A DNA stretch of 64,000 nucleotides, taken from NCBI RefSeq assembly GCF_900176005.1, contig NZ_LT838272.1, positions 949,587 through 1,013,586 of the forward strand, read 5' to 3'. Numbering within the stretch: position 1 is the stretch's first letter; each line of letters opens with the position of its first letter. The translations under genes and the position numbers were made by a program. The stretch comes from Thermanaeromonas toyohensis ToBE. Its GTDB lineage: Bacteria > Bacillota > DSM-521 > Neomoorellales > Neomoorellaceae. The notes beneath the pieces are model-generated. The model had not been told where the DNA came from, made no database searches, and saw only the letters and a program-made list of their open reading frames with translations. Shown one piece after another: positions 1 to 64,000 of the stretch.

Positions 1-1035
1 GGAGGATATTATCTCCAAGCCGAAGACGAACTAGCCGCCCTGCACATATGCATAGGGGCCTCTTTAGGTGGCCTTAAGGCCATGACCGCCACCTCCGGTC
101 CTGGCTACATTCTTTACGCTGACCCTTACGGCTGGGCCATAGGCAGCGAAATACCAGTAGTCATAGTCAACGCCCAGCGGGTAGGCCCGGTGAGCGGCAT
201 TACCGGTGCACCGGGGCAGGGCGAATTTTACCTAAGCCGCTACCCCACCCAGGGGGGCAACTTTGAAACCATAGTCCTAGCCCCCAACAGCGTACAAGAA
301 GCCTTCACCTTAACCGTAGAAGCCTTCTACCTAGCTGAGCGCTTCCGCACTCCCGTAACCCTTTTAGCCGACCAGCTAGTCACCGATGGCTGGGAGACCC
401 TTATCCTGCCCGAAACAGAAGAAGAAATACAGGCCATGGGCCTTAAAGTGATACCCCGCAGGATAAAAGAGGGGCCCGAATTTTACCCCGCCACTGACGA
501 AATAGACATACCCCCAGTAGTTTTAGGACACAACACAGGGGCCGCCTGCTCCGACTGGACACCCACCGCCGAAGGATATGACACCGAAGAAGTAGAATGG
601 CAGCATAAACATGCCTACCGTCTCATCTACAAAATAAGGAACCACAAAGACCTCATCACCCGCTATGAAGCCTACTTCCTAGAAGACGACCCTGAAGTCA
701 TCCTAGTATCCTATGGAAGCCCCTCTCGAGTGGTAAAGAGTGCGGTCAAGGCAGCCCGGGAAAAGGGCCTAAAGGTAGGGGGATTGCGCTTAATCTCCTT
801 ATGGCCTTTCCCGGATGAAATATTCACCAAGACCGCCAAATACCTCTCCGTAGAACTGAACTATGACGGCCAGCTAGTGCGCGAAGTACAGCGGGCCATG
901 CCTAAGGGGAGCGAAGTCCACTTCATGGGTAAATGCGGCGAGCTACCCACAGTAGCCGAACTAATGGAACTCATAGAAGCGCTACTAAAAGGGCAACCCC
1001 TTAAAGCCAAACCTTGGGAAATGGAGGCGTGGTAA
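1..1035 (+). CDS. korA: 2-oxoacid:ferredoxin oxidoreductase alpha subunit (5' partial)
   Basis: The reading frame is open from the first base of the window, so the true start lies upstream; 344 residues are visible. It begins with the EDELAAL...GASLGGLKAMTATSGPG block typical of the pyrimidine-binding domain of 2-oxoacid oxidoreductase alpha subunits, and the rest covers domain II (YGSPSRVVKSAVKAAREKG). The family oxidatively decarboxylates 2-oxoacids to acyl-CoA with ferredoxin as acceptor, or runs in reverse as a carboxylase. It is followed at once by the beta and gamma subunits and by sucC-sucD, which points to 2-oxoglutarate rather than pyruvate as substrate; that assignment is inference from context. 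An upstream ferredoxin-like subunit (korD) could exist outside the window. Confidence 0.9.
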   Translation, partial: GGYYLQAEDELAALHICIGASLGGLKAMTATSGPGYILYADPYGWAIGSEIPVVIVNAQRVGPVSGITGAPGQGEFYLSRYPTQGGNFETIVLAPNSVQEAFTLTVEAFYLAERFRTPVTLLADQLVTDGWETLILPETEEEIQAMGLKVIPRRIKEGPEFYPATDEIDIPPVVLGHNTGAACSDWTPTAEGYDTEEVEWQHKHAYRLIYKIRNHKDLITRYEAYFLEDDPEVILVSYGSPSRVVKSAVKAAREKGLKVGGLRLISLWPFPDEIFTKTAKYLSVELNYDGQLVREVQRAMPKGSEVHFMGKCGELPTVAELMELIEALLKGQPLKAKPWEMEAW

Positions 1036-1036
1036 G

Positions 1037-1885
1037 ATGGATTATCTCGCTACCAAATACCTAAGGCCACGGAAGATACCCAGCACAGCCTGTAGCGGCT
1101 GCGGCTTAGGCCAGATCCATAAAAAAGTAGTAAAAGCCATTGACGAACTAGGGCTAGACATCGGGGACGTAATCTGGGGCACAGGTATAGGCTGCGCTGG
1201 TCGCCAGACCTTTAACACCTGGAAAGGGGATAACTTCGCCGGAACCCATGGCCGGGTCTACGCCCTAGCCACAGGACTGAGACTGGCTTTACCGCCAGAC
1301 AAAAAGATCATCCTCACTGTAGGCGACGGTGACGCCTTCGGTATCGGCTTTAACCACCTTTTAAATTGCGCCCGCCGGAATGTGGATATTACCGTCATCG
1401 TATGCGATAACTTAGGCTACATGTCCACAGGAGGCCAATACGGCTGGACTACACCAGAAGGCTACCGCACAGATAGTAGCCCTTACGGGATGTGGGAGCC
1501 CAACTGGATGCAAGGCGGCCGAGATGTACTAAATATCCTGCGGGAAGCGGGAGCCACTTTCCTGGCCCGGCATACGAGCATAGAAGGCCAGGAGGCAGTA
1601 GAGAGCATAAAGAAGGCCATCCTCAATAAAGGCTTCTCCTTGGTGCACATGCCCTACCCTTGCGTTACCAACTTTGCCGAAAGGGCCCTGGGCAGCAGAA
1701 GACCTGCCGTAATGTACAAATGGTTTAAAGAGCGCACTATTAAGCTTAATGAAAGGGTGGACGAGAAAGCCTTAGGGGATATATATTTTCGCACAGGCAT
1801 CTACCATGACGCCAGCAATAGCCGGCCCGAGTTTGCCGAATCTTTAAGGAGCCGGGTGGCCGAAATACAGAGGAGGTTCCGGTAA
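1037..1885 (+). CDS. korB: 2-oxoacid:ferredoxin oxidoreductase beta subunit (TPP-binding)
   Basis: 282 residues, the usual length for KorB. The N-terminus carries CSGCGLG (Cys19 and Cys22), part of the iron-sulfur ligand set of this subunit. The thiamine-diphosphate and Mg-binding region is seen as GDGDAFGIGFNHL followed by DNLGYMSTGGQ. The start codon lies 1 base after the korA stop, with GGAGG 9 bases upstream, so translation is probably coupled. It forms the catalytic core with the alpha subunit and passes electrons to ferredoxin in the cytoplasm. Confidence 0.93.
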   Translation: MDYLATKYLRPRKIPSTACSGCGLGQIHKKVVKAIDELGLDIGDVIWGTGIGCAGRQTFNTWKGDNFAGTHGRVYALATGLRLALPPDKKIILTVGDGDAFGIGFNHLLNCARRNVDITVIVCDNLGYMSTGGQYGWTTPEGYRTDSSPYGMWEPNWMQGGRDVLNILREAGATFLARHTSIEGQEAVESIKKAILNKGFSLVHMPYPCVTNFAERALGSRRPAVMYKWFKERTIKLNERVDEKALGDIYFRTGIYHDASNSRPEFAESLRSRVAEIQRRFR

Positions 1886-1887
1886 AA

Positions 1888-2415
1888 ATGGCCAAAAGGA
1901 CCGAAGTATTGGTAAGCGGATTTGGAGGCCAGGGAGTGGTAAGGATAGGCCAGGCTTTAAGCCTTGCGGCAGTATACCAGGGGCTATACACCACCATGCT
2001 TATAAGCCATGGGACAGAGACCCGGGGGGGTTATGTCCGCAGCCAGGTAGTCATGTCTGAGGAGCCCATCGATAGCCCGGTGGTGGAGAATCCCGATTAT
2101 TTCTGCGCCCTTTCCAAAGCAGCTTATAACCGGTTTAAGCATTTAGTAAGCCACGGGATAATAATCTACGACCCAGGCTACGTAGAACCCGACGATAGCC
2201 TTAAAGTTAAGCAGATCCCCCTTAACGCTAGAGATTTAGCGGAAGAAAAGCTCGGCCGGGAGCTTTTCGCCAACGCTATTGTCATGGGGGCCTTAAGCAA
2301 GCTTATGGCAGGCTTGCTGGATAAGGATATAGTTATAAAAGCCATGCTGGAGCGTATCCCCCGGTTCCACGAAGAAAACAAAAAGGCTTTTGAACTAGGA
2401 TATAGCCTGCTTTAA
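1888..2415 (+). CDS. korC: 2-oxoacid:ferredoxin oxidoreductase gamma subunit
   Basis: 175 residues matching the separate gamma subunit of four-subunit 2-oxoacid oxidoreductases: GFGGQGVVRIGQAL near the N-terminus and SHGTETRGGYVRSQVVMS further on, both hallmarks of the CoA-binding gamma domain. It starts 2 bases after korB, with an AGGAGG upstream. Together with korA and korB and the following sucCD it makes an operon for interconversion of 2-oxoglutarate, succinyl-CoA and succinate. Confidence 0.92.
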   Translation: MAKRTEVLVSGFGGQGVVRIGQALSLAAVYQGLYTTMLISHGTETRGGYVRSQVVMSEEPIDSPVVENPDYFCALSKAAYNRFKHLVSHGIIIYDPGYVEPDDSLKVKQIPLNARDLAEEKLGRELFANAIVMGALSKLMAGLLDKDIVIKAMLERIPRFHEENKKAFELGYSLL

Positions 2416-2433
2416 AAGGGGAAATGGGCGGCC

Positions 2434-3567
2434 ATGAAGCTATATGAATATGAGGGGAAAGAGCTATTCCGGCGGGGAGGAATACCTGTTCCCCAAGGGA
2501 AGGTAGCTAGCAGCCCTGAAGAAGCCTATTTAGTAGCAGCCGAGATAGGGAAAGAAGTGGTTATAAAGTCCCAGATATTGCAAGGAGGTCGAGGCAAAGC
2601 CGGGGGTATAAAGTTCGCTGCTTCTCCTGAAGAGGCGAAAGCCTGGGCCAGCGAGCTTCTGGGCCAGAAGCTTAAGACAGAAGAAATAAAGAAGGTGCTA
2701 GTAGAAGAGAAGCTAGACATCGCTGAAGAATGGTACCTTTCCTTCACTGTAGATCCAGCGGCGGGCGCCCCCCTCCTTATGGCCAGCCGGTCGGGAGGAG
2801 TAGACATAGAAGAGATAGCTCTTCAGACGCCAGAGAAGATCATTACCGAAAGGATCAACATTTTCCATGGCCTTATGCCTTTCCAAGCCCGTCGCGCTGC
2901 CTTTGCTTTAGGACTAGAAGGGAATAAAGTAAATGAATTAGCCTCCCTCCTGCTAAAGCTTTACCGTCTATTTCGCCAGTATGATGCTGAACTAGTGGAG
3001 ATCAACCCCCTAGTGGTTACCTCACAAGGAGAGTTTATAGCTGCTGACGCTAAAGTAATCATTTACGATAACGCCCTTTACCGCCAGAAGGAATTTGTAA
3101 AAGGCCCGGAAAGGTTTGAAGACGAAAGGGAATATAGGGCTTCCCAATACGGGCTGAGCTATGTAAAGCTAGACGGCAACATAGGAGTGCTTTGCACCGG
3201 AGCTGGCCTTACCATGACCACCCTAGATCTCATCACCTATTACGGTGGACGTCCAGCTAATTTCCTAGAATTTGGTGGAGCCACCTATAGGAACTCATAT
3301 TATGCCCTGGAAATAGTCTTAAGCGACCCGGATGTAAAAGTGATACTCATAAACACCTTTGGGTTAGTGGCACGGGCAGACGTTATAAGCGAGGGGTTGG
3401 CCCAAGCCATTGAAGAACTAAAGCCCCAAGTACCCATAGTGGCTTCCATACGGGGCACTGGAGAAGAAGAAGCGCGTAAAATTTTGGAGAGCCGCGTAGG
3501 CTTAAAACTTTTCCCCAACGTAGAAGCGGCAGTACAAGAAGCTGTACGCCTAGCAGGATCCTCTTAA
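2434..3567 (+). CDS. sucC: Succinate-CoA ligase (ADP-forming) beta subunit
   Basis: 377 residues, near the usual 385-390. The N-terminal ATP-grasp domain begins MKLYEYEGKELFRRGGIPVP and includes KSQILQGGRGKAGG; VEINPLVV is the Mg-binding segment; the C-terminal ligase domain shows LEFGGAT (NFLEFGGA, where the family has NFLDvGGGA). It makes ATP from succinyl-CoA or runs in reverse, together with SucD. The FLEFGG variant replaces the usual DVGG, a small departure that is also seen in ligases acting on other acids, so the exact acyl substrate is less certain than the family. Confidence 0.9.
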   Translation: MKLYEYEGKELFRRGGIPVPQGKVASSPEEAYLVAAEIGKEVVIKSQILQGGRGKAGGIKFAASPEEAKAWASELLGQKLKTEEIKKVLVEEKLDIAEEWYLSFTVDPAAGAPLLMASRSGGVDIEEIALQTPEKIITERINIFHGLMPFQARRAAFALGLEGNKVNELASLLLKLYRLFRQYDAELVEINPLVVTSQGEFIAADAKVIIYDNALYRQKEFVKGPERFEDEREYRASQYGLSYVKLDGNIGVLCTGAGLTMTTLDLITYYGGRPANFLEFGGATYRNSYYALEIVLSDPDVKVILINTFGLVARADVISEGLAQAIEELKPQVPIVASIRGTGEEEARKILESRVGLKLFPNVEAAVQEAVRLAGSS

Positions 3568-3600
3568 AGGCGAAAATAAGGTGGAGGGATAGACTACCTT

Positions 3601-4485
3601 ATGGCTATATTACTCACTAAAGACACGAAAGTTTTAGTCCAGGGCATTACAGGGAATGAAGGCACCTTTTGGACCAGGCACATGCTGGATGCGGGCACTA
3701 AAATAGTGGCGGGGGTTACCCCGGGCAAAGGTGGAAACCAGGTACACGGAGTACCGGTCTACAACACAGTAGCTGAGGCGGTAAAAAAGCATGGGGCAGA
3801 AGCTTCCGTAGTATTTGTTCCTCCGGCCTTTGCTAAAGATGCTGTATTTGAAGCCCTGGAGGCAGGGATAAAGCTGGTAGTATTGCTAGCCGACGGGGTT
3901 CCTTTACATGATGCTATGGAAATACGGGCTTTAAGCCGGCAGATCGGAGCGACTGTCTTAGGGCCCAATACGCCGGGTATGGCCAGCATAGGCCAAGCCA
4001 TGTTGGGCTTTATCCCTGTATGGCTAGCGGATGTGTACCGTGTTGGCCCTGTTGGCGTAGTAGCCAGGAGCGGTAGCCTTACCAATGAAGTATGCTCCCA
4101 CATTGTAGCTGCAGGGCTGGGGCAGAGCACTTTTGTAGGCTTAGGAGGGGACCCGGTCCCTGGGACCCGGCTAACTGAGGTCATGGCTCTTTTTGAGAAA
4201 GATCCAGCCACAGAAGCGCTAGTAGTTATAGGGGAAGTAGGGGGCACCATGGAGGAAGAGGCGGCTGAAATGATAGAGAGAAGGGAGTTTACTAAGCCGG
4301 TGGTATGCTTCATTGCTGGCCGCTCTGCCCCGCCTGGTAAGAAGATGGGTCACGCGGGAGCCATCATCACTATGGGTAAAGGTTCAGTTAAAGGGAAGGA
4401 AGAGGCTTTAAAGAGAGCGGGCGCCCTGGTAGCCACCAGGCCCGCAGAGGTAGGCAGGCTTCTTAGGGAGGCTTTGAGAAGTTAA
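3601..4485 (+). CDS. sucD: Succinate-CoA ligase alpha subunit
   Basis: 294 residues. The start MAILLTKDTKVLVQGITGNEG is the canonical SucD N-terminus with the CoA-binding Rossmann fold. The phosphorylated histidine sits in KKMGHAGAI (His251), and GPNTPG and ARSGSLTNEV are conserved CoA-ligase segments. GGAGGG lies 12 bases before the ATG, slightly distant. It is the last gene before a clear intrinsic terminator, so it closes the kor-suc operon. Partner of the sucC product. Confidence 0.93.
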   Translation: MAILLTKDTKVLVQGITGNEGTFWTRHMLDAGTKIVAGVTPGKGGNQVHGVPVYNTVAEAVKKHGAEASVVFVPPAFAKDAVFEALEAGIKLVVLLADGVPLHDAMEIRALSRQIGATVLGPNTPGMASIGQAMLGFIPVWLADVYRVGPVGVVARSGSLTNEVCSHIVAAGLGQSTFVGLGGDPVPGTRLTEVMALFEKDPATEALVVIGEVGGTMEEEAAEMIERREFTKPVVCFIAGRSAPPGKKMGHAGAIITMGKGSVKGKEEALKRAGALVATRPAEVGRLLREALRS

Positions 4486-4529
4486 GCTATAGATAAATTT
4501 GGAGGAAGAGTAGGGAAGCTATAATTTAC

Positions 4530-4571
4530 ACAGGGTGGTCCCTAGGCTGAGGGGGCACCCTGTACTTTTTT
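4530..4571 (+). terminator. Rho-independent terminator after sucD
   Basis: An 8-bp perfect stem (ACAGGGTG pairing with CACCCTGT at 4556-4563) is followed by a short spacer and a run of six T. It ends the kor-suc operon. Confidence 0.85.
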
Positions 4572-4615
4572 AATACCCCTTATTGATTTACTACATTTCT
4601 TGTAACCTTTAGCTT

Positions 4616-4789
4616 TCATCCAATGTTCGGGGGCTTAAAGGCAATATCAACATCAACAGGTAAGAAAGGCTTGGGTGCCATCCCGAGTAACATTCCCTTT
4701 TCTTCGTAAGCGAGATTTGATGTTACTTTATCACTCAATTGCTCAAAAAGCGGAGAGAAAGTGGAATAAAAATGGAGATGAACTTTTGC
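4616..4789 (-). pseudogene. Possible decayed gene fragment
   Basis: The space between the sucD terminator and the next gene (about 280 bases) contains no good gene. On the minus strand there is a 57-codon open stretch that begins at an in-frame stop, has no start codon with a ribosome-binding site near its beginning, and ends with protein-like text (EEKGMLLGMAPKPFLPVDVD). I do not recognise the family. It may be the C-terminal remnant of a lost gene or chance; confidence is low. Confidence 0.2.
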
Positions 4790-4850
4790 TCATTAGTTAA
4801 GTGGTATTTAAGTGGCCTTTAGCCAATGGTAAAATAATGTCAGAGAACCT

Positions 4851-5123
4851 CTAGAGAGCGGTGGGTTTCTCCTGGTCTTGTTCAGTAGAAACTTCCTTGC
4901 TAGAGGTTGCTTTAGAAGCCTTACGTAAGTTAAAACGGTGGAGCATGTTTAAAAAAGCCATAATTAAAGCTCCTGCTAGAGTAGAAGCGAAAATCACTAC
5001 CACCAGGGAAACTTGCGAGAACTTCCAAGTTAAAAAGTAAATATCCACTGGCTTAGCATTTTGGACAGCAAAGATGGCCACGAGCAAAGTAAAAATTAGG
5101 ACTAAAAGGCCATAAATTTGCAC
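4851..5123 (-). CDS. LapA-domain (DUF1049) membrane protein
   Basis: 90 residues from a GTG start. AAGGAGG lies 8 bases upstream of this GTG, while the longer frame starting with TTG at 5153 has no ribosome-binding site and would put that AAGGAGG inside the gene, so the shorter form is preferred. Two membrane helices (about residues 3-22 and 37-62) flank a short loop with FAVQNAKPVDIYFLTW, the signature of the lipopolysaccharide-assembly-A-like domain. In Gram-positive bacteria the role is unknown. It is followed by a short charged tail rich in Ser, Lys and Glu. Confidence 0.75.
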   Translation of the reverse strand: MQIYGLLVLIFTLLVAIFAVQNAKPVDIYFLTWKFSQVSLVVVIFASTLAGALIMAFLNMLHRFNLRKASKATSSKEVSTEQDQEKPTAL

Positions 5124-5226
5124 ATTTAAGGCCTCCTTTTTGCTTTGGCGCAAGCTCTTTCAGCCAAGCCTTAGCTTTTTGCCTACATTATAACATATAA
5201 CATATTAGGGTGGAGCTAAGATAACT

Positions 5227-6183
5227 TTAAAACCAGCCCTTCTTCCGGAAATAACCCACCATCCCTCCGGCCACCAATACCATTAAGCCTAGAGCCCAGT
5301 AATACCCGTACCGCCATTCCAGCTCTGGCATATACCGGAAGTTCATACCGTAGATCCCGGCGATTAAACTTAAAGGCATCATGATAGTGGTAACAAGGGT
5401 AAGAACCTTCATGACTTCATTGAGCCGGTTAGAAATTAATGATAGATAGATTTCCAGGGCGGAGCCTATAAGCTCATGTAGTGTTTCTACATGGTCCACT
5501 AACCTCAAGTACTCATTGTATATATCCAGGAAAAATACCCGGTTTTCCGTCTTTACTAAGGGGAACTCGGGATGGCAAAGGAGATCTACTACATCTCGCT
5601 GGGGGCCCAAAAATTTCCGCAGCCTTATGGCTTGGCGGCGGAGAAGAAAGATTTGGTTTAAAACTGTACGTCCAGGTCGGCGGAAAACGTCTTCTTCGAT
5701 CTCTTCTATTTTGTCTTCTAGACGGTCAAAGAAAGGGAAGAACTCGGAAGTTAGAGCCTCTAAGAGGGTATAGAGAAGGTAATCCATCCCTTTGCGGAAA
5801 AGGGAGGGGTTGGTCTGATAAGAAGACCAAAGGCGCTCGAGGAAGTCAAGTTTTTCCTCGTGAATAGTTACTATGTAATGGGGGCCAAGAAATATATTTA
5901 AAAAAGTAGTAAGAGACTTAAGCTGGGGCCTTGGGCTTACACAGCGTAAGGTTATAAAGATATAATCTTCATATTGGGCCAACCCTGGCCGGGAAGGGGG
6001 GCGGTGGCAATCGGCTACGGCTAAGGGATGGAAACCGAAGGTAGAAATAAGGATATCTAATTCCTTGGGGGAAGGGTGAGAGAGATCTAACCAGGTGTAA
6101 GCGCCTTCATGGCGGGGATTAAATCCCGGGGGTAGTTCTTTCTTAAGGTTTCCATCAGCATCCACTAGCAAAACACGTCGCAA
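5227..6183 (-). CDS. corA: CorA-family magnesium/cobalt transporter
   Basis: 318 residues, normal for CorA. The C-terminus has two membrane helices with the gate motif GMN (residues 279-281, in IAGIYGMNFRYMPEL), preceded by the long cytoplasmic alpha-helical funnel. It should form a homopentameric Mg2+ channel in the plasma membrane. The start codon is TTG, with GGAGGTG 8 bases upstream. It is transcribed alone, divergently from the metallo-hydrolase gene. Confidence 0.92.
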   Translation of the reverse strand: MRRVLLVDADGNLKKELPPGFNPRHEGAYTWLDLSHPSPKELDILISTFGFHPLAVADCHRPPSRPGLAQYEDYIFITLRCVSPRPQLKSLTTFLNIFLGPHYIVTIHEEKLDFLERLWSSYQTNPSLFRKGMDYLLYTLLEALTSEFFPFFDRLEDKIEEIEEDVFRRPGRTVLNQIFLLRRQAIRLRKFLGPQRDVVDLLCHPEFPLVKTENRVFFLDIYNEYLRLVDHVETLHELIGSALEIYLSLISNRLNEVMKVLTLVTTIMMPLSLIAGIYGMNFRYMPELEWRYGYYWALGLMVLVAGGMVGYFRKKGWF

Positions 6184-6400
6184 GTATAAAGCACCTCCTC
6201 TTTTTCTAGTTTACCAATTTTAAACCCGGCTGACTTCTGCCTTAAGGGACGGTATAGGGGTGTTAAGGCATGGTTATACTAGTAACATGATCCTTTCCCT
6301 ATTATTGCATAGCGGGGGATTTTATGATAATATTGGCATTAAAATAGCAAAAATTCCATTTAAATCATAGACACAAATAATTGGTAAAGGAGGACAAAAA

Positions 6401-7084
6401 ATGCAGGTCCGCTGGTTAGGCCATGCAAGCTTTCTCTTTACTACACCCCAGGGAGTCCGTGTTCTCACAGATCCTTATGGGCCCGAGGTTTCACCAGCAG
6501 CTAAGGAGGTGGAAGCCGATGTGGTAACGGTGAGCCACGAACACTTTGACCATAATTACTTAGCTGGGGTAAAGGGCCAACCCCTGGTATGGCGCGGGCT
6601 TAAGGAAGACGGGCAGGATTGGAACGAAGTTAATGAAACCTTCAAAGATCTGCATGTCTATAGTATCCCTGTGTACCATGATGAAGTCCAAGGAGAAAAA
6701 AGGGGTAAAAACACCATTTTTGTTTTCGAAGTAGGGGATTTACGTTTAGCTCATTTGGGAGATCTGGGCCACGTGCTAGAAGTAGAGCATGCTCAGAAGA
6801 TAGGCCCCCTGGACATACTTATGGTTCCGGTAGGTGGCTATTTTACTATAGATGCCCGTGAGGCCTGGCAGGTAGTGGGGTTACTTAAGCCGCGGCTAGT
6901 TTTCCCTATGCATTACTTAACACCTGGTATGCGTGGTTTCCCCATAGCTAAGGTGGATGAATTTACCTCGGGGCGGGCGAACGTGCGCCACCTAGGAGTA
7001 AGTGAGGTAGAAGTGAACAAGGGAAACCTTCCTCCAGAGACGGAGGTTTGGGTCCTAAGCCTTAATGGCGGTGTAACGCTGTAA
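6401..7084 (+). CDS. Metallo-beta-lactamase-fold hydrolase (Lactamase_B_3 type)
   Basis: 227 residues. The metal site is visible as SHEHFDH (His46, His48, Asp50, His51), with later ligands in LAHLGDLGH and PMHYLTPG. This is the small UPF0173/YtkL-like branch of the fold, whose natural substrates are mostly unknown. A strong AAAGGAGG lies 8 bases before the ATG. The 217-base divergent spacer with corA holds only a weak promoter candidate (TTGCAT at 6305, TAATAT at 6328, 17-base spacer). The next gene follows within 4 bases, so the two are probably cotranscribed. Confidence 0.8.
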   Translation: MQVRWLGHASFLFTTPQGVRVLTDPYGPEVSPAAKEVEADVVTVSHEHFDHNYLAGVKGQPLVWRGLKEDGQDWNEVNETFKDLHVYSIPVYHDEVQGEKRGKNTIFVFEVGDLRLAHLGDLGHVLEVEHAQKIGPLDILMVPVGGYFTIDAREAWQVVGLLKPRLVFPMHYLTPGMRGFPIAKVDEFTSGRANVRHLGVSEVEVNKGNLPPETEVWVLSLNGGVTL

Positions 7085-7087
7085 CCT

Positions 7088-7687
7088 ATGGAAGGAATGG
7101 GTGCTTATACCACGGTAGCTACCCAGGCGGAGGTGGAGGTGAAAATTGAGCGGTCCAGATTTTTAGCCTGGGTACAGGAGGCTAGCACTGAAGAAGAAGC
7201 TCGAGCTATTATAAGTGAGCGCCAGCGGTTACACAGGGAAGCCACCCATAATTGTTTTGCCTACCGCCTGGGATTGCCCCCAAAGGAAATAGTATACTAT
7301 AGCGATGCGGGGGAACCGAGCGGTACAGCCGGCCGTCCTATTTTGGGTGCTATTTTGAGTTTAGGTTTAACAAATGTAGTGGTAGTAGTAAGTAGGTATT
7401 TTGGAGGCAAGAAGCTAGGCAAAAGGGGGCTTATCGAAGCTTATAGCGGTGTAGCCCGCAAAGCGTTAGAGAAGGCTGGCCGGGTGGTTAAAGTTATCAC
7501 TAGGCAGGTAGAGCTTGTCTGTACTTATCCTGGGCTAGACCGGGTGCTTAAATTTTTAAATTCCTATGGTGGCCGCGTGGTGGCTGCAGATTATGGGGAG
7601 GAAGTCCGCCTAACTATAGAAGTACCTGAAGGAGTTGGGGAGCAATTTTGGTCACAGATAGAAGCATGGGCTCGTTTTAACAATTAA
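7088..7687 (+). CDS. YigZ/IMPACT-family protein
   Basis: 199 residues. The family block is clear: ERSRFLAWV, ATHNCFAYRLG, YYSDAGEPSGTAGRPIL and VVVSRYFGGKKLGKRGLIEAY, the UPF0029 N-terminal domain, followed by a second alpha/beta domain of about 65 residues. Bacterial YigZ-type proteins are linked to translation regulation by homology to IMPACT, but the biochemical role is not settled. Translation may start at the first ATG or at the internal ATG at 7097; neither has a strong ribosome-binding site. Confidence 0.82.
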   Translation: MEGMGAYTTVATQAEVEVKIERSRFLAWVQEASTEEEARAIISERQRLHREATHNCFAYRLGLPPKEIVYYSDAGEPSGTAGRPILGAILSLGLTNVVVVVSRYFGGKKLGKRGLIEAYSGVARKALEKAGRVVKVITRQVELVCTYPGLDRVLKFLNSYGGRVVAADYGEEVRLTIEVPEGVGEQFWSQIEAWARFNN

Positions 7688-7688
7688 A

Positions 7689-7710
7689 GGGGCAAGGCAG
7701 CCCTTGCCCC
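7689..7710. terminator. Hairpin between convergent genes
   Basis: A perfect 9-bp stem (GGGGCAAGG / CCTTGCCCC) with a 4-base loop lies between the convergent yigZ-like gene and cinA. On the minus strand it is followed by TTTAATT, so it mainly serves cinA; on the plus strand no T-run follows. Confidence 0.6.
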
Positions 7711-7717
7711 AGTAAGT

Positions 7718-8953
7718 TTAACCTTTAAGGAGCCTCCAGAGCATATCCAGGGCACTCTGGGTGGCTCTCCACTTGATTTCTTCCCTTAATCCTTGGAAGA
7801 GTTCCCTTCGTACTTGGGTAGTCCCTTGGTAATCTATAGCTAGATAGACCAGGCCTACTGGCTTAGCTGGAGTTCCCCCGCCGGGACCGGCGATGCCGGT
7901 GATGCCTATACCAATGTCGGTCCCGGCTAGCCCCCGTACCCCCCTGGCCATGGCTAAGGCTACCTCTTCACTTACTGCTCCCCTAGAGGCCAGTATTTCT
8001 GTAGTTACCCCGAGGAGCTGGAGTTTAACTTTATTGTTATAAGCTACTATACCTTGATGGAAATAGGCTGAACTTCCAGGGATGTTGGTAAGACGATGGG
8101 CAAGAAGCCCACCGGTGCAAGATTCCGCTACCGCCAAGGTCAAACCTTTAAGAGTAAGCAGGTTCCCTACTACACCTTCTAGAGTATCCCCATCGGATCC
8201 AAAAATATGCTCCTTAAGCCGCTGCCGGATCTCCTTTTCCAAGGGTTTAATGAGATCTAAGGCTGCTTCAGTATCTTTTGCTTTAGCCGTAATCCTTAAA
8301 TGTATTTCCCCTGGGCTAGCCAAGGTAGCTAAAGTAGGGTTGGTTCCCTTAAGGAGATCCTGGATCTTTTCTTCTACGGCTGATTCCCCCAAGCCAGTTA
8401 TTTTTAATACTCGCGAGAAAATTATCTCCTTGCTGGTGCTGTATTGCTGGAGAAGGGGTAAAAGCTTTTCCGTGAGCATCACCCGGAACTCAGAGGGAGG
8501 GCCAGGTAAGCAGGCGTATAATTTACCGTTGTGTTCCAGGAATATTCCGGGAGCGGTACCCAAGGGGTTATCTAAGGGTATAGCTCCACGGGGGAAGAGG
8601 GCTTGCTTTAAGTTCTGAGGCGGCATAGGGCGGTCTCGGAGGCTAAAAAAACGGATTATATGTTCCCTGGCCGAAGGATTTTCCTCTAGGGGTAAGCCTA
8701 AGGCCCCGGCTAGGGCTTCCCGAGTAAGGTCATCTTCTGTAGGGCCTAAGCCACCACAAACAATGATGAGATCAGCCCTTTTTCCAGCCTCTTGTATAGC
8801 TTCCTTAATGCGCTCTAGGTTATCTCCTACCACTACTTGGCGGAAAATACTGATACCTGCTTTAGCTAACTCCTGGGACAAAAAAGCTGCGTTGGTGTTT
8901 ATTATCTGGCCTAAAAGAAGTTCAGTTCCTGTAAATATGGCTTCAGCCTGCAA
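7718..8953 (-). CDS. cinA: CinA-family protein (competence/damage-inducible; NMN deamidase domain)
   Basis: 411 residues, full length. The N-terminal MoCF/COG1058 domain (about 1-170) has FTGTELLLGQIINTNA and CGGLGPTEDDLTREA; the C-terminal CinA amidohydrolase domain (about 250-411) has AESCTGGLLAHRL and TGIAGPGG. Such proteins hydrolyse ADP-ribose in the N domain and deamidate nicotinamide mononucleotide in the C domain (pyridine nucleotide salvage). A good promoter (TTGCCA-N17-TATACT) lies upstream, with a 44-codon gene between promoter and cinA. Confidence 0.93.
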   Translation of the reverse strand: MQAEAIFTGTELLLGQIINTNAAFLSQELAKAGISIFRQVVVGDNLERIKEAIQEAGKRADLIIVCGGLGPTEDDLTREALAGALGLPLEENPSAREHIIRFFSLRDRPMPPQNLKQALFPRGAIPLDNPLGTAPGIFLEHNGKLYACLPGPPSEFRVMLTEKLLPLLQQYSTSKEIIFSRVLKITGLGESAVEEKIQDLLKGTNPTLATLASPGEIHLRITAKAKDTEAALDLIKPLEKEIRQRLKEHIFGSDGDTLEGVVGNLLTLKGLTLAVAESCTGGLLAHRLTNIPGSSAYFHQGIVAYNNKVKLQLLGVTTEILASRGAVSEEVALAMARGVRGLAGTDIGIGITGIAGPGGGTPAKPVGLVYLAIDYQGTTQVRRELFQGLREEIKWRATQSALDMLWRLLKG

Positions 8954-8993
8954 AGAAATTGCCTCCTTGACTAACTAGAAGAGTGGCCTGTTT

Positions 8994-9128
8994 CTAGTGC
9001 TGGGCCGGGCTTACGTGGCCCGCGGCGGGAGTATGGACATTACTAGAACCCAGGTTATTTATAGCCGTCACTGTTAAACCTAAGGCTAGCCATAGAAGAA
9101 AAAAGAGGACAAGATATATCTTTTTCAT
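8994..9128 (-). CDS. 44-residue secreted or membrane small peptide
   Basis: An ATG preceded by AGAGGTGAAGAG opens a 44-codon frame. Residues 1-22 look like a signal peptide or membrane anchor (MKKIYLVLFFLLWLALGLTV), followed by a short polar tail with three histidines (HTPAAGHVSPAQH). A sigma-A-like promoter sits 16 bases before this ribosome-binding region, so the gene is the first of a transcript that continues into cinA 40 bases later. I do not recognise a family. Possible roles include a metal-binding or signalling peptide, but nothing in the sequence proves one. Confidence 0.55.
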   Translation of the reverse strand: MKKIYLVLFFLLWLALGLTVTAINNLGSSNVHTPAAGHVSPAQH

Positions 9129-9150
9129 CTCTCTTCACCTCTTACAACTC

Positions 9151-9179
9151 AGTATATCAAGGCCTTAAGTCCCTGGCAA
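9151..9179 (-). promoter_or_regulatory. Sigma-A-type promoter for the small peptide gene and cinA
   Basis: Read on the minus strand: TTGCCA (5 of 6), 17-base spacer, TATACT (5 of 6). The predicted start of transcription is near 9144, just upstream of the AGAGGTGAAGAG ribosome-binding site. Confidence 0.65.
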
Positions 9180-9191
9180 CAGCTTGTACCG

Positions 9192-9222
9192 TTGACACTA
9201 TACTTGTTTGTAGCCTTATAAT
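9192..9222 (+). promoter_or_regulatory. Sigma-A-type promoter for htrA
   Basis: A perfect TTGACA and a perfect TATAAT at 9217-9222 separated by 19 bases (18 if read as TTATAA). It lies back-to-back with the cinA-side promoter, the two -35 boxes being 12 bases apart. A second TATAAT at 9264-9269 lacks a clear -35. Confidence 0.55.
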
Positions 9223-9333
9223 ACTTCTTAGGATTTCTTCATACTTTCTCCTTCTTTAAGTGTTATAATTCTTAAGGAAGACTGGAAGTGGGCCTAGAAG
9301 CTTTAAGGGTGAATCTTAAAGGGGGAAGGTCAG

Positions 9334-10503
9334 ATGTATTATCGGGAAGGAAGACGAGGATTAGGGTGGCTTTTACTTCTGGTATTTTTAGCTGGGGTAG
9401 CGGTGACGACGGCCTTTTTTGTTCTAAGCAGCCCCTCCAAAGCTTCTAATTTATCTCCTGGACAGGGAGCGGGAACGCAGGTATTTACTGGGAAGGCAGC
9501 AGCCGCTAACCTTCCACCAGGGCTGGGGCCGGAAGCTATCGCTGACATTGTAGAGGCTGCCAGTCCGGCGGTGGTCCGGATAGATACAGTGGTGGGAGGA
9601 GGAAATTTACCTTCACCCTTTAATGATCCTTTCTTCCGGCAGTTTTTTGGTTTACCTCTCCCACGTCAACAGGAAACCGCCTTGGGTTCCGGCTTTATTA
9701 TTTCTCCTGATGGGTATATTTTAACCAATGAGCATGTAGTAGAAGGAGCCCGAGAAGTTAAAGTAACTATTGTCGGGTTTGATCAACCTTTTAAAGCCAA
9801 AGTAGTAGGTGCCGACCGGGATTTAGATCTAGCTGTACTCAAAGTGGAGGCAGGTAAACCTTTACCTTATCTTAAGCTGGGAGATGCGGACAAGGCTCGG
9901 GTAGGGGAGTGGGTTATTGCCATCGGTAATCCTTATGGGCTGGATCACACTGTCACGGTGGGAGTGTTAAGCGCTAAGGGAAGGCCCATCGATACCCAGG
10001 ACCGTCATTATGAAAACCTTTTGCAAACCGATGCTTCTATTAATCCTGGTAACAGCGGCGGCCCCCTTTTAAACCTTAAGGGCGAAGTGATAGGGATCAA
10101 TACGGCAGTTAAAGTGGATGCCCAAGGAGTGGGTTTCGCTATCCCCAGCACCACTGTACAGCCAGTTCTAAATGACCTCATGACCAAGGGTAAAATTGTA
10201 CGTCCTTGGCTGGGTGTAGTTTTGCAGGAAGTTACTCCTGATATAGCTGATTTCTTGGGAATGTCTAAGCCGGAAGGAGTTCTTGTTCGGGAAGTAGTTC
10301 CTGAAGGGCCTGCAGCTAAAGCCGGATTAAAGAGGGGTGACATTATCCTACAGGTAGATGGACAACCGGTAAATTCTGCTAGCGAGTTGGTAAAACTTAT
10401 CCAGAAGAAACAAGTAGGCCAGACTATGCAGCTTTTAGTCTTCCGCCGAGGAAGCCGCTTGTCTTTAACGGTAACCCTGGCTGAAAAACCTAGCCAATTT
10501 TAA
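9334..10503 (+). CDS. htrA: HtrA/DegP-like serine protease with one PDZ domain
   Basis: 389 residues. An N-terminal membrane anchor (about 10-31) is followed by a low-complexity linker, a trypsin-like domain with the full triad His134 (TNEHVV), Asp165 (DLDLAVLK) and Ser241 (PGNSGGPL), and one PDZ domain (about 285-380, with AGLKRGDIILQVDG). It should act as an extracytoplasmic quality-control protease tethered to the membrane. GGGGGAAGG precedes the ATG. Its stop codon overlaps that of the convergent permease in the palindrome TTAA. Confidence 0.93.
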   Translation: MYYREGRRGLGWLLLLVFLAGVAVTTAFFVLSSPSKASNLSPGQGAGTQVFTGKAAAANLPPGLGPEAIADIVEAASPAVVRIDTVVGGGNLPSPFNDPFFRQFFGLPLPRQQETALGSGFIISPDGYILTNEHVVEGAREVKVTIVGFDQPFKAKVVGADRDLDLAVLKVEAGKPLPYLKLGDADKARVGEWVIAIGNPYGLDHTVTVGVLSAKGRPIDTQDRHYENLLQTDASINPGNSGGPLLNLKGEVIGINTAVKVDAQGVGFAIPSTTVQPVLNDLMTKGKIVRPWLGVVLQEVTPDIADFLGMSKPEGVLVREVVPEGPAAKAGLKRGDIILQVDGQPVNSASELVKLIQKKQVGQTMQLLVFRRGSRLSLTVTLAEKPSQF

Positions 10504-12032
10504 GGCCCGGGTCGTCGTCGGGGGAGGCGAAGCTTTAGGCTTAAGCGGGCGGGAGAAAAAAGGCGGGAAAACAGTTGAGAGAAGGCAAAGACAGGTTCTT
10601 TAAGGGGTACCACGGGTATTCCCGTGGGCCTTTTTATTTTTGGTTCCTGTTTAGCTAAGATGCTATACCGGTAGCCATAGAGAAAATAAACTAAAATTCC
10701 GAGGATGAGCCAGGCTCCGAAACGTATCCAGGTTAACCTAGGAAGATTGATGAATAAGTACCCGGCAAAGGCTATGGTGAGGAGGGGTAGCCAGGGAGCT
10801 AGAGGAACTTGGAAGGGACGGGGGAGATCGGGGCGCGTATACCGCAATATTATAACTCCTATAGATACTATTATAAAAGCCGATAGTGTCCCTACATTGG
10901 CCAGCTGGGCGATTATTTCTATAGGTAGAAGGGAAGAAATTGAAGCGATAGCTGCCCCTACTAGCAGGGTGGCTACCCAGGGTGTCCGGAACTTAGGGTG
11001 TACAGAGGCGAAGGCCCGGGGGAGTAACCCGTCGCGTCCCATAGCCAGGAATATGCGGCTCTGGGCATAAATGCCCACCAGCAATACGCTGGTTAAACCC
11101 GCCAGGGCACCTACCCCGATGAGAAGGGAGGCTCCCCGGATACCGGCATCCAGAAGGGCCGTAGTCACAGGCGAGGCTGTGTTGAGCCGGGGGTAGCTAG
11201 TGAGCCCAGTAAGGACAGCTGCTACCGCCATGTAAAGCAGGGTGGAAAGGGCCAGTGACCCTATTATACCCCGGGGTAGGTCCCGGGCCGGATCCCGTAC
11301 TTCTTCGGCGGCTGTGGAAACAGCATCGAAGCCTATATAGGCAAAAAAGATGATAGACGCTCCTTGTACTACACCGGGGAGACCAAAGGGGAGAAAGGGC
11401 CGCCAGTGGGCAGGGTTAACCCGGGGGAAGCCTAGAACAAGGAAGGCTAAAATAACCAGGACTTTTACAGCTACTACTACCTTATTGGTGGTAGCGCTGG
11501 TCCGGGTACCGGTGAGGGCTACTATGGTAGCAAAGGCAGTGATGAAGATGGCAGGCAGATCTATAATACCACCCCGTAAGGGTGAACTTATTAGGGAGGC
11601 CGGTAAATTGATGCCGACTGAACGCAGGATATCGGTAAAATAAGAACTCCAACCCAGAGCTACGGCTCCAGCTGCCACCATATATTCTAAAATAAGGTTC
11701 CACCCGATGATCCAGGCCACGATTTCTCCCAAGGCAGCATAAGCATAGGTATAGGCACTCCCAGCTACAGGGATCATGGAAGCTAGCTCAGCATATACCA
11801 AAGCGGCTAATCCAGCAGCTGTACCAGAGATGAGAAACGATAAAATCACACCTGGCCCAGCATAATTGGCTGCTGCTACCCCGGTGAGGACGAAAATGCC
11901 CGTACCTATGATGGCCCCCACACCCAGGGCTACCAGGTCTGTTGCGCTCATCTCTCGTTTAAGTTTTTCCTGATCCCGCGCTTCATTTAAAAGATCCTTA
12001 ATAGGTTTAGTACGCCAAAGGTTAAATTTCAC
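10500..12032 (-). CDS. APC-family amino acid permease
   Basis: 510 residues with about 12-14 membrane helices. The first helix carries GVGAIIGTGIFVLTG, the substrate-binding signature of the APC superfamily, and the extended C-terminus with further helices suits the cationic amino acid transporter subgroup (YfnA/CAT-like). The substrate is not decided by sequence. The end of the frame shares a TTAA with the convergent htrA stop. The M1 peptidase gene diverges from it, so a peptide/amino acid link is possible but unproven. Confidence 0.88.
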   Translation of the reverse strand: MKFNLWRTKPIKDLLNEARDQEKLKREMSATDLVALGVGAIIGTGIFVLTGVAAANYAGPGVILSFLISGTAAGLAALVYAELASMIPVAGSAYTYAYAALGEIVAWIIGWNLILEYMVAAGAVALGWSSYFTDILRSVGINLPASLISSPLRGGIIDLPAIFITAFATIVALTGTRTSATTNKVVVAVKVLVILAFLVLGFPRVNPAHWRPFLPFGLPGVVQGASIIFFAYIGFDAVSTAAEEVRDPARDLPRGIIGSLALSTLLYMAVAAVLTGLTSYPRLNTASPVTTALLDAGIRGASLLIGVGALAGLTSVLLVGIYAQSRIFLAMGRDGLLPRAFASVHPKFRTPWVATLLVGAAIASISSLLPIEIIAQLANVGTLSAFIIVSIGVIILRYTRPDLPRPFQVPLAPWLPLLTIAFAGYLFINLPRLTWIRFGAWLILGILVYFLYGYRYSILAKQEPKIKRPTGIPVVPLKEPVFAFSQLFSRLFSPARLSLKLRLPRRRPGP

Positions 12033-12143
12033 CAGGCCTCGCCTTTCCCAAAATCTTTAGTTTTAGTATGCGCTTAAGGATAAAGCCTATACTTTGGGGC
12101 AGGAGAAGCTATTTTTTTGTCGAATTTTTCCTAGGGAAGCTCC

Positions 12144-13724
12144 ATGAGACAAAAAAGATGGTTTTTTTTAGTTTTCTTAGTACCTGTTGTGTTTTCTTTT
12201 TATTGGTTGGTCTTCCGGCCTTGGTCCGTACCTATAGGCTCACCCCCGGAGGTTCTCTACGATCAGGTGGTCCTGGATCCTCCCCCTATAAAATGGGGAG
12301 GGAAGATATGGGTGCCAGTTAACGAGTTTGGTCTCGTGGCCCAAGGTCCTAGTGGTTATCTACCTTTATCGCAGGTTATGCCAGCTTTGGGCCGGTCTCC
12401 TTCTGGGGGGCACGGCGAAGGAATACGGCTTCCTCTATGGGGTAGCGGATCTAAAAAGGATTCCCATTACCGTTATTATCCAGTATATCAAATAAAAGCT
12501 AGGTTAGAGCCAGAAAAGCGGATTATAGTAGGGCACCTTGTCTTGGCCTACCAGAATCCTTACTTTTACCCCCTTTATGACCTCCTCTTTAACCTACCTT
12601 CCAATGGCTGGCCGGGGAGTGAAAATACCCTTACTATCCAGAGGATCGTCCTCAATAATAAACCTGCTTCTTTTATAGTGAAGAAAAGCAGGTTGGAAGT
12701 ATTCCTTCACCGACCCTTGGCTTCTGGAGAGACTTTAAAAGTGGAAATATCTTTTACTACTTATTTACCCCAGCGTCCGGCTCGTTTAGGTGTGTGGGAG
12801 GATACTTTTATGGTTTCAGGATGGTATCCTATCTTAAGCCCCCGGGAAAAAGGAGCTTGGCGCGGTATGGCGGAGGGAATAGCTTGGGGTGATCCTTATT
12901 TTGCCGATTCCGCCTATTATAATGTAGAGCTGGAATTACCACCTTCCTTAATGGTTAGGGCCAGCGGGCGAACTACTGGAGGGGAGCAAAGAGGAGAGCG
13001 AGTCTTATGGACTTTTATGAGCGAAAAACCCATTCGCGAGTTTGCCTTTGTCCTTGCGCCAGGCTGGAAGCAAGCATACGCTCAAATAGACCAAACTTTA
13101 ATAACCCTGGCCTTTCGCAATCAGCTCCCCACTTCTACCTTGGATATAGCGATGGGGGCCTTCGCTTTTTTTAAGGAGTACTGGGGCCCTTACCCCTACT
13201 CTTACTTAAACCTCGTTGAGGTACCCTTGGAGGGCCTTTCGGGGATGGAGTACCCAGGACTAGTTTTTTTAAGCACCCGTAAAGGTTATACTCCTCCGGT
13301 TATTGTACATGAGGTTGCTCACCAGTGGTGGTATAATTTGGTAGGCAATGATACTATTTCTTCATCGTGGATAGATGAAGGGCTGGCGGAATATAGTACT
13401 CTCCTTTACTATCGGGTACACGATCCCGTTTTATATAGGCAACTTAAGGAGGACATAATAGCTGAAGCAGGGGAAACCTTAAATTTAGAGGAACTTTCAG
13501 AGGCATTAAATCGAGAGCTTAAAAGTTTTACTTCCGAAAAGGATTATCGCCAGGTGACTTACCGTCAAGGGACGGTTTATTGGTTAAAGATGGAAGAGAA
13601 GATGGGGGTAAAAACTTTACAAGAAGCCTTACGCTATATTCAGGAATATTATCGCTTTGAACGTATAGAGGCCCCGTGGTTGGAAGGCATTCTGAATTTC
13701 TATATCCAGCATAAAGGGAAGTAA
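12144..13724 (+). CDS. M1-family metallopeptidase, membrane-anchored
   Basis: 526 residues. An N-terminal hydrophobic segment (about 6-26) serves as signal anchor. The zinc site is complete: HEVAH (389-393) and Glu412 in WIDEGLAEY, the HExxH-x18-E pattern of M1 peptidases. GLSGMEYPGLVFL upstream corresponds to the GxMEN exopeptidase motif region but reads GMEYP, so the substrate-amine-binding Asn is replaced by Tyr; aminopeptidase activity is therefore less certain than metal binding. Start chosen at the ATG after AGGGAAG; a longer overlapping frame at 12068 is in another register and was rejected. Confidence 0.88.
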   Translation: MRQKRWFFLVFLVPVVFSFYWLVFRPWSVPIGSPPEVLYDQVVLDPPPIKWGGKIWVPVNEFGLVAQGPSGYLPLSQVMPALGRSPSGGHGEGIRLPLWGSGSKKDSHYRYYPVYQIKARLEPEKRIIVGHLVLAYQNPYFYPLYDLLFNLPSNGWPGSENTLTIQRIVLNNKPASFIVKKSRLEVFLHRPLASGETLKVEISFTTYLPQRPARLGVWEDTFMVSGWYPILSPREKGAWRGMAEGIAWGDPYFADSAYYNVELELPPSLMVRASGRTTGGEQRGERVLWTFMSEKPIREFAFVLAPGWKQAYAQIDQTLITLAFRNQLPTSTLDIAMGAFAFFKEYWGPYPYSYLNLVEVPLEGLSGMEYPGLVFLSTRKGYTPPVIVHEVAHQWWYNLVGNDTISSSWIDEGLAEYSTLLYYRVHDPVLYRQLKEDIIAEAGETLNLEELSEALNRELKSFTSEKDYRQVTYRQGTVYWLKMEEKMGVKTLQEALRYIQEYYRFERIEAPWLEGILNFYIQHKGK

Positions 13725-13739
13725 ATTGGAAAAAATATC

Positions 13740-13768
13740 TTGTCGAGGTAAGGCCTGTAGAGTATAAT
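13740..13768 (+). promoter_or_regulatory. Sigma-A-type promoter of the chemoreceptor gene
   Basis: TTGTCG, 17-base spacer, TATAAT (perfect -10). Transcription would start near 13775, about 30 bases before the riboswitch aptamer. Confidence 0.65.
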
Positions 13769-13802
13769 TAAGGCGAATAATGGAAGATAAAGTGCATAAG
13801 AT

Positions 13803-13931
13803 GCCCCGACAAGGGCAAACCCATCGAAAGGTGGGGGCGCAAAGCTATAGGGTCTAAGGCCAGATGTTTCTGGCTATGACAGCCAGCTGCCGTGGGTGGA
13901 ACGGGGCTACCCATTAAAATAGGAGTAGCCC
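13803..13931 (+). promoter_or_regulatory. c-di-GMP-I (GEMM) riboswitch upstream of a chemoreceptor
   Basis: All class-I landmarks are present: GGGCAAAC followed by a GAAA-tetraloop hairpin, then GGCGCAAAGC, the tetraloop-receptor GGTCTAAGG, and a second arm ending CAGCTGCCG. The closing helix P1 is GCCCCG (13803-13808) with CGGGGC (13902-13907). The 3' strand of P1 shares four bases with the 5' arm of a following terminator hairpin, so ligand-stabilised P1 and terminator exclude each other. Identity is by conserved bases; the ON polarity is inference. Confidence 0.92.
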
Positions 13932-13940
13932 TTTAAATTT
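13904..13940 (+). terminator. Riboswitch-controlled terminator hairpin
   Basis: GGGCTAC (13904-13910) pairs with GTAGCCC (13925-13931), extended by CC/GG across a bulged A. The tail is TTTAAATTT, a weak U-tract. The 5' arm overlaps the P1 strand of the c-di-GMP aptamer. Confidence 0.55.
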
Positions 13941-13970
13941 GCAGAACTTAAGGGGCAGGAGGTACGGGGT

Positions 13971-15734
13971 ATGCGGTTTCCCAGATTTCGGAGGGGGGAG
14001 GGCAAAAAACGAGCCTTTTCCCTCCCGGTGGGTATTTTTAACTTTGGTGCCGTAAAGCTAGGTGCCAAAATCATGGGGGGTTTCCTTTTAGTTATAGCTG
14101 TTTTTGTGGCTGTGGTAGTGATTGTGGATATAAATCTTCAACGTATTGAACATGCTGCCCGGAAAGTTTTACTCCTCCAGAAGCAAGACCAGCTTTTTAC
14201 TACCATGTCCTTATCTATCTGGGAAGGTTATAGGCGCGCAACCGATTACATAATTAATGGATCCCAGACCCATGCTTTAAGCTTTGAGGAAGCTCTCCAA
14301 CGTTTCAATAAAGCTAAAGAAGAATTGGAAGGCCAACAGCTAGACAGCCAGACCCAGGGCTTTGTGTCCGCCATGGCCATGGCTGCTAAAAGCTTTACGG
14401 AGACCTTTAAAGGAAACATTTTAAAAGCTAGCCAGCAGGACCGGATGCTTGCTTTGCCCATCTTAAGCTTTCAGATGGGGGCAGCGGTGGATAATATTAA
14501 CAATATCGGTAGCCATGTTCAAAAAGAGATGACGCTTCAGCGTGAAAACGCCAAGTCAGAGCTGGAATGGGCACTGACCTATGCTAAAAGCACTCTATAT
14601 TCGGGCTTAAGTTTAGCCTTTATATTAGGAATGCTGGTGGCCTTGATATTTAGCCGTATGGTGGGACGTCCTATAGCTAATCTTGTAGCCTATGCTAAGC
14701 GAATTGCAGCGGGAGATTTAACGGCAGCCGAGATAAAAGTAAGATCCCGGGATGAGCTAGGACAGTTAAGCCAGGCCTTTAGTGTTATGGGACAGAGTTT
14801 GCGCCAACTTATTGGGCGGGTTAGGGAGATGGCAGGGGAAGTGGCAGGCTTAAGCCAGGATTTAGCCCAAATGTCTCAGGAATTAGGAGAATCCGCCCGG
14901 CAGGTAGCTTTAACGGCCCAGGAGATGGCCCGGGGTGCTGAACACCAAGCCCAGCAGGTCACCCAAACGGCCACAGCTATAGAAGCTCAAGCTGCGCGGG
15001 TAGAAAGGGTACATCAGCAAGCTGAAGATATGGCCCGGGCCTCCCAGTTGGTGGCGGAGAAGACATCTGAAGGTGCTCGTACGGTGGAAGAAGCTAACCA
15101 GCAGATGGAGGCCATTTCCCAGCGCATGGAGGCCCTGGCCCAGGTGGTGGAAACATTAGGAGAACGGTCCCAACAGATAGGTCAAATTGTAGGGGTCATC
15201 TCTGGCATCGCCGAACAGACCAATCTTTTAGCCCTGAATGCGGCTATTGAAGCGGCCAGGGCAGGGGAGCAGGGTCGCGGTTTCGCCGTGGTAGCTGATG
15301 AGGTAAGGAAGTTAGCCGAGCAGTCCGCCCAGGCTAGTGATCAGATAGTGGGCCTCATAAAGGAGATACAAAAGGAAACAGGTCGGGTAGTGGCCGGGAT
15401 GAAAGAAGGAGTCCAGGATGTGGAAAAGGGGACCGAAGTTATGCAACGCTGCGGGGAGGCTTTCAGGGCTATCGATCAGGCTGTAGGAGACCTTTTAGCC
15501 CGTATCCGAGATGTGGCAGAAAAAGCTGAAGAGATGGCCCTAGGTGCGGGTCGCATCAAGGAAGCTGCCGAGAGCCTGGCTGCGGGTACAGAAGAGACAG
15601 CGGCCGGGACGGAAGAGGTTTCTGCGGCTGCGGAGGAGCAGACGGCTTCTGTAGAAAGGATAAGTGAGGCGGCTACCAAGTTGGCCCAAGCTGCCCGTGC
15701 CCTGGAGGAAGCTGTAGGCCAATTTAAGTTATAA
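13971..15734 (+). CDS. Methyl-accepting chemotaxis protein
   Basis: 587 residues. Membrane helices at about 30-52 and 208-232 enclose a roughly 155-residue extracellular helical domain of the four-helix-bundle type; a HAMP domain follows (about 233-285), then the cytoplasmic signalling domain with the hairpin tip [20 protein letters not shown]. It should sense a ligand and control CheA via CheW. AGGAGG precedes the ATG. Expression is predicted to depend on c-di-GMP through the riboswitch in its leader. The ligand cannot be read from the sequence. Confidence 0.93.
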
Positions 15735-15753
15735 ATGTATTCTATAAGTAAGG

Positions 15754-15915
15754 TTAATCCCGTTTTTTAAAGGTTTCACATTCTGTCTCGCGGTCGCTAA
15801 TGGCCGAGGCATTACTAGGCGTACCTTCTACAGCTATAGTGATCTCTTGGGCTGTGCACCTGTTGCTGTCCCAATGAACACAGTTAGCTACCCGGCAATA
15901 TACCTTAGTAGCCAT
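15754..15915 (-). CDS. DUF1540 small cysteine-rich protein
   Basis: 53 residues on the minus strand between two plus-strand chemotaxis genes. Four cysteines in the pattern C-x4-C-x8-C (YCRVANCVHWDSNRCTA) and a late C in ETECETF match DUF1540, a short domain common in Clostridia, often in pairs, of unknown function and presumed to bind metal. GGGTGAAAAG lies before the ATG. It occupies most of the 333-base gap between the chemoreceptor gene and cheW. Confidence 0.8.
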   Translation of the reverse strand: MATKVYCRVANCVHWDSNRCTAQEITIAVEGTPSNASAISDRETECETFKKRD

Positions 15916-16015
15916 AGCTTCTTTTCACCCAAGTATAGTATGTTCATTAATAGGCGTTATTCTGCGTTACTTTTTCGATATTAGGGATGTCATTTAGCAG
16001 GGTTTTGGAGGGGAT

Positions 16016-16054
16016 ATGGAAAAATATTATTCTTTGAGGGAGAATTCACTTTAA
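16016..16054 (+). CDS. 12-codon leader ORF before cheW
   Basis: An ATG preceded by a strong GGAGGGG opens a frame encoding MEKYYSLRENSL. Its TAA stop overlaps the AAGGAG ribosome-binding site of cheW. This placement fits translational coupling or a leader peptide, but such a short frame may also be chance. Confidence 0.3.
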   Translation: MEKYYSLRENSL

Positions 16055-16067
16055 GGAGCGTGTCGAT

Positions 16068-16535
16068 ATGGTCCAGCTAGTAGTATTTCAGTTAGCAGGA
16101 GAGACTTATGGGGTAGATATAAACCACGTCCACGAAATAATCCGCCTCCAGCCCATCACTGAAGTTCCCCGTACTCCTGATTTTATAGAGGGGGTTATAA
16201 ATTTACGTGGCCGCATTATCCCAGTGATAGATTTACATAAACGTTTTGGTTTACCTTCGGTGGAAGCTACCAATAATACCCGCATTATGGTGGTGGAAGT
16301 AGGAGGCATGACGGTAGGGATGATTGTAGATGCCGTAAATGAAGTGTTGCGTCTGCCAGAGGAAAACATTGAACCTCCTCCTCCTATTATTAAAGGGGTA
16401 GATGTGGCTTACCTTAAAGGTGTGGGTAAGTGGGAAGATAAGCTTATCATCCTCCTCGACCTAGACCGCGTTTTGCAAGAGAAAGAGCAGGAAGAGCTCA
16501 AACAAGAGTTTGCCCCTGGGGTGGCTGAAGTATGA
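16068..16535 (+). CDS. cheW: Chemotaxis coupling protein CheW
   Basis: 155 residues, a single CheW domain (VVFQLAGETYGVDINHVHEII, VINLRGRIIPVIDL, VDAVNEVLRL). It joins receptors to CheA at the inner face of the membrane. AAGGAG lies 9 bases before the ATG. The stop overlaps the cheA start by 4 bases (ATGA), so the two are translationally coupled. Confidence 0.95.
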   Translation: MVQLVVFQLAGETYGVDINHVHEIIRLQPITEVPRTPDFIEGVINLRGRIIPVIDLHKRFGLPSVEATNNTRIMVVEVGGMTVGMIVDAVNEVLRLPEENIEPPPPIIKGVDVAYLKGVGKWEDKLIILLDLDRVLQEKEQEELKQEFAPGVAEV

Positions 16536-18592
16536 ATGGATTCAATATGTCCCAGTATTTAAGCCTTTTCTTGGATGAGGCCGAGGAGCAGCTCCAACAG
16601 CTCGATGAAGCCATAGTCCTTTTGGAGCAGGAACCTAGCAACCGCGAGCTATTAAACAAGATCTTTCGTATAGCCCATACTTTAAAGGGTTCTTCTGCCT
16701 CCATGGGCTTTGAGAAAATGGCTACCTTAACCCACCGGATGGAAAGTGTTCTGGATGCTTTACGTCAAGGTAAATTAGCGGTTACCCCTACCATTGTGGA
16801 CCTCCTTTTAGCCTGTCTGGATAAGCTTAAGGAGCTTAAAAATGAGTTATCTCAGGGCCAGGAGGGGGAAGTAGATACCGGGGGTTTAGTCCAGCGCCTA
16901 GAGGAAATCCTGGCTGGAGGATTAATTCAGGAGGAGGCTGTAGAGCCCTCGCCCTTTGAGCGTCCTTTAGAACTAGATGATGTGGAAGAGAACGTTATCC
17001 GGGCAGCCGAAGTACGGGGCTGGCGGGCTTACGAAATTAGAGTGGAGCTAGAGCCCGATTGCCGGATGAAGGGAGCCCGGGCCTTTTTGGTTTTCAATAA
17101 CCTAAAAGATTTGGGTGAGGTCATCAAAAGCGAGCCCCATACCCAAGAATTAGAAGCAGAGAAATTTGAAAATACTTTCCGGTTGGCCTTCGTTAGTAAG
17201 GAAGATCCCGACACCCTGGCTAATGTCATTAAGTCCATTTCAGAAATAAGGGAAGTTACTGTACGGCCTATCGTATTAGAGGAAGATCAGGTGCTAGCTC
17301 CTCAGGCCACCTCTGGACCTAGCCCCTCCCGGACTTTAGCGGTTGAGGAACCTTTACTTAAGCGGGGGATGGAACGTCGGGTTACCCAGACGGTAAGGGT
17401 AGATGTGCAGCGCTTGGAATCTTTAATGAATCTGGTGGGGGAGCTGGTGATAGATCGTACCCGCCTAGCTGAAGTGAGTAACAATTTGAGGAGTCGTCTA
17501 GGTAATGAAGAGCTAGTGGAGACTTTAGATGAAATTTCTACGCATATAGGTCGTATAACCTCGGAACTCCAGGAAGAGATCATGAAAGCCCGTATGTTCC
17601 CCATTGACCAGGTCTTTAACCGTTTCCCCCGTATGGTACGGGATCTAGCCCATAAGGCAGGAAAAGAGATCGAGTTCATTGTGGAGGGACGTGAAACGGA
17701 ACTTGACCGTACGGTTATAGAGGAGATAGGTGACCCCCTCATCCATCTTTTGCGCAACGCCATAGATCATGGAATCGAAAGCCCGGAGGAAAGGGTGCGC
17801 CTGGGTAAGCCGCGTTATGGCACTATTATACTCAAGGCCTTCCATCAGGAAAACCAAATAGTTATTACAGTGCAGGATGATGGCCGGGGTATGGACCCTG
17901 AAGCTTTAAAACGGCGGGCTATAGAACAGGGCCTTTTGACCCCAGAGGCTGCTACTAGACTTACGAAGCGCGAGGCGCTAGATCTTATTTTTCTTCCTGG
18001 GTTTTCTACTTCCGAACGGGTAACTGATGTTTCTGGCCGTGGCGTAGGCATGGATATTGTGAAAGCGCACTTAGAGAAAATAAATGGTACTATCGATATC
18101 CAGACTACTCCTGGTGTTGGTACCTGCTTTACTATTAAGCTACCCTTAACCCTAGCTATTAACCGTTCTCTCTTGGTAACCTTGGAGGACCAGGTTTATG
18201 CCCTTCCCCTGGCTAACGTGGTGGAAATAATAGAGGTGGAGCCCCAGCAGGTCCGGCGTATCCAACAACAGGAGGTAGTAGTATTAAGGGGCCAGGTTTT
18301 ACCTTTGGTCCATTTGGCTAGGGCTTTAGGCATAAAGAGAAATTATCGTTTTGGTACCCATAAGACGGCAGTGGTTATTGTGGGACTGGCTGAAAAAAGG
18401 GTGGGCTTCATAGTCGATACCTTAATAGGAGAACAGGAGATCGTGATTAAATCCTTGGGTAATTATATAGGCAAGATACCCGGCATTGCGGGAGCCACTA
18501 TCATGGGGGATGGCCGTGTAGCTCTGATCCTTGATGTGCATAGCCTCTTAAGCCTTTTGGAAACGGAGGCCGAGAGCGCCCTTGCTAGCTAG
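16532..18592 (+). CDS. cheA: Chemotaxis histidine kinase CheA
   Basis: 686 residues with the full domain order: HPt with phospho-acceptor His49 in AHTLKGS; a CheY/CheB-binding P2 domain (about 150-255); dimerisation helices (about 290-355); an ATPase domain with N box LLRNAIDHGIESPEER and G boxes (DDGRGMD, GRGVGMDIV); and a C-terminal CheW-like regulatory domain. It autophosphorylates under receptor control and donates phosphate to response regulators, none of which (CheY, CheB receiver) is encoded within the window. It starts inside the cheW stop codon. Confidence 0.96.
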   Translation: MNGFNMSQYLSLFLDEAEEQLQQLDEAIVLLEQEPSNRELLNKIFRIAHTLKGSSASMGFEKMATLTHRMESVLDALRQGKLAVTPTIVDLLLACLDKLKELKNELSQGQEGEVDTGGLVQRLEEILAGGLIQEEAVEPSPFERPLELDDVEENVIRAAEVRGWRAYEIRVELEPDCRMKGARAFLVFNNLKDLGEVIKSEPHTQELEAEKFENTFRLAFVSKEDPDTLANVIKSISEIREVTVRPIVLEEDQVLAPQATSGPSPSRTLAVEEPLLKRGMERRVTQTVRVDVQRLESLMNLVGELVIDRTRLAEVSNNLRSRLGNEELVETLDEISTHIGRITSELQEEIMKARMFPIDQVFNRFPRMVRDLAHKAGKEIEFIVEGRETELDRTVIEEIGDPLIHLLRNAIDHGIESPEERVRLGKPRYGTIILKAFHQENQIVITVQDDGRGMDPEALKRRAIEQGLLTPEAATRLTKREALDLIFLPGFSTSERVTDVSGRGVGMDIVKAHLEKINGTIDIQTTPGVGTCFTIKLPLTLAINRSLLVTLEDQVYALPLANVVEIIEVEPQQVRRIQQQEVVVLRGQVLPLVHLARALGIKRNYRFGTHKTAVVIVGLAEKRVGFIVDTLIGEQEIVIKSLGNYIGKIPGIAGATIMGDGRVALILDVHSLLSLLETEAESALAS

Positions 18593-19265
18593 TCAGTCTC
18601 CGGTGTATCCTCCAGGCCAAGAAGGGCGCTGCACCAATGTAGCTGGACACGGGGAAGGGGAACGACCCTGGGAGCGAAAGGTGGAAGTGGTGGCCATAGG
18701 TACTTCCACTGGGGGGCCTGCGGCTTTACAGGTTATATTGAGCCGCTTACCGCGTAATCTTGCGGCCGGTGTTCTTATCGTACAGCATATGCCTTCTGGG
18801 TTCACAAGTTTTCTAGCCAGAAGGCTAAACGAAGTTTCACCTTTAGAGGTAAAGGAGGCTGAAGGTGGGGAGATCATCCGTCCCGGCCTGGTGCTTTTGG
18901 CTCCCGCAGGCCAGCAGATGTTAGTAGAACTGCGGCAGGGTCAGCCCTGTGTTCTTTTGACTTCCGAAAGCCCCCTCCCTACACCTTTTCACCCCTCCTT
19001 CGATGCCCTTCTTTTCACCTTGGCCCCTATTTATGGCTCCCGCTGTCTGGCAGTGGTGCTTACGGGTATGGGCCAGGATGGTGTACGGGGCCTTAAGGCC
19101 CTTAAAGCAGCTGGTGGATTTGTTTTAGCCCAGGATCAAGCTACCTCTGTAGTTTACGGTATGCCCCGGGCTGCTGTAGAAGCCGGGGTAGTGGATAAGG
19201 TTTTACCCCTTGAGGAAATACCCCGGGCTATAGTGGAGCTAGTGGGCCTTAAGGAATTGCCTTAA
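18582..19265 (+). CDS. cheB: CheB-type methylesterase lacking a receiver domain
   Basis: 227 residues from a TTG start that overlaps cheA by 11 bases. It carries only the methylesterase domain: the active-site Ser in GTSTGG, His in VQHMP and Asp in GMGQDG are all present. The usual N-terminal receiver of CheB (about 130 residues) is absent. A GTG at 18681, preceded by GGGAG at 6-base spacing, would give a 194-residue protein beginning at the domain edge and may be the true start. The role would be demethylation or deamidation of chemoreceptor glutamates. No cheR is visible in the window. Confidence 0.85.
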   Translation: MLASQSPVYPPGQEGRCTNVAGHGEGERPWERKVEVVAIGTSTGGPAALQVILSRLPRNLAAGVLIVQHMPSGFTSFLARRLNEVSPLEVKEAEGGEIIRPGLVLLAPAGQQMLVELRQGQPCVLLTSESPLPTPFHPSFDALLFTLAPIYGSRCLAVVLTGMGQDGVRGLKALKAAGGFVLAQDQATSVVYGMPRAAVEAGVVDKVLPLEEIPRAIVELVGLKELP

Positions 19266-19329
19266 GCTCTTAGGTTATTCTTTAGGGTGGGAAGTACTTG
19301 TCCTAGTTTCATATAAGGTGTAAGGGTGC

Positions 19330-19356
19330 TTAAGTTTTTTCTTGGGTTACCGATAA
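19330..19356 (+). promoter_or_regulatory. Sigma-28 (FliA/SigD)-type promoter of flgM
   Basis: TTAA, 15-base spacer, ACCGATAA, close to the Bacillus SigD consensus TAAA-N15-GCCGATAT. It would start transcription about 30 bases before the GTG of flgM and lies inside the longer alternative reading frame, arguing against that longer start. Confidence 0.6.
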
Positions 19357-19400
19357 TTCGTTATGAATATGCTGGTTGGGGGTATTCTGGGGGTGAGAAG

Positions 19401-19679
19401 GTGAAGATACAGGGTCAAGGTCCCATAAATTTAACCCCCTTACTTAATGGGTATATCCGTCAAGTTAAAACAGGTGAGCCGGGGAAGCAGGAGACTTTGG
19501 ACCGTGCCGATATCTCTTCTGCTGCTCGCTTTTTAAGGGAGCTTCTACAACGGAGTGCGGAGCTGCCTGAAGTTCGTGAGGCTAAGGTGGGGGAGTTAAG
19601 GGCCCGTATTCTCTCTGGCACTTATCATGTATCCTTGGATGACCTAGTAGATAGCATCTTACGCGAGCTTAAGTCGTAA
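19401..19679 (+). CDS. flgM: Anti-sigma-28 factor FlgM
   Basis: 92 residues from a GTG preceded by GGGGGTGAGAAG. The FlgM core is plain: DRADISSAARFLRELL, then LPEVREAKVGELRARILSGTYHVSLDDLVDSIL, the sigma-28-binding C-terminal helices. A longer frame from 19326 would add 25 residues (LKFFLGLPIIRYEY...) unlike any FlgM and would contain the sigma-28-type promoter, so it is rejected. FlgM holds FliA inactive until the hook is complete and it is exported. A promoter of its own target sigma gives negative feedback, as known in Bacillus subtilis. Confidence 0.9.
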   Translation: MKIQGQGPINLTPLLNGYIRQVKTGEPGKQETLDRADISSAARFLRELLQRSAELPEVREAKVGELRARILSGTYHVSLDDLVDSILRELKS

Positions 19680-19739
19680 AAAGTAGTTTTAATGTGTATC
19701 AGTAGGCTCTAAGGGGAAGGAAAACATCCTTTATCTCCA

Positions 19740-20510
19740 CTAGATATAATACTCTACTTCTTCTGTGGGTTTTAGCTTTAGCTCTGTATATACCTGTTCG
19801 CGTACCTTGATAAAATCATAGGCTGTTCTATCCCGCGGGTAGCCCAAGGGTACAGGTAGGATGGTTTTTATCCGTCCTGGATGAGGAGACATGATTATTA
19901 TCCGTTCTGCTAGGTAGACGGCCTCCTCGAGATCGTGGGTTACGAAAACTATGGTTGGTCGCCTTTTAAGCCACAACCGGATGAGCTCTTCCTGAAGCCT
20001 AAAGCGGGTGAAGGTGTCCAGGGCGCCAAAGGGTTCATCCAGGAAAAGGATTTCAGGCTCTACCGCTAAGGCCCTGGCGAGGGCTACGCGCTGTTGCATC
20101 CCACCTGAAAGCTCGTGGGGATAATGATGTTCAAAACCTTCTAATCCCACCAGGCGGACCATCTCGCGTGCTCGTTTTTCCCTTTCCGGCCGGGGAACCC
20201 CTTTAACCTCTAGACCAAAGCCCACATTACCTAATACAGTGCGCCAAGGGAACAGGCCGTAGCTTTGAAAGATGGCTATATTTCGTGGGTCGGATCCAGT
20301 TACAGGCCTACCATTAATTAGCACCTCGCCAGAGCTAGGCCGTTCGAAACCGGCTAAAATGTTAAGGAGAGTCGATTTGCCGCAACCGCTGGGCCCTAGG
20401 ATACAGGCGAATTCTCCTGAACCAATATTTAAGGAAATATCGCGGAGGGCGGTTATCTTTTCCGCCCGCCCGCTGTTATATACTTTGGATACACCCTGTA
20501 CCACTATCAT
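19740..20510 (-). CDS. ABC transporter ATP-binding protein (SsuB/TauB/NrtD family)
   Basis: 256 residues. Walker A GPSGCGKST (39-47), signature LSGGMQQRVALARAL, Walker B EILFLDEPFGALD and the switch histidine in VFVTHDLEEA are complete. The ATG overlaps the permease stop by 4 bases (ATGA); a start 15 bases further upstream (20525) is possible. It energises the transporter made with the two genes upstream on this strand. The family imports nitrate, taurine, aliphatic sulfonates, thiamine precursors and similar small compounds. Confidence 0.92.
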   Translation of the reverse strand: MIVVQGVSKVYNSGRAEKITALRDISLNIGSGEFACILGPSGCGKSTLLNILAGFERPSSGEVLINGRPVTGSDPRNIAIFQSYGLFPWRTVLGNVGFGLEVKGVPRPEREKRAREMVRLVGLEGFEHHYPHELSGGMQQRVALARALAVEPEILFLDEPFGALDTFTRFRLQEELIRLWLKRRPTIVFVTHDLEEAVYLAERIIIMSPHPGRIKTILPVPLGYPRDRTAYDFIKVREQVYTELKLKPTEEVEYYI

Positions 20511-21244
20511 AAAGCCTGCCCCCATCTTCGCTTAATATATCTTTCTACCCACCAGATGGTGCGATCCAGAAGAAGCCCCAACGTCCCTATGGTAAGGATG
20601 CCAGCCAGTACAAGCTCAGTGCGCAAAGAATTGCGGGCATCAACTATAAGAAAGCCTAAGCCTGAACGGACTCCTAACATTTCGCCTGCCACTAAGAAAA
20701 CCCAAGCAGAACCTAAGGCCAGGTGTAACCCCATGGCGATATGAGGGAAGGAAGCGGGAATCACCACCTTAAGCAGGATGTCCTGCTGGCTTGAGCCGAA
20801 GTTTTTGGCTACCTTCAGATAAAGGGGATGCACTTGCTTTACTGCAGCTTGGCTTGCAAGGAGCAGGGGGAAAAAGGCAGCTATAAAGATTATAATTACG
20901 GCTGGAAGTTCCCCTATGCCGAACCAAAGGGCTATCAAAGGGAACCACGCTATAGGAGAGATGGGCCGGAGGAGCTGGATTAAGGGATCGACGGCAGCCC
21001 CTATCTTACGGTACCACCCTAGGACCAGGCCGCAAGGAATAGCCACTAGGGCGGCCAGAAGATAGCCGGTAAAGAAGCGGAGGAGGCTTGCGGATATATG
21101 CATAAGCAGTTGCCCACTTAATATACCCTGCCCTAGGCTTTGGGCAACCTGTAAGGGTGGCGGGAAGAGGTAGACAGGATATATCCCGCTCCAAGCCACC
21201 AGTTGCCATATAATGATAACTCCAGCTATTAATAGGATGGCCAT
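20507..21244 (-). CDS. ABC transporter permease (SsuC/TauC/NrtB family)
   Basis: 245 residues with about six membrane helices and the EAA loop contacting the ATPase (KNFGSSQQDILLKVVIPASFPHIAMGL). It shares one base with the end of the substrate-binding protein gene and four with the ATPase gene, so the three are tightly coupled. Confidence 0.92.
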   Translation of the reverse strand: MAILLIAGVIIIWQLVAWSGIYPVYLFPPPLQVAQSLGQGILSGQLLMHISASLLRFFTGYLLAALVAIPCGLVLGWYRKIGAAVDPLIQLLRPISPIAWFPLIALWFGIGELPAVIIIFIAAFFPLLLASQAAVKQVHPLYLKVAKNFGSSQQDILLKVVIPASFPHIAMGLHLALGSAWVFLVAGEMLGVRSGLGFLIVDARNSLRTELVLAGILTIGTLGLLLDRTIWWVERYIKRRWGQAL

Positions 21245-22239
21245 TACTTCACCCCTCGGTAGGCTTGGGTGATGAAAGAGGTATCTACAAGGGTGTCTAA
21301 GTTAACAGGGTGAGCTAATAGACTTCCCTTCTTACCTTCCCAGGGCAGCTCGATAAGGGCATTTTGTAAAGCTTCAAGTTCTTCTTTTGAGGGAGTAAGA
21401 TTGCTATAGGATATCCAGGATAAAGACTTTTCCCATAGCGGGCGTTCTATAGCTAGATATTTTTGTGCTATTTCTATAGCTTGATCTTTGTTTTTCTCGA
21501 CGAAATTTCCCGCTTCAACTAAGGCAGCCACTATTTGTTTTACTGTCTCAGGATTAGCCTCAACAAACTTAGAGTTCATCACCAGGCCGCAGCAGATCCA
21601 GTTGGACCAGATGTCTTGGGCTCGAAGCAGAACTTGGCCGGTACCGGAGGTTACGGAACGGGCGCCGAAAGGCTCGGCTACGATATAGGCTGCTATTTCC
21701 TTTCGAGCCAAGGCGGCCGGCATTTCCGGCGGGGCCATTTCTACTTTTTCTACCGCATTGTAATCTAGCCCCGCTTGGGTTAACGCCCGGTAAAGAAGGA
21801 TATTATGGCCTGAAAGGCGGTGGGGAATGGCTACACGTTTTCCTTTAAGCTGAGACACCGAAGAGATTTCTTTAGCCGCCACCAGGACATCCCCATTCCG
21901 GTGGCTTAAACTTAAGATTTTCAGCGGAACACCGCGTTCGTACCCTACGAGGGCTAGTTCTAGCATGGTAATGGCGCCTTGGATCTGCCCCGAATTTAAA
22001 GCCTCAGTCAGTTCTGGCCAGGAGCTGAACCTTACCAGCTCTAACTTAAATCCCTCAAACTTTCCCGCCTTTAAATTGTCAGCCACGATCAAGGGTAGAG
22101 AATGAGTGATGGGTAGGTACCCAAGTTTGATTATCTTAGTTCGCTCATTAATTTGCTCACCTTCTTTTTTAATGCCGCATCCGGTAAAAAGAGTTAAAAA
22201 GAGGACCAAACTAATTAAAAGATTATACCGCCACCGCAT
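21244..22239 (-). CDS. ABC transporter substrate-binding lipoprotein (NMT1/SsuA-like)
   Basis: 331 residues. The signal peptide ends in the lipobox LFTGC with Cys21 as lipid anchor. The mature part is a periplasmic-binding type II fold of the NitT/TauT class: KLGYLPITHSLPLIVADNL, GQIQGAITMLELALVGYERG, LKGKRVAIPHRLSGHNILL, AYIVAEPFG. The ligand is unknown. A tandem Cys pair (WICCGLVM) lies in the second lobe. It sits 34 bases after cooS on the same strand, in one apparent operon with cooS and cysK, which suggests a nutrient tied to CODH or sulfur metabolism; that is inference. Confidence 0.88.
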   Translation of the reverse strand: MRWRYNLLISLVLFLTLFTGCGIKKEGEQINERTKIIKLGYLPITHSLPLIVADNLKAGKFEGFKLELVRFSSWPELTEALNSGQIQGAITMLELALVGYERGVPLKILSLSHRNGDVLVAAKEISSVSQLKGKRVAIPHRLSGHNILLYRALTQAGLDYNAVEKVEMAPPEMPAALARKEIAAYIVAEPFGARSVTSGTGQVLLRAQDIWSNWICCGLVMNSKFVEANPETVKQIVAALVEAGNFVEKNKDQAIEIAQKYLAIERPLWEKSLSWISYSNLTPSKEELEALQNALIELPWEGKKGSLLAHPVNLDTLVDTSFITQAYRGVK

Positions 22240-22273
22240 CCTCTATCTTCCCTCCGTCCTTCTTTTAGAAGCT

Positions 22274-24244
22274 TTACTTCCACCCTAGAGACCAGCGCTG
22301 ACGCTTAATATGCATTTTGATAGCTTGAGCGGCTAGTTCAGGGTAAGGTTCAGTGAAAATCTTGGCGCCTAGGAGTTCTTTAAGATCTTCCCCGGCGAAA
22401 AAGTCAGTTACCTCAGTACTGCCACGGTCTAGATCGTCTATGCTGGTGGCTTCCTCCCGCAGGGAGGGTAAGGGTACGGGGAGCGGGCCAGGAAAGCCTA
22501 TGAAGTTGCTTATTCCGTGGGTTAGGAAGCTCACCCCTTGTCCTACTGTTTTTTCATTCCCTGGTTCTGGCCCTACGAAAGCCAGGGGCATCTGGGCTAG
22601 AGGGGCACCGGTGGCCTGAGCTACAGTGAAGAATAACCGTAAGGTCCTGGTGTTATCTACGCACCCACCCACAGCTAGAACAGGAGGTATCCCTAACTCC
22701 CGGCACACCCTCTTTAACCCTGGCCCAGCTAAATTGGCTGCCTCGGGGTCGCACAGGCCAGCATTGAGCAGGGCGTGGGAGCAGCAGCCGGTAGTAGTTA
22801 CCAGGATATCGCCTTCGATCAATTTGCGGGTTATAGTTACGTGGCTATGTTCATAGGGCACTTTTGGTGTATTGCAGCCCACTACAGTGGCTAGCCCTTT
22901 GATAGTACCCTCCTTAAGGAGACGGGCTATTTTGTCTTCTCCCCCGAATCTTTCTAGGATGGCTTCCAGGCTCCAGCCAACGAGGGCTTGTGTAGTTGAA
23001 GAGGGAATGAAGATTTTGTTCCGGTCCCGGCGGGCGTATGCCTCGATGGCTAGCCTAGCTACCTGTAGGGCGTCTTTATCTAATGTTTCCGGTCTTTCCG
23101 GATCGAAGGGGATATGAACTGCGCCAGGTATACGGTTGGATGGGCAAGTAGTGATTATCTGAGTGCCGAAGCAGTCAGCTACGATCTTTAATCCAGGGAT
23201 AACACACTGCATGTCTACTATGACTGCATCGACAGCTCCTGTACCTAGGGCTAATTCCTGGCCCATTATGTTGGTTACGGTGGGTATCCCGTAACGGGCA
23301 AGCAACTCGTCTCCTGTACAGCACATCCCGCCTACTACGATCCCCTTGGCCCCTACCTTATGGACCAACTCTTTTATCTCCGGTGTATTAAGTTTTTCCA
23401 AGACCTTCTCTACCATCACTGGGGAATGGCCGTGGAGGAGAATATTTACGTGATCCGCTTTTAGTACCCCATAATTAACCCGGGCCAGCTTAGGCTCTGG
23501 TATTCCGAAGAGTATTTCGGTGGCTAAGGAGGAGGTGAAAAGGGTGGCATAGCAATAGGCCAGGGCTGAGCGCAGTTCCTGGACAGCCATTTCCTTCCAG
23601 TCCGTACAGCCACCCAAGGTAGTCATATGTAGAGCTTCCAACACTTCATAAGCTCCGGAGCGGGGGAGGACCCCTAGACGGCGCCAAATTTCTTTCCTGT
23701 CCTCCGGTGCATAAGCTTCAAGCAAGCGTAAGGGTTGCCAGGTAAGGCGGCCTAGGTCTTCCAGAAGTACGAAGGCAACCTTGAGGGCGGCTTCTTTAAG
23801 GTTATCCCGGCTGCAGTTTAAGCCCAGCTTATCCACCAGTTCCCATACCCTGGTTTCTCCCTTTATAGGAAGGTTCGCCCGGCCTTCAGCTGCGGCTATG
23901 ATACTCAAGATAACTTCATGGGCATGGCGCCAGTGGGCGGCTAGCCCAGCTACCAGGGCCCTTAAAATGTTGGCCATGACAATGGCGTTTTCATCCCGGC
24001 CGCAGATACCGCGGCGCGCTTTGGCAGTGATACGGCAGGGGCCCCATTGGCACATCCGGCAACAAAGGTTCCTGAGGCCGTAACCGCACTGGGGCTGTTG
24101 CTTTTCGAAGCGGTCCCACAGGTTTTCAATTTTTAAGTCAGCCATATGCTCTAAAAGATCTCGAGTGGCAGGATTGGGCGTTAAAGTTAAAACTTCTTCT
24201 TTTCCGGGCATTTCGGCGTTAAGCTGGGGGTAAGGATATTTCAT
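22274..24244 (-). CDS. cooS: Anaerobic Ni-Fe carbon monoxide dehydrogenase catalytic subunit
   Basis: 656 residues, close to the 620-640 typical of CooS. Cluster ligands are intact: D-cluster Cys53 and Cys61; B-cluster Cys62, Cys65, Cys70 and Cys81; C-cluster residues in LHGHSPV (His), VGMCCTGDE, DMQCVIPG, VVGCNTPKVP, TTGCCSHAL and VGGCVDNTR; and the catalytic lysine region NEKTVGQG. It oxidises CO to CO2 or the reverse with ferredoxin. No acetyl-CoA synthase, cooF ferredoxin or nickel-insertion cooC gene is adjacent, so this is a stand-alone CODH. It follows cysK by 29 bases and precedes the ABC transporter. Confidence 0.95.
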   Translation of the reverse strand: MKYPYPQLNAEMPGKEEVLTLTPNPATRDLLEHMADLKIENLWDRFEKQQPQCGYGLRNLCCRMCQWGPCRITAKARRGICGRDENAIVMANILRALVAGLAAHWRHAHEVILSIIAAAEGRANLPIKGETRVWELVDKLGLNCSRDNLKEAALKVAFVLLEDLGRLTWQPLRLLEAYAPEDRKEIWRRLGVLPRSGAYEVLEALHMTTLGGCTDWKEMAVQELRSALAYCYATLFTSSLATEILFGIPEPKLARVNYGVLKADHVNILLHGHSPVMVEKVLEKLNTPEIKELVHKVGAKGIVVGGMCCTGDELLARYGIPTVTNIMGQELALGTGAVDAVIVDMQCVIPGLKIVADCFGTQIITTCPSNRIPGAVHIPFDPERPETLDKDALQVARLAIEAYARRDRNKIFIPSSTTQALVGWSLEAILERFGGEDKIARLLKEGTIKGLATVVGCNTPKVPYEHSHVTITRKLIEGDILVTTTGCCSHALLNAGLCDPEAANLAGPGLKRVCRELGIPPVLAVGGCVDNTRTLRLFFTVAQATGAPLAQMPLAFVGPEPGNEKTVGQGVSFLTHGISNFIGFPGPLPVPLPSLREEATSIDDLDRGSTEVTDFFAGEDLKELLGAKIFTEPYPELAAQAIKMHIKRQRWSLGWK

Positions 24245-24273
24245 GGCCTAATTCCTCCGTTGTATAGAAGAGG

Positions 24274-25200
24274 TTATGCTCCTTGAAAGAGTTGCGTGGA
24301 GAGGTAGCGCTCGCCAGTATCGGGAAGCACCACCACTATTCTTTTACCAGCGTTTTGAGGCCTCCTACCCACTTTTAGCGCAGCGTAGGCAGCAGCTCCA
24401 GCCGAGATGCCCACTAGCAACCCTTCTTCCCGGGCCAGGCGGCGGGAGGTTTCCATGGCTTGCTCGGAAGTCACCTGGATGATCTCATCTATAACATCTA
24501 GGTTGAGGATTTCAGGGATGAATCCTGCCCCTATACCTTGTATCTTGTGCGGACCAGGCATACCACCAGACAAGACTGGAGATTCCGCTGGCTCCACAGC
24601 TATGATCTGTACCGAGGGGTTGCGTTCCTTAAGTACTTCCCCTACTCCAGTGATGGTGCCTCCTGTACCTACGCCACCTACGAAAATGTCCACCCGGCCT
24701 CCTGTATCAGCCCAGATCTCTTCAGCAGTGGTCCGGCGGTGGATGGCCGGATTGGCGGGATTGCGGAATTGCTGGGGTATAAAGGATTTCGGATATTCCT
24801 TGGCCAGCTCATAAGCTTTACTTACAGCACCTTTCATCCCTTCCGACCCAGGGGTAAGGACCAGTTCGGCCCCGAAAGCCTTAAGAAGGTTACGGCGCTC
24901 GATACTCATAGTCTCCGGCATGGTAAGTATAAGCTTATATCCCTTCACTGCGCAGACAAAGGCTAAAGCGATCCCTGTGTTGCCGCTGGTGGGTTCGATG
25001 ATGACGGTGTCCTTGTCTATGAGTCCCTGCTCTTCTGCCGCTTCGATCATGGCCAGGCCTATCCGATCTTTAACGCTGCTTAGGGGATTGAAGGATTCTA
25101 GTTTGGCGATTATTTCAGCACCTGTGTTGTTTATCCTGTTCAGGCGAACTAAGGGGGTGCGGCCGATGAGTTCAGTGATGTTGTTATAGATCCTTTCCAT
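24274..25200 (-). CDS. cysK: Cysteine synthase A (O-acetylserine sulfhydrylase)
   Basis: 308 residues. The PLP lysine is Lys44 in [11 protein letters not shown]; the substrate loop TSGNTG and the phosphate-binding [12 protein letters not shown] are present. It makes cysteine from O-acetylserine and sulfide. A GGGAGG lies before the ATG. It is the first gene of a transcript continuing into cooS and the ABC transporter, headed by a strong promoter with a leader of about 130 bases. No cysE is visible next to it. Confidence 0.94.
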
Positions 25201-25340
25201 GATATGGGCCTCCCTATCTCAAGATTTTGTTTAGAGCTTTTAACTTGATTAGATTTGATTAAAGTTGGCGGGCTGGATTAAACTTAGTGCAAGTTTCTAG
25301 ATAAAACCGACCGGAATACTTATAATTAGTCTTTAAAGAT
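25201..25340 (-). other. Leader of the cysK operon
   Basis: About 130 transcribed but untranslated bases between the predicted transcription start near 25334 and the cysK ATG. I find no T-box, SAM or cobalamin riboswitch signature, and no convincing terminator hairpin. It may hold a sulfur-regulator operator, but no consensus could be assigned. Confidence 0.3.
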
Positions 25341-25369
25341 ATTTTAAATTCCAGGAGCGGGGCTGTCAA
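25341..25369 (-). promoter_or_regulatory. Sigma-A-type promoter of the cysK-cooS-ABC operon
   Basis: Read on the minus strand: perfect TTGACA, 17-base spacer, TAAAAT (5 of 6). The following genes on this strand are separated by at most 34 bases or overlap, so the promoter probably serves all five. Confidence 0.7.
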
Positions 25370-25523
25370 GAGTATAGGCTAATAAAGCAGAGCTTTCCTT
25401 AGCGCGCAGGCCTGCCTACGTTAACGCACCATAATAATAGACCCTATTGCCAAAGAGGAATTAGCAGATATATGTCGAACTTCCAAGTATAAGGGTAAGA
25501 AATCCATCTCCCCAGAAAGGAGG

Positions 25524-25680
25524 GTGGACATACTGAACTTTAGGCCTTACCGGTGGGTATCCTTTAGGTATAAACCTTATTATTGGCTAGAGTATGCTTA
25601 CCGTGCTTATAGCCACCGGCCACTGGTGCAAAAGAAATATATCTGGAAAAAATACGTTTTAACAAGGGAGGGGAAACAGG
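25524..25680 (+). other. Possible Tyr/Arg-rich small ORF with orphan ribosome-binding site
   Basis: A perfect AAAGGAGG (25516-25523) has no ATG, and its only near GTG is immediately adjacent. The frame after it (GTG, or ATA/CTG 6-9 bases on) encodes a basic, very tyrosine-rich stretch (RPYRWVSFRYKPYYWLEYAY) that then runs into the next gene in another register. It could be a real short peptide with a rare start, a degraded gene, or chance. Confidence 0.2.
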
Positions 25681-26040
25681 ATGCAGGAAGAAGTGTTGCG
25701 GACGGCCATTTTGCGGTCGCAGGCCTTGAGCCAGATCTTAGAGAGGGATATCAATGCGCTTTTGAACTTGAAGCCGACAAACCTCCTGCAGAAGGAGGAG
25801 ATGGTGACACTAGTAGAACAGGCAAAAGACGAAAAGTCAGGTCTGGAGATTAAAGCTATAAATGAGAACTGGAAAGTATGGGGCCAGGCTTATTCTAAAG
25901 TGTTACAGAAGTTCCAGCATATGCAAGATAGGTACGGTGAGAAAGAGATAGCTGAGCTTTTTGAGGAAGTCCATAATAAAATGGTTGCTGAGGGAAAATC
26001 ACCAAGTGGAGAACAGGCCTCCGGGAACACCTCGCTATAA
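25681..26040 (+). CDS. Unrecognised 119-residue helical protein
   Basis: The ATG follows GGGAGGGGAAACAGG, a good ribosome-binding site. The protein is charged and almost wholly helical (coiled-coil-like segments around LRTAILRSQALSQILERDI and KVLQKFQHMQDRYGEKEIAELFEEV), with a polar tail. There are no cysteines and no signal peptide. I recognise no family. Its place directly before flgN suggests a motility-linked or chaperone-like role, but that rests on position only. Probably cotranscribed with the following small gene and ended by the terminator at 26319. Confidence 0.6.
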   Translation: MQEEVLRTAILRSQALSQILERDINALLNLKPTNLLQKEEMVTLVEQAKDEKSGLEIKAINENWKVWGQAYSKVLQKFQHMQDRYGEKEIAELFEEVHNKMVAEGKSPSGEQASGNTSL

Positions 26041-26057
26041 CAAGATTTTTCCTCGGT

Positions 26058-26312
26058 GTGGAGCCCATAGAGCTCATACATCGCTTTATGGATGAAGAAG
26101 TCCGGCGGTTTGCCTGGGGCCACCGCTTGCTGCGGCACGACTATGAGACGGCTAGGGCTTTTTCTGAGCTTTATCGCCGGGAGGGTTTGGAGGAGCAGGC
26201 CCTTTTGGAAGTAGTGCTACATATAGCTGCTGACTACTGGATAATTTCCCAGGAGGACTACGAGATCATGAAATCACTGTACCCAGGCAAGCCCCGGAGG
26301 ACACGAAAGTGA
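26058..26312 (+). CDS. Unrecognised 84-residue protein
   Basis: The frame opens with GTG and has an internal ATG at 26088; neither has a clear ribosome-binding site. The sequence (IHRFMDEEVRRFAWGHRLLR, VVLHIAADYWIISQEDYEIM) is amphipathic and His/Tyr/Trp-rich, ending in a basic tail. I do not recognise it. It lies 17 bases after the preceding unknown gene and just before a terminator, so the two may form a two-gene unit. Confidence 0.5.
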   Translation: MEPIELIHRFMDEEVRRFAWGHRLLRHDYETARAFSELYRREGLEEQALLEVVLHIAADYWIISQEDYEIMKSLYPGKPRRTRK

Positions 26313-26318
26313 ATGCGT

Positions 26319-26350
26319 GGGGGTAAAGGATCACCCCCGATTTTTAATTT
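26319..26350 (+). terminator. Rho-independent terminator before flgN
   Basis: GGGGGT (26319-26324) pairs with ACCCCC (26333-26338), followed by TTTTTAATTT. It separates the two unknown small genes from the flgN transcript. Confidence 0.8.
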
Positions 26351-26375
26351 GTATGGCTGACCGGATACTTTGTTC

Positions 26376-26402
26376 TTAAGTTTTGTTATTCTCTCCCGAT
26401 AA
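26376..26402 (+). promoter_or_regulatory. Sigma-28-type promoter of flgN
   Basis: TTAA, 15-base spacer, CCCGATAA (7 of 8 to GCCGATAA). Same layout as the flgM promoter. Transcription would start about 35 bases before the flgN ATG. Confidence 0.7.
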
Positions 26403-26446
26403 TTTGTTAAAGAAAGGTTATTAGCGAATAAAGGCGGGGAGGGCAA

Positions 26447-26842
26447 ATGGCCAAGGCGGCCGGAACGCTGGCCTATTTGTCCCGCGAGCTAGATATACTG
26501 CTTAAGGTGCGGGAACTCTGCCTTAAGGAGCAGGAGTTTTTGCGCCGGGATGACCTTACGGGTATAAAGGAAACAGTTAAGGCCCAAGAGGAACTTTTAA
26601 AGGAACTAGCCACCCTAGAAAAGGAAAGGCGGCTTTGGGAGGAGGCCAGGGAAGCTAAGGCGCAAGAGGAAGGCGTTCTTGAGCTTCGGCAAAAGATGGA
26701 GGCTTGCGCCCGAGATATTAAGGAAATTAATGAAACCAATATGTTGCTTATCCGGCAGTCCCTGGCATACGCTAAGAAAATTATGGGCCTTTTAAGCCGG
26801 TATCTTAATGGGCGGCCGGCTATACTGGATGAGCAGAGGTGA
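26447..26842 (+). CDS. flgN: FlgN-family flagellar export chaperone
   Basis: 131 residues, all helical, with the heptad-like LSRELDILLKVRELCLKEQEFL start and the NETNMLLIRQSLAYAKKIM C-terminal part typical of FlgN. The family binds FlgK and FlgL in the cytoplasm before export, which matches the next two genes. The ATG follows GGCGGGGAGGGC. Its end overlaps the flgK region. Confidence 0.88.
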   Translation: MAKAAGTLAYLSRELDILLKVRELCLKEQEFLRRDDLTGIKETVKAQEELLKELATLEKERRLWEEAREAKAQEEGVLELRQKMEACARDIKEINETNMLLIRQSLAYAKKIMGLLSRYLNGRPAILDEQR

Positions 26843-26847
26843 TAATA

Positions 26848-28293
26848 GTGCCGGGCGGCACTTTTTTTGGGATCAATACTGCCCTGCGGGGGCTCATGGC
26901 GCAGGAGAAGGCCCTCCAGACTACAGCTCATAATATTGCCAACGCTAGTACTCCGGGGTATTCCCGCCAGCGGGTGGTAATGGTACCTGCAGCGGCTTAT
27001 CCGGTGCCCTCTATGAACCGGCCCGGCGGCCAGGGCTGGCAAGTAGGGACGGGGGTGGAGGTCCAGGAAGTAAGGCGCGTAAGAGATGAATTTCTAGACA
27101 CCCAAATACGCTATGAGACCCATGCCCTGGGAGCCTGGGAACGCCGGCGAGACGCTCTGCAAGAGATCGAAGAAGTTTTTGCCGAGCCTTCGGATACCGG
27201 GTTTAACACTATTTTAAACCAGTTCTGGGCTAGCTGGCAGGAGCTATCTAAAAACGCGGAGAGCTCGCCGGTGCGGACGACAGTAGTGGAGACGGCTACT
27301 GCCCTGGCTGAGGCGTTGCGCCACACCCACCAGCAGTTAGAGACCATCCGCGAAGATTTAAACCAGATGATGGAGATAAAAGCCACAGAGGTCAATACTC
27401 TAGCCCGGCAAATTGCCGACTTAAATAAACAGATTGTAGCCATTAAATTAGCCGGCGACCAGCCCAATGATCTCTTAGACCAGCGGGACAAGCTTTTGGA
27501 TGAGCTGGCCCGGATTATCGATTTTAAGGTTAAAGTAGAAGATAATGGGGCAGTACAGGTGCTCCTGGCTGATTCTTCTCAGGAATACACTATAAATTTA
27601 GTAGAAGTAGACTCAAATGGGAATCTAATCCGCACCTTGACCTATAGCCGCGATCCGGTGACTAATAATACAGTGCTCTCTTTAAGTGACGGGACCCCCT
27701 TTACTATAAATAATGGGGAATTGAAGGGGTTGGAAGCAGCCCGGGAGCAGCTAGAAACTTTTAAAACGGATTTAAATACCTTGACCCGAAGCCTGGCAGA
27801 GAGGATAAATGATCTCCACGCAGCAGGTAAAGATTTAAATGGTGCACCGGGCGAAGACTTTTTTATAACGCTGGATGGGAGCTCCACTTTTACCGCTGCT
27901 AATATAGACGTAAACCCGGCTATCAAGCAGGATGTAACTAAGGTGGCCGCAGCTATTGATGGAGGACCGGGCGATGGCAGTAATGCCTTAAAAATAGCAC
28001 AGCTAAAAAGCGAAGGGATAAGCGAGCTAGGTGGGGTCACCTTTGGGGATTACTATAAGAATTTTACCGCCCGCCTGGGAGTGGCAGCCCATGAGGCGGT
28101 GCGCATGGCTACTAACCAAAAATCGTTAGTAGACCAGCTTATTAACCGCCGGGAGTCCATATCTGGAGTCTCCCTGGATGAAGAGATGGCCTATATGATC
28201 CAGTTCCAGCATGGGTATGAAGCGGCGGCCAGGGTTATAACCACCTTGGATGAAATGCTAGATACCCTCATAAATCGCATGGCAGCGCATTAA
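26848..28293 (+). CDS. flgK: Flagellar hook-associated protein 1 (FlgK)
   Basis: 481 residues from a GTG placed 5 bases after AGAGGTGA; an earlier GTG at 26839 lies inside that ribosome-binding site and is less likely. The N-terminal FlgK/FlgE rod motif (FFGINTALRGLMAQEKALQ, TTAHNIANASTPGYSRQRV) and the C-terminal MAYMIQFQHGYEAAARVITTLDEMLDTLINRM are complete. It forms the first hook-filament junction ring outside the cell. Confidence 0.95.
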   Translation: MPGGTFFGINTALRGLMAQEKALQTTAHNIANASTPGYSRQRVVMVPAAAYPVPSMNRPGGQGWQVGTGVEVQEVRRVRDEFLDTQIRYETHALGAWERRRDALQEIEEVFAEPSDTGFNTILNQFWASWQELSKNAESSPVRTTVVETATALAEALRHTHQQLETIREDLNQMMEIKATEVNTLARQIADLNKQIVAIKLAGDQPNDLLDQRDKLLDELARIIDFKVKVEDNGAVQVLLADSSQEYTINLVEVDSNGNLIRTLTYSRDPVTNNTVLSLSDGTPFTINNGELKGLEAAREQLETFKTDLNTLTRSLAERINDLHAAGKDLNGAPGEDFFITLDGSSTFTAANIDVNPAIKQDVTKVAAAIDGGPGDGSNALKIAQLKSEGISELGGVTFGDYYKNFTARLGVAAHEAVRMATNQKSLVDQLINRRESISGVSLDEEMAYMIQFQHGYEAAARVITTLDEMLDTLINRMAAH

Positions 28294-28323
28294 CTTCTAA
28301 GCCTTTAAGAGGTGGTAAGTTTT

Positions 28324-29238
28324 ATGCGCGTCACCAACCAGATGCTTATAAATAATCTCCTCACCAATATAAACCATAACCTGGAAATCTTGAGCCGCAC
28401 CCAGAAGCAGCTTTCCTCAGGTAAAACGGTCAGCCGGCCTTCCGATGATCCCATCATTGTAGCCCGGGTCCTCGCTTTTAAGACAGCCCTGGCTGAGGAC
28501 GAGCAATATAGCAAAAATATGGATGATGCCCGAGGTTGGCTGGACGCCTCGGAGGGTGCTCTAAACATGGCTACTTCTACCTTGCAAAGGGCTAAAGAAC
28601 TTGCTGTATATGGGGCCAACGGTACCCTACCCCAAGCTTCCCGGGAAGCCCTAGCAGCCGAGGTTGACCAGCTCATCGATGAGCTAATCCAGACAGCCAA
28701 TACTTCTTATGGAGGACGCTATCTTTTTGGCGGTAGCTACACCACCTTACCCCCTTTTAGCCGGGCGGGAGGCATAGTAGTTTATAATGGCGATGATAAG
28801 GCCCTGGAGTGGGAAGTAGCTCCCCAGGTAACCATGGCTGTTAATGAAAATGGAAACAAAACCTTTATGCAAGCAGTTGATAGCGATGGAGATGGGGTGC
28901 CTGATAAAAGTATTTTCCAGGTACTCCAGGATCTTTACCAGGCTTTACTAGATGGTAACTACCCTGGGTTATCTAAAACTTTAGGTGAGCTGGACCAGGC
29001 TATAGACCATATCCTTAACATCCGGGCTACCTTAGGAGCTAAGAGCAACCGGGTAAGGATGGCCCAGGAGCGCCTCTTTAGTGCCAAAGCGAGCCTTACA
29101 GAAACCATGTCCAAACTGGAGGATATAGACCTGGCGGAAACGGTTATGAATTATAAAAATCAAGAGAATGTCTACCAGGCAGCCCTAGCTACAGCGGCCA
29201 TGATACTCCAGCCCACTCTTATTAATTACCTGCGTTAG
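28324..29238 (+). CDS. flgL: Flagellar hook-associated protein 3 (FlgL)
   Basis: 304 residues starting MRVTNQMLINNLLTNINHNL, a classic FlgL/flagellin-like N-terminus; the C-terminus (LEDIDLAETVMNYKNQENVYQAALATAAMILQPTLINYL) is the matching helical partner. AAGAGGTGG stands 8 bases before the chosen ATG; an upstream in-frame start at 28312 is unsupported. Second hook-filament junction protein. Confidence 0.95.
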   Translation: MRVTNQMLINNLLTNINHNLEILSRTQKQLSSGKTVSRPSDDPIIVARVLAFKTALAEDEQYSKNMDDARGWLDASEGALNMATSTLQRAKELAVYGANGTLPQASREALAAEVDQLIDELIQTANTSYGGRYLFGGSYTTLPPFSRAGGIVVYNGDDKALEWEVAPQVTMAVNENGNKTFMQAVDSDGDGVPDKSIFQVLQDLYQALLDGNYPGLSKTLGELDQAIDHILNIRATLGAKSNRVRMAQERLFSAKASLTETMSKLEDIDLAETVMNYKNQENVYQAALATAAMILQPTLINYLR

Positions 29239-29280
29239 TCCTATTCCTCTTTAGTAGAAACTTTAAAGAGGTGATTCCTT

Positions 29281-30831
29281 GTGTTTCGTTTTTCTAAGGT
29301 AGCTCTGTGGCTAGTAGCTTGCGCGCTGGCCATTATTTTATTTTCCCAGCCAGCGCTAGCTGCTATTAGCCTGCAGGTAACAGTAAGTGGTGCTCCGGTG
29401 AGTAATGGGGAGATTAAATTAGTAAGCACTAAAACGGTGACCATTTCCGTTTATGATAGCGCGGGAGAGGCTACCTCAGTACTCATAAACAATAAGCAAG
29501 CTACTTCGGTGGTAGGGAAAGCCTATACATGGGAATATGGGTTTTCTCTCCTGCCGGGTAGGAACGATATAAGCGTAGTGGCTCAAAGTGCAAGCGGGAC
29601 AGCTTCCTTTAATTTTAGCTTGATGTACGTTACCACGCCTGTACCGGGGCTGACCTATGAGGTGCCTTCGCTACCGCCTAGCGGCAGAATAGAGGCCTTC
29701 AACCGGGCAGTAACCTTAAGCTACCCCAGGGATAATCTCCTGGTAGATGGCAATGGGCAGCTATGGGGAGATGCTCCAGGAGAGGATACCAAGATTACTT
29801 TTGAGATTGTAAGCGCATCTAGCCGGCCTGATAATTATCACCTGCTGGTAAGCCCTGGTATCCCTTACCTTCTTAAGATTTCAGTGGCCCAAGGGGTATA
29901 CTTAATGCAACCGGGGGAGCTTACTCTGCCTTACGACCCTCAGGTAAGCCCTGCAGCCGCAGATGGTTTGGCCATTTGGTTTAGCCCGGATCAGAACTTT
30001 GCCGATACCAATAATTACATTCTAGGCGGGTATGTAGATATAAGCAAGCATACGGTGACAGCCCCCTTCCAGTTTAGCGGGGCTGGAACTGGATACTACG
30101 GGGTTTTCTTGGCCCAGAGGAGTTTTGGTGAATTTAGCGATCCTGCCCTGGATGTGGCCTGGTCTTATCCCTGTGTTATGCCTTTATGGGCTAAAGGGGT
30201 AGCTGAACCCTTACCCCTGGACCGGACCGATGGCAATTTTGGCTTAGTTAATAATGTAAACCGCTTAGAATTTGCTACTATGCTCGTTAAGGGTTTAGGG
30301 TTACCGCTAACTAAGAAACCGAGCTCTCAAGCTGAGCAAATATTTAATGATGGGCTCTTTAACGGGAAATATTTTTACCAGGCCTTGCCCGAAGATATAA
30401 GCTCCTCTTATTTCGGCAATTACTCTACCCCTAGCACTCCCTACCGGATTTATGACGCTTTCCATATGCCGGTGCAGTATGCAGAGACGGCCGCCAAGAA
30501 CGGCATAATAGTGGGGTATAGCGATGGAACCTTTAGGCCAGCCCAAGAGCTAACCCGCGAAGAGGCTGCAGCTATACTGGCCCGGGTGGCAGGGCTTAAA
30601 CTATTGGATGACGGGGAGAGGGTTAAGCAGGAGCTTGCTAATACCTTTGAAGACGCAAACTTAATCTCCCCCTGGGCTGCCTCTTCAGTGCTAGCCGTAT
30701 ACAAAACCAAGCTTATGGTGGGAAAACCAGGCGCAGGGAAACTTTTAAAGTTTGATCCCCAAGGTAAGCTTACCAGGGCTGAAGCTTTAACTCTGACCTA
30801 CCGCTTGCTTAAGAAGCTAAGGAAGTTATAA
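29281..30831 (+). CDS. Secreted protein with C-terminal S-layer homology (SLH) domains
   Basis: 516 residues. A signal peptide ends at about residue 27 (FSQPALA). The middle is beta-rich, with an Ig-like start (ISLQVTVSGAPVSNGEIKL). Three SLH-like repeats occupy roughly residues 315-516: NRLEFATMLVKGLGL, NGIIVGYSDGTFRPAQELTREEAAAILARVAGL and FDPQGKLTRAEALTLTYRLL; the first is weak. SLH domains bind pyruvylated secondary cell-wall polymer. The GTG start has AGAGGTGA 6 bases upstream. Position between flgL and flagellin, apparently in the same transcript, is unusual; the function is unknown. Confidence 0.82.
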   Translation: MFRFSKVALWLVACALAIILFSQPALAAISLQVTVSGAPVSNGEIKLVSTKTVTISVYDSAGEATSVLINNKQATSVVGKAYTWEYGFSLLPGRNDISVVAQSASGTASFNFSLMYVTTPVPGLTYEVPSLPPSGRIEAFNRAVTLSYPRDNLLVDGNGQLWGDAPGEDTKITFEIVSASSRPDNYHLLVSPGIPYLLKISVAQGVYLMQPGELTLPYDPQVSPAAADGLAIWFSPDQNFADTNNYILGGYVDISKHTVTAPFQFSGAGTGYYGVFLAQRSFGEFSDPALDVAWSYPCVMPLWAKGVAEPLPLDRTDGNFGLVNNVNRLEFATMLVKGLGLPLTKKPSSQAEQIFNDGLFNGKYFYQALPEDISSSYFGNYSTPSTPYRIYDAFHMPVQYAETAAKNGIIVGYSDGTFRPAQELTREEAAAILARVAGLKLLDDGERVKQELANTFEDANLISPWAASSVLAVYKTKLMVGKPGAGKLLKFDPQGKLTRAEALTLTYRLLKKLRKL

Positions 30832-30916
30832 CCCCGCTTTAGAAGACCTTTTTAAGGTTGTTGATGAAGGCGCAAGTTACCTGAAGCAAGAAACAATGCG
30901 TTTGGATTTTTGGGGC

Positions 30917-30943
30917 TAAAGTTAAAGAGATAGGTGGCGATGA
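30917..30943 (+). promoter_or_regulatory. Sigma-28-type promoter of flagellin
   Basis: TAAA, 15-base spacer, GGCGATGA (6 of 8 to the SigD -10 element). The predicted leader to the flagellin ATG is about 115 bases, long enough for post-transcriptional control. Confidence 0.6.
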
Positions 30944-31015
30944 AATAGAGAAGAGAGCCGTAAAAGCTTCGCGATATCCGACGGGGCGGCCGACCGGCGG
31001 CTCGCGGGGCAAAAC

Positions 31016-31053
31016 GGTAAGACAAAGGAAAATCTTACCTTAAGGGGAGGAGG
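31016..31053 (+). promoter_or_regulatory. Flagellin leader hairpin with GGA loop (possible CsrA site)
   Basis: GGTAAGA (31016-31022) pairs perfectly with TCTTACC (31033-31039), leaving a 10-base A-rich loop with a central GGA. A second GGA-containing stretch is the ribosome-binding site itself (GGGGAGGAGGA). Two GGA sites, one in a loop and one on the ribosome-binding site, is how CsrA represses hag mRNA in Bacillus subtilis; csrA and fliW are not in this window, so this is inference. Confidence 0.4.
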
Positions 31054-31063
31054 ATAGGAAAGC

Positions 31064-31882
31064 ATGGGGCTTAGGATCAATCATAACTTAGAGGCTCTTA
31101 ACGCCTGGCGCAACCTCAACCAAACTTCCACCCTCTTGGCCAAGTCCATGGAAAAGCTCTCCTCAGGCTTAAGGATCAACCGGGCGGGGGACGATGCAGC
31201 AGGCCTGGCTATCTCAGAAAAGCTACGCAGCCAGATAAGGGGTTTAAATCAGGCTGTCCGTAACGCCCAGGACGGCATCTCCCTTATCCAGACGGCAGAA
31301 GGCGCTTTAAATGAGACCCACGCCATCTTGCAGCGCATGCGGGAACTAGCGGTGCAGGCGGCCAACGACACCTTAACGACTCAAGATCGCCAGGCTATTA
31401 AGGCGGAGATTGACCAGTTGGTAGCGGAGATCGATCGGATCGCTAGTACTACTGAGTTCAACACGCAAAAATTGCTTGATGGCACGTTTAGTGGTAAATG
31501 GCTCCAGATTGGAGCTAATCAAACCCAAGGGATAACTGTCACTATAGGTACTGCTTCAGCTGCCGCGCTAGGAGTGAATAGCCTCGATGTCAGCAGCAGC
31601 CTGGCGGCTAATTCGGCTATTATTAGTATTGATGCCGCTATCAGCGCTATATCTATGAGCCGGGCTAATCTCGGTGCTGTCCAGAACCGTTTAGAGCATA
31701 CCATTGCTAACTTAAGCGTGGCTTCGGAGAACTTACAGGCTTCTGAATCCCGTATCCGCGACGTGGACATGGCCCAGGAGATGATGAACTTCACCAAGTT
31801 ACAGATCTTGCAACAGGCGGGTGTGGCTGTGCTGGCCCAGGCCAATACGTCTCCCCAGGCTGTCTTACAGCTACTGCGGTAA
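31064..31882 (+). CDS. hag: Flagellin
   Basis: 272 residues, short for a flagellin, made of the conserved D0/D1 parts only: [44 protein letters not shown] and the C-terminal [23 protein letters not shown]. The variable centre is reduced to about 50 residues rich in Ser, Thr and Ala, with likely sites for sugar addition. It forms the filament. It is followed by a strong terminator and then by glycosyltransferase genes. Confidence 0.96.
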
Positions 31883-31904
31883 AAAGTGTTTATTTTATAG
31901 AGAA

Positions 31905-31935
31905 GGGGAGGGCTTTACTTCGCCCTTCCCTTTTT
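31905..31935 (+). terminator. Rho-independent terminator after flagellin
   Basis: GGGGAGGGC (31905-31913) pairs with GCCCTTCCC (31922-31930) over 9 bp including one G-U, followed by TTTTT. Confidence 0.88.
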
Positions 31936-31996
31936 GCTTTAGGCTGCTAAAGGTTATCTTTTGGAGGCCGATTAAAGAAATTAAGGGGTGAGGAGA

Positions 31997-33994
31997 GTGA
32001 AGCTTTCCCTTTGTATGATTGTAAAGGATGAGGAGGAAAACCTTCCCCGCTGCCTTAAAAGTGTGCAGGGTATAGTAGATGAGATCGTGGTAGTGGATAC
32101 AGGCTCCACCGATCGTACCCCGGCCATTGCGGCGGAACTGGGAGCTAAAGTTTATCATTTCCCCTGGTCGGGAAGTTTTAGCGAGGCGCGGAACTTTTCT
32201 CTTTCCTGCGCTACAGGAGATTGGATAATTTACCTAGATGCTGATGAGGAATTAGCAGAAGGAGAGGGTAAAAGGATCAGGGAGCTTCTTTCCTCTCCCC
32301 AGGCCGATGGTTATTGCGTGCTGGTAGTTAACTTTGTAGGCGAGAAAGAAGGAATGGAAGCGGTCATTAATCCTTCACCGCGTATCTTCCGTAACCGCCC
32401 AGAATATCGCTTTACAGGAGCTATTCACGAGCAAATTATGGCCTCTATTTACTCCCAGGGAGGCAAAGTAGAGTTTACTGATATAAAGATTAACCACTAT
32501 GGATATTTAAGCGCCCCCGTGCGGGGCAGGAAGAAAGTAGACCGCAATTTAGCTTTGCTGGAGAAAGCAGTGAGGGAATCTCCTGAGGATGCTTTTAACC
32601 GTTTTAACCTAGGAGTGGAGTATCTACGCCGGAGAAATTGTGCGGCTGCTTTAGAAGAATTCCGTACTGCTTTTAAGTATCTACCCGACCTGGCCGTGGG
32701 TTATGCTCCCATTCTAGTACGCAATATTGCCTTGTGCCTTAAAGAACTTAGAAAGTTTGAGGATGCTTTGCGGGTAATTGCCGATGCTAAAGAGGTTTAT
32801 CCCGATTATACTGATCTTGTTTTTCTGGAAGGGCATATCTATTTGGAGCAGGGCGATTTTTACCGGGCAGAAGGTTCCTTTAAAGAATGTTTGACGCGGG
32901 GAGAGTCAGCCACCCATCATATAACTCAACAAGGGGTAGGTAGTTACTACGCTTACTTTATGCTAGGACAGTTATATGAGCGCACGGGGGACCTCTTACA
33001 GGCAGTAAAAATGTATGCCCAAGCTTTAAAAACCCATAAACGTTTTTATCCAGCCCTTGCTAACTTAACAAGGCTTCTTTTGCTTCCAGGTTCACCAGAG
33101 AAGGCTAGGATGCTTGTTTCTTCCTACATAGATTTAGAAGATGAGGAAACCCTTCTTTTATTAGCTCAAGCTTTTGCAGCCCATAAGTACTTTAAGGAAG
33201 CTTTAAGTTTTGCAGAAAAAGCCCTTGAGTTAAATCCTTTTTCTATAAAAGGCTACTTTATTAAAGGGGAGATACTCCTTAACTTAAAGTATTATCCTAA
33301 AGCTTTAGAAGCCTTAGCCCAGATACCGCCTGCTAGTTTCCTTTATCCTAATGCTCTTTTAGCCCGGGCTTTTGCTTTAGCTTTGGAGGGGAAGAAAGAA
33401 AAAGCCAAAGAGGAGCTGGTTAAGTTACCCGATAAGTTCGATCTCCCACGCCGTGTGTACCTTGCCTTTTTAGAGCGGCTTATTAATAAAGATGGGTATA
33501 TAGAAGTTTTACCAGAGGAAGAAGAAGAGGCAGCGCAAATTCTCCTAGATTTGCTGGGCAGGCTTCTCGATCTAGAGGCTTTTGAAGAATTTGAAGAAGT
33601 TCTTTCTTTGCTAGAGTTTTTACCTGCTCCTGAGCGCTTTCTTAGACTAGGAAAGTTATATCATAGCCGAGGGTTTGGTGAACTGGCGGCAGAAGAGATT
33701 ATGGCCGCAGTAAAAGAGGGGAAAAAAGATGCCGAGGGGCTCGCTATACTGGGCGAGGTAGCAGCTTCTAAGGAATTGCATGAAGAAGCAGTAATATTTT
33801 ATCAAGAAGCCTTACGGGAGGGGAAAGGCTACCTTAGATGGTATACTGCCTTGGTCAAAGAGCTCTCCTTTTTAGGGCGTTATGAAGAAGCCGCGGAGGT
33901 GGCCAGGAGGGGGCTAGAAGTGTTTCCTCATGCTGAACCCCTTAAAAGCCTTCTCCCCCTTCTAGAAAACATAAGCGTTAAGCGAGGAGGATGA
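31997..33994 (+). CDS. GT2 glycosyltransferase fused to TPR repeats
   Basis: 665 residues from a GTG preceded by GGGGTGAGGAGA; an earlier in-frame GTG at 31988 is less well placed. Residues 1-230 are a family-2 glycosyltransferase (LSLCMIVKDEEENLPRCLKSV, VVDTGSTDRT, metal-binding D81-A-D83 in YLDADEE). The remaining 430 residues are TPR-like repeats (LGVEYLRRRNCAAALEEFRTA, YAYFMLGQLYERTGDLLQAVKMYAQALK). This GT2-TPR layout is known in flagellar and peptide glycosylation. Between flagellin and fliD it is a prime candidate for modifying flagellin; the sugar and site are unknown. Confidence 0.85.
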   Translation: MKLSLCMIVKDEEENLPRCLKSVQGIVDEIVVVDTGSTDRTPAIAAELGAKVYHFPWSGSFSEARNFSLSCATGDWIIYLDADEELAEGEGKRIRELLSSPQADGYCVLVVNFVGEKEGMEAVINPSPRIFRNRPEYRFTGAIHEQIMASIYSQGGKVEFTDIKINHYGYLSAPVRGRKKVDRNLALLEKAVRESPEDAFNRFNLGVEYLRRRNCAAALEEFRTAFKYLPDLAVGYAPILVRNIALCLKELRKFEDALRVIADAKEVYPDYTDLVFLEGHIYLEQGDFYRAEGSFKECLTRGESATHHITQQGVGSYYAYFMLGQLYERTGDLLQAVKMYAQALKTHKRFYPALANLTRLLLLPGSPEKARMLVSSYIDLEDEETLLLLAQAFAAHKYFKEALSFAEKALELNPFSIKGYFIKGEILLNLKYYPKALEALAQIPPASFLYPNALLARAFALALEGKKEKAKEELVKLPDKFDLPRRVYLAFLERLINKDGYIEVLPEEEEEAAQILLDLLGRLLDLEAFEEFEEVLSLLEFLPAPERFLRLGKLYHSRGFGELAAEEIMAAVKEGKKDAEGLAILGEVAASKELHEEAVIFYQEALREGKGYLRWYTALVKELSFLGRYEEAAEVARRGLEVFPHAEPLKSLLPLLENISVKRGG

Positions 33995-33998
33995 AAAA

Positions 33999-35387
33999 AT
34001 GGCTGATATGCGGATAGTGGGGATCTTTTCTGGACTTGATACCCAGAGCATCATAGACAAGCTCATGTCTTTAGAGCGCAAGCCTATAGAAATTCTTAAG
34101 AGCAAAGAGGCATTGTTAGAAAAGCAAAGGGAGGCCTGGGAGAAGATAGGCCAGGAGCTCAGCTCCCTGCGCGCCGCTCTATTTGACCTTACTCTTTCAT
34201 CTACTTTCGCTGTCAAAGTAGCAACCTCCTCTAACACCTCTGTAGTAGAGGCTCAGGCGGCAACTAGTGCTTCGGTAGGTAAGTTCGATATTACTGTAAC
34301 CCAGTTGGCCCAGGCCCAAAGCGTGGCCTCCTCAGCCTATACTGATCCGACTACTGCTCTAAATTTAAGCGGCACTTTTTCCATCAACGGTAAGAGCATA
34401 ACAGTGACCACTTCGGATTCTCTTAACTCCATACGGGATAAGATTAATGCAGCTGGCGCTGGAGTTACTGCTACGGTGGTATTACAGCAAACTGGAAGCT
34501 ATCGCTTAGTTATCACTAGCCAGACTACAGGGACAGCAGGAGCCATAAATTTTGCTGATGACCCTACCACCAAGGTGCTCCAGTCCTTGGGTATCCTCGA
34601 TTCTACGGGAGCTATAGCTAATCAACTAGTAGCAGCGCAGGATGCCATTTTTACGGTCAATGGCCTTAATCTTACTCGCGGTAGCAATACAGTAAGCGAT
34701 GCTATCCCTGGCCTTACTTTGTATCTTAAAGGAGCTGGCTCTGCTACTCTAGAAGTGAAACTCGATGGGCAATATATCATAGGTAAGATAAAGGCCTTTG
34801 TAGACAAATATAATACCCTCATGCAGGATATTTCTAGTAATATCCAATATGATGCTAACACTAGAACGGCCGGAACTCTTATAGGCGATTCTTCCCTTTC
34901 CCAGCTAGAGGCTAGCTTACGGCGTTGGGTTTCGGGATTGGTCGAGGGAGCTAGTTCCCCTTATAATAGCCTAAGCGGGATAGGGGTAAGTACATCCGGA
35001 GAGGCGCCTACCTTAGTCATCGATGAGGCCAAACTCTCGCAGGCTTTAGCTGCTGCACCCGATCAGGTAGCCTCGCTTTTTAACAAGGATTCTGGTAGTT
35101 CTTCGCCTAGCTCGGCTGACGGCGTGGCGGTACGCTTACGCAAGATCCTAGATCTCTGGCTTACTGGAAGCCAGTCAGGTGTAGGTTTCCTTAAGGCCAA
35201 AGAGGACTTTTTCTCCCAGGGTATACGGAGTATTGAAGATCAGATCCAGGCCATGGAAGAACGATTGAAGGTGCGGGAGAGGGTCCTCTGGCAGCAATTC
35301 AACGCCATGGAGGAATGGCTAGCCCGCCTTAACGCCCAGAGCACTTGGCTTGCTCAGCAATTTAGCAAGGCTGCTAACAATAAGTAA
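33999..35387 (+). CDS. fliD: Flagellar cap protein FliD (hook-associated protein 2)
   Basis: 462 residues. The N-terminal FliD domain starts MADMRIVGIFSGLDTQSIIDKLMSLERKPI and the C-terminal coiled coil is plain (IRSIEDQIQAMEERLKVRERVLWQQFNAMEEWLARLNAQSTWL). It caps the growing filament. AGGAGG lies 8 bases before the ATG, 4 bases after the glycosyltransferase stop, so the two are cotranslated. Confidence 0.95.
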   Translation: MADMRIVGIFSGLDTQSIIDKLMSLERKPIEILKSKEALLEKQREAWEKIGQELSSLRAALFDLTLSSTFAVKVATSSNTSVVEAQAATSASVGKFDITVTQLAQAQSVASSAYTDPTTALNLSGTFSINGKSITVTTSDSLNSIRDKINAAGAGVTATVVLQQTGSYRLVITSQTTGTAGAINFADDPTTKVLQSLGILDSTGAIANQLVAAQDAIFTVNGLNLTRGSNTVSDAIPGLTLYLKGAGSATLEVKLDGQYIIGKIKAFVDKYNTLMQDISSNIQYDANTRTAGTLIGDSSLSQLEASLRRWVSGLVEGASSPYNSLSGIGVSTSGEAPTLVIDEAKLSQALAAAPDQVASLFNKDSGSSSPSSADGVAVRLRKILDLWLTGSQSGVGFLKAKEDFFSQGIRSIEDQIQAMEERLKVRERVLWQQFNAMEEWLARLNAQSTWLAQQFSKAANNK

Positions 35388-35421
35388 GTTAAGTTAAAGG
35401 TAAGTAAAGGAGGAGGTTTTT

Positions 35422-35823
35422 ATGGAGATAGCTAATAAATACCTGGAGATGGCAGTTACTACGGCATCACCGGAACGCCTCATTCTTCTCCTCTATGATG
35501 GAGCTATAAACTTTCTTACCCGTGCTATGGAAGCTATTTCTGCCCGCGATTTTACAGAAGCTAACCGCCTTATTATCCGGGTGGAGGAGATTATAACTGA
35601 GCTTAAGAATTCTCTAGATACCTCTTACGAAATAGGTAAATCCTTGGAGAAGTTTTATGATCTCCTATTGGCTAGACTGTTTGCGGCCAACGTGGCCAAA
35701 GACCGAGAGGTGTTGCTAGAAGTGCAAAGGTACTTGAAGGAGATGCGATCTACCTGGGAAGAAGCTATTAAACAGGCAGCTCCTTGTTTAACTTCTTTTT
35801 CCTCTAAGGGGTTGGAGGTGTGA
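35422..35823 (+). CDS. fliS: Flagellin export chaperone FliS
   Basis: 133 residues with the FliS pattern NKYLEMAVTTASPERLILLLYDGAINFL near the N-terminus. It binds the C-terminus of flagellin in the cytoplasm to prevent premature polymerisation. AAAGGAGGAGG precedes the ATG. It ends 4 bases before the next gene. Confidence 0.95.
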   Translation: MEIANKYLEMAVTTASPERLILLLYDGAINFLTRAMEAISARDFTEANRLIIRVEEIITELKNSLDTSYEIGKSLEKFYDLLLARLFAANVAKDREVLLEVQRYLKEMRSTWEEAIKQAAPCLTSFSSKGLEV

Positions 35824-35826
35824 AGT

Positions 35827-36165
35827 TTGCCTGAAAGGTTTTTGCGGGCTTGGCTTAAACTGGCCCGAGCCCAACGAAAGGCTATAGCTGAAAGGCAAGG
35901 AGAAGATTTAGAGCATATCTTAGCCGCCAAAGAGCGGCTAAGCCTCCTACTTTCCCAAAAGCTTGCGATTTATCACCCCGGCGACCAGTCTGCCTGTTTA
36001 GTAAAGGAAATCCTGGCCGAGGAGGAAGCAGCGCGGGAGGAGTTAGTCCGTTGGCGGGAAAAGGTAGCAGAAGAGTTTTGCCAACTACAAAAGTGGCGGG
36101 AATTAATCCAACACCAGAGAGCCTTAGCACCTGTCAGGAATAGGTTGTTTGAACGGCGTTGCTGA
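35827..36165 (+). CDS. FliT-like flagellar chaperone (putative)
   Basis: 112 residues from a TTG preceded by GGAGGTG. Two or three long helices (FLRAWLKLARAQRKAIAERQGEDLEHIL, EILAEEEAAREELVRWREKVAEEF) match the size and shape of FliT, the FliD chaperone, and the position right after fliS is the usual one. Sequence identity to FliT cannot be judged by eye, so the call is from position and secondary structure. Confidence 0.6.
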   Translation: MPERFLRAWLKLARAQRKAIAERQGEDLEHILAAKERLSLLLSQKLAIYHPGDQSACLVKEILAEEEAAREELVRWREKVAEEFCQLQKWRELIQHQRALAPVRNRLFERRC

Positions 36166-36179
36166 GGGGATGGTAATTG

Positions 36180-39100
36180 ATGGTACGCTATGGTATTATA
36201 TGGGAGGGCTCCTTTTTTGTCTATCATAGCTTGGCATTAGTTAACCGGGAACTCGTCCTTGCTTTGCTCCAGGACGAGCACTTAGAGATAGGGATTAAAC
36301 CTTATGAGCCTGATGAGTTTGAGACCTCAATTGATCCACGTTTTGCTCTTTTGGCATCGCGTGTAAACCAACGTCCCGCACACGTAGACTTTACTGTCCG
36401 CCACCGCTGGCCCCCACTGCTGAGTGCTGCTGAAGGGCGTCTTATATGGATCCAGCCCTGGGAATACGGTTCCCTTCCTGTGGCTTGGGTAAGGTTTGCC
36501 AATAGCCCTGCGGTGACAGAAGTATGGGTACCTTCGAGCTTTGTACGCGAAACCTACATCCAGAGTGGGGTTGACCCTGAGAAGGTTAAGGTGGTACCTA
36601 ACGGGGTAAACACTCAAATATTTCATCCTGAAGTCCCTCCCCTTTCCTTGCCCACCCGTAAAGGTTTCAAATTTCTTTTTGCTGGAGGAACTATCCCCCG
36701 CAAAGGACCTGATGTGTTGTTAAAGGCTTACCTGAGTGCTTTCTCTGACAAGGATGACGTTTGTTTGGTCATAAAGGATTTTGGTACTAACTCTTTTTAC
36801 CGGAACCAGGGAATGGGTAGCAAGATTAAAGAACTTCAAGGGCAGAAAGGGATACCCGAGATCCTTTACCTTGAGGAGAACTTTAATGAGAGGGAAATGG
36901 CTGCCCTTTACTGCTCCTGTAACTGCCTAGTGCATCCTTACCGGGGGGAGGGCTTCGGCCTTCCTATACTCGAGGCTATGGCGTGCGGGCTTCCGGTAAT
37001 TGTTACTGGATATGGTGCTTGCCTTGATTTCTGCCATGAAGGAAACGCCTTGCTTATCCGAGCTAGATTAGAAGCAGGGAAAGAAAAAAGGGTAGGTGAG
37101 TTGGAGACAGTTAGTTACCCTTATTGGGCGGAACCTGATGTTGAGCATTTAATTCACCTTTTGCGCTGGGTATACGAGAATCTTGGGGAAGCGCGCGTTA
37201 TAGGGAGCCGGGCAGCAGAAGAAGTGGCCAGAAGGTTTAACTGGAACGAGGTGGCAGCCAAAGCAAGAACTCGTTTTGACGAGCTTAAACAAAAGGAGAG
37301 AACCAGTAAAGCAAAGTTTTTCCAAAACAGTCCAGAAGAATTATTACAGCAAGGAGTCCAGGCCTATACAAGTGATGACAAGAAAAGAGCAGAAGAGTTC
37401 TTCCAGAAAGTTTTAGAAATAACGCCAGATAACCCAGAAGCTAATTATAACCTTGGTGTTATCCATCTCGAAAAGCGTAACTTTGAATCGGCTGCTAGAT
37501 ACCTAATCAATTCTCTAAAAAGCGATGCCAGTTCCCCCGAATCTTGGGCAGCCCTGGGAAGCGCCCTTGCTGGCTTAGGAGACTATGGAGCAGCCGAAAT
37601 CGCTTATGAAACTGCTTTTAACCTTAAACCGGATCTCCCAGGGGTAGCCGAAAACCTGGCCACAGTAAAGGCACTTTTGAAAGAAGAATTTGATCTTTGG
37701 GCAAGCAGCTGGTATCGTGTAGAAGTAAAGCGACTGGCTGAACTTCTCCCCAAGGAGACAGAGAAAGCGGATGTACATACAATCATCGCCGCTATTGCTC
37801 ATGCTTTCGAAGGAAATCCCTATATACATCAAATCATACGCGAAGAAATACTTCCCCACTTTGAGGGCTGTCAACGAATTTTAGATGTGGGCTGCGGCGA
37901 AGGTATCTTTTTAGAAATGCTGCGGGAGATAGGGGCGGAAGGAGAAGGAATAGATATCGACCCAGTGGTGGTTAAGAAAGCCCAAGCAAAGGGATTGCGT
38001 GTACAAGTAGCTTCCGCGTTGGACTTTTTGCAGGAGCGCTGCGAAGAGTATGACGGCATTATGCTGGGCCATATCATTGAACACTTTTCTGGTCCCGAAG
38101 CAGTAAAGTTAATTTATTACTGCAGTCGGGCTTTAAAAGAGGGGGGAGTTATAGTAATCAGAACTCCTAACTTTACTAAGCCCGAAGTGTGCCTTTCCTC
38201 TTTTTGGCTTGATATTTCCCATGTCCGGCCTTACCCTCTACCGCTTTTAGAGATTATGCTAAAAAGTTTGGGATTTAAGGTGCTGTATAGTGGCACTATG
38301 CCAAGTACCAATGAAGTAGATATACTAGTGGTAGGCCAGAAGGGAGAAAAGAAAGCTGCTTCGCAACTACAAGTAATATGGCGAGGACATTTTTACGACA
38401 TGAGCGGCTATGGAGATGAAGCGCGGGGGTTTGTCTTTGCTCTCAGTAAATACCCTTTAAAGGTTAAAACAGTCCCTATATGGTTAAAAGAAGATGTAAA
38501 AGGGATTCTTACTGAAGAAGAAAGGCGCAGACTACGGTTGCTGGAGCAGAACTCAGTGAAGAACTCTCAACAAAGCTTGATTGTAGTGCATCATCTTGTT
38601 CCTGCCGCAACTTTTGGGGAAGTGGCAAACGAGTATTTCCCTGGAGCAGTCAATATCCAACGGATCATGTTTGAGACAGATCGGATTCCGGAAGAGTGGG
38701 TAGATTACCTTAACAGGATGGATGAGATTTGGGTTCCCTCACAGTTTAACGTAGAGACTTTCAGCGCTTCAGGCGTGAGAGAAAAAAAACTTAAAGTTGT
38801 ACCAGGAGGAATCGATCCTGAACTCTTCAGCCCGCAAGCTGAACCCCTTGACCTGCCTGTAAGGCAAGGAGGCTTTATCTTTCTCTCGGTGCTTGATTGG
38901 ATTGATCGGAAAGGATGGGATGTGCTCTTAACAGCTTATCTTACTGAATTTAAACCCCAAGAAGAGGTCGTACTACTTATTAAAGCCTCCAGGCTAAACC
39001 GGTACAAGCCCGGTACATTAGAGGGGCAAATTTACTCTTTCATACGGGAGCGCTTAGGCTTGAACCCGGAGAAAATCCCTAAGATAGCCCTCCTAAAGGG

Positions 39101-39518
39101 AAATATAGAATACCGCCGTATGCCAAGCCTTTATATGGCTTGCCATGCTTTTGTTTTGCCTTCACGGGGAGAGGGATGGGGGCGCCCCTACCTGGAAGCT
39201 ATGGCTTGTGGCTTGCCCACCATCGGTACCAAGTGGAGCGGTAACTTAGAATTTATGACGGAGGAAAACAGCTTTCTTATTGAAATAGAGGGTCTAGAGG
39301 AGGTTCCGAACGATACTGATGTTCCTCTTTACTGGGGCCACCGCTGGGCTAAGCCCAGCGTAGAGCATCTTCGCCAGATCCTGCGCTATGTTTTTGAACA
39401 TCAAGAGGAGGCGCAAAAAAAGGGTAAGAAAGCAAGGCAAGATGTTTTAGAAAAATGGACGTGGGAGAAAGCAGCAGAAGTGGTGTTGCAAGAGTTACAA
39501 AAATATACTAAGCTGTAA
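36180..39518 (+). CDS. Glycosyltransferase-TPR-methyltransferase-glycosyltransferase fusion
   Basis: 1,112 residues with four modules. Residues 1-375: a GT-B glycosyltransferase of family 4 type (VVPNGVNTQIFHPE, FLFAGGTIPRKGPD, RGEGFGLPILEAMACGLPV near 254-272). Residues 382-500: TPR repeats (PEANYNLGVIHLEKRNFESAARYLINSL). Residues 560-725: a class-I SAM methyltransferase with motif I DVGCGEG (569-575) and LGHIIEHF. Residues 730-1112: a second family-4 glycosyltransferase (RGHFYDMSGYGDEARGF, RGEGWGRPYLEAMACGLP near 993-1011). Both transferase halves keep the Glu-x7-Glu region. It likely builds and O-methylates a flagellin glycan; this is inferred from position between fliS and flaG. The ATG lies after GAGGGGATGG. 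Confidence 0.85.
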   Translation: MVRYGIIWEGSFFVYHSLALVNRELVLALLQDEHLEIGIKPYEPDEFETSIDPRFALLASRVNQRPAHVDFTVRHRWPPLLSAAEGRLIWIQPWEYGSLPVAWVRFANSPAVTEVWVPSSFVRETYIQSGVDPEKVKVVPNGVNTQIFHPEVPPLSLPTRKGFKFLFAGGTIPRKGPDVLLKAYLSAFSDKDDVCLVIKDFGTNSFYRNQGMGSKIKELQGQKGIPEILYLEENFNEREMAALYCSCNCLVHPYRGEGFGLPILEAMACGLPVIVTGYGACLDFCHEGNALLIRARLEAGKEKRVGELETVSYPYWAEPDVEHLIHLLRWVYENLGEARVIGSRAAEEVARRFNWNEVAAKARTRFDELKQKERTSKAKFFQNSPEELLQQGVQAYTSDDKKRAEEFFQKVLEITPDNPEANYNLGVIHLEKRNFESAARYLINSLKSDASSPESWAALGSALAGLGDYGAAEIAYETAFNLKPDLPGVAENLATVKALLKEEFDLWASSWYRVEVKRLAELLPKETEKADVHTIIAAIAHAFEGNPYIHQIIREEILPHFEGCQRILDVGCGEGIFLEMLREIGAEGEGIDIDPVVVKKAQAKGLRVQVASALDFLQERCEEYDGIMLGHIIEHFSGPEAVKLIYYCSRALKEGGVIVIRTPNFTKPEVCLSSFWLDISHVRPYPLPLLEIMLKSLGFKVLYSGTMPSTNEVDILVVGQKGEKKAASQLQVIWRGHFYDMSGYGDEARGFVFALSKYPLKVKTVPIWLKEDVKGILTEEERRRLRLLEQNSVKNSQQSLIVVHHLVPAATFGEVANEYFPGAVNIQRIMFETDRIPEEWVDYLNRMDEIWVPSQFNVETFSASGVREKKLKVVPGGIDPELFSPQAEPLDLPVRQGGFIFLSVLDWIDRKGWDVLLTAYLTEFKPQEEVVLLIKASRLNRYKPGTLEGQIYSFIRERLGLNPEKIPKIALLKGNIEYRRMPSLYMACHAFVLPSRGEGWGRPYLEAMACGLPTIGTKWSGNLEFMTEENSFLIEIEGLEEVPNDTDVPLYWGHRWAKPSVEHLRQILRYVFEHQEEAQKKGKKARQDVLEKWTWEKAAEVVLQELQKYTKL

Positions 39519-39546
39519 AGCTTGAACTAGAGGGAGAGGTTTAAGG

Positions 39547-41079
39547 ATGGGCCTTAGCCTTCTTGAGTACCGGGCAAACAACAAAAGGGCCCTGCGGGTG
39601 GTCTTCGTGGGCGATTTCTTTTGCCAGGGTCCTCGAGCAGAGTTTAATCGACAGCTAGCGCTAGCCCTTAAAAATGAGGGGGTAAAGTTGGCAATTGTAA
39701 ACCGGGGATCCTGGGAAATAAGGGCCAGCGAGTTGGTGGAATTGCTGGAGCAATCCCTGCCTCCTGATTACGAATTTTGTCTTTGCTGGGAAGGGGAAGA
39801 GATTGGGGCAGATGAGCAAAGCATTGTCTGGCTGACCCAAGCTCAGGAACACTGCCAGAGAGGTAACCAGCAGGTCTTATCAATAGAAAAGTTTAAAATT
39901 CCTGGTCGGCCTTGGCAAGAGGCAGCCCGCCTTTTAAAAGAATATCTTGAAGGCCTGCGGGGCAAAGTCAGTGAGATAGAGCTTTCACCCAAGCGAATTT
40001 ACGTTTACCCTCCCTCTTTGTCACAAAAAGTTGAAGGGCACGAGCAAAGCGTTTTTGGTGTGTTTAAAGTGACGGAAATTCAAGACTATCCCTCTTTTTC
40101 TTCAGATGTAGAACCAATTGTAGAACCAATGAGCTGGGTTTTTATACTAGAAGAGGGAGAGGTCCCCATGTTGGAAGATCGTGATTCCTGGGAGAAAGTT
40201 TTCCTTTATCCACCGCGGAAGTTATCGCTGCTGGAGGCGATACCTCTTGAGCTTGGAGGCTTAGGAAACCTAATACTTCCTTCTCTTCGTCTCTTAGAGG
40301 GGAGGGAGGCTATGGCCTGTAAGGAATTTTTAGAAGAAGTACCCTTTCTCTACTGCCAGCAGTGGAAACCCCTGCGTCTGTTACGGTCTCCCCTACTGGG
40401 GTATGGGCGATGGGAAAGGATGAACCGTTCCTATCTTCAAGTAAAACCGCCCTACCATCACCGCTTACATTTACAGGCTGTTGACGCTGCAGCCACAGGG
40501 AAAGTTTCAGAGGCCATAGCTGCCTTCAAAGAGGCTTATAGAGCGGCCCCAGAGCCTCACAAGGCCTTGATACTGCGAAATCTCTCCTTAAGCCTTATTT
40601 CCTGGAGACGTTTTGATGAGGCTTTTCTCCTTCTGGAAGATGGTATAAAGTTTTATCCCGCCTATACCGACCTCTACTATCTTAAGGCCTTAGCCTTTTA
40701 CCAACTTCGATGTCGTGACGAGCTTCTTCAGGTATGCTCTAAAGCCATAGAGAAAGGAGAAGCTACTCCATGGTTTTACAGTGATCCTGGTTCTGGAAGC
40801 TATAAGGCCTTTTTCCTCATGGGGGAAGCGTACTATGAAAAGGGAGAGTTAGAGAAAGCTGCTGCAGCCTACTATGAGTCTTTATTCCGCAATCCCTATT
40901 TCTTGCCAGCTCTCGAGAGGTTGGGACGTATTGAGTTTAAGCCAAAAATAGTTCCGCGCTTTGCTAAGGCATTGGCTCAGATTCTTGACCTTCGTCATCC
41001 ACCAACCAGAACCCTTCTGTCGCAGTATTTTGGTCCGACAGAGTTGGCGAACGCGGGCGATCTTACCCCCTTACTTTAG
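39547..41079 (+). CDS. TPR-repeat protein of unknown function in the flagellar modification cluster
   Basis: 510 residues. The first ~320 resemble no family I can name: a Rossmann-like start (LRVVFVGDFFCQGPRAEFNRQLALAL) followed by a long alpha/beta region without metal or nucleotide motifs. Residues 320-460 are TPR repeats closely similar to those of the GT2-TPR protein upstream: YPAYTDLYYLKALAF against YPDYTDLVFLEGHIY, and GSYKAFFLMGEAYYEKGELEKAAAAYYESL against GSYYAYFMLGQLYERTGDL. It may be a degenerate glycosyltransferase or a scaffold partner. Confidence 0.7.
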   Translation: MGLSLLEYRANNKRALRVVFVGDFFCQGPRAEFNRQLALALKNEGVKLAIVNRGSWEIRASELVELLEQSLPPDYEFCLCWEGEEIGADEQSIVWLTQAQEHCQRGNQQVLSIEKFKIPGRPWQEAARLLKEYLEGLRGKVSEIELSPKRIYVYPPSLSQKVEGHEQSVFGVFKVTEIQDYPSFSSDVEPIVEPMSWVFILEEGEVPMLEDRDSWEKVFLYPPRKLSLLEAIPLELGGLGNLILPSLRLLEGREAMACKEFLEEVPFLYCQQWKPLRLLRSPLLGYGRWERMNRSYLQVKPPYHHRLHLQAVDAAATGKVSEAIAAFKEAYRAAPEPHKALILRNLSLSLISWRRFDEAFLLLEDGIKFYPAYTDLYYLKALAFYQLRCRDELLQVCSKAIEKGEATPWFYSDPGSGSYKAFFLMGEAYYEKGELEKAAAAYYESLFRNPYFLPALERLGRIEFKPKIVPRFAKALAQILDLRHPPTRTLLSQYFGPTELANAGDLTPLL

Positions 41080-41101
41080 ATTTTTATCTGATTGCCGATT
41101 T
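41075..41101 (+). promoter_or_regulatory. Sigma-28-type promoter of flaG
   Basis: TTTA, 15-base spacer, GCCGATTT (7 of 8 to GCCGATAT). The -35 half is poor, the -10 half strong. It overlaps the end of the preceding gene, whose stop ends at 41079. Confidence 0.5.
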
Positions 41102-41141
41102 AAAAAATACAGTGTAGGAACTTTGGGAGGGGAGGCAAAGC

Positions 41142-41501
41142 ATGCGGGTGGAAGGCGTGGATCCGCTTATTCTCAACCAAGTTCAGGTACAGCTACAAAA
41201 GCCATTGGTACCAGATACTAAAGAAGTAAATATTTTGACTGATAAAGATAGAGAAAACTCGCAAGGGCAGGAATTTGCCCGTGAGCATCTTGAGCACTCG
41301 ATAGCTAAACTAAATGCTGCGGCAGAATTATTTAATATTGAGCTGCGGTTTAAGGTAGATTATGAAAAAGGTGAGATTTATGTTTTGGTTATAGATATAA
41401 CTCAAGGCAAAGTTATTAGGCGTATACCACCTGAGAATGCGCTTAAAATTGCAAACCAAATGCAACAATTGGTTGGATTACTTTTGGATGTGTTGATTTA
41501 A
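41142..41501 (+). CDS. flaG: FlaG-family flagellar protein
   Basis: 119 residues. The C-terminal FlaG domain is clear: ELRFKVDYEKGEIYVLVIDITQGKVIRRIPPENALKIANQMQQLVGLLLDVLI. FlaG proteins influence filament length in other bacteria. GGGAGGGGAGG lies upstream of the ATG. In many genomes flaG lies just before fliD; here it sits after the modification genes. Confidence 0.88.
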   Translation: MRVEGVDPLILNQVQVQLQKPLVPDTKEVNILTDKDRENSQGQEFAREHLEHSIAKLNAAAELFNIELRFKVDYEKGEIYVLVIDITQGKVIRRIPPENALKIANQMQQLVGLLLDVLI

Positions 41502-41548
41502 AAAGCTCTTTTTCCTGGGACTTAAATAAGGAGGTTTTAAGAAATACA

Positions 41549-41764
41549 ATGAGCCGGCATATTGCTATAACTAAGCTTTCCAGCCGTGGACAGATAGTTA
41601 TCCCTAAGGAGATTAGGAAAATCCTGGCCTGGGAAGCAGGAGATCACGTGGCTGTAGAGCTAGAGGGGGACCACGTTATCTTGCGGCGGCTTTTGCTTAA
41701 GGAGCTTTCCAAGGAAGAACCGTCAGAGCAAAAGCGAGAGGAAGCCGCTAGCTTAAGAATATAA
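41549..41764 (+). CDS. AbrB/SpoVT-type transcriptional regulator
   Basis: 71 residues with the swapped-hairpin DNA-binding domain ITKLSSRGQIVIPKEIRKILAWEAGDHVAVELEGDHVIL, followed by a charged tail. Dimers or tetramers of such proteins bind AT-rich promoter DNA or act as antitoxins. No toxin-like gene follows, so a regulator is favoured. The nearest AAGGAGG is 14 bases from the ATG, which is long, so expression may be weak. Confidence 0.85.
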   Translation: MSRHIAITKLSSRGQIVIPKEIRKILAWEAGDHVAVELEGDHVILRRLLLKELSKEEPSEQKREEAASLRI

Positions 41765-41779
41765 GGGCTTTAAGTTAGC

Positions 41780-41809
41780 TTGACGGATGAGGTAGAGAAA
41801 TGCTAAAAA
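41780..41809 (+). promoter_or_regulatory. Candidate sigma-A promoter of bpsA
   Basis: TTGACG, 18-base spacer, TAAAAA. A weak hairpin AAGGG/CCCTT with a T-run follows around 41835-41865 and might be the terminator of the AbrB gene or an attenuator. Confidence 0.35.
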
Positions 41810-41885
41810 TAAGGTATGTAGACACGTGTAAGGGGGGCCAAAATAAAAGCTTCCCTTTTTTAATGTTGTTTGAAAGGGGGATATT

Positions 41886-42962
41886 ATGGACCTAAAAGAA
41901 GAGATCGCCCAAGCGGTAGCGCAGGAGACAGGTATTGAGACTACTAAGAGGGATATAGAGGAAGTCCTTTCTAGTCTTTTAGTGACTTCCCATTTCTGGG
42001 AGATAGTTCAGCTTGCGCGCCAGCCTTTTAATGTAGTGGTATGTACGATAAAGATATTAGGACAGAAGGGCTGGATAGAAGTAGGAAAGGATGGGGCTAT
42101 TAATCTTACCCCTTCTGGACAAAAGGCAATAGAAGGGAAGGGAATAAAGCCCAAAAAAGTTTATCGTTGCCGAGCTTGTATGGGCCGGGGCGTAGGTTTA
42201 GAAGGGCTAGAAGAGGTATTAAAGCGGTTTAAAGAAATTGCCGCCCACCGGCCGGAGGCTATTATAGAATATGATCAGGGATATGTGACACCGGAGACTA
42301 CGGTAAGCCGTATAGCTCTTTTGGCTGACAGGGGAGATTTGGAAGGGAAAAAACTTTTAGTATTAGGCGATGATGATCTGGTGAGCTTGGCAGCAGGCCT
42401 TTCAGGTCTGCCGCAGGAAGTAGTGGTTTTGGAGATCGATGAGAGGCTTCTTAATTTCATAAACGAGGTAGCGCAGCGGGAAAACATGCCAGTTAAGGCC
42501 GAAAGATACGATTTCCGCCAACCTTTACCTTCCCAATATGTAGGATACTTTGATACTTTTATTACGGACCCGCCGGAAACCTTAGAAGCTTTGGAAGTAT
42601 GCCTTAGCCGGGGATTGGCTAGTCTCAAAGGGGAGGGTTGCGCCGGGTATTTTGGTTTAACCCATGCTGAATCTTCCCTTAAGAAGTGGAATCGGCTCCA
42701 GCAGCTTCTAGTAGGAAAGTTTAAAGTAACCATCACGGATATTATTGAAGACTTTAACCAGTATGTGAATTGGGATTATCTCCTTCCCAGCCTTAAGGCG
42801 AAGCTCCCCTTTGTTGAGGTAGAGCCCCAGATGAATTGGTACCATTCGGCCATGTATAGAATACAGGTTTTGGAACGGGTGGAAGCGGTTAAAAACGAAC
42901 CGGCCGCTTGCGAGCTTTATGTAGATGAAGAGGCTCTTATTTATGGAAGCCAGGGTAGTTAA
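41886..42962 (+). CDS. bpsA: N4-bis(aminopropyl)spermidine synthase (branched-chain polyamine synthase)
   Basis: 358 residues of the BpsA/DUF43 family: an N-terminal winged-helix-like domain (1-95), then a spermidine-synthase-like Rossmann fold with the acidic loop LGDDDLVSLAAGL and the catalytic TDPPET, plus a C-terminal extension. It adds aminopropyl groups from decarboxylated SAM to spermidine to make quaternary branched polyamines, which protect nucleic acids at high temperature; known from Thermococcus and Thermus. It supports a thermophilic host. It sits in the flagellar locus with no obvious functional link. AAAGGGGG precedes the ATG. Confidence 0.88.
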   Translation: MDLKEEIAQAVAQETGIETTKRDIEEVLSSLLVTSHFWEIVQLARQPFNVVVCTIKILGQKGWIEVGKDGAINLTPSGQKAIEGKGIKPKKVYRCRACMGRGVGLEGLEEVLKRFKEIAAHRPEAIIEYDQGYVTPETTVSRIALLADRGDLEGKKLLVLGDDDLVSLAAGLSGLPQEVVVLEIDERLLNFINEVAQRENMPVKAERYDFRQPLPSQYVGYFDTFITDPPETLEALEVCLSRGLASLKGEGCAGYFGLTHAESSLKKWNRLQQLLVGKFKVTITDIIEDFNQYVNWDYLLPSLKAKLPFVEVEPQMNWYHSAMYRIQVLERVEAVKNEPAACELYVDEEALIYGSQGS

Positions 42963-43010
42963 AAATTTTAACCAAAACTTTAGCTAAATTTTGGAGAACC
43001 CTGCAGGATT

Positions 43011-43038
43011 TTGGCATTTTGTGTTGAATAAGTATTAA
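43011..43038 (+). promoter_or_regulatory. Weak promoter candidate for the flgB operon
   Basis: TTGGCA (5 of 6), 16-base spacer, TATTAA (4 of 6). It lies about 25 bases before the riboswitch. No sigma-28 element is seen, as expected for an early flagellar operon that encodes fliA. Confidence 0.35.
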
Positions 43039-43064
43039 CCATCAAGGTAAAAATTTCTTACTTA

Positions 43065-43225
43065 GCGCTCCGTTAAGGGCAAGCTCTCCGAAAGGGGATG
43101 CGCGCAAAGCCATGGGTCTAAGGCTCCGGTGGCCCGAGTAGCTTCCCTGGGCTTACCGGGGCTAAGATCGCCAGGCTGCCGGGGCTGGAAAGCTTGTAGT
43201 TTGCCCGCCCTTGTTCGGAGCGGGC
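43065..43225 (+). promoter_or_regulatory. c-di-GMP-I (GEMM) riboswitch before the flgB-fliA operon
   Basis: GGGCAAGC, a hairpin with a GAAA tetraloop, GCGCGCAAAGCC, the receptor GGTCTAAGG and a second arm ending CCAGGCTGCCGG match the class-I aptamer and align with the copy before the chemoreceptor gene. P1 is CGCTCCG (43066-43072) with CGGAGCG (43216-43222), a perfect 7-bp pairing, followed on the 5' side by the same 4-base junction as in the other copy. The 3' P1 strand overlaps the 3' arm of the terminator. The aptamer's second arm is unusually long and GC-rich. Confidence 0.88.
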
Positions 43226-43231
43226 TTTTTT
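43203..43231 (+). terminator. Riboswitch-controlled terminator before flgB
   Basis: GCCCGC (43203-43208) pairs with GCGGGC (43220-43225), extended by CC/GG, followed by six T. Formation requires bases also used by P1 of the c-di-GMP aptamer. Confidence 0.8.
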
Positions 43232-43351
43232 GGTCGTTTTAGGACTATGGTCCCATAGAAAAATAGGGACTTTAGCCTCCTACACTTTTTACCAATTTCT
43301 TATTACACTGTTGGATAAAGGTGAAAAACAGGAGAAAGAAGGGAAAGAAGG

Positions 43352-43750
43352 GTGTTTTTGTCGGCGGTAGGGGAGGCCTTACGAAAAGTCCTCGAAGCTG
43401 CTGCTCTACGGCAGCGGGTTATCGCCCATAACTTAGCCAACGCCAATACACCAGGCTTCAAGCGCTATTACGTCACTTTTGAAGAAAGCTTAAGGCGCGC
43501 CTTGCGCGGGGAACAGGGATTGACGTTGTACCGGACGCATCCCAGGCACCTACCGGGCTCTGGTCCTGAAGTAGAACCGAGGGTAGAGCAGGATCGCTTC
43601 ACTGCTATGCGCCGGGACGGTAATAATGTAGACATCGAGCGGGAAATGGTGGAGCTGGTTATGAATTCCTTGAATTATAACCTCGCTGTACAACAGTTAA
43701 ACGGGCGTTTAGGGATGTGGCGCTATGTTATCAATGAAGGGAGGCGGTAA
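43352..43750 (+). CDS. flgB: Flagellar basal-body rod protein FlgB
   Basis: 132 residues with the rod motif RQRVIAHNLANANTPGFKRYYVTFEESL and a C-terminal helix MVELVMNSLNYNLAVQQL. A proximal rod subunit in the cell envelope. The start is a GTG; a TTG 6 bases later, better spaced from GAAGGG, is an alternative. First gene of the long flagellar operon. Confidence 0.93.
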   Translation: MFLSAVGEALRKVLEAAALRQRVIAHNLANANTPGFKRYYVTFEESLRRALRGEQGLTLYRTHPRHLPGSGPEVEPRVEQDRFTAMRRDGNNVDIEREMVELVMNSLNYNLAVQQLNGRLGMWRYVINEGRR

Positions 43751-43753
43751 AAT

Positions 43754-44182
43754 TTGGAGCTTCTCCCTGGCTTGGCTATCAGCGCTTCCGGGCTTACGGC
43801 CGAGCGCTTGCGGCTGGATCTTATAGCTAGCAATTTAGCCAATATCTATACCACCCGGACGGCCCGAGGCGGGCCCTACCGCCGAAAGGTAGCTATCTTT
43901 GCTGAACGGCTCCGGGAGCTCAAGGGGATTCCAGGGCCTCAAGCCCCAGGCTATGGTGTACGGGTAGTGGGTATTGCTGAGGATAATACGCCTCCGCGCT
44001 TAGTGTATGATCCAACTCACCCTGATGCGGATACCCGGGGATATGTTGCCCTCCCTAACATTAACGTGGTAAATGAGATGATAGACCTCATCACTGCTTC
44101 CCGGGCCTACGAGGCTAATGTAATTGCTTTTAATGCAGCTAAGTCCATGGCCTTGAAAGCTTTGGAGATAGGCCGTGTTTAA
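43754..44182 (+). CDS. flgC: Flagellar basal-body rod protein FlgC
   Basis: 142 residues: LAISASGLTAERLRLDLIASNLANIYTTRT and the C-terminal MIDLITASRAYEANVIAFNAAKSMALKALEIG. TTG start with GGAGGCGG at 6-base spacing. The usual NTRTPEG-type loop reads YTTRTARGGPYRRK, as in other FlgC. Rod subunit next to FlgB. Confidence 0.93.
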   Translation: MELLPGLAISASGLTAERLRLDLIASNLANIYTTRTARGGPYRRKVAIFAERLRELKGIPGPQAPGYGVRVVGIAEDNTPPRLVYDPTHPDADTRGYVALPNINVVNEMIDLITASRAYEANVIAFNAAKSMALKALEIGRV

Positions 44183-44229
44183 AGGAGAAAGCAGGCTGAA
44201 AAAGCGAGAGGTTGAAGGAAGGGAACGCG

Positions 44230-44541
44230 ATGGTGCAAGGATTATCTCTCCTCCCTACTTCTCCTCCTTTGAGCTTGGGAGAAGGCCAAAGAACAAAACC
44301 GGTTGGTGCAGGAGAATTAGCAGCTTCCTTCCAAGAGATCCTCAAGGAGAAGCTAGCGGATTTAAATGAGACCCTGCAGAAGGCTGATAAACTTACTCTC
44401 CAGTACCTAGCAGGAGATATCCAAGACATACACGAAGTTATGCTGGCCTTGGAGCAAGCAGGTCTCGCCCTGCAACTGGCTGTACAAGTTAGAAATAAAG
44501 TTATCGAAGCTTATCAGGAAATTTCGCGGATGCAAGTGTAG
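44230..44541 (+). CDS. fliE: Flagellar hook-basal body protein FliE
   Basis: 103 residues from an ATG preceded by AAGGAAGGG; an in-frame TTG at 44212 would place that site inside the gene. The conserved part is SFQEILKEKLADLNETLQKADKL, DIHEVMLALEQAGLALQLAVQVRNKVIEAYQEI. It links the MS ring to the rod. Confidence 0.92.
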   Translation: MVQGLSLLPTSPPLSLGEGQRTKPVGAGELAASFQEILKEKLADLNETLQKADKLTLQYLAGDIQDIHEVMLALEQAGLALQLAVQVRNKVIEAYQEISRMQV

Positions 44542-44555
44542 GAGCTCTATAAAGC

Positions 44556-46133
44556 ATGAAAGGGCGGGAGTGGCTTAAGAAGGTTACAGGGTATTGGTCT
44601 AGCCTGTCCCCGGCTAGGCGTTCGGCTTTGGCTGTGGTGATTTCGGCAGGGTTAGTAGCCATGGGTTTCTTTTTGTACTGGCTTGTAAAGCCCTCTTATG
44701 TACCCTTATTTACCAAGCTCGACCAAAGAGATGCGGCGGCTGTAGTGGAGAAGCTTAAGGAGATGAAAATACCTTACCGTCTGGCTAATGAAGGGAGTAC
44801 TATTCTGGTACCTAAAGACAAGGTTTATGAGACTCGGTTGACTCTTGCAGGGGCGGGGGTGCTTAAGTCCCAGGGGCTGGGTTTTGAGCTTTTCGACCAG
44901 AATAAGCTGGGTATGACTGATTTTGAACGCCGTATTAATTACCAGAGGGCACTCCAAGAGGAGCTCCGGCGTACCATTCTTTCCCTGGAGGAAGTGGAGG
45001 ATGCTAGGGTACACTTAGTTCTTCCCCAACCTAGTGTATTTGTACAAGAGAGGCAGCCACCTTCCGCTGCAGTAGTTCTTAAGTTAAAACCCCTGGCCAA
45101 GTTAGAACCCACTCAGGTACAAGGTATTATGCAATTAGTAGCGGCTAGTGTAGAAGGGCTTAAACCCGAAAATGTACACATTATTGATACTGAAGGAAGG
45201 GTGCTTTCAGCAGGCTTGGCCGAGGGGAGCCAGCTCCCAATTGGCGCTCAACAGCAGAGACAGCAAGAATTAGAACGTGCAGTAGAAAGGGATCTGGAGC
45301 AAAGGATAACGAGGCTCCTTACTTCCATTTTGGGTCCGGGGCAGGCTGTAGCCATGGTAAATGTGGAGTTGGACTTTAACCAGCAGGAGATTACCCGCCG
45401 GGAATGGGGTAAGCAAGGGGCTTTAAGGAGCGAGCAGGTGAAGAATGAACAGGGGACAGGTACCCAAGCCAGTGGTCCAGTGGGGGATATGAACCGGGAA
45501 GTACCAGGGTATGCGGCTGTAACACCTGGCTCTAGCAATTATAACAAATCGGAGACGACGCGAAACTATGAATTGGATGAAACCCAGACCCGCATCGTTT
45601 ATGCTCCGGGGCAGATAAAGCGTATCTCGGCCTCGGTAGCGGTGAACGGTCCTCTAGATGCCCAAAAAGAGGAGCAGATCCGGCAGATAGTAGCTTCAGC
45701 GGTGGGTTACCAGCCAGCCCGGGGGGATCAGATTACGGTCTTAAGCCTAGCCTTTGATGATACCTTAAGGCGGAAGGCGGAAGCCGAGATGGCGGCTGCG
45801 GAGGAAGCCGCTCGCCGGCGGCAGAAGCTACAGCTCTATTTTGCGTTGGCTGGAGCGGGGGTTAGCCTTATTCTCCTTTTACTCTTCTTGCTTTTGCGAC
45901 GCCGCCGGGCTGTCCCTGCTGTGGAGGCCTGGCCGGAGGCCCAGGTGCCTGGGAAGTCTTTGCCTGTAGAAGGTGTTAAACCAGAAGAGGCCCTGGCTGA
46001 GGTGGCTGTCAGCGAAGAAGAGAGGCGGAAAGAGCAGGAACGCCGGGCCAGGCAGGAGCGGCTACGGGAGATCGTGCGTCAGCATCCAGAAGACGTAGCT
46101 CAGCTTATAAAAGCATGGTTATCGGAGGAGTAA
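44556..46133 (+). CDS. fliF: Flagellar MS-ring protein FliF
   Basis: 525 residues. Two membrane helices (about 24-45 and 428-450) flank the ring-building domains (YVPLFTKLDQRDAAAVVEKLKE, DFERRINYQRALQEELRRTI, ARVHLVLPQPSVF). The C-terminal cytoplasmic tail (RLREIVRQHPEDVAQLIKAWL) is the FliG-binding segment. It is the base of the whole motor. Confidence 0.95.
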   Translation: MKGREWLKKVTGYWSSLSPARRSALAVVISAGLVAMGFFLYWLVKPSYVPLFTKLDQRDAAAVVEKLKEMKIPYRLANEGSTILVPKDKVYETRLTLAGAGVLKSQGLGFELFDQNKLGMTDFERRINYQRALQEELRRTILSLEEVEDARVHLVLPQPSVFVQERQPPSAAVVLKLKPLAKLEPTQVQGIMQLVAASVEGLKPENVHIIDTEGRVLSAGLAEGSQLPIGAQQQRQQELERAVERDLEQRITRLLTSILGPGQAVAMVNVELDFNQQEITRREWGKQGALRSEQVKNEQGTGTQASGPVGDMNREVPGYAAVTPGSSNYNKSETTRNYELDETQTRIVYAPGQIKRISASVAVNGPLDAQKEEQIRQIVASAVGYQPARGDQITVLSLAFDDTLRRKAEAEMAAAEEAARRRQKLQLYFALAGAGVSLILLLLFLLLRRRRAVPAVEAWPEAQVPGKSLPVEGVKPEEALAEVAVSEEERRKEQERRARQERLREIVRQHPEDVAQLIKAWLSEE

Positions 46134-46142
46134 GGGGATACT

Positions 46143-47153
46143 GTGGTGAGGCAGAAGCAGCTTACCGGTTTAGAAAAAGCAGCCATTTTCCTTATGAGTT
46201 TGGGGCCGGAGCTTTCTTCCCTAGTTTTAAAGCAGCTCCCTCAGGAGGATATCGAGCGCATCACTTACCAGATAGCCAATACCACTATGGTGGATACCAA
46301 TACTAGACAGCAAGTAATGGATGAGTTTTGGGAGCTGCATGAGGCGAGGCAATATATTTTCCAGGGAGGTATCAAGTATGCCCGGGAAATACTGGAAAGG
46401 GCTTTAGGGCCTGCCCGGGCGGCTGAGATTATCCGTAAGCTAATGGCCACGTCTAAAATTAGGCCTTTTAACATGATCCGCAAAGCTGATCCCAAGCAGC
46501 TAGTTACTTTTCTTTACAACGAGCACCCCCAGACTATAGCCCTAGTCTTAGCCTATCTTGAGCCAGAACAAGCGGCGGTTATTTTGAGCGCTTTGCCAGA
46601 GGAACTTCAAGCGGATGTAGCCAAGAGGATTGCCCTCCTGGAGCGAGCGACTCCAGAGACAGTCCGGGATTTAGAACAGGTCTTGGAGCAGCGACTGCAA
46701 TCGGTGGTGGGCCAGGATTTCGCGGTGGCCGGTGGGGTAAAAGCCTTGGTGGATATTTTAAACCGCGTGGACCGGAGCACTGAACGCACTATTTTAGAAG
46801 CGTTAGAGCAGGATGATCCTGAACTAGCAGATGAGGTCCGGAAACGTATGTTTGTGTTCGAAGATATCGTTACTTTGGATGATAACTCCATACGGAGGGT
46901 ACTGCGGGAAGTGGATATGCGTGACCTGGCCCTGGCCTTAAAGACAGCCAGCGAGGAAGTAGCCAACCGGATTTATCGCAACCTCTCCAAGAGGGCTGCT
47001 GAAATGCTGAAAGAAGATATAGAGTATATGGGACCCACTCGCCTGCGGGATGTAGAAGAAGCTCAGCAAAGGATAGTGCAAGTAATCCGGCGGCTAGACG
47101 AGGCGGGTGAGATCATTATAGCTCGGGGTGGCCGTGATGCTATCGTGGTCTAG
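46143..47153 (+). CDS. fliG: Flagellar motor switch protein FliG
   Basis: 336 residues from tandem GTG codons after AAGGGG. N-terminal FliF-binding part (GLEKAAIFLMSLGPELSSLVLKQL), middle EHPQTIALVLAYLEPEQAAVIL and the C-terminal torque helix with charged residues (LALKTASEEVANRIYRNLSKRAAEML). It transmits torque from the stator. The end overlaps fliH. Confidence 0.95.
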   Translation: MVRQKQLTGLEKAAIFLMSLGPELSSLVLKQLPQEDIERITYQIANTTMVDTNTRQQVMDEFWELHEARQYIFQGGIKYAREILERALGPARAAEIIRKLMATSKIRPFNMIRKADPKQLVTFLYNEHPQTIALVLAYLEPEQAAVILSALPEELQADVAKRIALLERATPETVRDLEQVLEQRLQSVVGQDFAVAGGVKALVDILNRVDRSTERTILEALEQDDPELADEVRKRMFVFEDIVTLDDNSIRRVLREVDMRDLALALKTASEEVANRIYRNLSKRAAEMLKEDIEYMGPTRLRDVEEAQQRIVQVIRRLDEAGEIIIARGGRDAIVV

Positions 47154-47874
47154 GGTTATAAAAGGGGCCCTCTGTTCAATGGAGCAGAGGCCGGTTCCTG
47201 TACGGCCAGTTCCTTTAGAGCAACCTGAGGTTGAGCTTTTGCTTGAAAAGGCGGAAGAAAATGTTAAAGAGAGAGCAGAACTTCTTTTAGAGGAGGCTCG
47301 CCGGGAAGCAGAGTCTTTGCGGGAGAAAGCCCAGAAAGAGGTTGAAGCCTTAAAGCGGCAAGGGTGGGAGGAGGGCTACCGTGCTGGATGGGAGGAAGGA
47401 CACCGGGATGGGTTGCAGGCGGCCAAAGCTGAAGCAGAAATTTTACGGAGGGAAGGGGAAAAGATACGGGAACAGGCCCGCGAAGTATTAAAGGAAGCTA
47501 AAGAGGTTTATAAAGAAACCCTTAAGGAAGCAGAAGAGCAGGTATTAGAATTGGCTCTAGAAATAGCGGAACAAATTGTAGGCCGGCAAGTAGAACTCAA
47601 CAGGGATATTGTGTTAGATATAGCCCATAAGGCTATCCAGCGGGTAGCGGAAGGACAGTTTTATACTATTTACGCTTCACCTGATGAGGCGGCTTTGTTA
47701 CGGCAGCACCGGGAGGAACTTCTAAAAGAAGCACCACCTAAGGCCCGCCTACAGATTATCGCGGATCCGGCTTTAAAGCCCGGTGGCTGCCGGGTAGAAA
47801 CGGAGAGCGGGTTTGTAGATGCCACGGTGGATACTCAGCTTATGGAGGTCCGTCGCCTACTGAAAGGCGCTTAA
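47137..47874 (+). CDS. fliH: Flagellar assembly protein FliH
   Basis: 245 residues beginning [12 protein letters not shown], the typical FliH start; an upstream GTG at 47128 would add three residues. A long charged coiled coil (about 30-130, with repeated [14 protein letters not shown] glycine motifs typical of FliH) is followed by the VATPase-E-like C-terminal domain ([23 protein letters not shown]). It regulates the FliI ATPase. It overlaps fliG by 17 bases. Confidence 0.9.
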
Positions 47875-47954
47875 AGGTAGTGAAAGGACGAGGTAGCCAA
47901 GCTAAGAACAGGAGAAAGGGGAGGCGCAAGTTACCCCTGGAAAGGGAAGATGCC

Positions 47955-49265
47955 ATGGCACTGCAGGCTACTATTCGCCCATTAAGCTCCTTACGCGAGG
48001 TAAACTTATGGAAGCAAGGAGGAAAGATTACCCGAGTTACTGGGCTTACCCTAGAAGCGCGGGGGTTAAGGGCAGCTATAGGTGAGATATGCCACATTTA
48101 CAATAATGGCCGGACCCCGGTAGTAGCTGAGGTAGTAGGTTTCCGGGAAGAGGTAACCTTACTTATGCCCTTGGGCGAGCTAGAGGGTATAGGGCCGGGT
48201 TGCCGGGTTGTAGCTACGGGGGGATCCTTTACAGTTCCTGTGGGAGGTGATCTCCTAGGACGTGTTTTAGATGGCCTGGGTAGGCCCTTGGATGGAGGGC
48301 CTCCGGTAAGGGGACAAAGATATCCCGTCAATAATTTGCCCCCGAATCCCTTAGAGAGAAGGCCTATCAGGGAGATACTCTCTACTGGCGTTAAGGCCAT
48401 CGATGCTTTGATAACCTGTGGATATGGACAAAGGATAGGAATCTTTTCCGGGAGTGGCGTAGGTAAGAGCACCCTTCTGGGGATGATCGCTCGCCACAGC
48501 ACAGCTGATATCAACGTTATAGCTTTGATCGGAGAGCGGGGGCGAGAAGTGAGGGATTTCTTGGAATTAAATTTGGGCCCCCAGGGTTTAAGAAGATCAG
48601 TAGTAGTGGTAGCCACTTCAGACCAGCCTGCGTTGGTAAGGATAAAGGGAGCTTTTGTGGCCACAGCTATAGCTGAATATTTCCGGGATCAGGGAGCCAA
48701 AGTACTTCTTTTTATGGATTCCCTCACCCGGCTATGCCTTGCCCAGCGCGAGGTGGGGTTGGCCATTGGCGAGCCCCCTACTACCCGGGGGTATACTCCT
48801 TCTGTCTTTGCCCTATTACCCCGGCTTCTAGAAAGAGCGGGTAATAGTTCGCGGGGTTCCATCACTGGGCTTTACACAGTATTGGTGGAAGGGGATGACT
48901 TTAATGAACCTGTGGCGGATGCGGTAAGGGGACTCCTGGACGGCCATATAATCCTTTCCCGGGGCTTAGCTGCCAGAAACCATTATCCTGCTATAGATAT
49001 CCTGGCCAGCTTAAGTCGTTTAATGCCGGAGATTGTAAGCTCTAGGCAAAAGGAGCTAGCAGGAAAATTAAGGGATTTGCTGGCGGCTTACTCTGAGGCC
49101 TCTGATCTCATTGAAATCGGAGCCTACCAGCCAGGGTCTAATCCCAGAGTAGATATGGCCTTAAAATACTATAATGCCATCCAAGAATTTTTAAAACAGG
49201 ATAAGGAAGAATACTTCTCTTACGAAGAAACCCTTCAAGCTCTCGAGAAGGCTTTGGAAGCGTAA
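47955..49265 (+). CDS. fliI: Flagellum-specific ATPase FliI
   Basis: 436 residues from the ATG at the chosen start, the usual FliI length, preceded by AGGGAAG. A longer frame from a GTG at 47880 would add a basic 25-residue stretch unlike FliI and has a poor ribosome-binding site. P-loop GSGVGKS (166-172), Walker [11 protein letters not shown] and the family block [13 protein letters not shown] are intact. It powers release of export substrates from chaperones. Confidence 0.95.
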
Positions 49266-49300
49266 ATTAAAGCCTTGAAAGGGAAGAGGGGGTTTAGTAG

Positions 49301-49750
49301 TTGCCTACCTTCCGCTTCTCCTTACAGAAGGTACATAATTACCGGAAAGCCGTAGAGGAACAGCATAAAAAGCGGTTAGCTTTAGCTCAGAAATGGCAAG
49401 AAGAGGAAGAGAGATCTCTCCAGGAATACCTAAAGGAGAGGGCGGTTTTACAAGATAAGTTAGCCGAAATGAAAGGGCCGGCTGTGTTAGAGGAACTTTG
49501 GCAAAGGGAGCTTATCCTTATGGCCATGGAGGGTAAAATCGAGGAACAGGGGGAGAAAGTAGCTAAGGCTTCTGCTGTGGTAGAGGAATATAAAGGTTTG
49601 GTATTGGAGGCCAGGCAGGCGCGTAAAGTTTTGGATAGCCTAAAGGCGCGCCAGGAAGCAAGCTTTAGATATACCCTTGCCCGTGAAGAACAGAAGGAGT
49701 TAGATGATATTGCTGCGGTGGCCTACAACCGCAAAGAAGGAAATTTATAA
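49301..49750 (+). CDS. fliJ: Flagellar export protein FliJ
   Basis: 149 residues from a TTG with GAGGGGG 8 bases upstream. Starts PTFRFSLQKVHNYRKAVEEQ, as in FliJ, and is one long coiled-coil hairpin. It acts as the central stalk of the FliI hexamer. Confidence 0.9.
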   Translation: MPTFRFSLQKVHNYRKAVEEQHKKRLALAQKWQEEEERSLQEYLKERAVLQDKLAEMKGPAVLEELWQRELILMAMEGKIEEQGEKVAKASAVVEEYKGLVLEARQARKVLDSLKARQEASFRYTLAREEQKELDDIAAVAYNRKEGNL

Positions 49751-49795
49751 CAGCAGTTGCTAATAAAAAGATCTTAGTAGAAAGGAGGTGAAGTA

Positions 49796-51193
49796 ATGGA
49801 TATTACCATTATCGGGTCTGTAGGGTTAAACCCGCCTGCTATTAAGAGGGAAAACAAAGGACATAAATCTGGGGAAGTAAACGATTTTACTGGATGTTTA
49901 GCTGCCGAACTTTCCGCTATACACTATCCTACTTCCTCAAGGAGCGGAGGAGAAGAAAGTTACTCCTCCCTGGATCTGGAAGGGAACCTAGGGTTACCTG
50001 CTATTATAGGGGAAACCCTGGCTTTGAGTCTGGCAGCAGCATCTGGAACAGAACCAAATAGTTTACCCAAAGAGCTAGAAGGTCTGCCTGCGGATTTTAA
50101 GCTGATGGTGGGAACTGAAGAGGTTGCTAGTGGGAGGATTACGGGAGCCTTCCCTGAGAAGACTACCCTTGAGGAAGATCCTTTAGCTTTTCTTATAACG
50201 GAGATTACCTCTGGAAGTTCTAAAAGTACAGCCCAGAGTCCAACTTCTCCTTGGCCAGATATCCAACTAAAATATACAGGTTACTTTCCTGGGTCACCCG
50301 TGCAAATTAGTGATTTCCCTGAGACTCTCCTCTCTAACCAGGGGCTGGAAGAAAAAGTTGGTTTCCTTACAAAAGATGGGCAAACAGGGATATCGGCTTT
50401 TTCTCCGGAAGCCAACCTTTGGGAGATAGACCATATAGCAAACAGTAAGGAGCCCGCCGCTCGTCCTATTGGAGAAAGGAATGGGGAAGGAAGTCCTGGA
50501 AAAGTTCTGCACTCCTTTGGGTCATCGGATTCCCTCTGGTCGGCTAATTCTTTAGCTTCTAAGCCACAACCGGAAACCTTTATAAGGGGTCTCCAAGGAG
50601 AGGTAGCCCCGCTTGTGGAAGGGGTTGCAATAGGAGAGGGGAACTCGCCGGCTGGGAGGAGGACTTTAGGTTCTGGGGAGGGAAAGGGTAAAGAGAACCA
50701 AGGGGATTTTCTCTTACCCCTCAAGCCCCAGCCTTCGGTTTCTGGAAACGTGGATATGGCAGGCCCATATAGGTTGAGCAACTTAGGGGAACTAGCGTCC
50801 AAACTTTTAGCCCTGGCTCGTTGGCAGGCCTATCCGGATCGTTATGAATTGGAGCTTAAGTTGAAGCCCGAATCTTTAGGGAAACTACGAGTGCATGTGG
50901 TGCTGGCGGAAAATCGCCTTTCCCTCCAGTTAATGGTAGAAACTCCCGAAGCTGGTCGGGCGCTCCAGGTAGCCTTACCTGAGCTTAAACAGGTTTTACA
51001 AACTTATGGCCTTAAGCTAGAACAGATACATGTTCAGGTAAGCACCGGCCAGGGGGGAAAGGGCTGGGAGGGGCCAGGCGAGGGGCGAAGCTGGGGGACA
51101 CAAGTTTGGCCGGTTTTAGAAGTTAAGAGCGAAGAAGATACTTTACAGGTTGCGCCTGCCCGAAATAGTTACCGGCTCGATTATTTAGCTTAG
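49796..51193 (+). CDS. fliK: Flagellar hook-length control protein FliK
   Basis: 465 residues. The first ~320 are low-complexity and Ser/Gly/Pro-rich, as expected of the molecular-ruler part; the C-terminal hook domain is at about 345-430 (YELELKLKPESLGKLRVHVVLAENRLSLQLMVETPEAGRAL). A perfect AAAGGAGGTGA precedes the ATG. It switches export from hook to filament proteins through FlhB. Confidence 0.9.
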   Translation: MDITIIGSVGLNPPAIKRENKGHKSGEVNDFTGCLAAELSAIHYPTSSRSGGEESYSSLDLEGNLGLPAIIGETLALSLAAASGTEPNSLPKELEGLPADFKLMVGTEEVASGRITGAFPEKTTLEEDPLAFLITEITSGSSKSTAQSPTSPWPDIQLKYTGYFPGSPVQISDFPETLLSNQGLEEKVGFLTKDGQTGISAFSPEANLWEIDHIANSKEPAARPIGERNGEGSPGKVLHSFGSSDSLWSANSLASKPQPETFIRGLQGEVAPLVEGVAIGEGNSPAGRRTLGSGEGKGKENQGDFLLPLKPQPSVSGNVDMAGPYRLSNLGELASKLLALARWQAYPDRYELELKLKPESLGKLRVHVVLAENRLSLQLMVETPEAGRALQVALPELKQVLQTYGLKLEQIHVQVSTGQGGKGWEGPGEGRSWGTQVWPVLEVKSEEDTLQVAPARNSYRLDYLA

Positions 51194-51257
51194 CTTGCTT
51201 TTTAATCCATCGGTACCCTTGGCTGGAGAATAAACGAAACTAGGGGGGTTAAATTTT

Positions 51258-51647
51258 ATGGAGGTAACTAGCGTAAGCAGTGGAGCCTCCCCGACAACAG
51301 CTAGCAAGGGGCTAGAGAAGATGTTAGATAAGACGGCCTTCCTCCGGCTTATAGCGGCTCAGCTCCAATACCAGAATCCTTTAGAGCCTATCCAAGATAC
51401 GGAATTTATAACCCAGCTCGCCCAGTTTAGTGTACTAGAACAACTCTATGAAATGATGGAACAGCAGCGGTATGCTACTTTTATCCAGGCCCAGGGATTG
51501 ATAGGTAAGGAGGCTATAGCAAGGCAAGGGGAGAGGACCATTACGGGCGTGGTGGAAGCTGTACGACTCGCAGGCGACAGTATTCTGGTTAGAATAGGCG
51601 GGCAAGAGATATCCTGGACCAGCTTGGAGGAAATAAGGAATCCGTAA
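51258..51647 (+). CDS. flgD: Flagellar hook capping protein FlgD
   Basis: 129 residues: KTAFLRLIAAQLQYQNPLEPIQDTEFITQLAQFSVLEQL is the conserved FlgD N-terminal motif. The protein ends after a short beta domain, as in the compact Firmicute form. It is the scaffold for hook assembly. GGGGGG lies before the ATG. Confidence 0.93.
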   Translation: MEVTSVSSGASPTTASKGLEKMLDKTAFLRLIAAQLQYQNPLEPIQDTEFITQLAQFSVLEQLYEMMEQQRYATFIQAQGLIGKEAIARQGERTITGVVEAVRLAGDSILVRIGGQEISWTSLEEIRNP

Positions 51648-51665
51648 AGGAGGGATTTTTAACTT

Positions 51666-52493
51666 ATGATGCGTTCCCTTTATTCAGCTGTTTCTGGCTT
51701 ACGGACCCACCAGACAAGGATGGATGTTATAGGGGATAATATCGCTAATGTAAATACAGTGGGCTTTAAAAAGAGTGCAGTAACTTTCAAGGATGTCTTC
51801 TACCAAACCTTACGGGGTGGTTCAGCTGGAACTACCGAATTAGGCGGGACCAATCCCCAGCAGGTGGGCTTGGGGGTAACGCTGGGGAGCATAGATGTGA
51901 TCCATACCCAGGGCGCTGCTCAGATTACAGGGAACGGGACGGACCTGATGATCCAGGGCGATGGGTTCTTTAGGGTTTCACCGGATGGCGGTACTACTAT
52001 ATATTACACCAGGGCGGGAGCTTTTCATTTTGACAACCAGGGTTATCTAGTAACTCCTGATGGTATGAAAGTTTTGGATACTAATGGTACTCCAGTACAG
52101 ATCGCAGATATGGCTGATCCTACTACTATGCCTCAAAGTGTTAGCATCGATAAAAAGGGCTATGTTCATTATGTAGATAGAAATGGAGCCACCCAAACTT
52201 TAGCAAATCCCATAAGCATTGCTAAGTTTTCTAATCCGGCCGGGCTAGCCAAAGTAGGGCAAAACCTGTACCAAGAAACAGCTAGTTCTGGAGCACCAGG
52301 CAGTGATATGGCTCCAGGAGAGGGTTCTCTAGCTAACACTACCATCATTCCTTCAGCTTTAGAGATGTCTAACGTTGAGCTGGCCCAGGAATTTACAGAT
52401 ATGATCATCACTCAGCGCGGGTTCCAGGCTAACGCCCGGACCATTACTACCTCTGATGAAATGCTCCAGGAGCTAGTAAACCTTAAGCGTTAG
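51666..52493 (+). CDS. flgE: Flagellar hook protein FlgE (short Firmicute type)
   Basis: 275 residues: MMRSLYSAVSGLRTHQTRMDVIGDNIANVNTVGFKKSAVTF at the start and ALEMSNVELAQEFTDMIITQRGFQANARTITTSDEMLQELVNLKR at the end. The length matches the Bacillus hook protein rather than the 400-residue enteric FlgE; FlgG-like naming would be possible, but position after flgD supports the hook. Confidence 0.9.
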   Translation: MMRSLYSAVSGLRTHQTRMDVIGDNIANVNTVGFKKSAVTFKDVFYQTLRGGSAGTTELGGTNPQQVGLGVTLGSIDVIHTQGAAQITGNGTDLMIQGDGFFRVSPDGGTTIYYTRAGAFHFDNQGYLVTPDGMKVLDTNGTPVQIADMADPTTMPQSVSIDKKGYVHYVDRNGATQTLANPISIAKFSNPAGLAKVGQNLYQETASSGAPGSDMAPGEGSLANTTIIPSALEMSNVELAQEFTDMIITQRGFQANARTITTSDEMLQELVNLKR

Positions 52494-52627
52494 GATCTTA
52501 AAGGGTGTTTAGAGCTTTAGGTAATGTTAGTTTCAAACAGTCAAGCAGGGGTTAGAGGTAACAAGGTATCTCTGGAAGAGGCGTATGGTAGCAGTTTGTG
52601 TATGGAAGCGTAGAGTAGCAGGCTGTC

Positions 52628-52648
52628 TCTTATATTTAGGATATAAGA
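52628..52648 (+). other. Hairpin between flgE and flbD
   Basis: TCTTATAT pairs with ATATAAGA across a TTAGG loop (8 bp). There is no T-run, so it is not a terminator; it may stabilise or mark a processing site in the long mRNA. The rest of the 191-base gap shows only a doubtful 35-codon frame. Confidence 0.3.
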
Positions 52649-52684
52649 CGGGCTTAAAGGTTGCGGGCTTAAGAGGTGGGTTTT

Positions 52685-52876
52685 ATGATTAAGGTGACTA
52701 CTTTAGATAAAAGGGAGATAGCCATTAATGCGGAGCTTATCGAGAGGGTGGAAAGCGTACCGGAAACAGTCATCACTTTAACCAACGGGAAGAAAATATT
52801 AGTTACCCAGTCTATGGATGAGATTATAGAGAAGGTGATGGCTTACCGGCGGAATATAGCCTGTTCTACTAAGTAA
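52685..52876 (+). CDS. flbD: FlbD/SwrD-family flagellar protein
   Basis: 63 residues: MIKVTTLDKREIAINAELIERVESVPETVITLTNGKKILV, the complete FlbD domain. AAGAGGTGG lies 5 bases before the ATG. SwrD raises motor power (stator function) in Bacillus subtilis. Positioned between flgE and fliL as in other Firmicutes. Confidence 0.92.
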   Translation: MIKVTTLDKREIAINAELIERVESVPETVITLTNGKKILVTQSMDEIIEKVMAYRRNIACSTK

Positions 52877-52902
52877 GCTTTCAGGCAGGGAGAGGTGCCG
52901 AG

Positions 52903-53382
52903 GTGGCTGTAAGAAGAAGGGATGAGCAGCAAGAAGAGCCCCGGAAGGAAAAGAAAAAAAGGCCATGGCTTACAATGGTGTTAGTTTTTGTAGTGCTTCT
53001 CCTGGGAAGTGGGTATGGTTACTTATATTTCCACGGGAGCTCTATTAAAGTACCTGTTCCCTCCCAGGAAAAGGCAGCACGCCCGGCTGAGGTTCGTAAG
53101 CTAACCCTAGAACCCTTTGTAGTAAACTTGGCGGATCCTGGCTTGCGGCGGTATCTCCGGGTAAAGATCACTTTAGAATATTTAAGCCCTTACTTGGAGG
53201 AAGAGCTTAACCAGAAATTACACCGTATCCGGGATACCATTATAACAGTGCTGCGCAGTAAGAAGACCGAGGATTTGGCTCAGGAGGATGCTTTGAAACG
53301 GGAGCTACTGGCGAAGATCAACGCGGAGCTAGATATCGGGCAAGTTAAAGCCCTTTACTTTGAAGAATTTATCATCCAGTGA
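52903..53382 (+). CDS. fliL: Flagellar basal body-associated protein FliL
   Basis: 159 residues from a GTG after GAGAGGTG. A basic cytoplasmic start, one membrane helix (about 25-44) and a C-terminal FliL domain (LTLEPFVVNLADPGLRRYLRVKITLEY). It supports stator assembly. The next gene begins 12 bases later and is fliN, not fliM. Confidence 0.92.
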   Translation: MAVRRRDEQQEEPRKEKKKRPWLTMVLVFVVLLLGSGYGYLYFHGSSIKVPVPSQEKAARPAEVRKLTLEPFVVNLADPGLRRYLRVKITLEYLSPYLEEELNQKLHRIRDTIITVLRSKKTEDLAQEDALKRELLAKINAELDIGQVKALYFEEFIIQ

Positions 53383-53393
53383 GGTAAACTGAT

Positions 53394-53765
53394 ATGACTT
53401 TAACAGATGAGGAAATCCAACAATTGATTCAGGCTTTAGAAGCCGGAAACAGTACACCTCAGATTAAGAGAGCTGTCTTTAGCCAACTTAAACCTGTAAG
53501 CGGTGTTTCCAAAGGGGCGGGGCTAGAGAAACTCCTGGATATCCCTCTTAAACTTACTGCAGTATTAGGAAGGACCAGGCTCTTGGTGAAGGAGGTTTTG
53601 GACCTTAAGGAAGACTCGGTAATAGTCCTTAATAAGCTGGTAGGTGAACCTGTGGAAATATTAGTTAATGGAAAGCCCTTAGGCCAAGGCGAGGTTGTGG
53701 TTATCAATGAAACCCTCGGGGTGCGCCTTAACACTTTGGCTGAAGCACCTGAGGAGGGACGGTGA
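53394..53765 (+). CDS. fliN: Flagellar motor switch protein FliN
   Basis: 123 residues. The C-terminal SpoA domain is clear (LLDIPLKLTAVLGRTRLLVKEVLDL, LNKLVGEPVEILVNGKPLGQGEVVVINETLGVRLN). The N-terminal MTLTDEEIQQLIQAL resembles the CheY-P-binding helix at the start of FliM and FliY (LSQDEIDALL). The whole CheC-like middle domain of FliM/FliY is missing. It sits where fliM-fliY normally follow fliL. Confidence 0.9.
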   Translation: MTLTDEEIQQLIQALEAGNSTPQIKRAVFSQLKPVSGVSKGAGLEKLLDIPLKLTAVLGRTRLLVKEVLDLKEDSVIVLNKLVGEPVEILVNGKPLGQGEVVVINETLGVRLNTLAEAPEEGR

Positions 53766-53771
53766 AAGCCT

Positions 53772-54095
53772 GTGGACCGGGATTTCGTCCTGGCCTTGAT
53801 CCGCCTTTTGATCTTTTTTCCGCTAGTTTTAGCAGGGGCTTATCTGACAGTGAAATACGGGCTGGGCCGGCTTAACCCTTACTCGGCGTCTACTGGCCCC
53901 CTTCAGATTGTGGCTCGCTTGCCAGTAAGCCCTAAAAGTTTTCTCTTGGTAGTGCGCTGCGGAAGGCGGTATTTTCTTATAGGAGTAGGGGAGGGACCTC
54001 CGGTTCTCTTGACTGAGCTTATGGATTACGGGGAGAGCGAGGTAGAGGTGTGGGAGGGCCGGGAAAGCCTTTGGCCCCCGGGATTTAATCCATGA
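53772..54095 (+). CDS. fliO: Flagellar biosynthesis protein FliO
   Basis: 107 residues from a GTG. One N-terminal membrane helix (about 5-27) and a small beta domain (LQIVARLPVSPKSFLLVVRCGRRYFLIGVGEG), the FliO/FliZ pattern. It assists FliP assembly. The stop overlaps the fliP ATG by 4 bases. Confidence 0.85.
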   Translation: MDRDFVLALIRLLIFFPLVLAGAYLTVKYGLGRLNPYSASTGPLQIVARLPVSPKSFLLVVRCGRRYFLIGVGEGPPVLLTELMDYGESEVEVWEGRESLWPPGFNP

Positions 54096-54853
54096 GGACA
54101 AGCAAGCTTTTGCGGGTAGCTTTGGTGGCCGGGGTACTCGTAGTAGTCTTAGTTTTAAACTTAAGGCCTGCCCTGGCCCAGCCGTTGCCGAATTTAGAGC
54201 TGAGGCTTAGCATGACCGAAGAGCCTGGGCAGGTGGTGGGTACATTAAAGCTTTTACTCCTTTTGACTTTCCTGGCCCTGGTTCCGGCTATTCTCTTACT
54301 TACTACTTCCTTTACCAGGATCATTATTGTGCTCTCCTTTGTCCGGAGCGCCCTAGCTACCCAGCAAGTACCGCCCAACCAGGTTCTCATCGGGTTAGCC
54401 TTATTTCTTACTTTTTTTACCATGGCTCCAGTATATAATCAAATTAAGTCGCAAGCCCTGGACCCTTATTTGGCGGGGCAAATATCCCAAAAGGAAGCCC
54501 TGGACCGGGGCTCCCGGCCTTTAAGGGAATTCATGTATCGCCAGACGCGGGAGAAGGATTTGGCTTTATTTATCCGCATGGCGGGAATACCCGAACCCAG
54601 GACGCGAGAGGACGTACCCTTGTATGTTCTTATCCCGGCTTTTGTGTTAAGTGAATTGAAGACCGCTTTCCAGATGGGGTTCCTGATTTATATTCCGTTT
54701 TTAATTATCGATCTGGTAGTGGCCAGTACCCTTATGGCCATGGGGATGTTTATGGTACCTCCTATTATGATATCCTTGCCTTTTAAGCTAATGCTCTTTG
54801 TATTGGTGGACGGCTGGTATCTGGTGGTGAAATCCCTTTTGGAGAGCTTTTAG
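54092..54853 (+). CDS. fliP: Flagellar export gate protein FliP
   Basis: 253 residues with a cleavable signal peptide (ends ALAQ near residue 30) and four membrane helices: LTFLALVPAILLLTTSFTRIIIVLSFVRSAL, IGLALFLTFFTMAPVYNQI, FLIYIPFLIIDLVVASTLMAMGMFMVPPIMISLPFKLMLFVLVDGW. Core of the export pore. Confidence 0.95.
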   Translation: MRTSKLLRVALVAGVLVVVLVLNLRPALAQPLPNLELRLSMTEEPGQVVGTLKLLLLLTFLALVPAILLLTTSFTRIIIVLSFVRSALATQQVPPNQVLIGLALFLTFFTMAPVYNQIKSQALDPYLAGQISQKEALDRGSRPLREFMYRQTREKDLALFIRMAGIPEPRTREDVPLYVLIPAFVLSELKTAFQMGFLIYIPFLIIDLVVASTLMAMGMFMVPPIMISLPFKLMLFVLVDGWYLVVKSLLESF

Positions 54854-54877
54854 TAGTTTTTGAGGGAAGGGACAATT

Positions 54878-55147
54878 ATGACGCAGGAATTTGTTTTGGG
54901 GTTGGCTCGGGAGGCCTTGACTACTGCTCTACTCCTTGCTGCACCGGCTCTTCTTTTGAGTTTAGTAGTGGGGGTAGGGATCAGCATTTTTCAAGCAGCT
55001 ACCCAGATCCAAGAGCAAACCCTCACTTTTGTCCCTAAAATTGTTGCTGTAGTCCTGGCTATTTTACTCTTGGGTCGGTTTATGCTAGGGGTGCTTTTGC
55101 AGTTTACTAGCCAACTACTGGGTAATTTAGGCTCCTTTGTTAGGTGA
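54878..55147 (+). CDS. fliQ: Flagellar export gate protein FliQ
   Basis: 89 residues, exactly the usual length, from an ATG after GAGGGAAGGG; the upstream in-frame TTG at 54860 is rejected. Two membrane helices with GISIFQAATQIQEQTLTFVPKI. Confidence 0.93.
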   Translation: MTQEFVLGLAREALTTALLLAAPALLLSLVVGVGISIFQAATQIQEQTLTFVPKIVAVVLAILLLGRFMLGVLLQFTSQLLGNLGSFVR

Positions 55148-55198
55148 AGAGTTGGTTATAGCATTCCAGGCTGTGCAGAAACTTGGAAGGTGAAGTAG

Positions 55199-55969
55199 AT
55201 GTTAGCCTACTTGGAACGGGCAGAGATCTTTTTCCTGGTTTTGGTGCGCTTGACCACTTTCTTCATGGTAGCCCCTATTTTCTCCGCCCGTAGTATTCCT
55301 GTTCTGGTCCGGGTAGGACTAGCTGTTCTGCTTGCTTTCCTTCTTTTTCCAATTTTATCAACAACCGAATTAGCTCTTACTTCGGAGATTACCTATGCCT
55401 TGGCCGCTTTGAGGGAAGCCCTAGTAGGGCTTGCCTTGGGATATTTAGCTGCTCTTTTACTTGCTACGGTTCAAGTGGGGGGAGAGCTGCTGGATATACA
55501 TATGGGCTTGAGTATGGCCAATCTCCTAGACCCTCAGTACGGAATGCCGGTAACCTTGTGGGGCCAGTTCTTTACCCTTCTTGGTCTTCTGCTTTTCCTA
55601 CAATTTGATGGCCATCATATAATACTTTTGGCCTTGCAGGAAAGCTTTATGTTCCTTCCCCTAGGGAGCGCTAAATTTAGCGGTGTGCTGGTCCAGGATG
55701 CAGTACGGATTTGGGGCGACGTGATGCGCTGGAGTTTAAATTTAGCCTTGCCAGTTATTGGGGCTTTACTCATAGCAGATGTAGCTTTAAGTCTTTTAGC
55801 CCGTACCGTGCCCCAACTTAATGTTTTCATTTTAAGCTTCCCTATAAAACTTGGGCTAGGTTTACTTGTGGTTATACTTATTTTACCGTTTTTTGCGGCA
55901 GCCATAAGCAACCTAGTAGGGCAGATGGAAAGGGATCTCGGGGTTATTTTAAGCCACTGGCGTTACTAA
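55199..55969 (+). CDS. fliR: Flagellar export gate protein FliR
   Basis: 256 residues, six or more membrane helices; LVRLTTFFMVAPIFSARSIPVLVRVGLAVLLAFLL and GELLDIHMGLSMANLLDPQ are family blocks. GGAAGGTGA lies before the ATG. Confidence 0.94.
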   Translation: MLAYLERAEIFFLVLVRLTTFFMVAPIFSARSIPVLVRVGLAVLLAFLLFPILSTTELALTSEITYALAALREALVGLALGYLAALLLATVQVGGELLDIHMGLSMANLLDPQYGMPVTLWGQFFTLLGLLLFLQFDGHHIILLALQESFMFLPLGSAKFSGVLVQDAVRIWGDVMRWSLNLALPVIGALLIADVALSLLARTVPQLNVFILSFPIKLGLGLLVVILILPFFAAAISNLVGQMERDLGVILSHWRY

Positions 55970-56052
55970 TGGAGTAAAAATATAGGGGATGTTACAGGGA
56001 AGAAGCCTTTAAGAGCAAGAAGTAGAAATTTTAGCCTAGGCGGATTAAAACT

Positions 56053-57123
56053 ATGAGATTTATAGATCTCCAGCTTTTTGCCGAAGAGAAGACAGAAGAG
56101 GCTACCCCACACCGCCTGCAGGAAGTACGGAGGAAAGGGCAGGCAGCCCGGAGTAATGATTTAAGCGCAAGTTTGGTGTTGCTAGCCTTGGTTCTTTTCA
56201 TCTATTGGCGGAGGGAAAGCTTTTGGGTAGTTACTTGGCGCATACTTTCTACCTTTTTGTCTTTTCCTCGGCAGGAGCTGGATGCGGATGGCCTTATTGC
56301 GTTGTTTTATCTTGCCCTGTTTGAAACTGGCAAGCTACTGCTTCTTCTTTTTGGAGTAGCAGCGGTTGTGGGGTTAGCGGCCAATTGGGCCCAAGTGGGG
56401 TTTATATTCTCCACGGAGAACTTGATGCCTCGCTTAGAAAATCTTAACCCTATAAAGGGGTTCCAACGGCTTTTTTCGCGCCGGAGCCTTGTAGAACTGG
56501 GTAAGAGTCTAGCTAAGGTTCTTATTATAGGGGTAGTGGTTTGGCAGGTGGTAAGGGCCAAATTCCAGAAGTTATTCCTGGCCCCGGAGATGGGTTTAGT
56601 CCAGGTAGCTCAAGAGATGGCGCGGATAATTTTTGAGGTGGCCTTAGGGGCGATGGCGGTATATCTAGTTTTAGGCGCGCTTGATTTTGTTTTTCAGCGC
56701 CGCGAGTTCTTACGAGCTTTAAGGATGACCAGGGAGGAAGTAAAGGAAGAACTAAAGCAGACCGAGGGAGATCCTCTGGTACGCTCCCGCTTGCGGGAAA
56801 AGCAAAGGAAGTTGGCCCGCCACCGCATGATGCACGCTGTACCCCAAGCTACGGTAGTAATCACTAACCCCGTACATTTGGCCGTAGCTTTAAGGTATCG
56901 GGAAGAAGAAGGGGCTCCTCGGGTAGTGGCTAAGGGGGCAGGAAGTATAGCTCTGCGTATTATCCAGGTGGCCCGGGAGCATCGCGTACCTGTTATACAA
57001 AACCCTCCAGTGGCCCAGGCCCTCTACCGCAAGGCTGAGATAGGAGAAGAGATCCCAGTAGAGCTATATCAGGCGGTGGCCGAGATTTTGGCTTATATTT
57101 ACCGGATACAGGGGCATTGGTAG
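56053..57123 (+). CDS. flhB: Flagellar export switch protein FlhB
   Basis: 356 residues: cytoplasmic start with EEKTEEATPHRLQEVRRKGQAARSND, four membrane helices, and the C-terminal autocleaving domain. The cleavage loop reads TNPVHLAVALRY with Asn272-Pro273-Val274-His275, so the usual Thr of NPTH is Val; Asn and Pro, the residues essential for cleavage, are kept. It changes substrate specificity from hook to filament in response to FliK. Confidence 0.94.
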   Translation: MRFIDLQLFAEEKTEEATPHRLQEVRRKGQAARSNDLSASLVLLALVLFIYWRRESFWVVTWRILSTFLSFPRQELDADGLIALFYLALFETGKLLLLLFGVAAVVGLAANWAQVGFIFSTENLMPRLENLNPIKGFQRLFSRRSLVELGKSLAKVLIIGVVVWQVVRAKFQKLFLAPEMGLVQVAQEMARIIFEVALGAMAVYLVLGALDFVFQRREFLRALRMTREEVKEELKQTEGDPLVRSRLREKQRKLARHRMMHAVPQATVVITNPVHLAVALRYREEEGAPRVVAKGAGSIALRIIQVAREHRVPVIQNPPVAQALYRKAEIGEEIPVELYQAVAEILAYIYRIQGHW

Positions 57124-57140
57124 AAGTGGAGTGATGGGGT

Positions 57141-59222
57141 ATGGCTTTACCTGGTAACCAGGGGATGCTAGCGGCTTTACGACGGCTGACACCTTATAAT
57201 GACTTAGTAATAGCGAGTTTGGTTTTAGCTGTGGTACTTCTCATTGTGGTACCCATAAGCCCTTTACTTTTGGACTTTTTACTTATTGTCAATTTAACTA
57301 TAAGCATGACCATCTTGCTTACTACTATGTTCACAGCTGAACCTTTGGACTTTTCGGTGTACCCTACCCTCCTCCTGGTAGTTACCTTGTTTAGGCTAGC
57401 CTTAAATATATCTTCTACAAGGCTGGTTTTAAGCCAAGCCTTCGCTGGCCACGTTATCCAGGCCTTTGGGAGCTTTGTGGTGAGAGGCAATTACATAGTA
57501 GGCTTTATCATTTTTCTTATAATCACGGTCATCCAGTTTGTAGTTATAACTCATGGGGCTCAGCGGGTAGCGGAGGTGGCGGCACGTTTTACTTTAGATG
57601 CTTTACCTGGTAAGCAGATGAGTATAGATGCAGATCTCAATGCTGGCCTGATAACAGAAGAGGAAGCTAAAAGGCTACGACGTCGTCTGCAGCGGGAGGC
57701 CGATTTTTACGGGGCTATGGATGGGGCGAGCAAATTCGTCCGGGGTGATGCTATAGCTGGGCTAATAATTATTGTAATCAATATCCTAGGGGGTCTAGCT
57801 ATAGGCACTTGGCAGTTCAAAATGTCCTTAGAACAAGCGCTGGAGACCTATACCCGCCTGACCATCGGTGACGGACTGGTTACCCAGATACCAGCGTTGT
57901 TAGTCTCCACAGCTACCGGGATACTCGTAACTAGATCAGGGGCTACGGCGGGATTTACTAGTGAGGTAGTGCGGCAATTGACTGCCTTCCCCCGGGGGAT
58001 AGGATTGGTGGCCGGGATATTGTTCTTTCTTGGGCTAGTTCCTGGTTTGCCTAGCCTCCCCTTTTTTATATTGGCTTTAGGGGTAGGTTATGCTGCCTAT
58101 ATTTTAGCCCAGGAAGAAAGGAGACGGGAAGGGGAGCGCAAGGAGGCTACTGCACGGGTCAAGCCAGAAAGGAGGCAGCCGGAGAATGTCCTCGCCCTGT
58201 TCGAGATAGATCCTTTGGAGATAGAAATAGGTTATGGTCTTATACCTTTGGCGGATGAGAGCGAGGGTGGGGATTTGCTGGATCGCCTGGCTGCAGTCCG
58301 GCGACAGTGTGCTTTAGAACTGGGTATTTATGTAAAGCCTATCCGGATCCGGGATAATCTCCAGTTACCCCCCAACGCTTATGTTTTTAAAATACGGGGA
58401 GTGGAGGCTGCTAGGGGAGAACTTATGCCAGGGTACTTCCTGGCCATGAACCCAGCAGGGGAAGGTGAGGTGCCAGGGCTACCTACCCGTGAACCTGTAT
58501 TTGGGCTTCCGGCTTGGTGGGTAACACCTGCTGAACGCCAGGAGGCAGAGGTGAGAGGGTTTACGGTGGTGGATTGTACTACTGTTTTGGTTACTCACCT
58601 TATAGAATTTATCAAAGCCCATGCCCATGAACTTTTGGGTCGCCAGGAGACGCGGGAACTCCTGGATAAGATTAAAGAGACGAGCCCGGCTGTAGTGGAA
58701 GAACTAGTACCTAATCTATTAAGCCTCGGTGAGGTGCAAAAAGTTCTTCAAAGCCTTCTTAAGGAAAGGGTGCCGATAAGAGATTTAACAACTATTCTAG
58801 AAGCCCTGGCTGATGCAGCTAGGGTGAACAGGGATCTAGATTTTCTCATTGAAGCAGCGCGGCGTAGCCTTTACCGGATGTTAAGCAAATTATATGCTCC
58901 AGAAGGGAAACTTGTGGCCATTACTTTGCACCCTCGGCTGGAACAGGAAATAGCAGAATCCTTACAACCGACACCTCAAGGCCAGTTTCCGGTTTTACCA
59001 CCGGAAAGGAGCAAACAGCTTTTAGAAAGCCTAGGTCAAGCTGTAAGCAGAGCGGCTTTAAAAGGTGTACAGCCTTCTATCTTATGTTCTGGTCGGATCC
59101 GCTTGCCTTTGAGGCGTTTCCTCCAGCGTTCCTTGCCCCAGGTGCCAGTACTCTCTTATAGTGAATTGGATCCGGCTTTAGAAGTAGAAGCCCTCGAGGT
59201 GATAAACTTAAATGAAAATTAA
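57141..59222 (+). CDS. flhA: Flagellar export gate protein FlhA
   Basis: 693 residues, eight membrane helices in the first half (FRLALNISSTRLVL, GNYIVGFIIFLIITVIQFVVIT) and the FHIPEP-type loop (RVAEVAARFTLDALPGKQMSIDADLNAGLI), then the cytoplasmic ring domain that docks chaperone-substrate complexes. Its end overlaps flhF by 11 bases. Confidence 0.96.
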   Translation: MALPGNQGMLAALRRLTPYNDLVIASLVLAVVLLIVVPISPLLLDFLLIVNLTISMTILLTTMFTAEPLDFSVYPTLLLVVTLFRLALNISSTRLVLSQAFAGHVIQAFGSFVVRGNYIVGFIIFLIITVIQFVVITHGAQRVAEVAARFTLDALPGKQMSIDADLNAGLITEEEAKRLRRRLQREADFYGAMDGASKFVRGDAIAGLIIIVINILGGLAIGTWQFKMSLEQALETYTRLTIGDGLVTQIPALLVSTATGILVTRSGATAGFTSEVVRQLTAFPRGIGLVAGILFFLGLVPGLPSLPFFILALGVGYAAYILAQEERRREGERKEATARVKPERRQPENVLALFEIDPLEIEIGYGLIPLADESEGGDLLDRLAAVRRQCALELGIYVKPIRIRDNLQLPPNAYVFKIRGVEAARGELMPGYFLAMNPAGEGEVPGLPTREPVFGLPAWWVTPAERQEAEVRGFTVVDCTTVLVTHLIEFIKAHAHELLGRQETRELLDKIKETSPAVVEELVPNLLSLGEVQKVLQSLLKERVPIRDLTTILEALADAARVNRDLDFLIEAARRSLYRMLSKLYAPEGKLVAITLHPRLEQEIAESLQPTPQGQFPVLPPERSKQLLESLGQAVSRAALKGVQPSILCSGRIRLPLRRFLQRSLPQVPVLSYSELDPALEVEALEVINLNEN

Positions 59223-60273
59223 GCGGTACCTTGTACGGGATATGCAGGAAGCCTATATGGCCATCCGGAGGGAACTAGGCCCGGAAGCCGTTATCATATC
59301 TACCCGGCGGGTGCGTCAGCCAGGATGGAAGGGCCTCTTTCAGCCTCCTCGCCTGGAAGTTACCGCTGCTGTAGAGACGAGACCAATGGCAGATAGTCAG
59401 GTAAGGGGAGTAAAGATCGAAGAAGAGCTCGCCCAGATCAAAAAAAGCTTGGAGAGATTGGTCTCTGCTACAAAGGAAACTGGTGGCTCCCTAGCTTACT
59501 ATCGCCAGCTTATGCTAGCTCAGGATATGGGTGAGGAGCTAGTAGAGGATCTTCTCTCTGGTCTAGATGGCACGCTCAAACCTGAAGTAATAGGGGAGAC
59601 CATCCTCGCCCGTTTAGTCCAGCATTTATCCCTGTCTAGAGTTCTTAAGAAACCCGAAGGGCGGATAAGGGCGCTAGTAGGACCTACCGGGGTAGGTAAG
59701 ACTACCACCTTAGCTAAACTGGCGGCCAACTTTACTCTATACCGCCGCCAGCAGGTAGGCCTGATAACCCTGGACACCTACCGGATAGGCGCGGTGGAAC
59801 AGTTACGTACTTATGCTGAGATTATGAGTTTACCCTTAGAGGTGGCCATGACGCCTCAAGAGCTCAAGGGAGCGGTGAATAAGCTAGCTCATTGTGATGT
59901 CATTTTTATTGATACAGCCGGGCGTCCCCCGGATAATAAGGCTCAGTTAGCCGAAATAGCAGGTTTTTTAGCTGCTGTCCGCCCCCTAGAGGTGTATTTA
60001 GTTTTAAGCGGAACCACCAGGAGCAAAGATTTATTAAGGGCTGTGGAAGGGTACCGCCACCTAGACTTTAACCACCTCATTTTTACTAAGCTAGATGAGA
60101 CTTCCTGTCCCGGCGTAATAGCTAGGGTAGTTCAGGCTACGGGGGTACCTGTAGCCTATATCACCACTGGCCAGAACGTACCTGACGATTTGGAAGAAGC
60201 AGATCCCTATACTTTAGCCCAGCTTATTTGGAAAGCGGTGACTGCCGATGGATCAGGCGGCCCGTCTGCGTGA
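59212..60273 (+). CDS. flhF: Flagellar SRP-like GTPase FlhF
   Basis: 353 residues. N-terminal B domain (RYLVRDMQEAYMAIRRELGPEAVIISTRRVR) followed by NG domains with GPTGVGKT (157-164), DTYRIGAVEQL, DTAGRPP and TKLDE. It sets number and place of flagella together with FlhG. Confidence 0.95.
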   Translation: MKIKRYLVRDMQEAYMAIRRELGPEAVIISTRRVRQPGWKGLFQPPRLEVTAAVETRPMADSQVRGVKIEEELAQIKKSLERLVSATKETGGSLAYYRQLMLAQDMGEELVEDLLSGLDGTLKPEVIGETILARLVQHLSLSRVLKKPEGRIRALVGPTGVGKTTTLAKLAANFTLYRRQQVGLITLDTYRIGAVEQLRTYAEIMSLPLEVAMTPQELKGAVNKLAHCDVIFIDTAGRPPDNKAQLAEIAGFLAAVRPLEVYLVLSGTTRSKDLLRAVEGYRHLDFNHLIFTKLDETSCPGVIARVVQATGVPVAYITTGQNVPDDLEEADPYTLAQLIWKAVTADGSGGPSA

Positions 60274-61123
60274 ACTGGTCGGTAAACAAGGGGGGGCTGG
60301 GGGCCGAGTCATCGCAGTGACCAGTGGGAAGGGAGGGGTGGGTAAGACAAGCATTGCGGTGAATTTAAGCTTGGCCCTAGCCAGGAGGCATAAACAGGTT
60401 ATGTTGCTAGATGCTGATCTAGGGTTGGCCAATATAGATATTCTTTTAGGATTGGTGCCACGCTGGGATTTGAGTCAAGTGGTTAGAGGAGAAAAACAGC
60501 TTAAAGATATTATAGTTGAAGGTCCCGAAGGAATCCTTCTCATTCCAGGGGGGTCAGGAGTTCGAGAACTAGCAGATTTGACTATCCAGCAACAGGAAAT
60601 CCTACTAGAAAGTTTACGGGAAATAACGGCTGGAATGGATTTTCTATTGGTGGATACCAGTGCAGGCATATCACGCCAGGTTTTAAGCTTTGTGGCTGCG
60701 GCAGGAGAAGGTATAGTAGTGACCACGCCAGAACCCACAGCCCTGACCGATGCTTATGGGCTAATTAAGGGGTTGTCCCGGCTGAAAGTCAAGTTACACC
60801 TCGTAGTTAACCGGGCAACTACCTTAAGGGATGGGCGAGAAGCAGCAGAAAGGCTACAGGCGGTGGCAGAGCGTTTTTTATCCCTTAAGTTGAGCTTTCT
60901 CGGCGTTATACCCGAAGATAAAGCTGTAGGGTTAGCTGTACGAGAGCAGAAGCCTTTGCTCATTTACCATCCTACTTCGGCGGCAGCTAGGGCTATAGAT
61001 GAAGTAGCCGATCGCCTTCTAGGGTTACCAGTAACTGGCCGGGGTGGTGGCGGTTTTTTCCAGCGGCTATACTTGCTTTTAGGGAGCAGGGCCAGGGTAA
61101 CGGGAGTTTATCCAACCAGATAG
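60248..61123 (+). CDS. flhG: MinD-like ATPase FlhG (YlxH)
   Basis: 291 residues with the deviant Walker A KGGVGKTS (28-35), DADLGLANIDILLG and LLVDTSAGIS. The N-terminal MDQAARLREL contains the DQAxxLR motif that activates FlhF GTPase activity. It overlaps flhF by 26 bases. Numerical regulator of flagella. Confidence 0.94.
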   Translation: MDQAARLRELVGKQGGAGGRVIAVTSGKGGVGKTSIAVNLSLALARRHKQVMLLDADLGLANIDILLGLVPRWDLSQVVRGEKQLKDIIVEGPEGILLIPGGSGVRELADLTIQQQEILLESLREITAGMDFLLVDTSAGISRQVLSFVAAAGEGIVVTTPEPTALTDAYGLIKGLSRLKVKLHLVVNRATTLRDGREAAERLQAVAERFLSLKLSFLGVIPEDKAVGLAVREQKPLLIYHPTSAAARAIDEVADRLLGLPVTGRGGGGFFQRLYLLLGSRARVTGVYPTR

Positions 61124-61136
61124 GGAGAGAAGTTTT

Positions 61137-61793
61137 ATGCCTGAACACTATTTTTTGCAGGTCAACAGAAGTGTAACTATAAAGCCACTCTGGGGCGGGC
61201 AACCTTTCCGGTCGGTTATCCAGGAGCTTACCCAGGACACCTTTGCTGTCTTGGCACCTCAGGAGGGAAGCGCGGCTTTAAGGTTGGGAGAAAAAGTGAA
61301 GGTGGAAGTCCTAGCCCCTGATGCCCGGTATGAGTTTCAGAGCACCTTAGAACGTATAGTAACTGAACCCCTCCATCTTTATTACTTTAGTCTACCGAAA
61401 GAAGTAAAACGGGTACAGGAACGGAGGTTTGTCAGGGCTAAAGTTACCTTAGAGGTGTGCTATGCTTTGGGTACTGAAGAAAGCGATCCGGCTATTCCCC
61501 CCCATCTTTTTAAGAAAGCTTATACTGTAGATTTAAGTGGTGGGGGCGCCCAGCTCATTTTAAAAGAGAAACCGGAAGTAAATAGCTTTTTATGGTTAAG
61601 CCTTCCTCTTCCGGACGGGAGAGAACCCCTAGTGGTGAAGGGCCGCGTAAAACGGGTAGGTATAAGGGTTGTAGATGGCCTAGAGCGGTATGAAGTCGGC
61701 TTGGCCTTTGAAGGGTTGACCGAAAGGGATGTAGACCGGATCATGCGGTTTGTTTTCCAGCGCCTTTTGAAAGAAAGGTGGCAAGAGGGGTAG
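61137..61793 (+). CDS. PilZ-domain c-di-GMP-binding protein (YcgR/YpfA-like)
   Basis: 218 residues: an N-terminal YcgR-like beta domain (1-90) and a C-terminal PilZ domain with both ligand motifs, RxxxR at Arg96-Arg100 (ERRFVRAKV) and DxSxxG at 132-137 (VDLSGGGAQLIL). Such proteins bind c-di-GMP and brake the motor. The ATG follows AGGGAGAGAAG. Its place between flhG and fliA is a common Firmicute arrangement. The same second messenger is read by the two riboswitches in this window. Confidence 0.9.
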   Translation: MPEHYFLQVNRSVTIKPLWGGQPFRSVIQELTQDTFAVLAPQEGSAALRLGEKVKVEVLAPDARYEFQSTLERIVTEPLHLYYFSLPKEVKRVQERRFVRAKVTLEVCYALGTEESDPAIPPHLFKKAYTVDLSGGGAQLILKEKPEVNSFLWLSLPLPDGREPLVVKGRVKRVGIRVVDGLERYEVGLAFEGLTERDVDRIMRFVFQRLLKERWQEG

Positions 61794-61799
61794 AGGGAC

Positions 61800-62558
61800 A
61801 TGGCGGTCAATAACTTGGATCTCTGGCAATCCTTTGCCAGCGAGAGAGATGAAAAGGTGCGACAAGAGCTAGCCCTCAAGTATTTGCCCCTGGTCAAATA
61901 CATTGTGGGGCGGCTGGCTGTAAAACCACCTCCCTCCCTGGATCAAGAAGATCTCCTAGGTTACGGGATAATAGGCCTGCTTGAAGCCATTGATCGTTAT
62001 GATCCTTCCCGGGGGGTAAGTTTTGAAGCCTTTGCCGCCCGCAGGATCCGCGGCGCAGTTTTAGATGCGTTAAGACGAGCCCACTGGGCACCGCGAACAT
62101 TAATAGAGAAGCTTAAGCAAGTTAGCGCTGTGTACCGGCGACTGGAACAAGAACAGGGGGTAGAACCTCGAGACGAAGAGGTGGCGGCAGCAGCTGGGTT
62201 AGAGGTTAGTGAATTGCAGGGGCTTCTGGAGAGGGGGGCCCAGATGGCCATTATTTCCTTAGAGGAATTTCTTTTAAACGAAGAAAGGGAGGAAACGGTA
62301 CGTAGGGGAGAACTGTTAGCCGATACCCAGAGCCCGGCGCCGGACCAACGCTTGGAACAAGAGGAACTACGTAGAGCTCTTAAGGAAGCCCTACGAACTT
62401 TGAATGAGCGGGACCGGTTGATCCTGACCCTTTATTATCACGAAGGATTAACCTTAAAAGAGATAGGCGAGGTACTGCAGATCTCCGAATCCAGGGTTTG
62501 CCAACTCCATGGCCGCGCTTTGCTTAACCTTCGTAATAAGCTTGCCGATTATCTGTAG
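61800..62558 (+). CDS. fliA: Flagellar sigma-28 factor FliA/SigD
   Basis: 252 residues. Region 2 (LVKYIVGRLAVKPPPSLDQEDLLGYGIIGLLEAIDRYDPSRGVSFEAFAARRIRGAVLDALR), region 3 and the region 4 helix-turn-helix (LNERDRLILTLYYHEGLTLKEIGEVLQISESRVCQLHGRAL) are complete. It should recognise the TAAA/TTAA-N15-NCCGATAA elements found before flgM, flgN, flagellin and flaG. Confidence 0.97.
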   Translation: MAVNNLDLWQSFASERDEKVRQELALKYLPLVKYIVGRLAVKPPPSLDQEDLLGYGIIGLLEAIDRYDPSRGVSFEAFAARRIRGAVLDALRRAHWAPRTLIEKLKQVSAVYRRLEQEQGVEPRDEEVAAAAGLEVSELQGLLERGAQMAIISLEEFLLNEEREETVRRGELLADTQSPAPDQRLEQEELRRALKEALRTLNERDRLILTLYYHEGLTLKEIGEVLQISESRVCQLHGRALLNLRNKLADYL

Positions 62559-62606
62559 GGAGGGAAAAGTACGGGGTACATATTTTTACTTCTTGGAGTT
62601 ATAATC

Positions 62607-63155
62607 ATGTTAATCTGCTGGCCTTCCGCTTTCCAAGAGCTACGATCTTTTCCAAGAGATGAAGAATTGAGGGGCGAGCCGGAACCGTATGGTGTAAAGG
62701 AAGTCCGGTCAGAACTGCTTCCGGAACGGAGGCAGAAACTAGAAAAAAAGCCCTATTTGGAAGTTAGCACTACCTCAGGTTTTCTACTGGAGGCGGGGCC
62801 GAAAGAGGAAGTAGAACGTATCCAGCTGGGGCAACAACAGGAGCCTAAAGGGAAACCAGTAGAGACAGTGAGGACGACCAGGATCCCTGACATGGGCCCG
62901 GACATTAGGGAAGTGAGGGGCTCTTTTCAAGAGTATCTAGGTAGGGCTTTAAAGGGACCTGGTGGGGCTAAAGCATCAAAACCTCATGTTTCAGAAGTTC
63001 GGGCCTCCTCCAGGCAGCCCCACAAAAATCTCGATGTGGAAGATATAGTAGAAGCTTGGGAAGCGGGAGAGACCCTGGAAAGCATAGCCAAGCGTTTAGG
63101 CAGGGGAAAGGGTGAAATAGAATTAATCTTACGTTTATGGCGTTTAAGAGGTTAA
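62607..63155 (+). CDS. SwrB-like protein (C-terminal DUF6115-type helix-turn-helix)
   Basis: 182 residues. The last ~40 (VEDIVEAWEAGETLESIAKRLGRGKGEIELILRLWRL) match the C-terminal motif of SwrB/DUF6115 proteins. Unlike Bacillus SwrB, there is no N-terminal membrane helix; the middle is a polar, low-complexity linker. The position right after sigD is the position of swrB in Bacillus subtilis, where it activates the export apparatus. GGAG lies 8 bases before the ATG. Confidence 0.65.
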   Translation: MLICWPSAFQELRSFPRDEELRGEPEPYGVKEVRSELLPERRQKLEKKPYLEVSTTSGFLLEAGPKEEVERIQLGQQQEPKGKPVETVRTTRIPDMGPDIREVRGSFQEYLGRALKGPGGAKASKPHVSEVRASSRQPHKNLDVEDIVEAWEAGETLESIAKRLGRGKGEIELILRLWRLRG

Positions 63156-63649
63156 AAGGAATACCAGGACCTTGGGCTCTTCTGGGGTTAGGTATCGGAT
63201 TAGGCTGGTTTTTGGTGGGTCTTTTCCTTACCTTAGTACCATCTGAACCCAGCAAGGAAGAAATTATAAGTCGCGCCCGGGGATACGGTATGGTTTTCCG
63301 GGAAGAAGTGGTACCTTTCGATTTTAAATCTTCTACTTCAAGCAGTAAAGATGCTCCGGATAACCCGGGCCAACTCAGAAACCCGTCTAATTCTAGCCAA
63401 CCTTTGCTAGAGAAACAGGTTACTTCTTACGGTGTTAGCTCTAAGGAGCATGAAGAGGTCTTGGTAACTATCCCTCCCGGTGCTACCTTAGAGGATATTG
63501 CGGCCCTTTTAGAAAAACAAGGAGTAGTCTCGAGAGCTTTATTAGAAGCTGAAGCCCGTAAAGCAGGAGTAACAGGAAAATTAAAGGCGGGGTCGTATTA
63601 TTTACCACGGGGCGATGTAGCAGGGATCCTTAAGCGTTTGACGGAATAG
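63137..63649 (+). CDS. Membrane-anchored protein with an MltG-like LysM subdomain
   Basis: 170 residues. A membrane helix (about 12-34) is followed by a Ser/Pro-rich linker and a C-terminal domain (VTIPPGATLEDIAALLEKQGVV, LKAGSYYLPRGDVAGILKRLT) like the LysM-like part of MltG/YceG transglycosylases. The catalytic domain of MltG is absent, so lytic activity is not expected. It overlaps the preceding gene by 19 bases. Confidence 0.65.
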   Translation: MAFKRLKGIPGPWALLGLGIGLGWFLVGLFLTLVPSEPSKEEIISRARGYGMVFREEVVPFDFKSSTSSSKDAPDNPGQLRNPSNSSQPLLEKQVTSYGVSSKEHEEVLVTIPPGATLEDIAALLEKQGVVSRALLEAEARKAGVTGKLKAGSYYLPRGDVAGILKRLTE

Positions 63650-63777
63650 GAAACGTTTAAAAGTAACTTTAAGAGATCGCCGGATCTTGAAATCTAAATC
63701 TAAATCAAGGGTCCGAATCAAGAACGGGGGATTGCCCAGAAGATTAGGTTTACTAGGAATTAAGGGAGTGTAGACCT
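63650..63777 (+). other. Short spacer before flgF/flgG-type gene
   Basis: It holds a small hairpin (AGATC/GATCT with a GCCG loop near 63674) and a direct triplicate of AAATCT-type hexamers at 63690-63706. No promoter consensus is convincing; the long operon may simply continue. Confidence 0.3.
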
Positions 63778-64000
63778 ATGATGAGGGGTCTTTACCTGGC
63801 CGCTACCGGGATGGTAGTACAACAACTTAGGCAGGAAACAATTAGCCACAACCTGGCTAATGCTACTACGACAGGCTATAAAGCGGCTTATGCTACCCAA
63901 CGCAGTTTTCCGGAAGTTCTTCTTCTACGCCTGGAGGGACAATATTCCCAGGGAGCGGTAGGCACCTTTAGCCCGGGAGTTATGGTGGATGCGGTGGAGG
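63778..64000 (+). CDS. Flagellar basal-body rod protein, FlgF/FlgG type (3' partial)
   Basis: The first 74 codons are visible: MMRGLYLAATGMVVQQLRQE, then ISHNLANATTTGYKAAYAT, the FlgF/FlgG rod motif. GGGAGTG stands 7 bases before the first ATG. The gene leaves the window, so FlgF and FlgG cannot be told apart. Confidence 0.88.
   Translation, partial: MMRGLYLAATGMVVQQLRQETISHNLANATTTGYKAAYATQRSFPEVLLLRLEGQYSQGAVGTFSPGVMVDAVE

Follow-up and report, generated by a model that had tools for sequence, protein, structure and literature searches.

Introduction

In Clostridioides difficile, the c-di-GMP-I riboswitch Cd1 (Cdi1_3), which lies before flgB, is an OFF switch by experiment (PMC6366702; PMC3649979). 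The antiterminator of this OFF switch draws on the aptamer's 3′ side, with G86 and C87 pairing with nucleotides 147-148, and there is no stable P1 (PMC9262584). In the pilM GEMM-I riboswitch of Geobacter metallireducens, which senses c-GAMP, the terminator sequesters the 3′ strand of the aptamer, such that ligand prevents termination and turns the gene ON (PMC9262584). Ligand also results in read-through in Bc1, a c-di-GMP-I riboswitch associated with the cap gene of Bacillus thuringiensis (PMC6366702). The windows reported for ligand binding are 25 nt for pilM and 61 nt for Cd1.

Here, we describe the flgB leader of Thermanaeromonas toyohensis ToBE. The genome is a single contig of 3.33 Mb, of which we analyzed a 64-kb piece (the window). 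A first-pass annotation of the window had proposed that a c-di-GMP riboswitch turns the flagellar operon ON. In a non-exhaustive literature search, we found no description of a c-di-GMP riboswitch from Moorella, whose FliF proteins are ~56% identical to that of T. toyohensis; identity to the FliF of a Thermanaeromonas MAG is 85%.

Results

Since the genome contains eight RF01051 aptamers, 17 GGDEF matches above the family cut-off and one PilZ protein, c-di-GMP signaling is present. The PilZ protein, the only one found in a genome search, is encoded in the flagellar operon. This operon lies downstream of the riboswitch, as had been annotated: flgB is followed on the same strand by flgC, fliE, fliF and other genes, onward to the PilZ protein, a flagellar-type sigma factor and beyond, over ~20 kb (Table 1). 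Elsewhere in the window, a second RF01051 aptamer (13804-13894; 81 bits) precedes a methyl-accepting chemotaxis gene (13971) and cheW/cheA-like genes.

The probable start region of the leader contains a sigma-H-like promoter, and transcription is expected to start near 43037. The promoter is found at a near-fixed distance in 12 of 14 family leaders, and suggests that a stationary-phase/sporulation sigma factor may be needed for expression of the flagellar operon.

Table 1. Features of the flgB leader and the downstream operon, in window coordinates
Feature	Position	Strand	Basis
Sigma-H-like promoter, GC-AGGATTT-N11-GTTGAATA; probable leader start region	43003-43030	+	Sole window match; chance mean 0.21
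Predicted antiterminator, 5′ strand, CGCUCCG-U-UAAGGGC	43066-43080	+	MFE fold; P 0.99 in full-length ligand-free ensemble
Local (canonical) P1, 5′ strand, GCUCCG; also outer 5′ strand of predicted antiterminator	43067-43072	+	Pairs with 43180-43185
c-di-GMP-I aptamer; P2 with GAAA loop (43090-43093), P3 with 32-nt extension	43068-43183	+	RF01051
G20, contacts G-alpha of ligand; lost in antiterminator helix	43078	+	Rfam alignment column 11
Local (canonical) P1, 3′ strand, CGGGGC	43180-43185	+	Starts at C93, directly after C92 (43179)
Intrinsic terminator hairpin, GCCCGC-CC-loop-GG-A-GCGGGC	43203-43225	+	-14.6 kcal/mol
Predicted antiterminator, 3′ strand, GCCCUUG-UU-CGGAGCG, within terminator	43207-43222	+	MFE fold, ensemble, shuffle test
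Terminator U-tract (T6)	43226-43231	+	Sequence
flgB, first flagellar operon gene	43352-43750	+	ORF, GTG start at 43352; Pfam Flg_bb_rod
PilZ/YcgR-like c-di-GMP effector, same operon	61137-61793	+	PF07238 3e-14; PF12945 2e-6
Flagellar-type sigma factor (sigma-70 regions 2, 3 and 4), same operon	61800-62558	+	Pfam

Using cmscan, we detected RF01051 with 57.6 bits (gathering score 35; E = 1.2e-8), which confirms that the RNA upstream of flgB is a class-I aptamer, as annotated, and predicts that it binds c-di-GMP. All of the class hallmarks are present: the conserved G20 and C92, the GAAA tetraloop, P2 and P3, and a local P1. The nucleotide at 43078 is G20 in the numbering of the Vc2 structure. 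The annotated strong terminator is also present between the aptamer and flgB, and consists of GCCCGCCCTTGTTCGGAGCGGGC followed by TTTTTT. Since this terminator lies entirely outside the aptamer and P1, which together span 43067-43185, a closed P1 cannot by itself block it. A hairpin followed by a T-tract recurs between aptamer and flgB in relatives, although the sequences differ. Between the terminator and flgB, an imperfect inverted motif at 43236-43275 (AGGACYAWRGTCC ... GGRCTTWAGTCC) is kept in family leaders.

The first-pass annotation had identified P1 as a 7-bp helix between CGCTCCG (43066-43072) and CGGAGCG (43216-43222). This complementarity is present, and the 3′ half of the CGGAGCG segment overlaps the 3′ arm of the terminator (43220-43225), as described. 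In the MFE fold of the leader, the 7 bp are the outer half of a longer helix, which continues inward with UAAGGGC (43074-43080) paired with GCCCUUG (43207-43213) to give 14 bp with a 1x2 internal loop. Because this helix consumes the core segment AAGGGC, including G20, it and the ligand-binding fold are mutually exclusive. We conclude that the 14-bp helix is a predicted antiterminator, formed at the expense of the aptamer. Compared with 500 dinucleotide shuffles, the P1/core strand forms a stronger duplex with the terminator region (p = 0.004). A second possible core pairing with the same OFF logic joins GGGCAAGC (43077-43084) to GUUUGCCC, slightly upstream in the terminator 5′ arm.

We compared flgB leaders from 15 family genomes and from relatives across the phylum, using 42 nonredundant leaders in the tests and excluding one (G001) that was without an aptamer core. 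Class-I P1 lies directly after C92, and we therefore paired the strand preceding the core with the strand directly after C92. Local P1 had a mean energy of -7.8 kcal/mol, compared to -4.6 kcal/mol for permuted partners (z = -8.9; 0 of 20,000 permutations). The paired sequences vary widely, as in CUUGAACG/CGUUUAAG, CCAGGAA/UUCCUGG and GCUCCG/CGGGGC. Since pairing beats permuted partners across leaders that differ so widely in sequence, the local P1 is the conserved one. In the sister species, a Thermanaeromonas sp., the equivalent P1 3′ strand is used with a probability of 0.96. The annotation had specified beforehand that a P1 that did not use the equivalent of 43216-43222 in homologues would refute its reading, and the P1 of homologues does not use it. 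As the local P1 is conserved and the long helix runs into the core, we rejected CGCUCCG/CGGAGCG as the closing helix of the aptamer.

Complements of the core were enriched in the expression platforms of the 42 leaders relative to dinucleotide shuffles (Fisher p = 1.3e-4), with p = 1 for a control aptamer segment and p = 0.036 for the 3′ aptamer strand; for many Moorella leaders, the significance of the individual duplex is modest. Clear anti-core cases include UAAGGGC/GCCCUUA in the sister species (G016), GGGCAAGC/GCUUGCCC in G003, CAAGGGCA/UGCCCUUG in G017 and L078, CAGGGGC/GCCCCUG in L120 and AGAAAGGGC/GCCCUUUUU in L053. In L052, a core A to U change is matched by a change in the platform (AGGGCUA/UAGCCCU). 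The anti-core stretch often lies in the 5′ arm or loop of the terminator.

Moorellaceae have conserved the aptamer-terminator-flgB arrangement, and it is also common in the phylum as a whole. Outside the family, 30 of the 64 flgB upstream regions that we sampled (L064-L127) contain a c-di-GMP-I type aptamer, some of them RF03167. The flgB leader of G002, a Clostridia MAG (L029 / L049), has the core AAUAGCAAG, with an A at the G20 position; an A at position 20 goes with c-GAMP recognition in other GEMM-I RNAs. Near 1500-1600 of L007 (genome 15014), the core GGGUAAA and its partner GCAC replace GGGCAAA and GCGC, an apparent compensated change at C22, and the ORF downstream resembles an HD-domain protein. 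In L001, a leader from the T. toyohensis genome itself, the terminator arm contains CTCCCCACC, a match to the P1 3′ strand GGTGGGGAG that may form a Cd1-like 3′-side antiterminator. From L001, the genome may use both aptamer strand choices for its antiterminators.

We computed the probability of the terminator hairpin in three ensembles. For the T. toyohensis leader, the free ensemble gave 0.01, enforcing P2 and P3 raised this to 0.30, and adding the local P1 to the constraints brought it to 0.999. The corresponding values for the sister species were 0.20, 0.99 and 0.99, and the direction was unchanged for both leaders when folding was performed at 60°C. Thus, the annotated ON polarity was not supported, as the 14-bp antiterminator unfolds the core, the local P1 is conserved and the sister species computes OFF. 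Across the phylum, protecting the aptamer shifted 14 leaders toward termination (OFF) and one weakly toward ON, with 21 flat, a survey that is biased toward OFF by design because it counted only terminators clear of the aptamer 3′ end, making it supportive only. Folding discrimination was absent in the relatives G002, G010, G013/G014, L052, L053 and G017.

A scan of transcript lengths revealed that the antiterminator is dominant only at 43219-43222, and that the terminator 3′ arm is completed later, at 43225. Synthesis of the antiterminator strand ends only at 43222, about 37-43 nt beyond the aptamer. Possibly, the ligand would bind in this window, before the antiterminator is completed. In the scan, the free aptamer core was only partly formed, with probabilities for the P2 core pairs mostly between 0 and 0.6.

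Discussion

The leader contains the aptamer, two alternative helices and a terminator, and all of these are conserved. From these parts we infer ligand binding, the co-transcriptional order and the polarity, and we consider it highly probable that the flgB leader is a transcriptional OFF riboswitch by which high c-di-GMP shuts off the operon. In the ligand-free RNA, the P1 5′ strand and core would capture 43207-43222 as this segment emerges, and the resulting 14-bp antiterminator would block the terminator, allowing transcription of flgB and the operon genes behind it. Binding of c-di-GMP would lock the three-way junction and local P1 before the antiterminator strand is synthesized, the terminator would fold and the operon would be off. 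The folds that are compatible with ligand tie, at -75.6 kcal/mol for P1 plus terminator and -75.8 kcal/mol for the long-range P1. Since the energies do not separate them, our choice of OFF relies on the co-transcriptional order, the relatives and the finding that ligand stabilizes the contiguous P1 in class-I aptamers, such as Vc2 and pilM (PMC9262584).

In an ON switch, the bound aptamer would hold CGCUCCG/CGGAGCG as a long-range P1 that disrupts the terminator. The leader would then respond in the opposite way to that of C. difficile flgB, for which the response has been tested, and the PilZ protein would be an opposing brake. The 7-bp complementarity is real, and when P2 and P3 are enforced but the local P1 is not, the terminator is still open ~70% of the time. 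However, the same strand pairs better in the ligand-free RNA, via the core, such that termination would already be off without ligand (terminator probability 0.01). Moreover, relatives conserve the local P1, and the terminator does not overlap the aptamer 3′ strand as that of pilM does (PMC9262584). We regard ON control through the long-range P1 as unlikely.

The strength of the antiterminator raises another explanation, that the switch is weak or degenerate and the polymerase reads through whatever the c-di-GMP level. At full length, the antiterminator fold is favored over the aptamer folds by 4.5-4.7 kcal/mol. Nevertheless, the sister species and family have kept the aptamer, P1 and terminator, and a binding window of 37-43 nt falls between those of pilM and Cd1, making a degenerate switch very unlikely. 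Although the leader has ~120 nt between terminator and flgB, where translation or RNA stability could be the main point of control with the terminator incidental, recurrence of the hairpin and T-tract in relatives with differing sequences argues against this explanation, to which we give almost no weight.

Given an OFF switch, c-di-GMP is predicted to shut down flagellar synthesis in Thermanaeromonas and Moorella rather than promote it, which fits both the general rule and the brake that the operon's own PilZ protein would supply. Flagella that are already built would be slowed by this PilZ/YcgR protein, and both receptors would act in the same way. Because the predicted switch and the PilZ/YcgR-like protein would act in one direction, there is no paradox, and the pairing is not the unusual one that the annotation described. 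Switches of the c-di-GMP-I class are widespread in flgB leaders of the phylum, and many have an anti-core sequence inside the terminator, which constitutes a simple, testable OFF design. On the best evidence, the T. toyohensis leader would be an otherwise ordinary c-di-GMP-I OFF switch in which the 5′-strand antiterminator is the new part.

How does this leader compare with the described riboswitches? It shares a related aptamer and transcriptional control with pilM. Unlike the terminator of pilM, which ties up the aptamer 3′ strand, its terminator (43203-43225) lies outside the aptamer and P1, and position 20 is a G, as in c-di-GMP sensors. With Bc1 it shares the class-I aptamer and a transcriptional platform, whereas Bc1 gives read-through on ligand and precedes a different gene (PMC6366702). 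Most is shared with Cd1: the aptamer class, the site before a flgB operon that carries a flagellar sigma factor, the intrinsic terminator that separates aptamer from flgB, an antiterminator incompatible with the aptamer fold and an OFF polarity, here predicted. The contrast with C. difficile that had been annotated therefore disappears. The two leaders differ in the strand that is used, as the Cd1 antiterminator uses the aptamer's 3′ side, while that of T. toyohensis would take the P1 5′ strand and the core with G20, and a GC-rich P1 is present.
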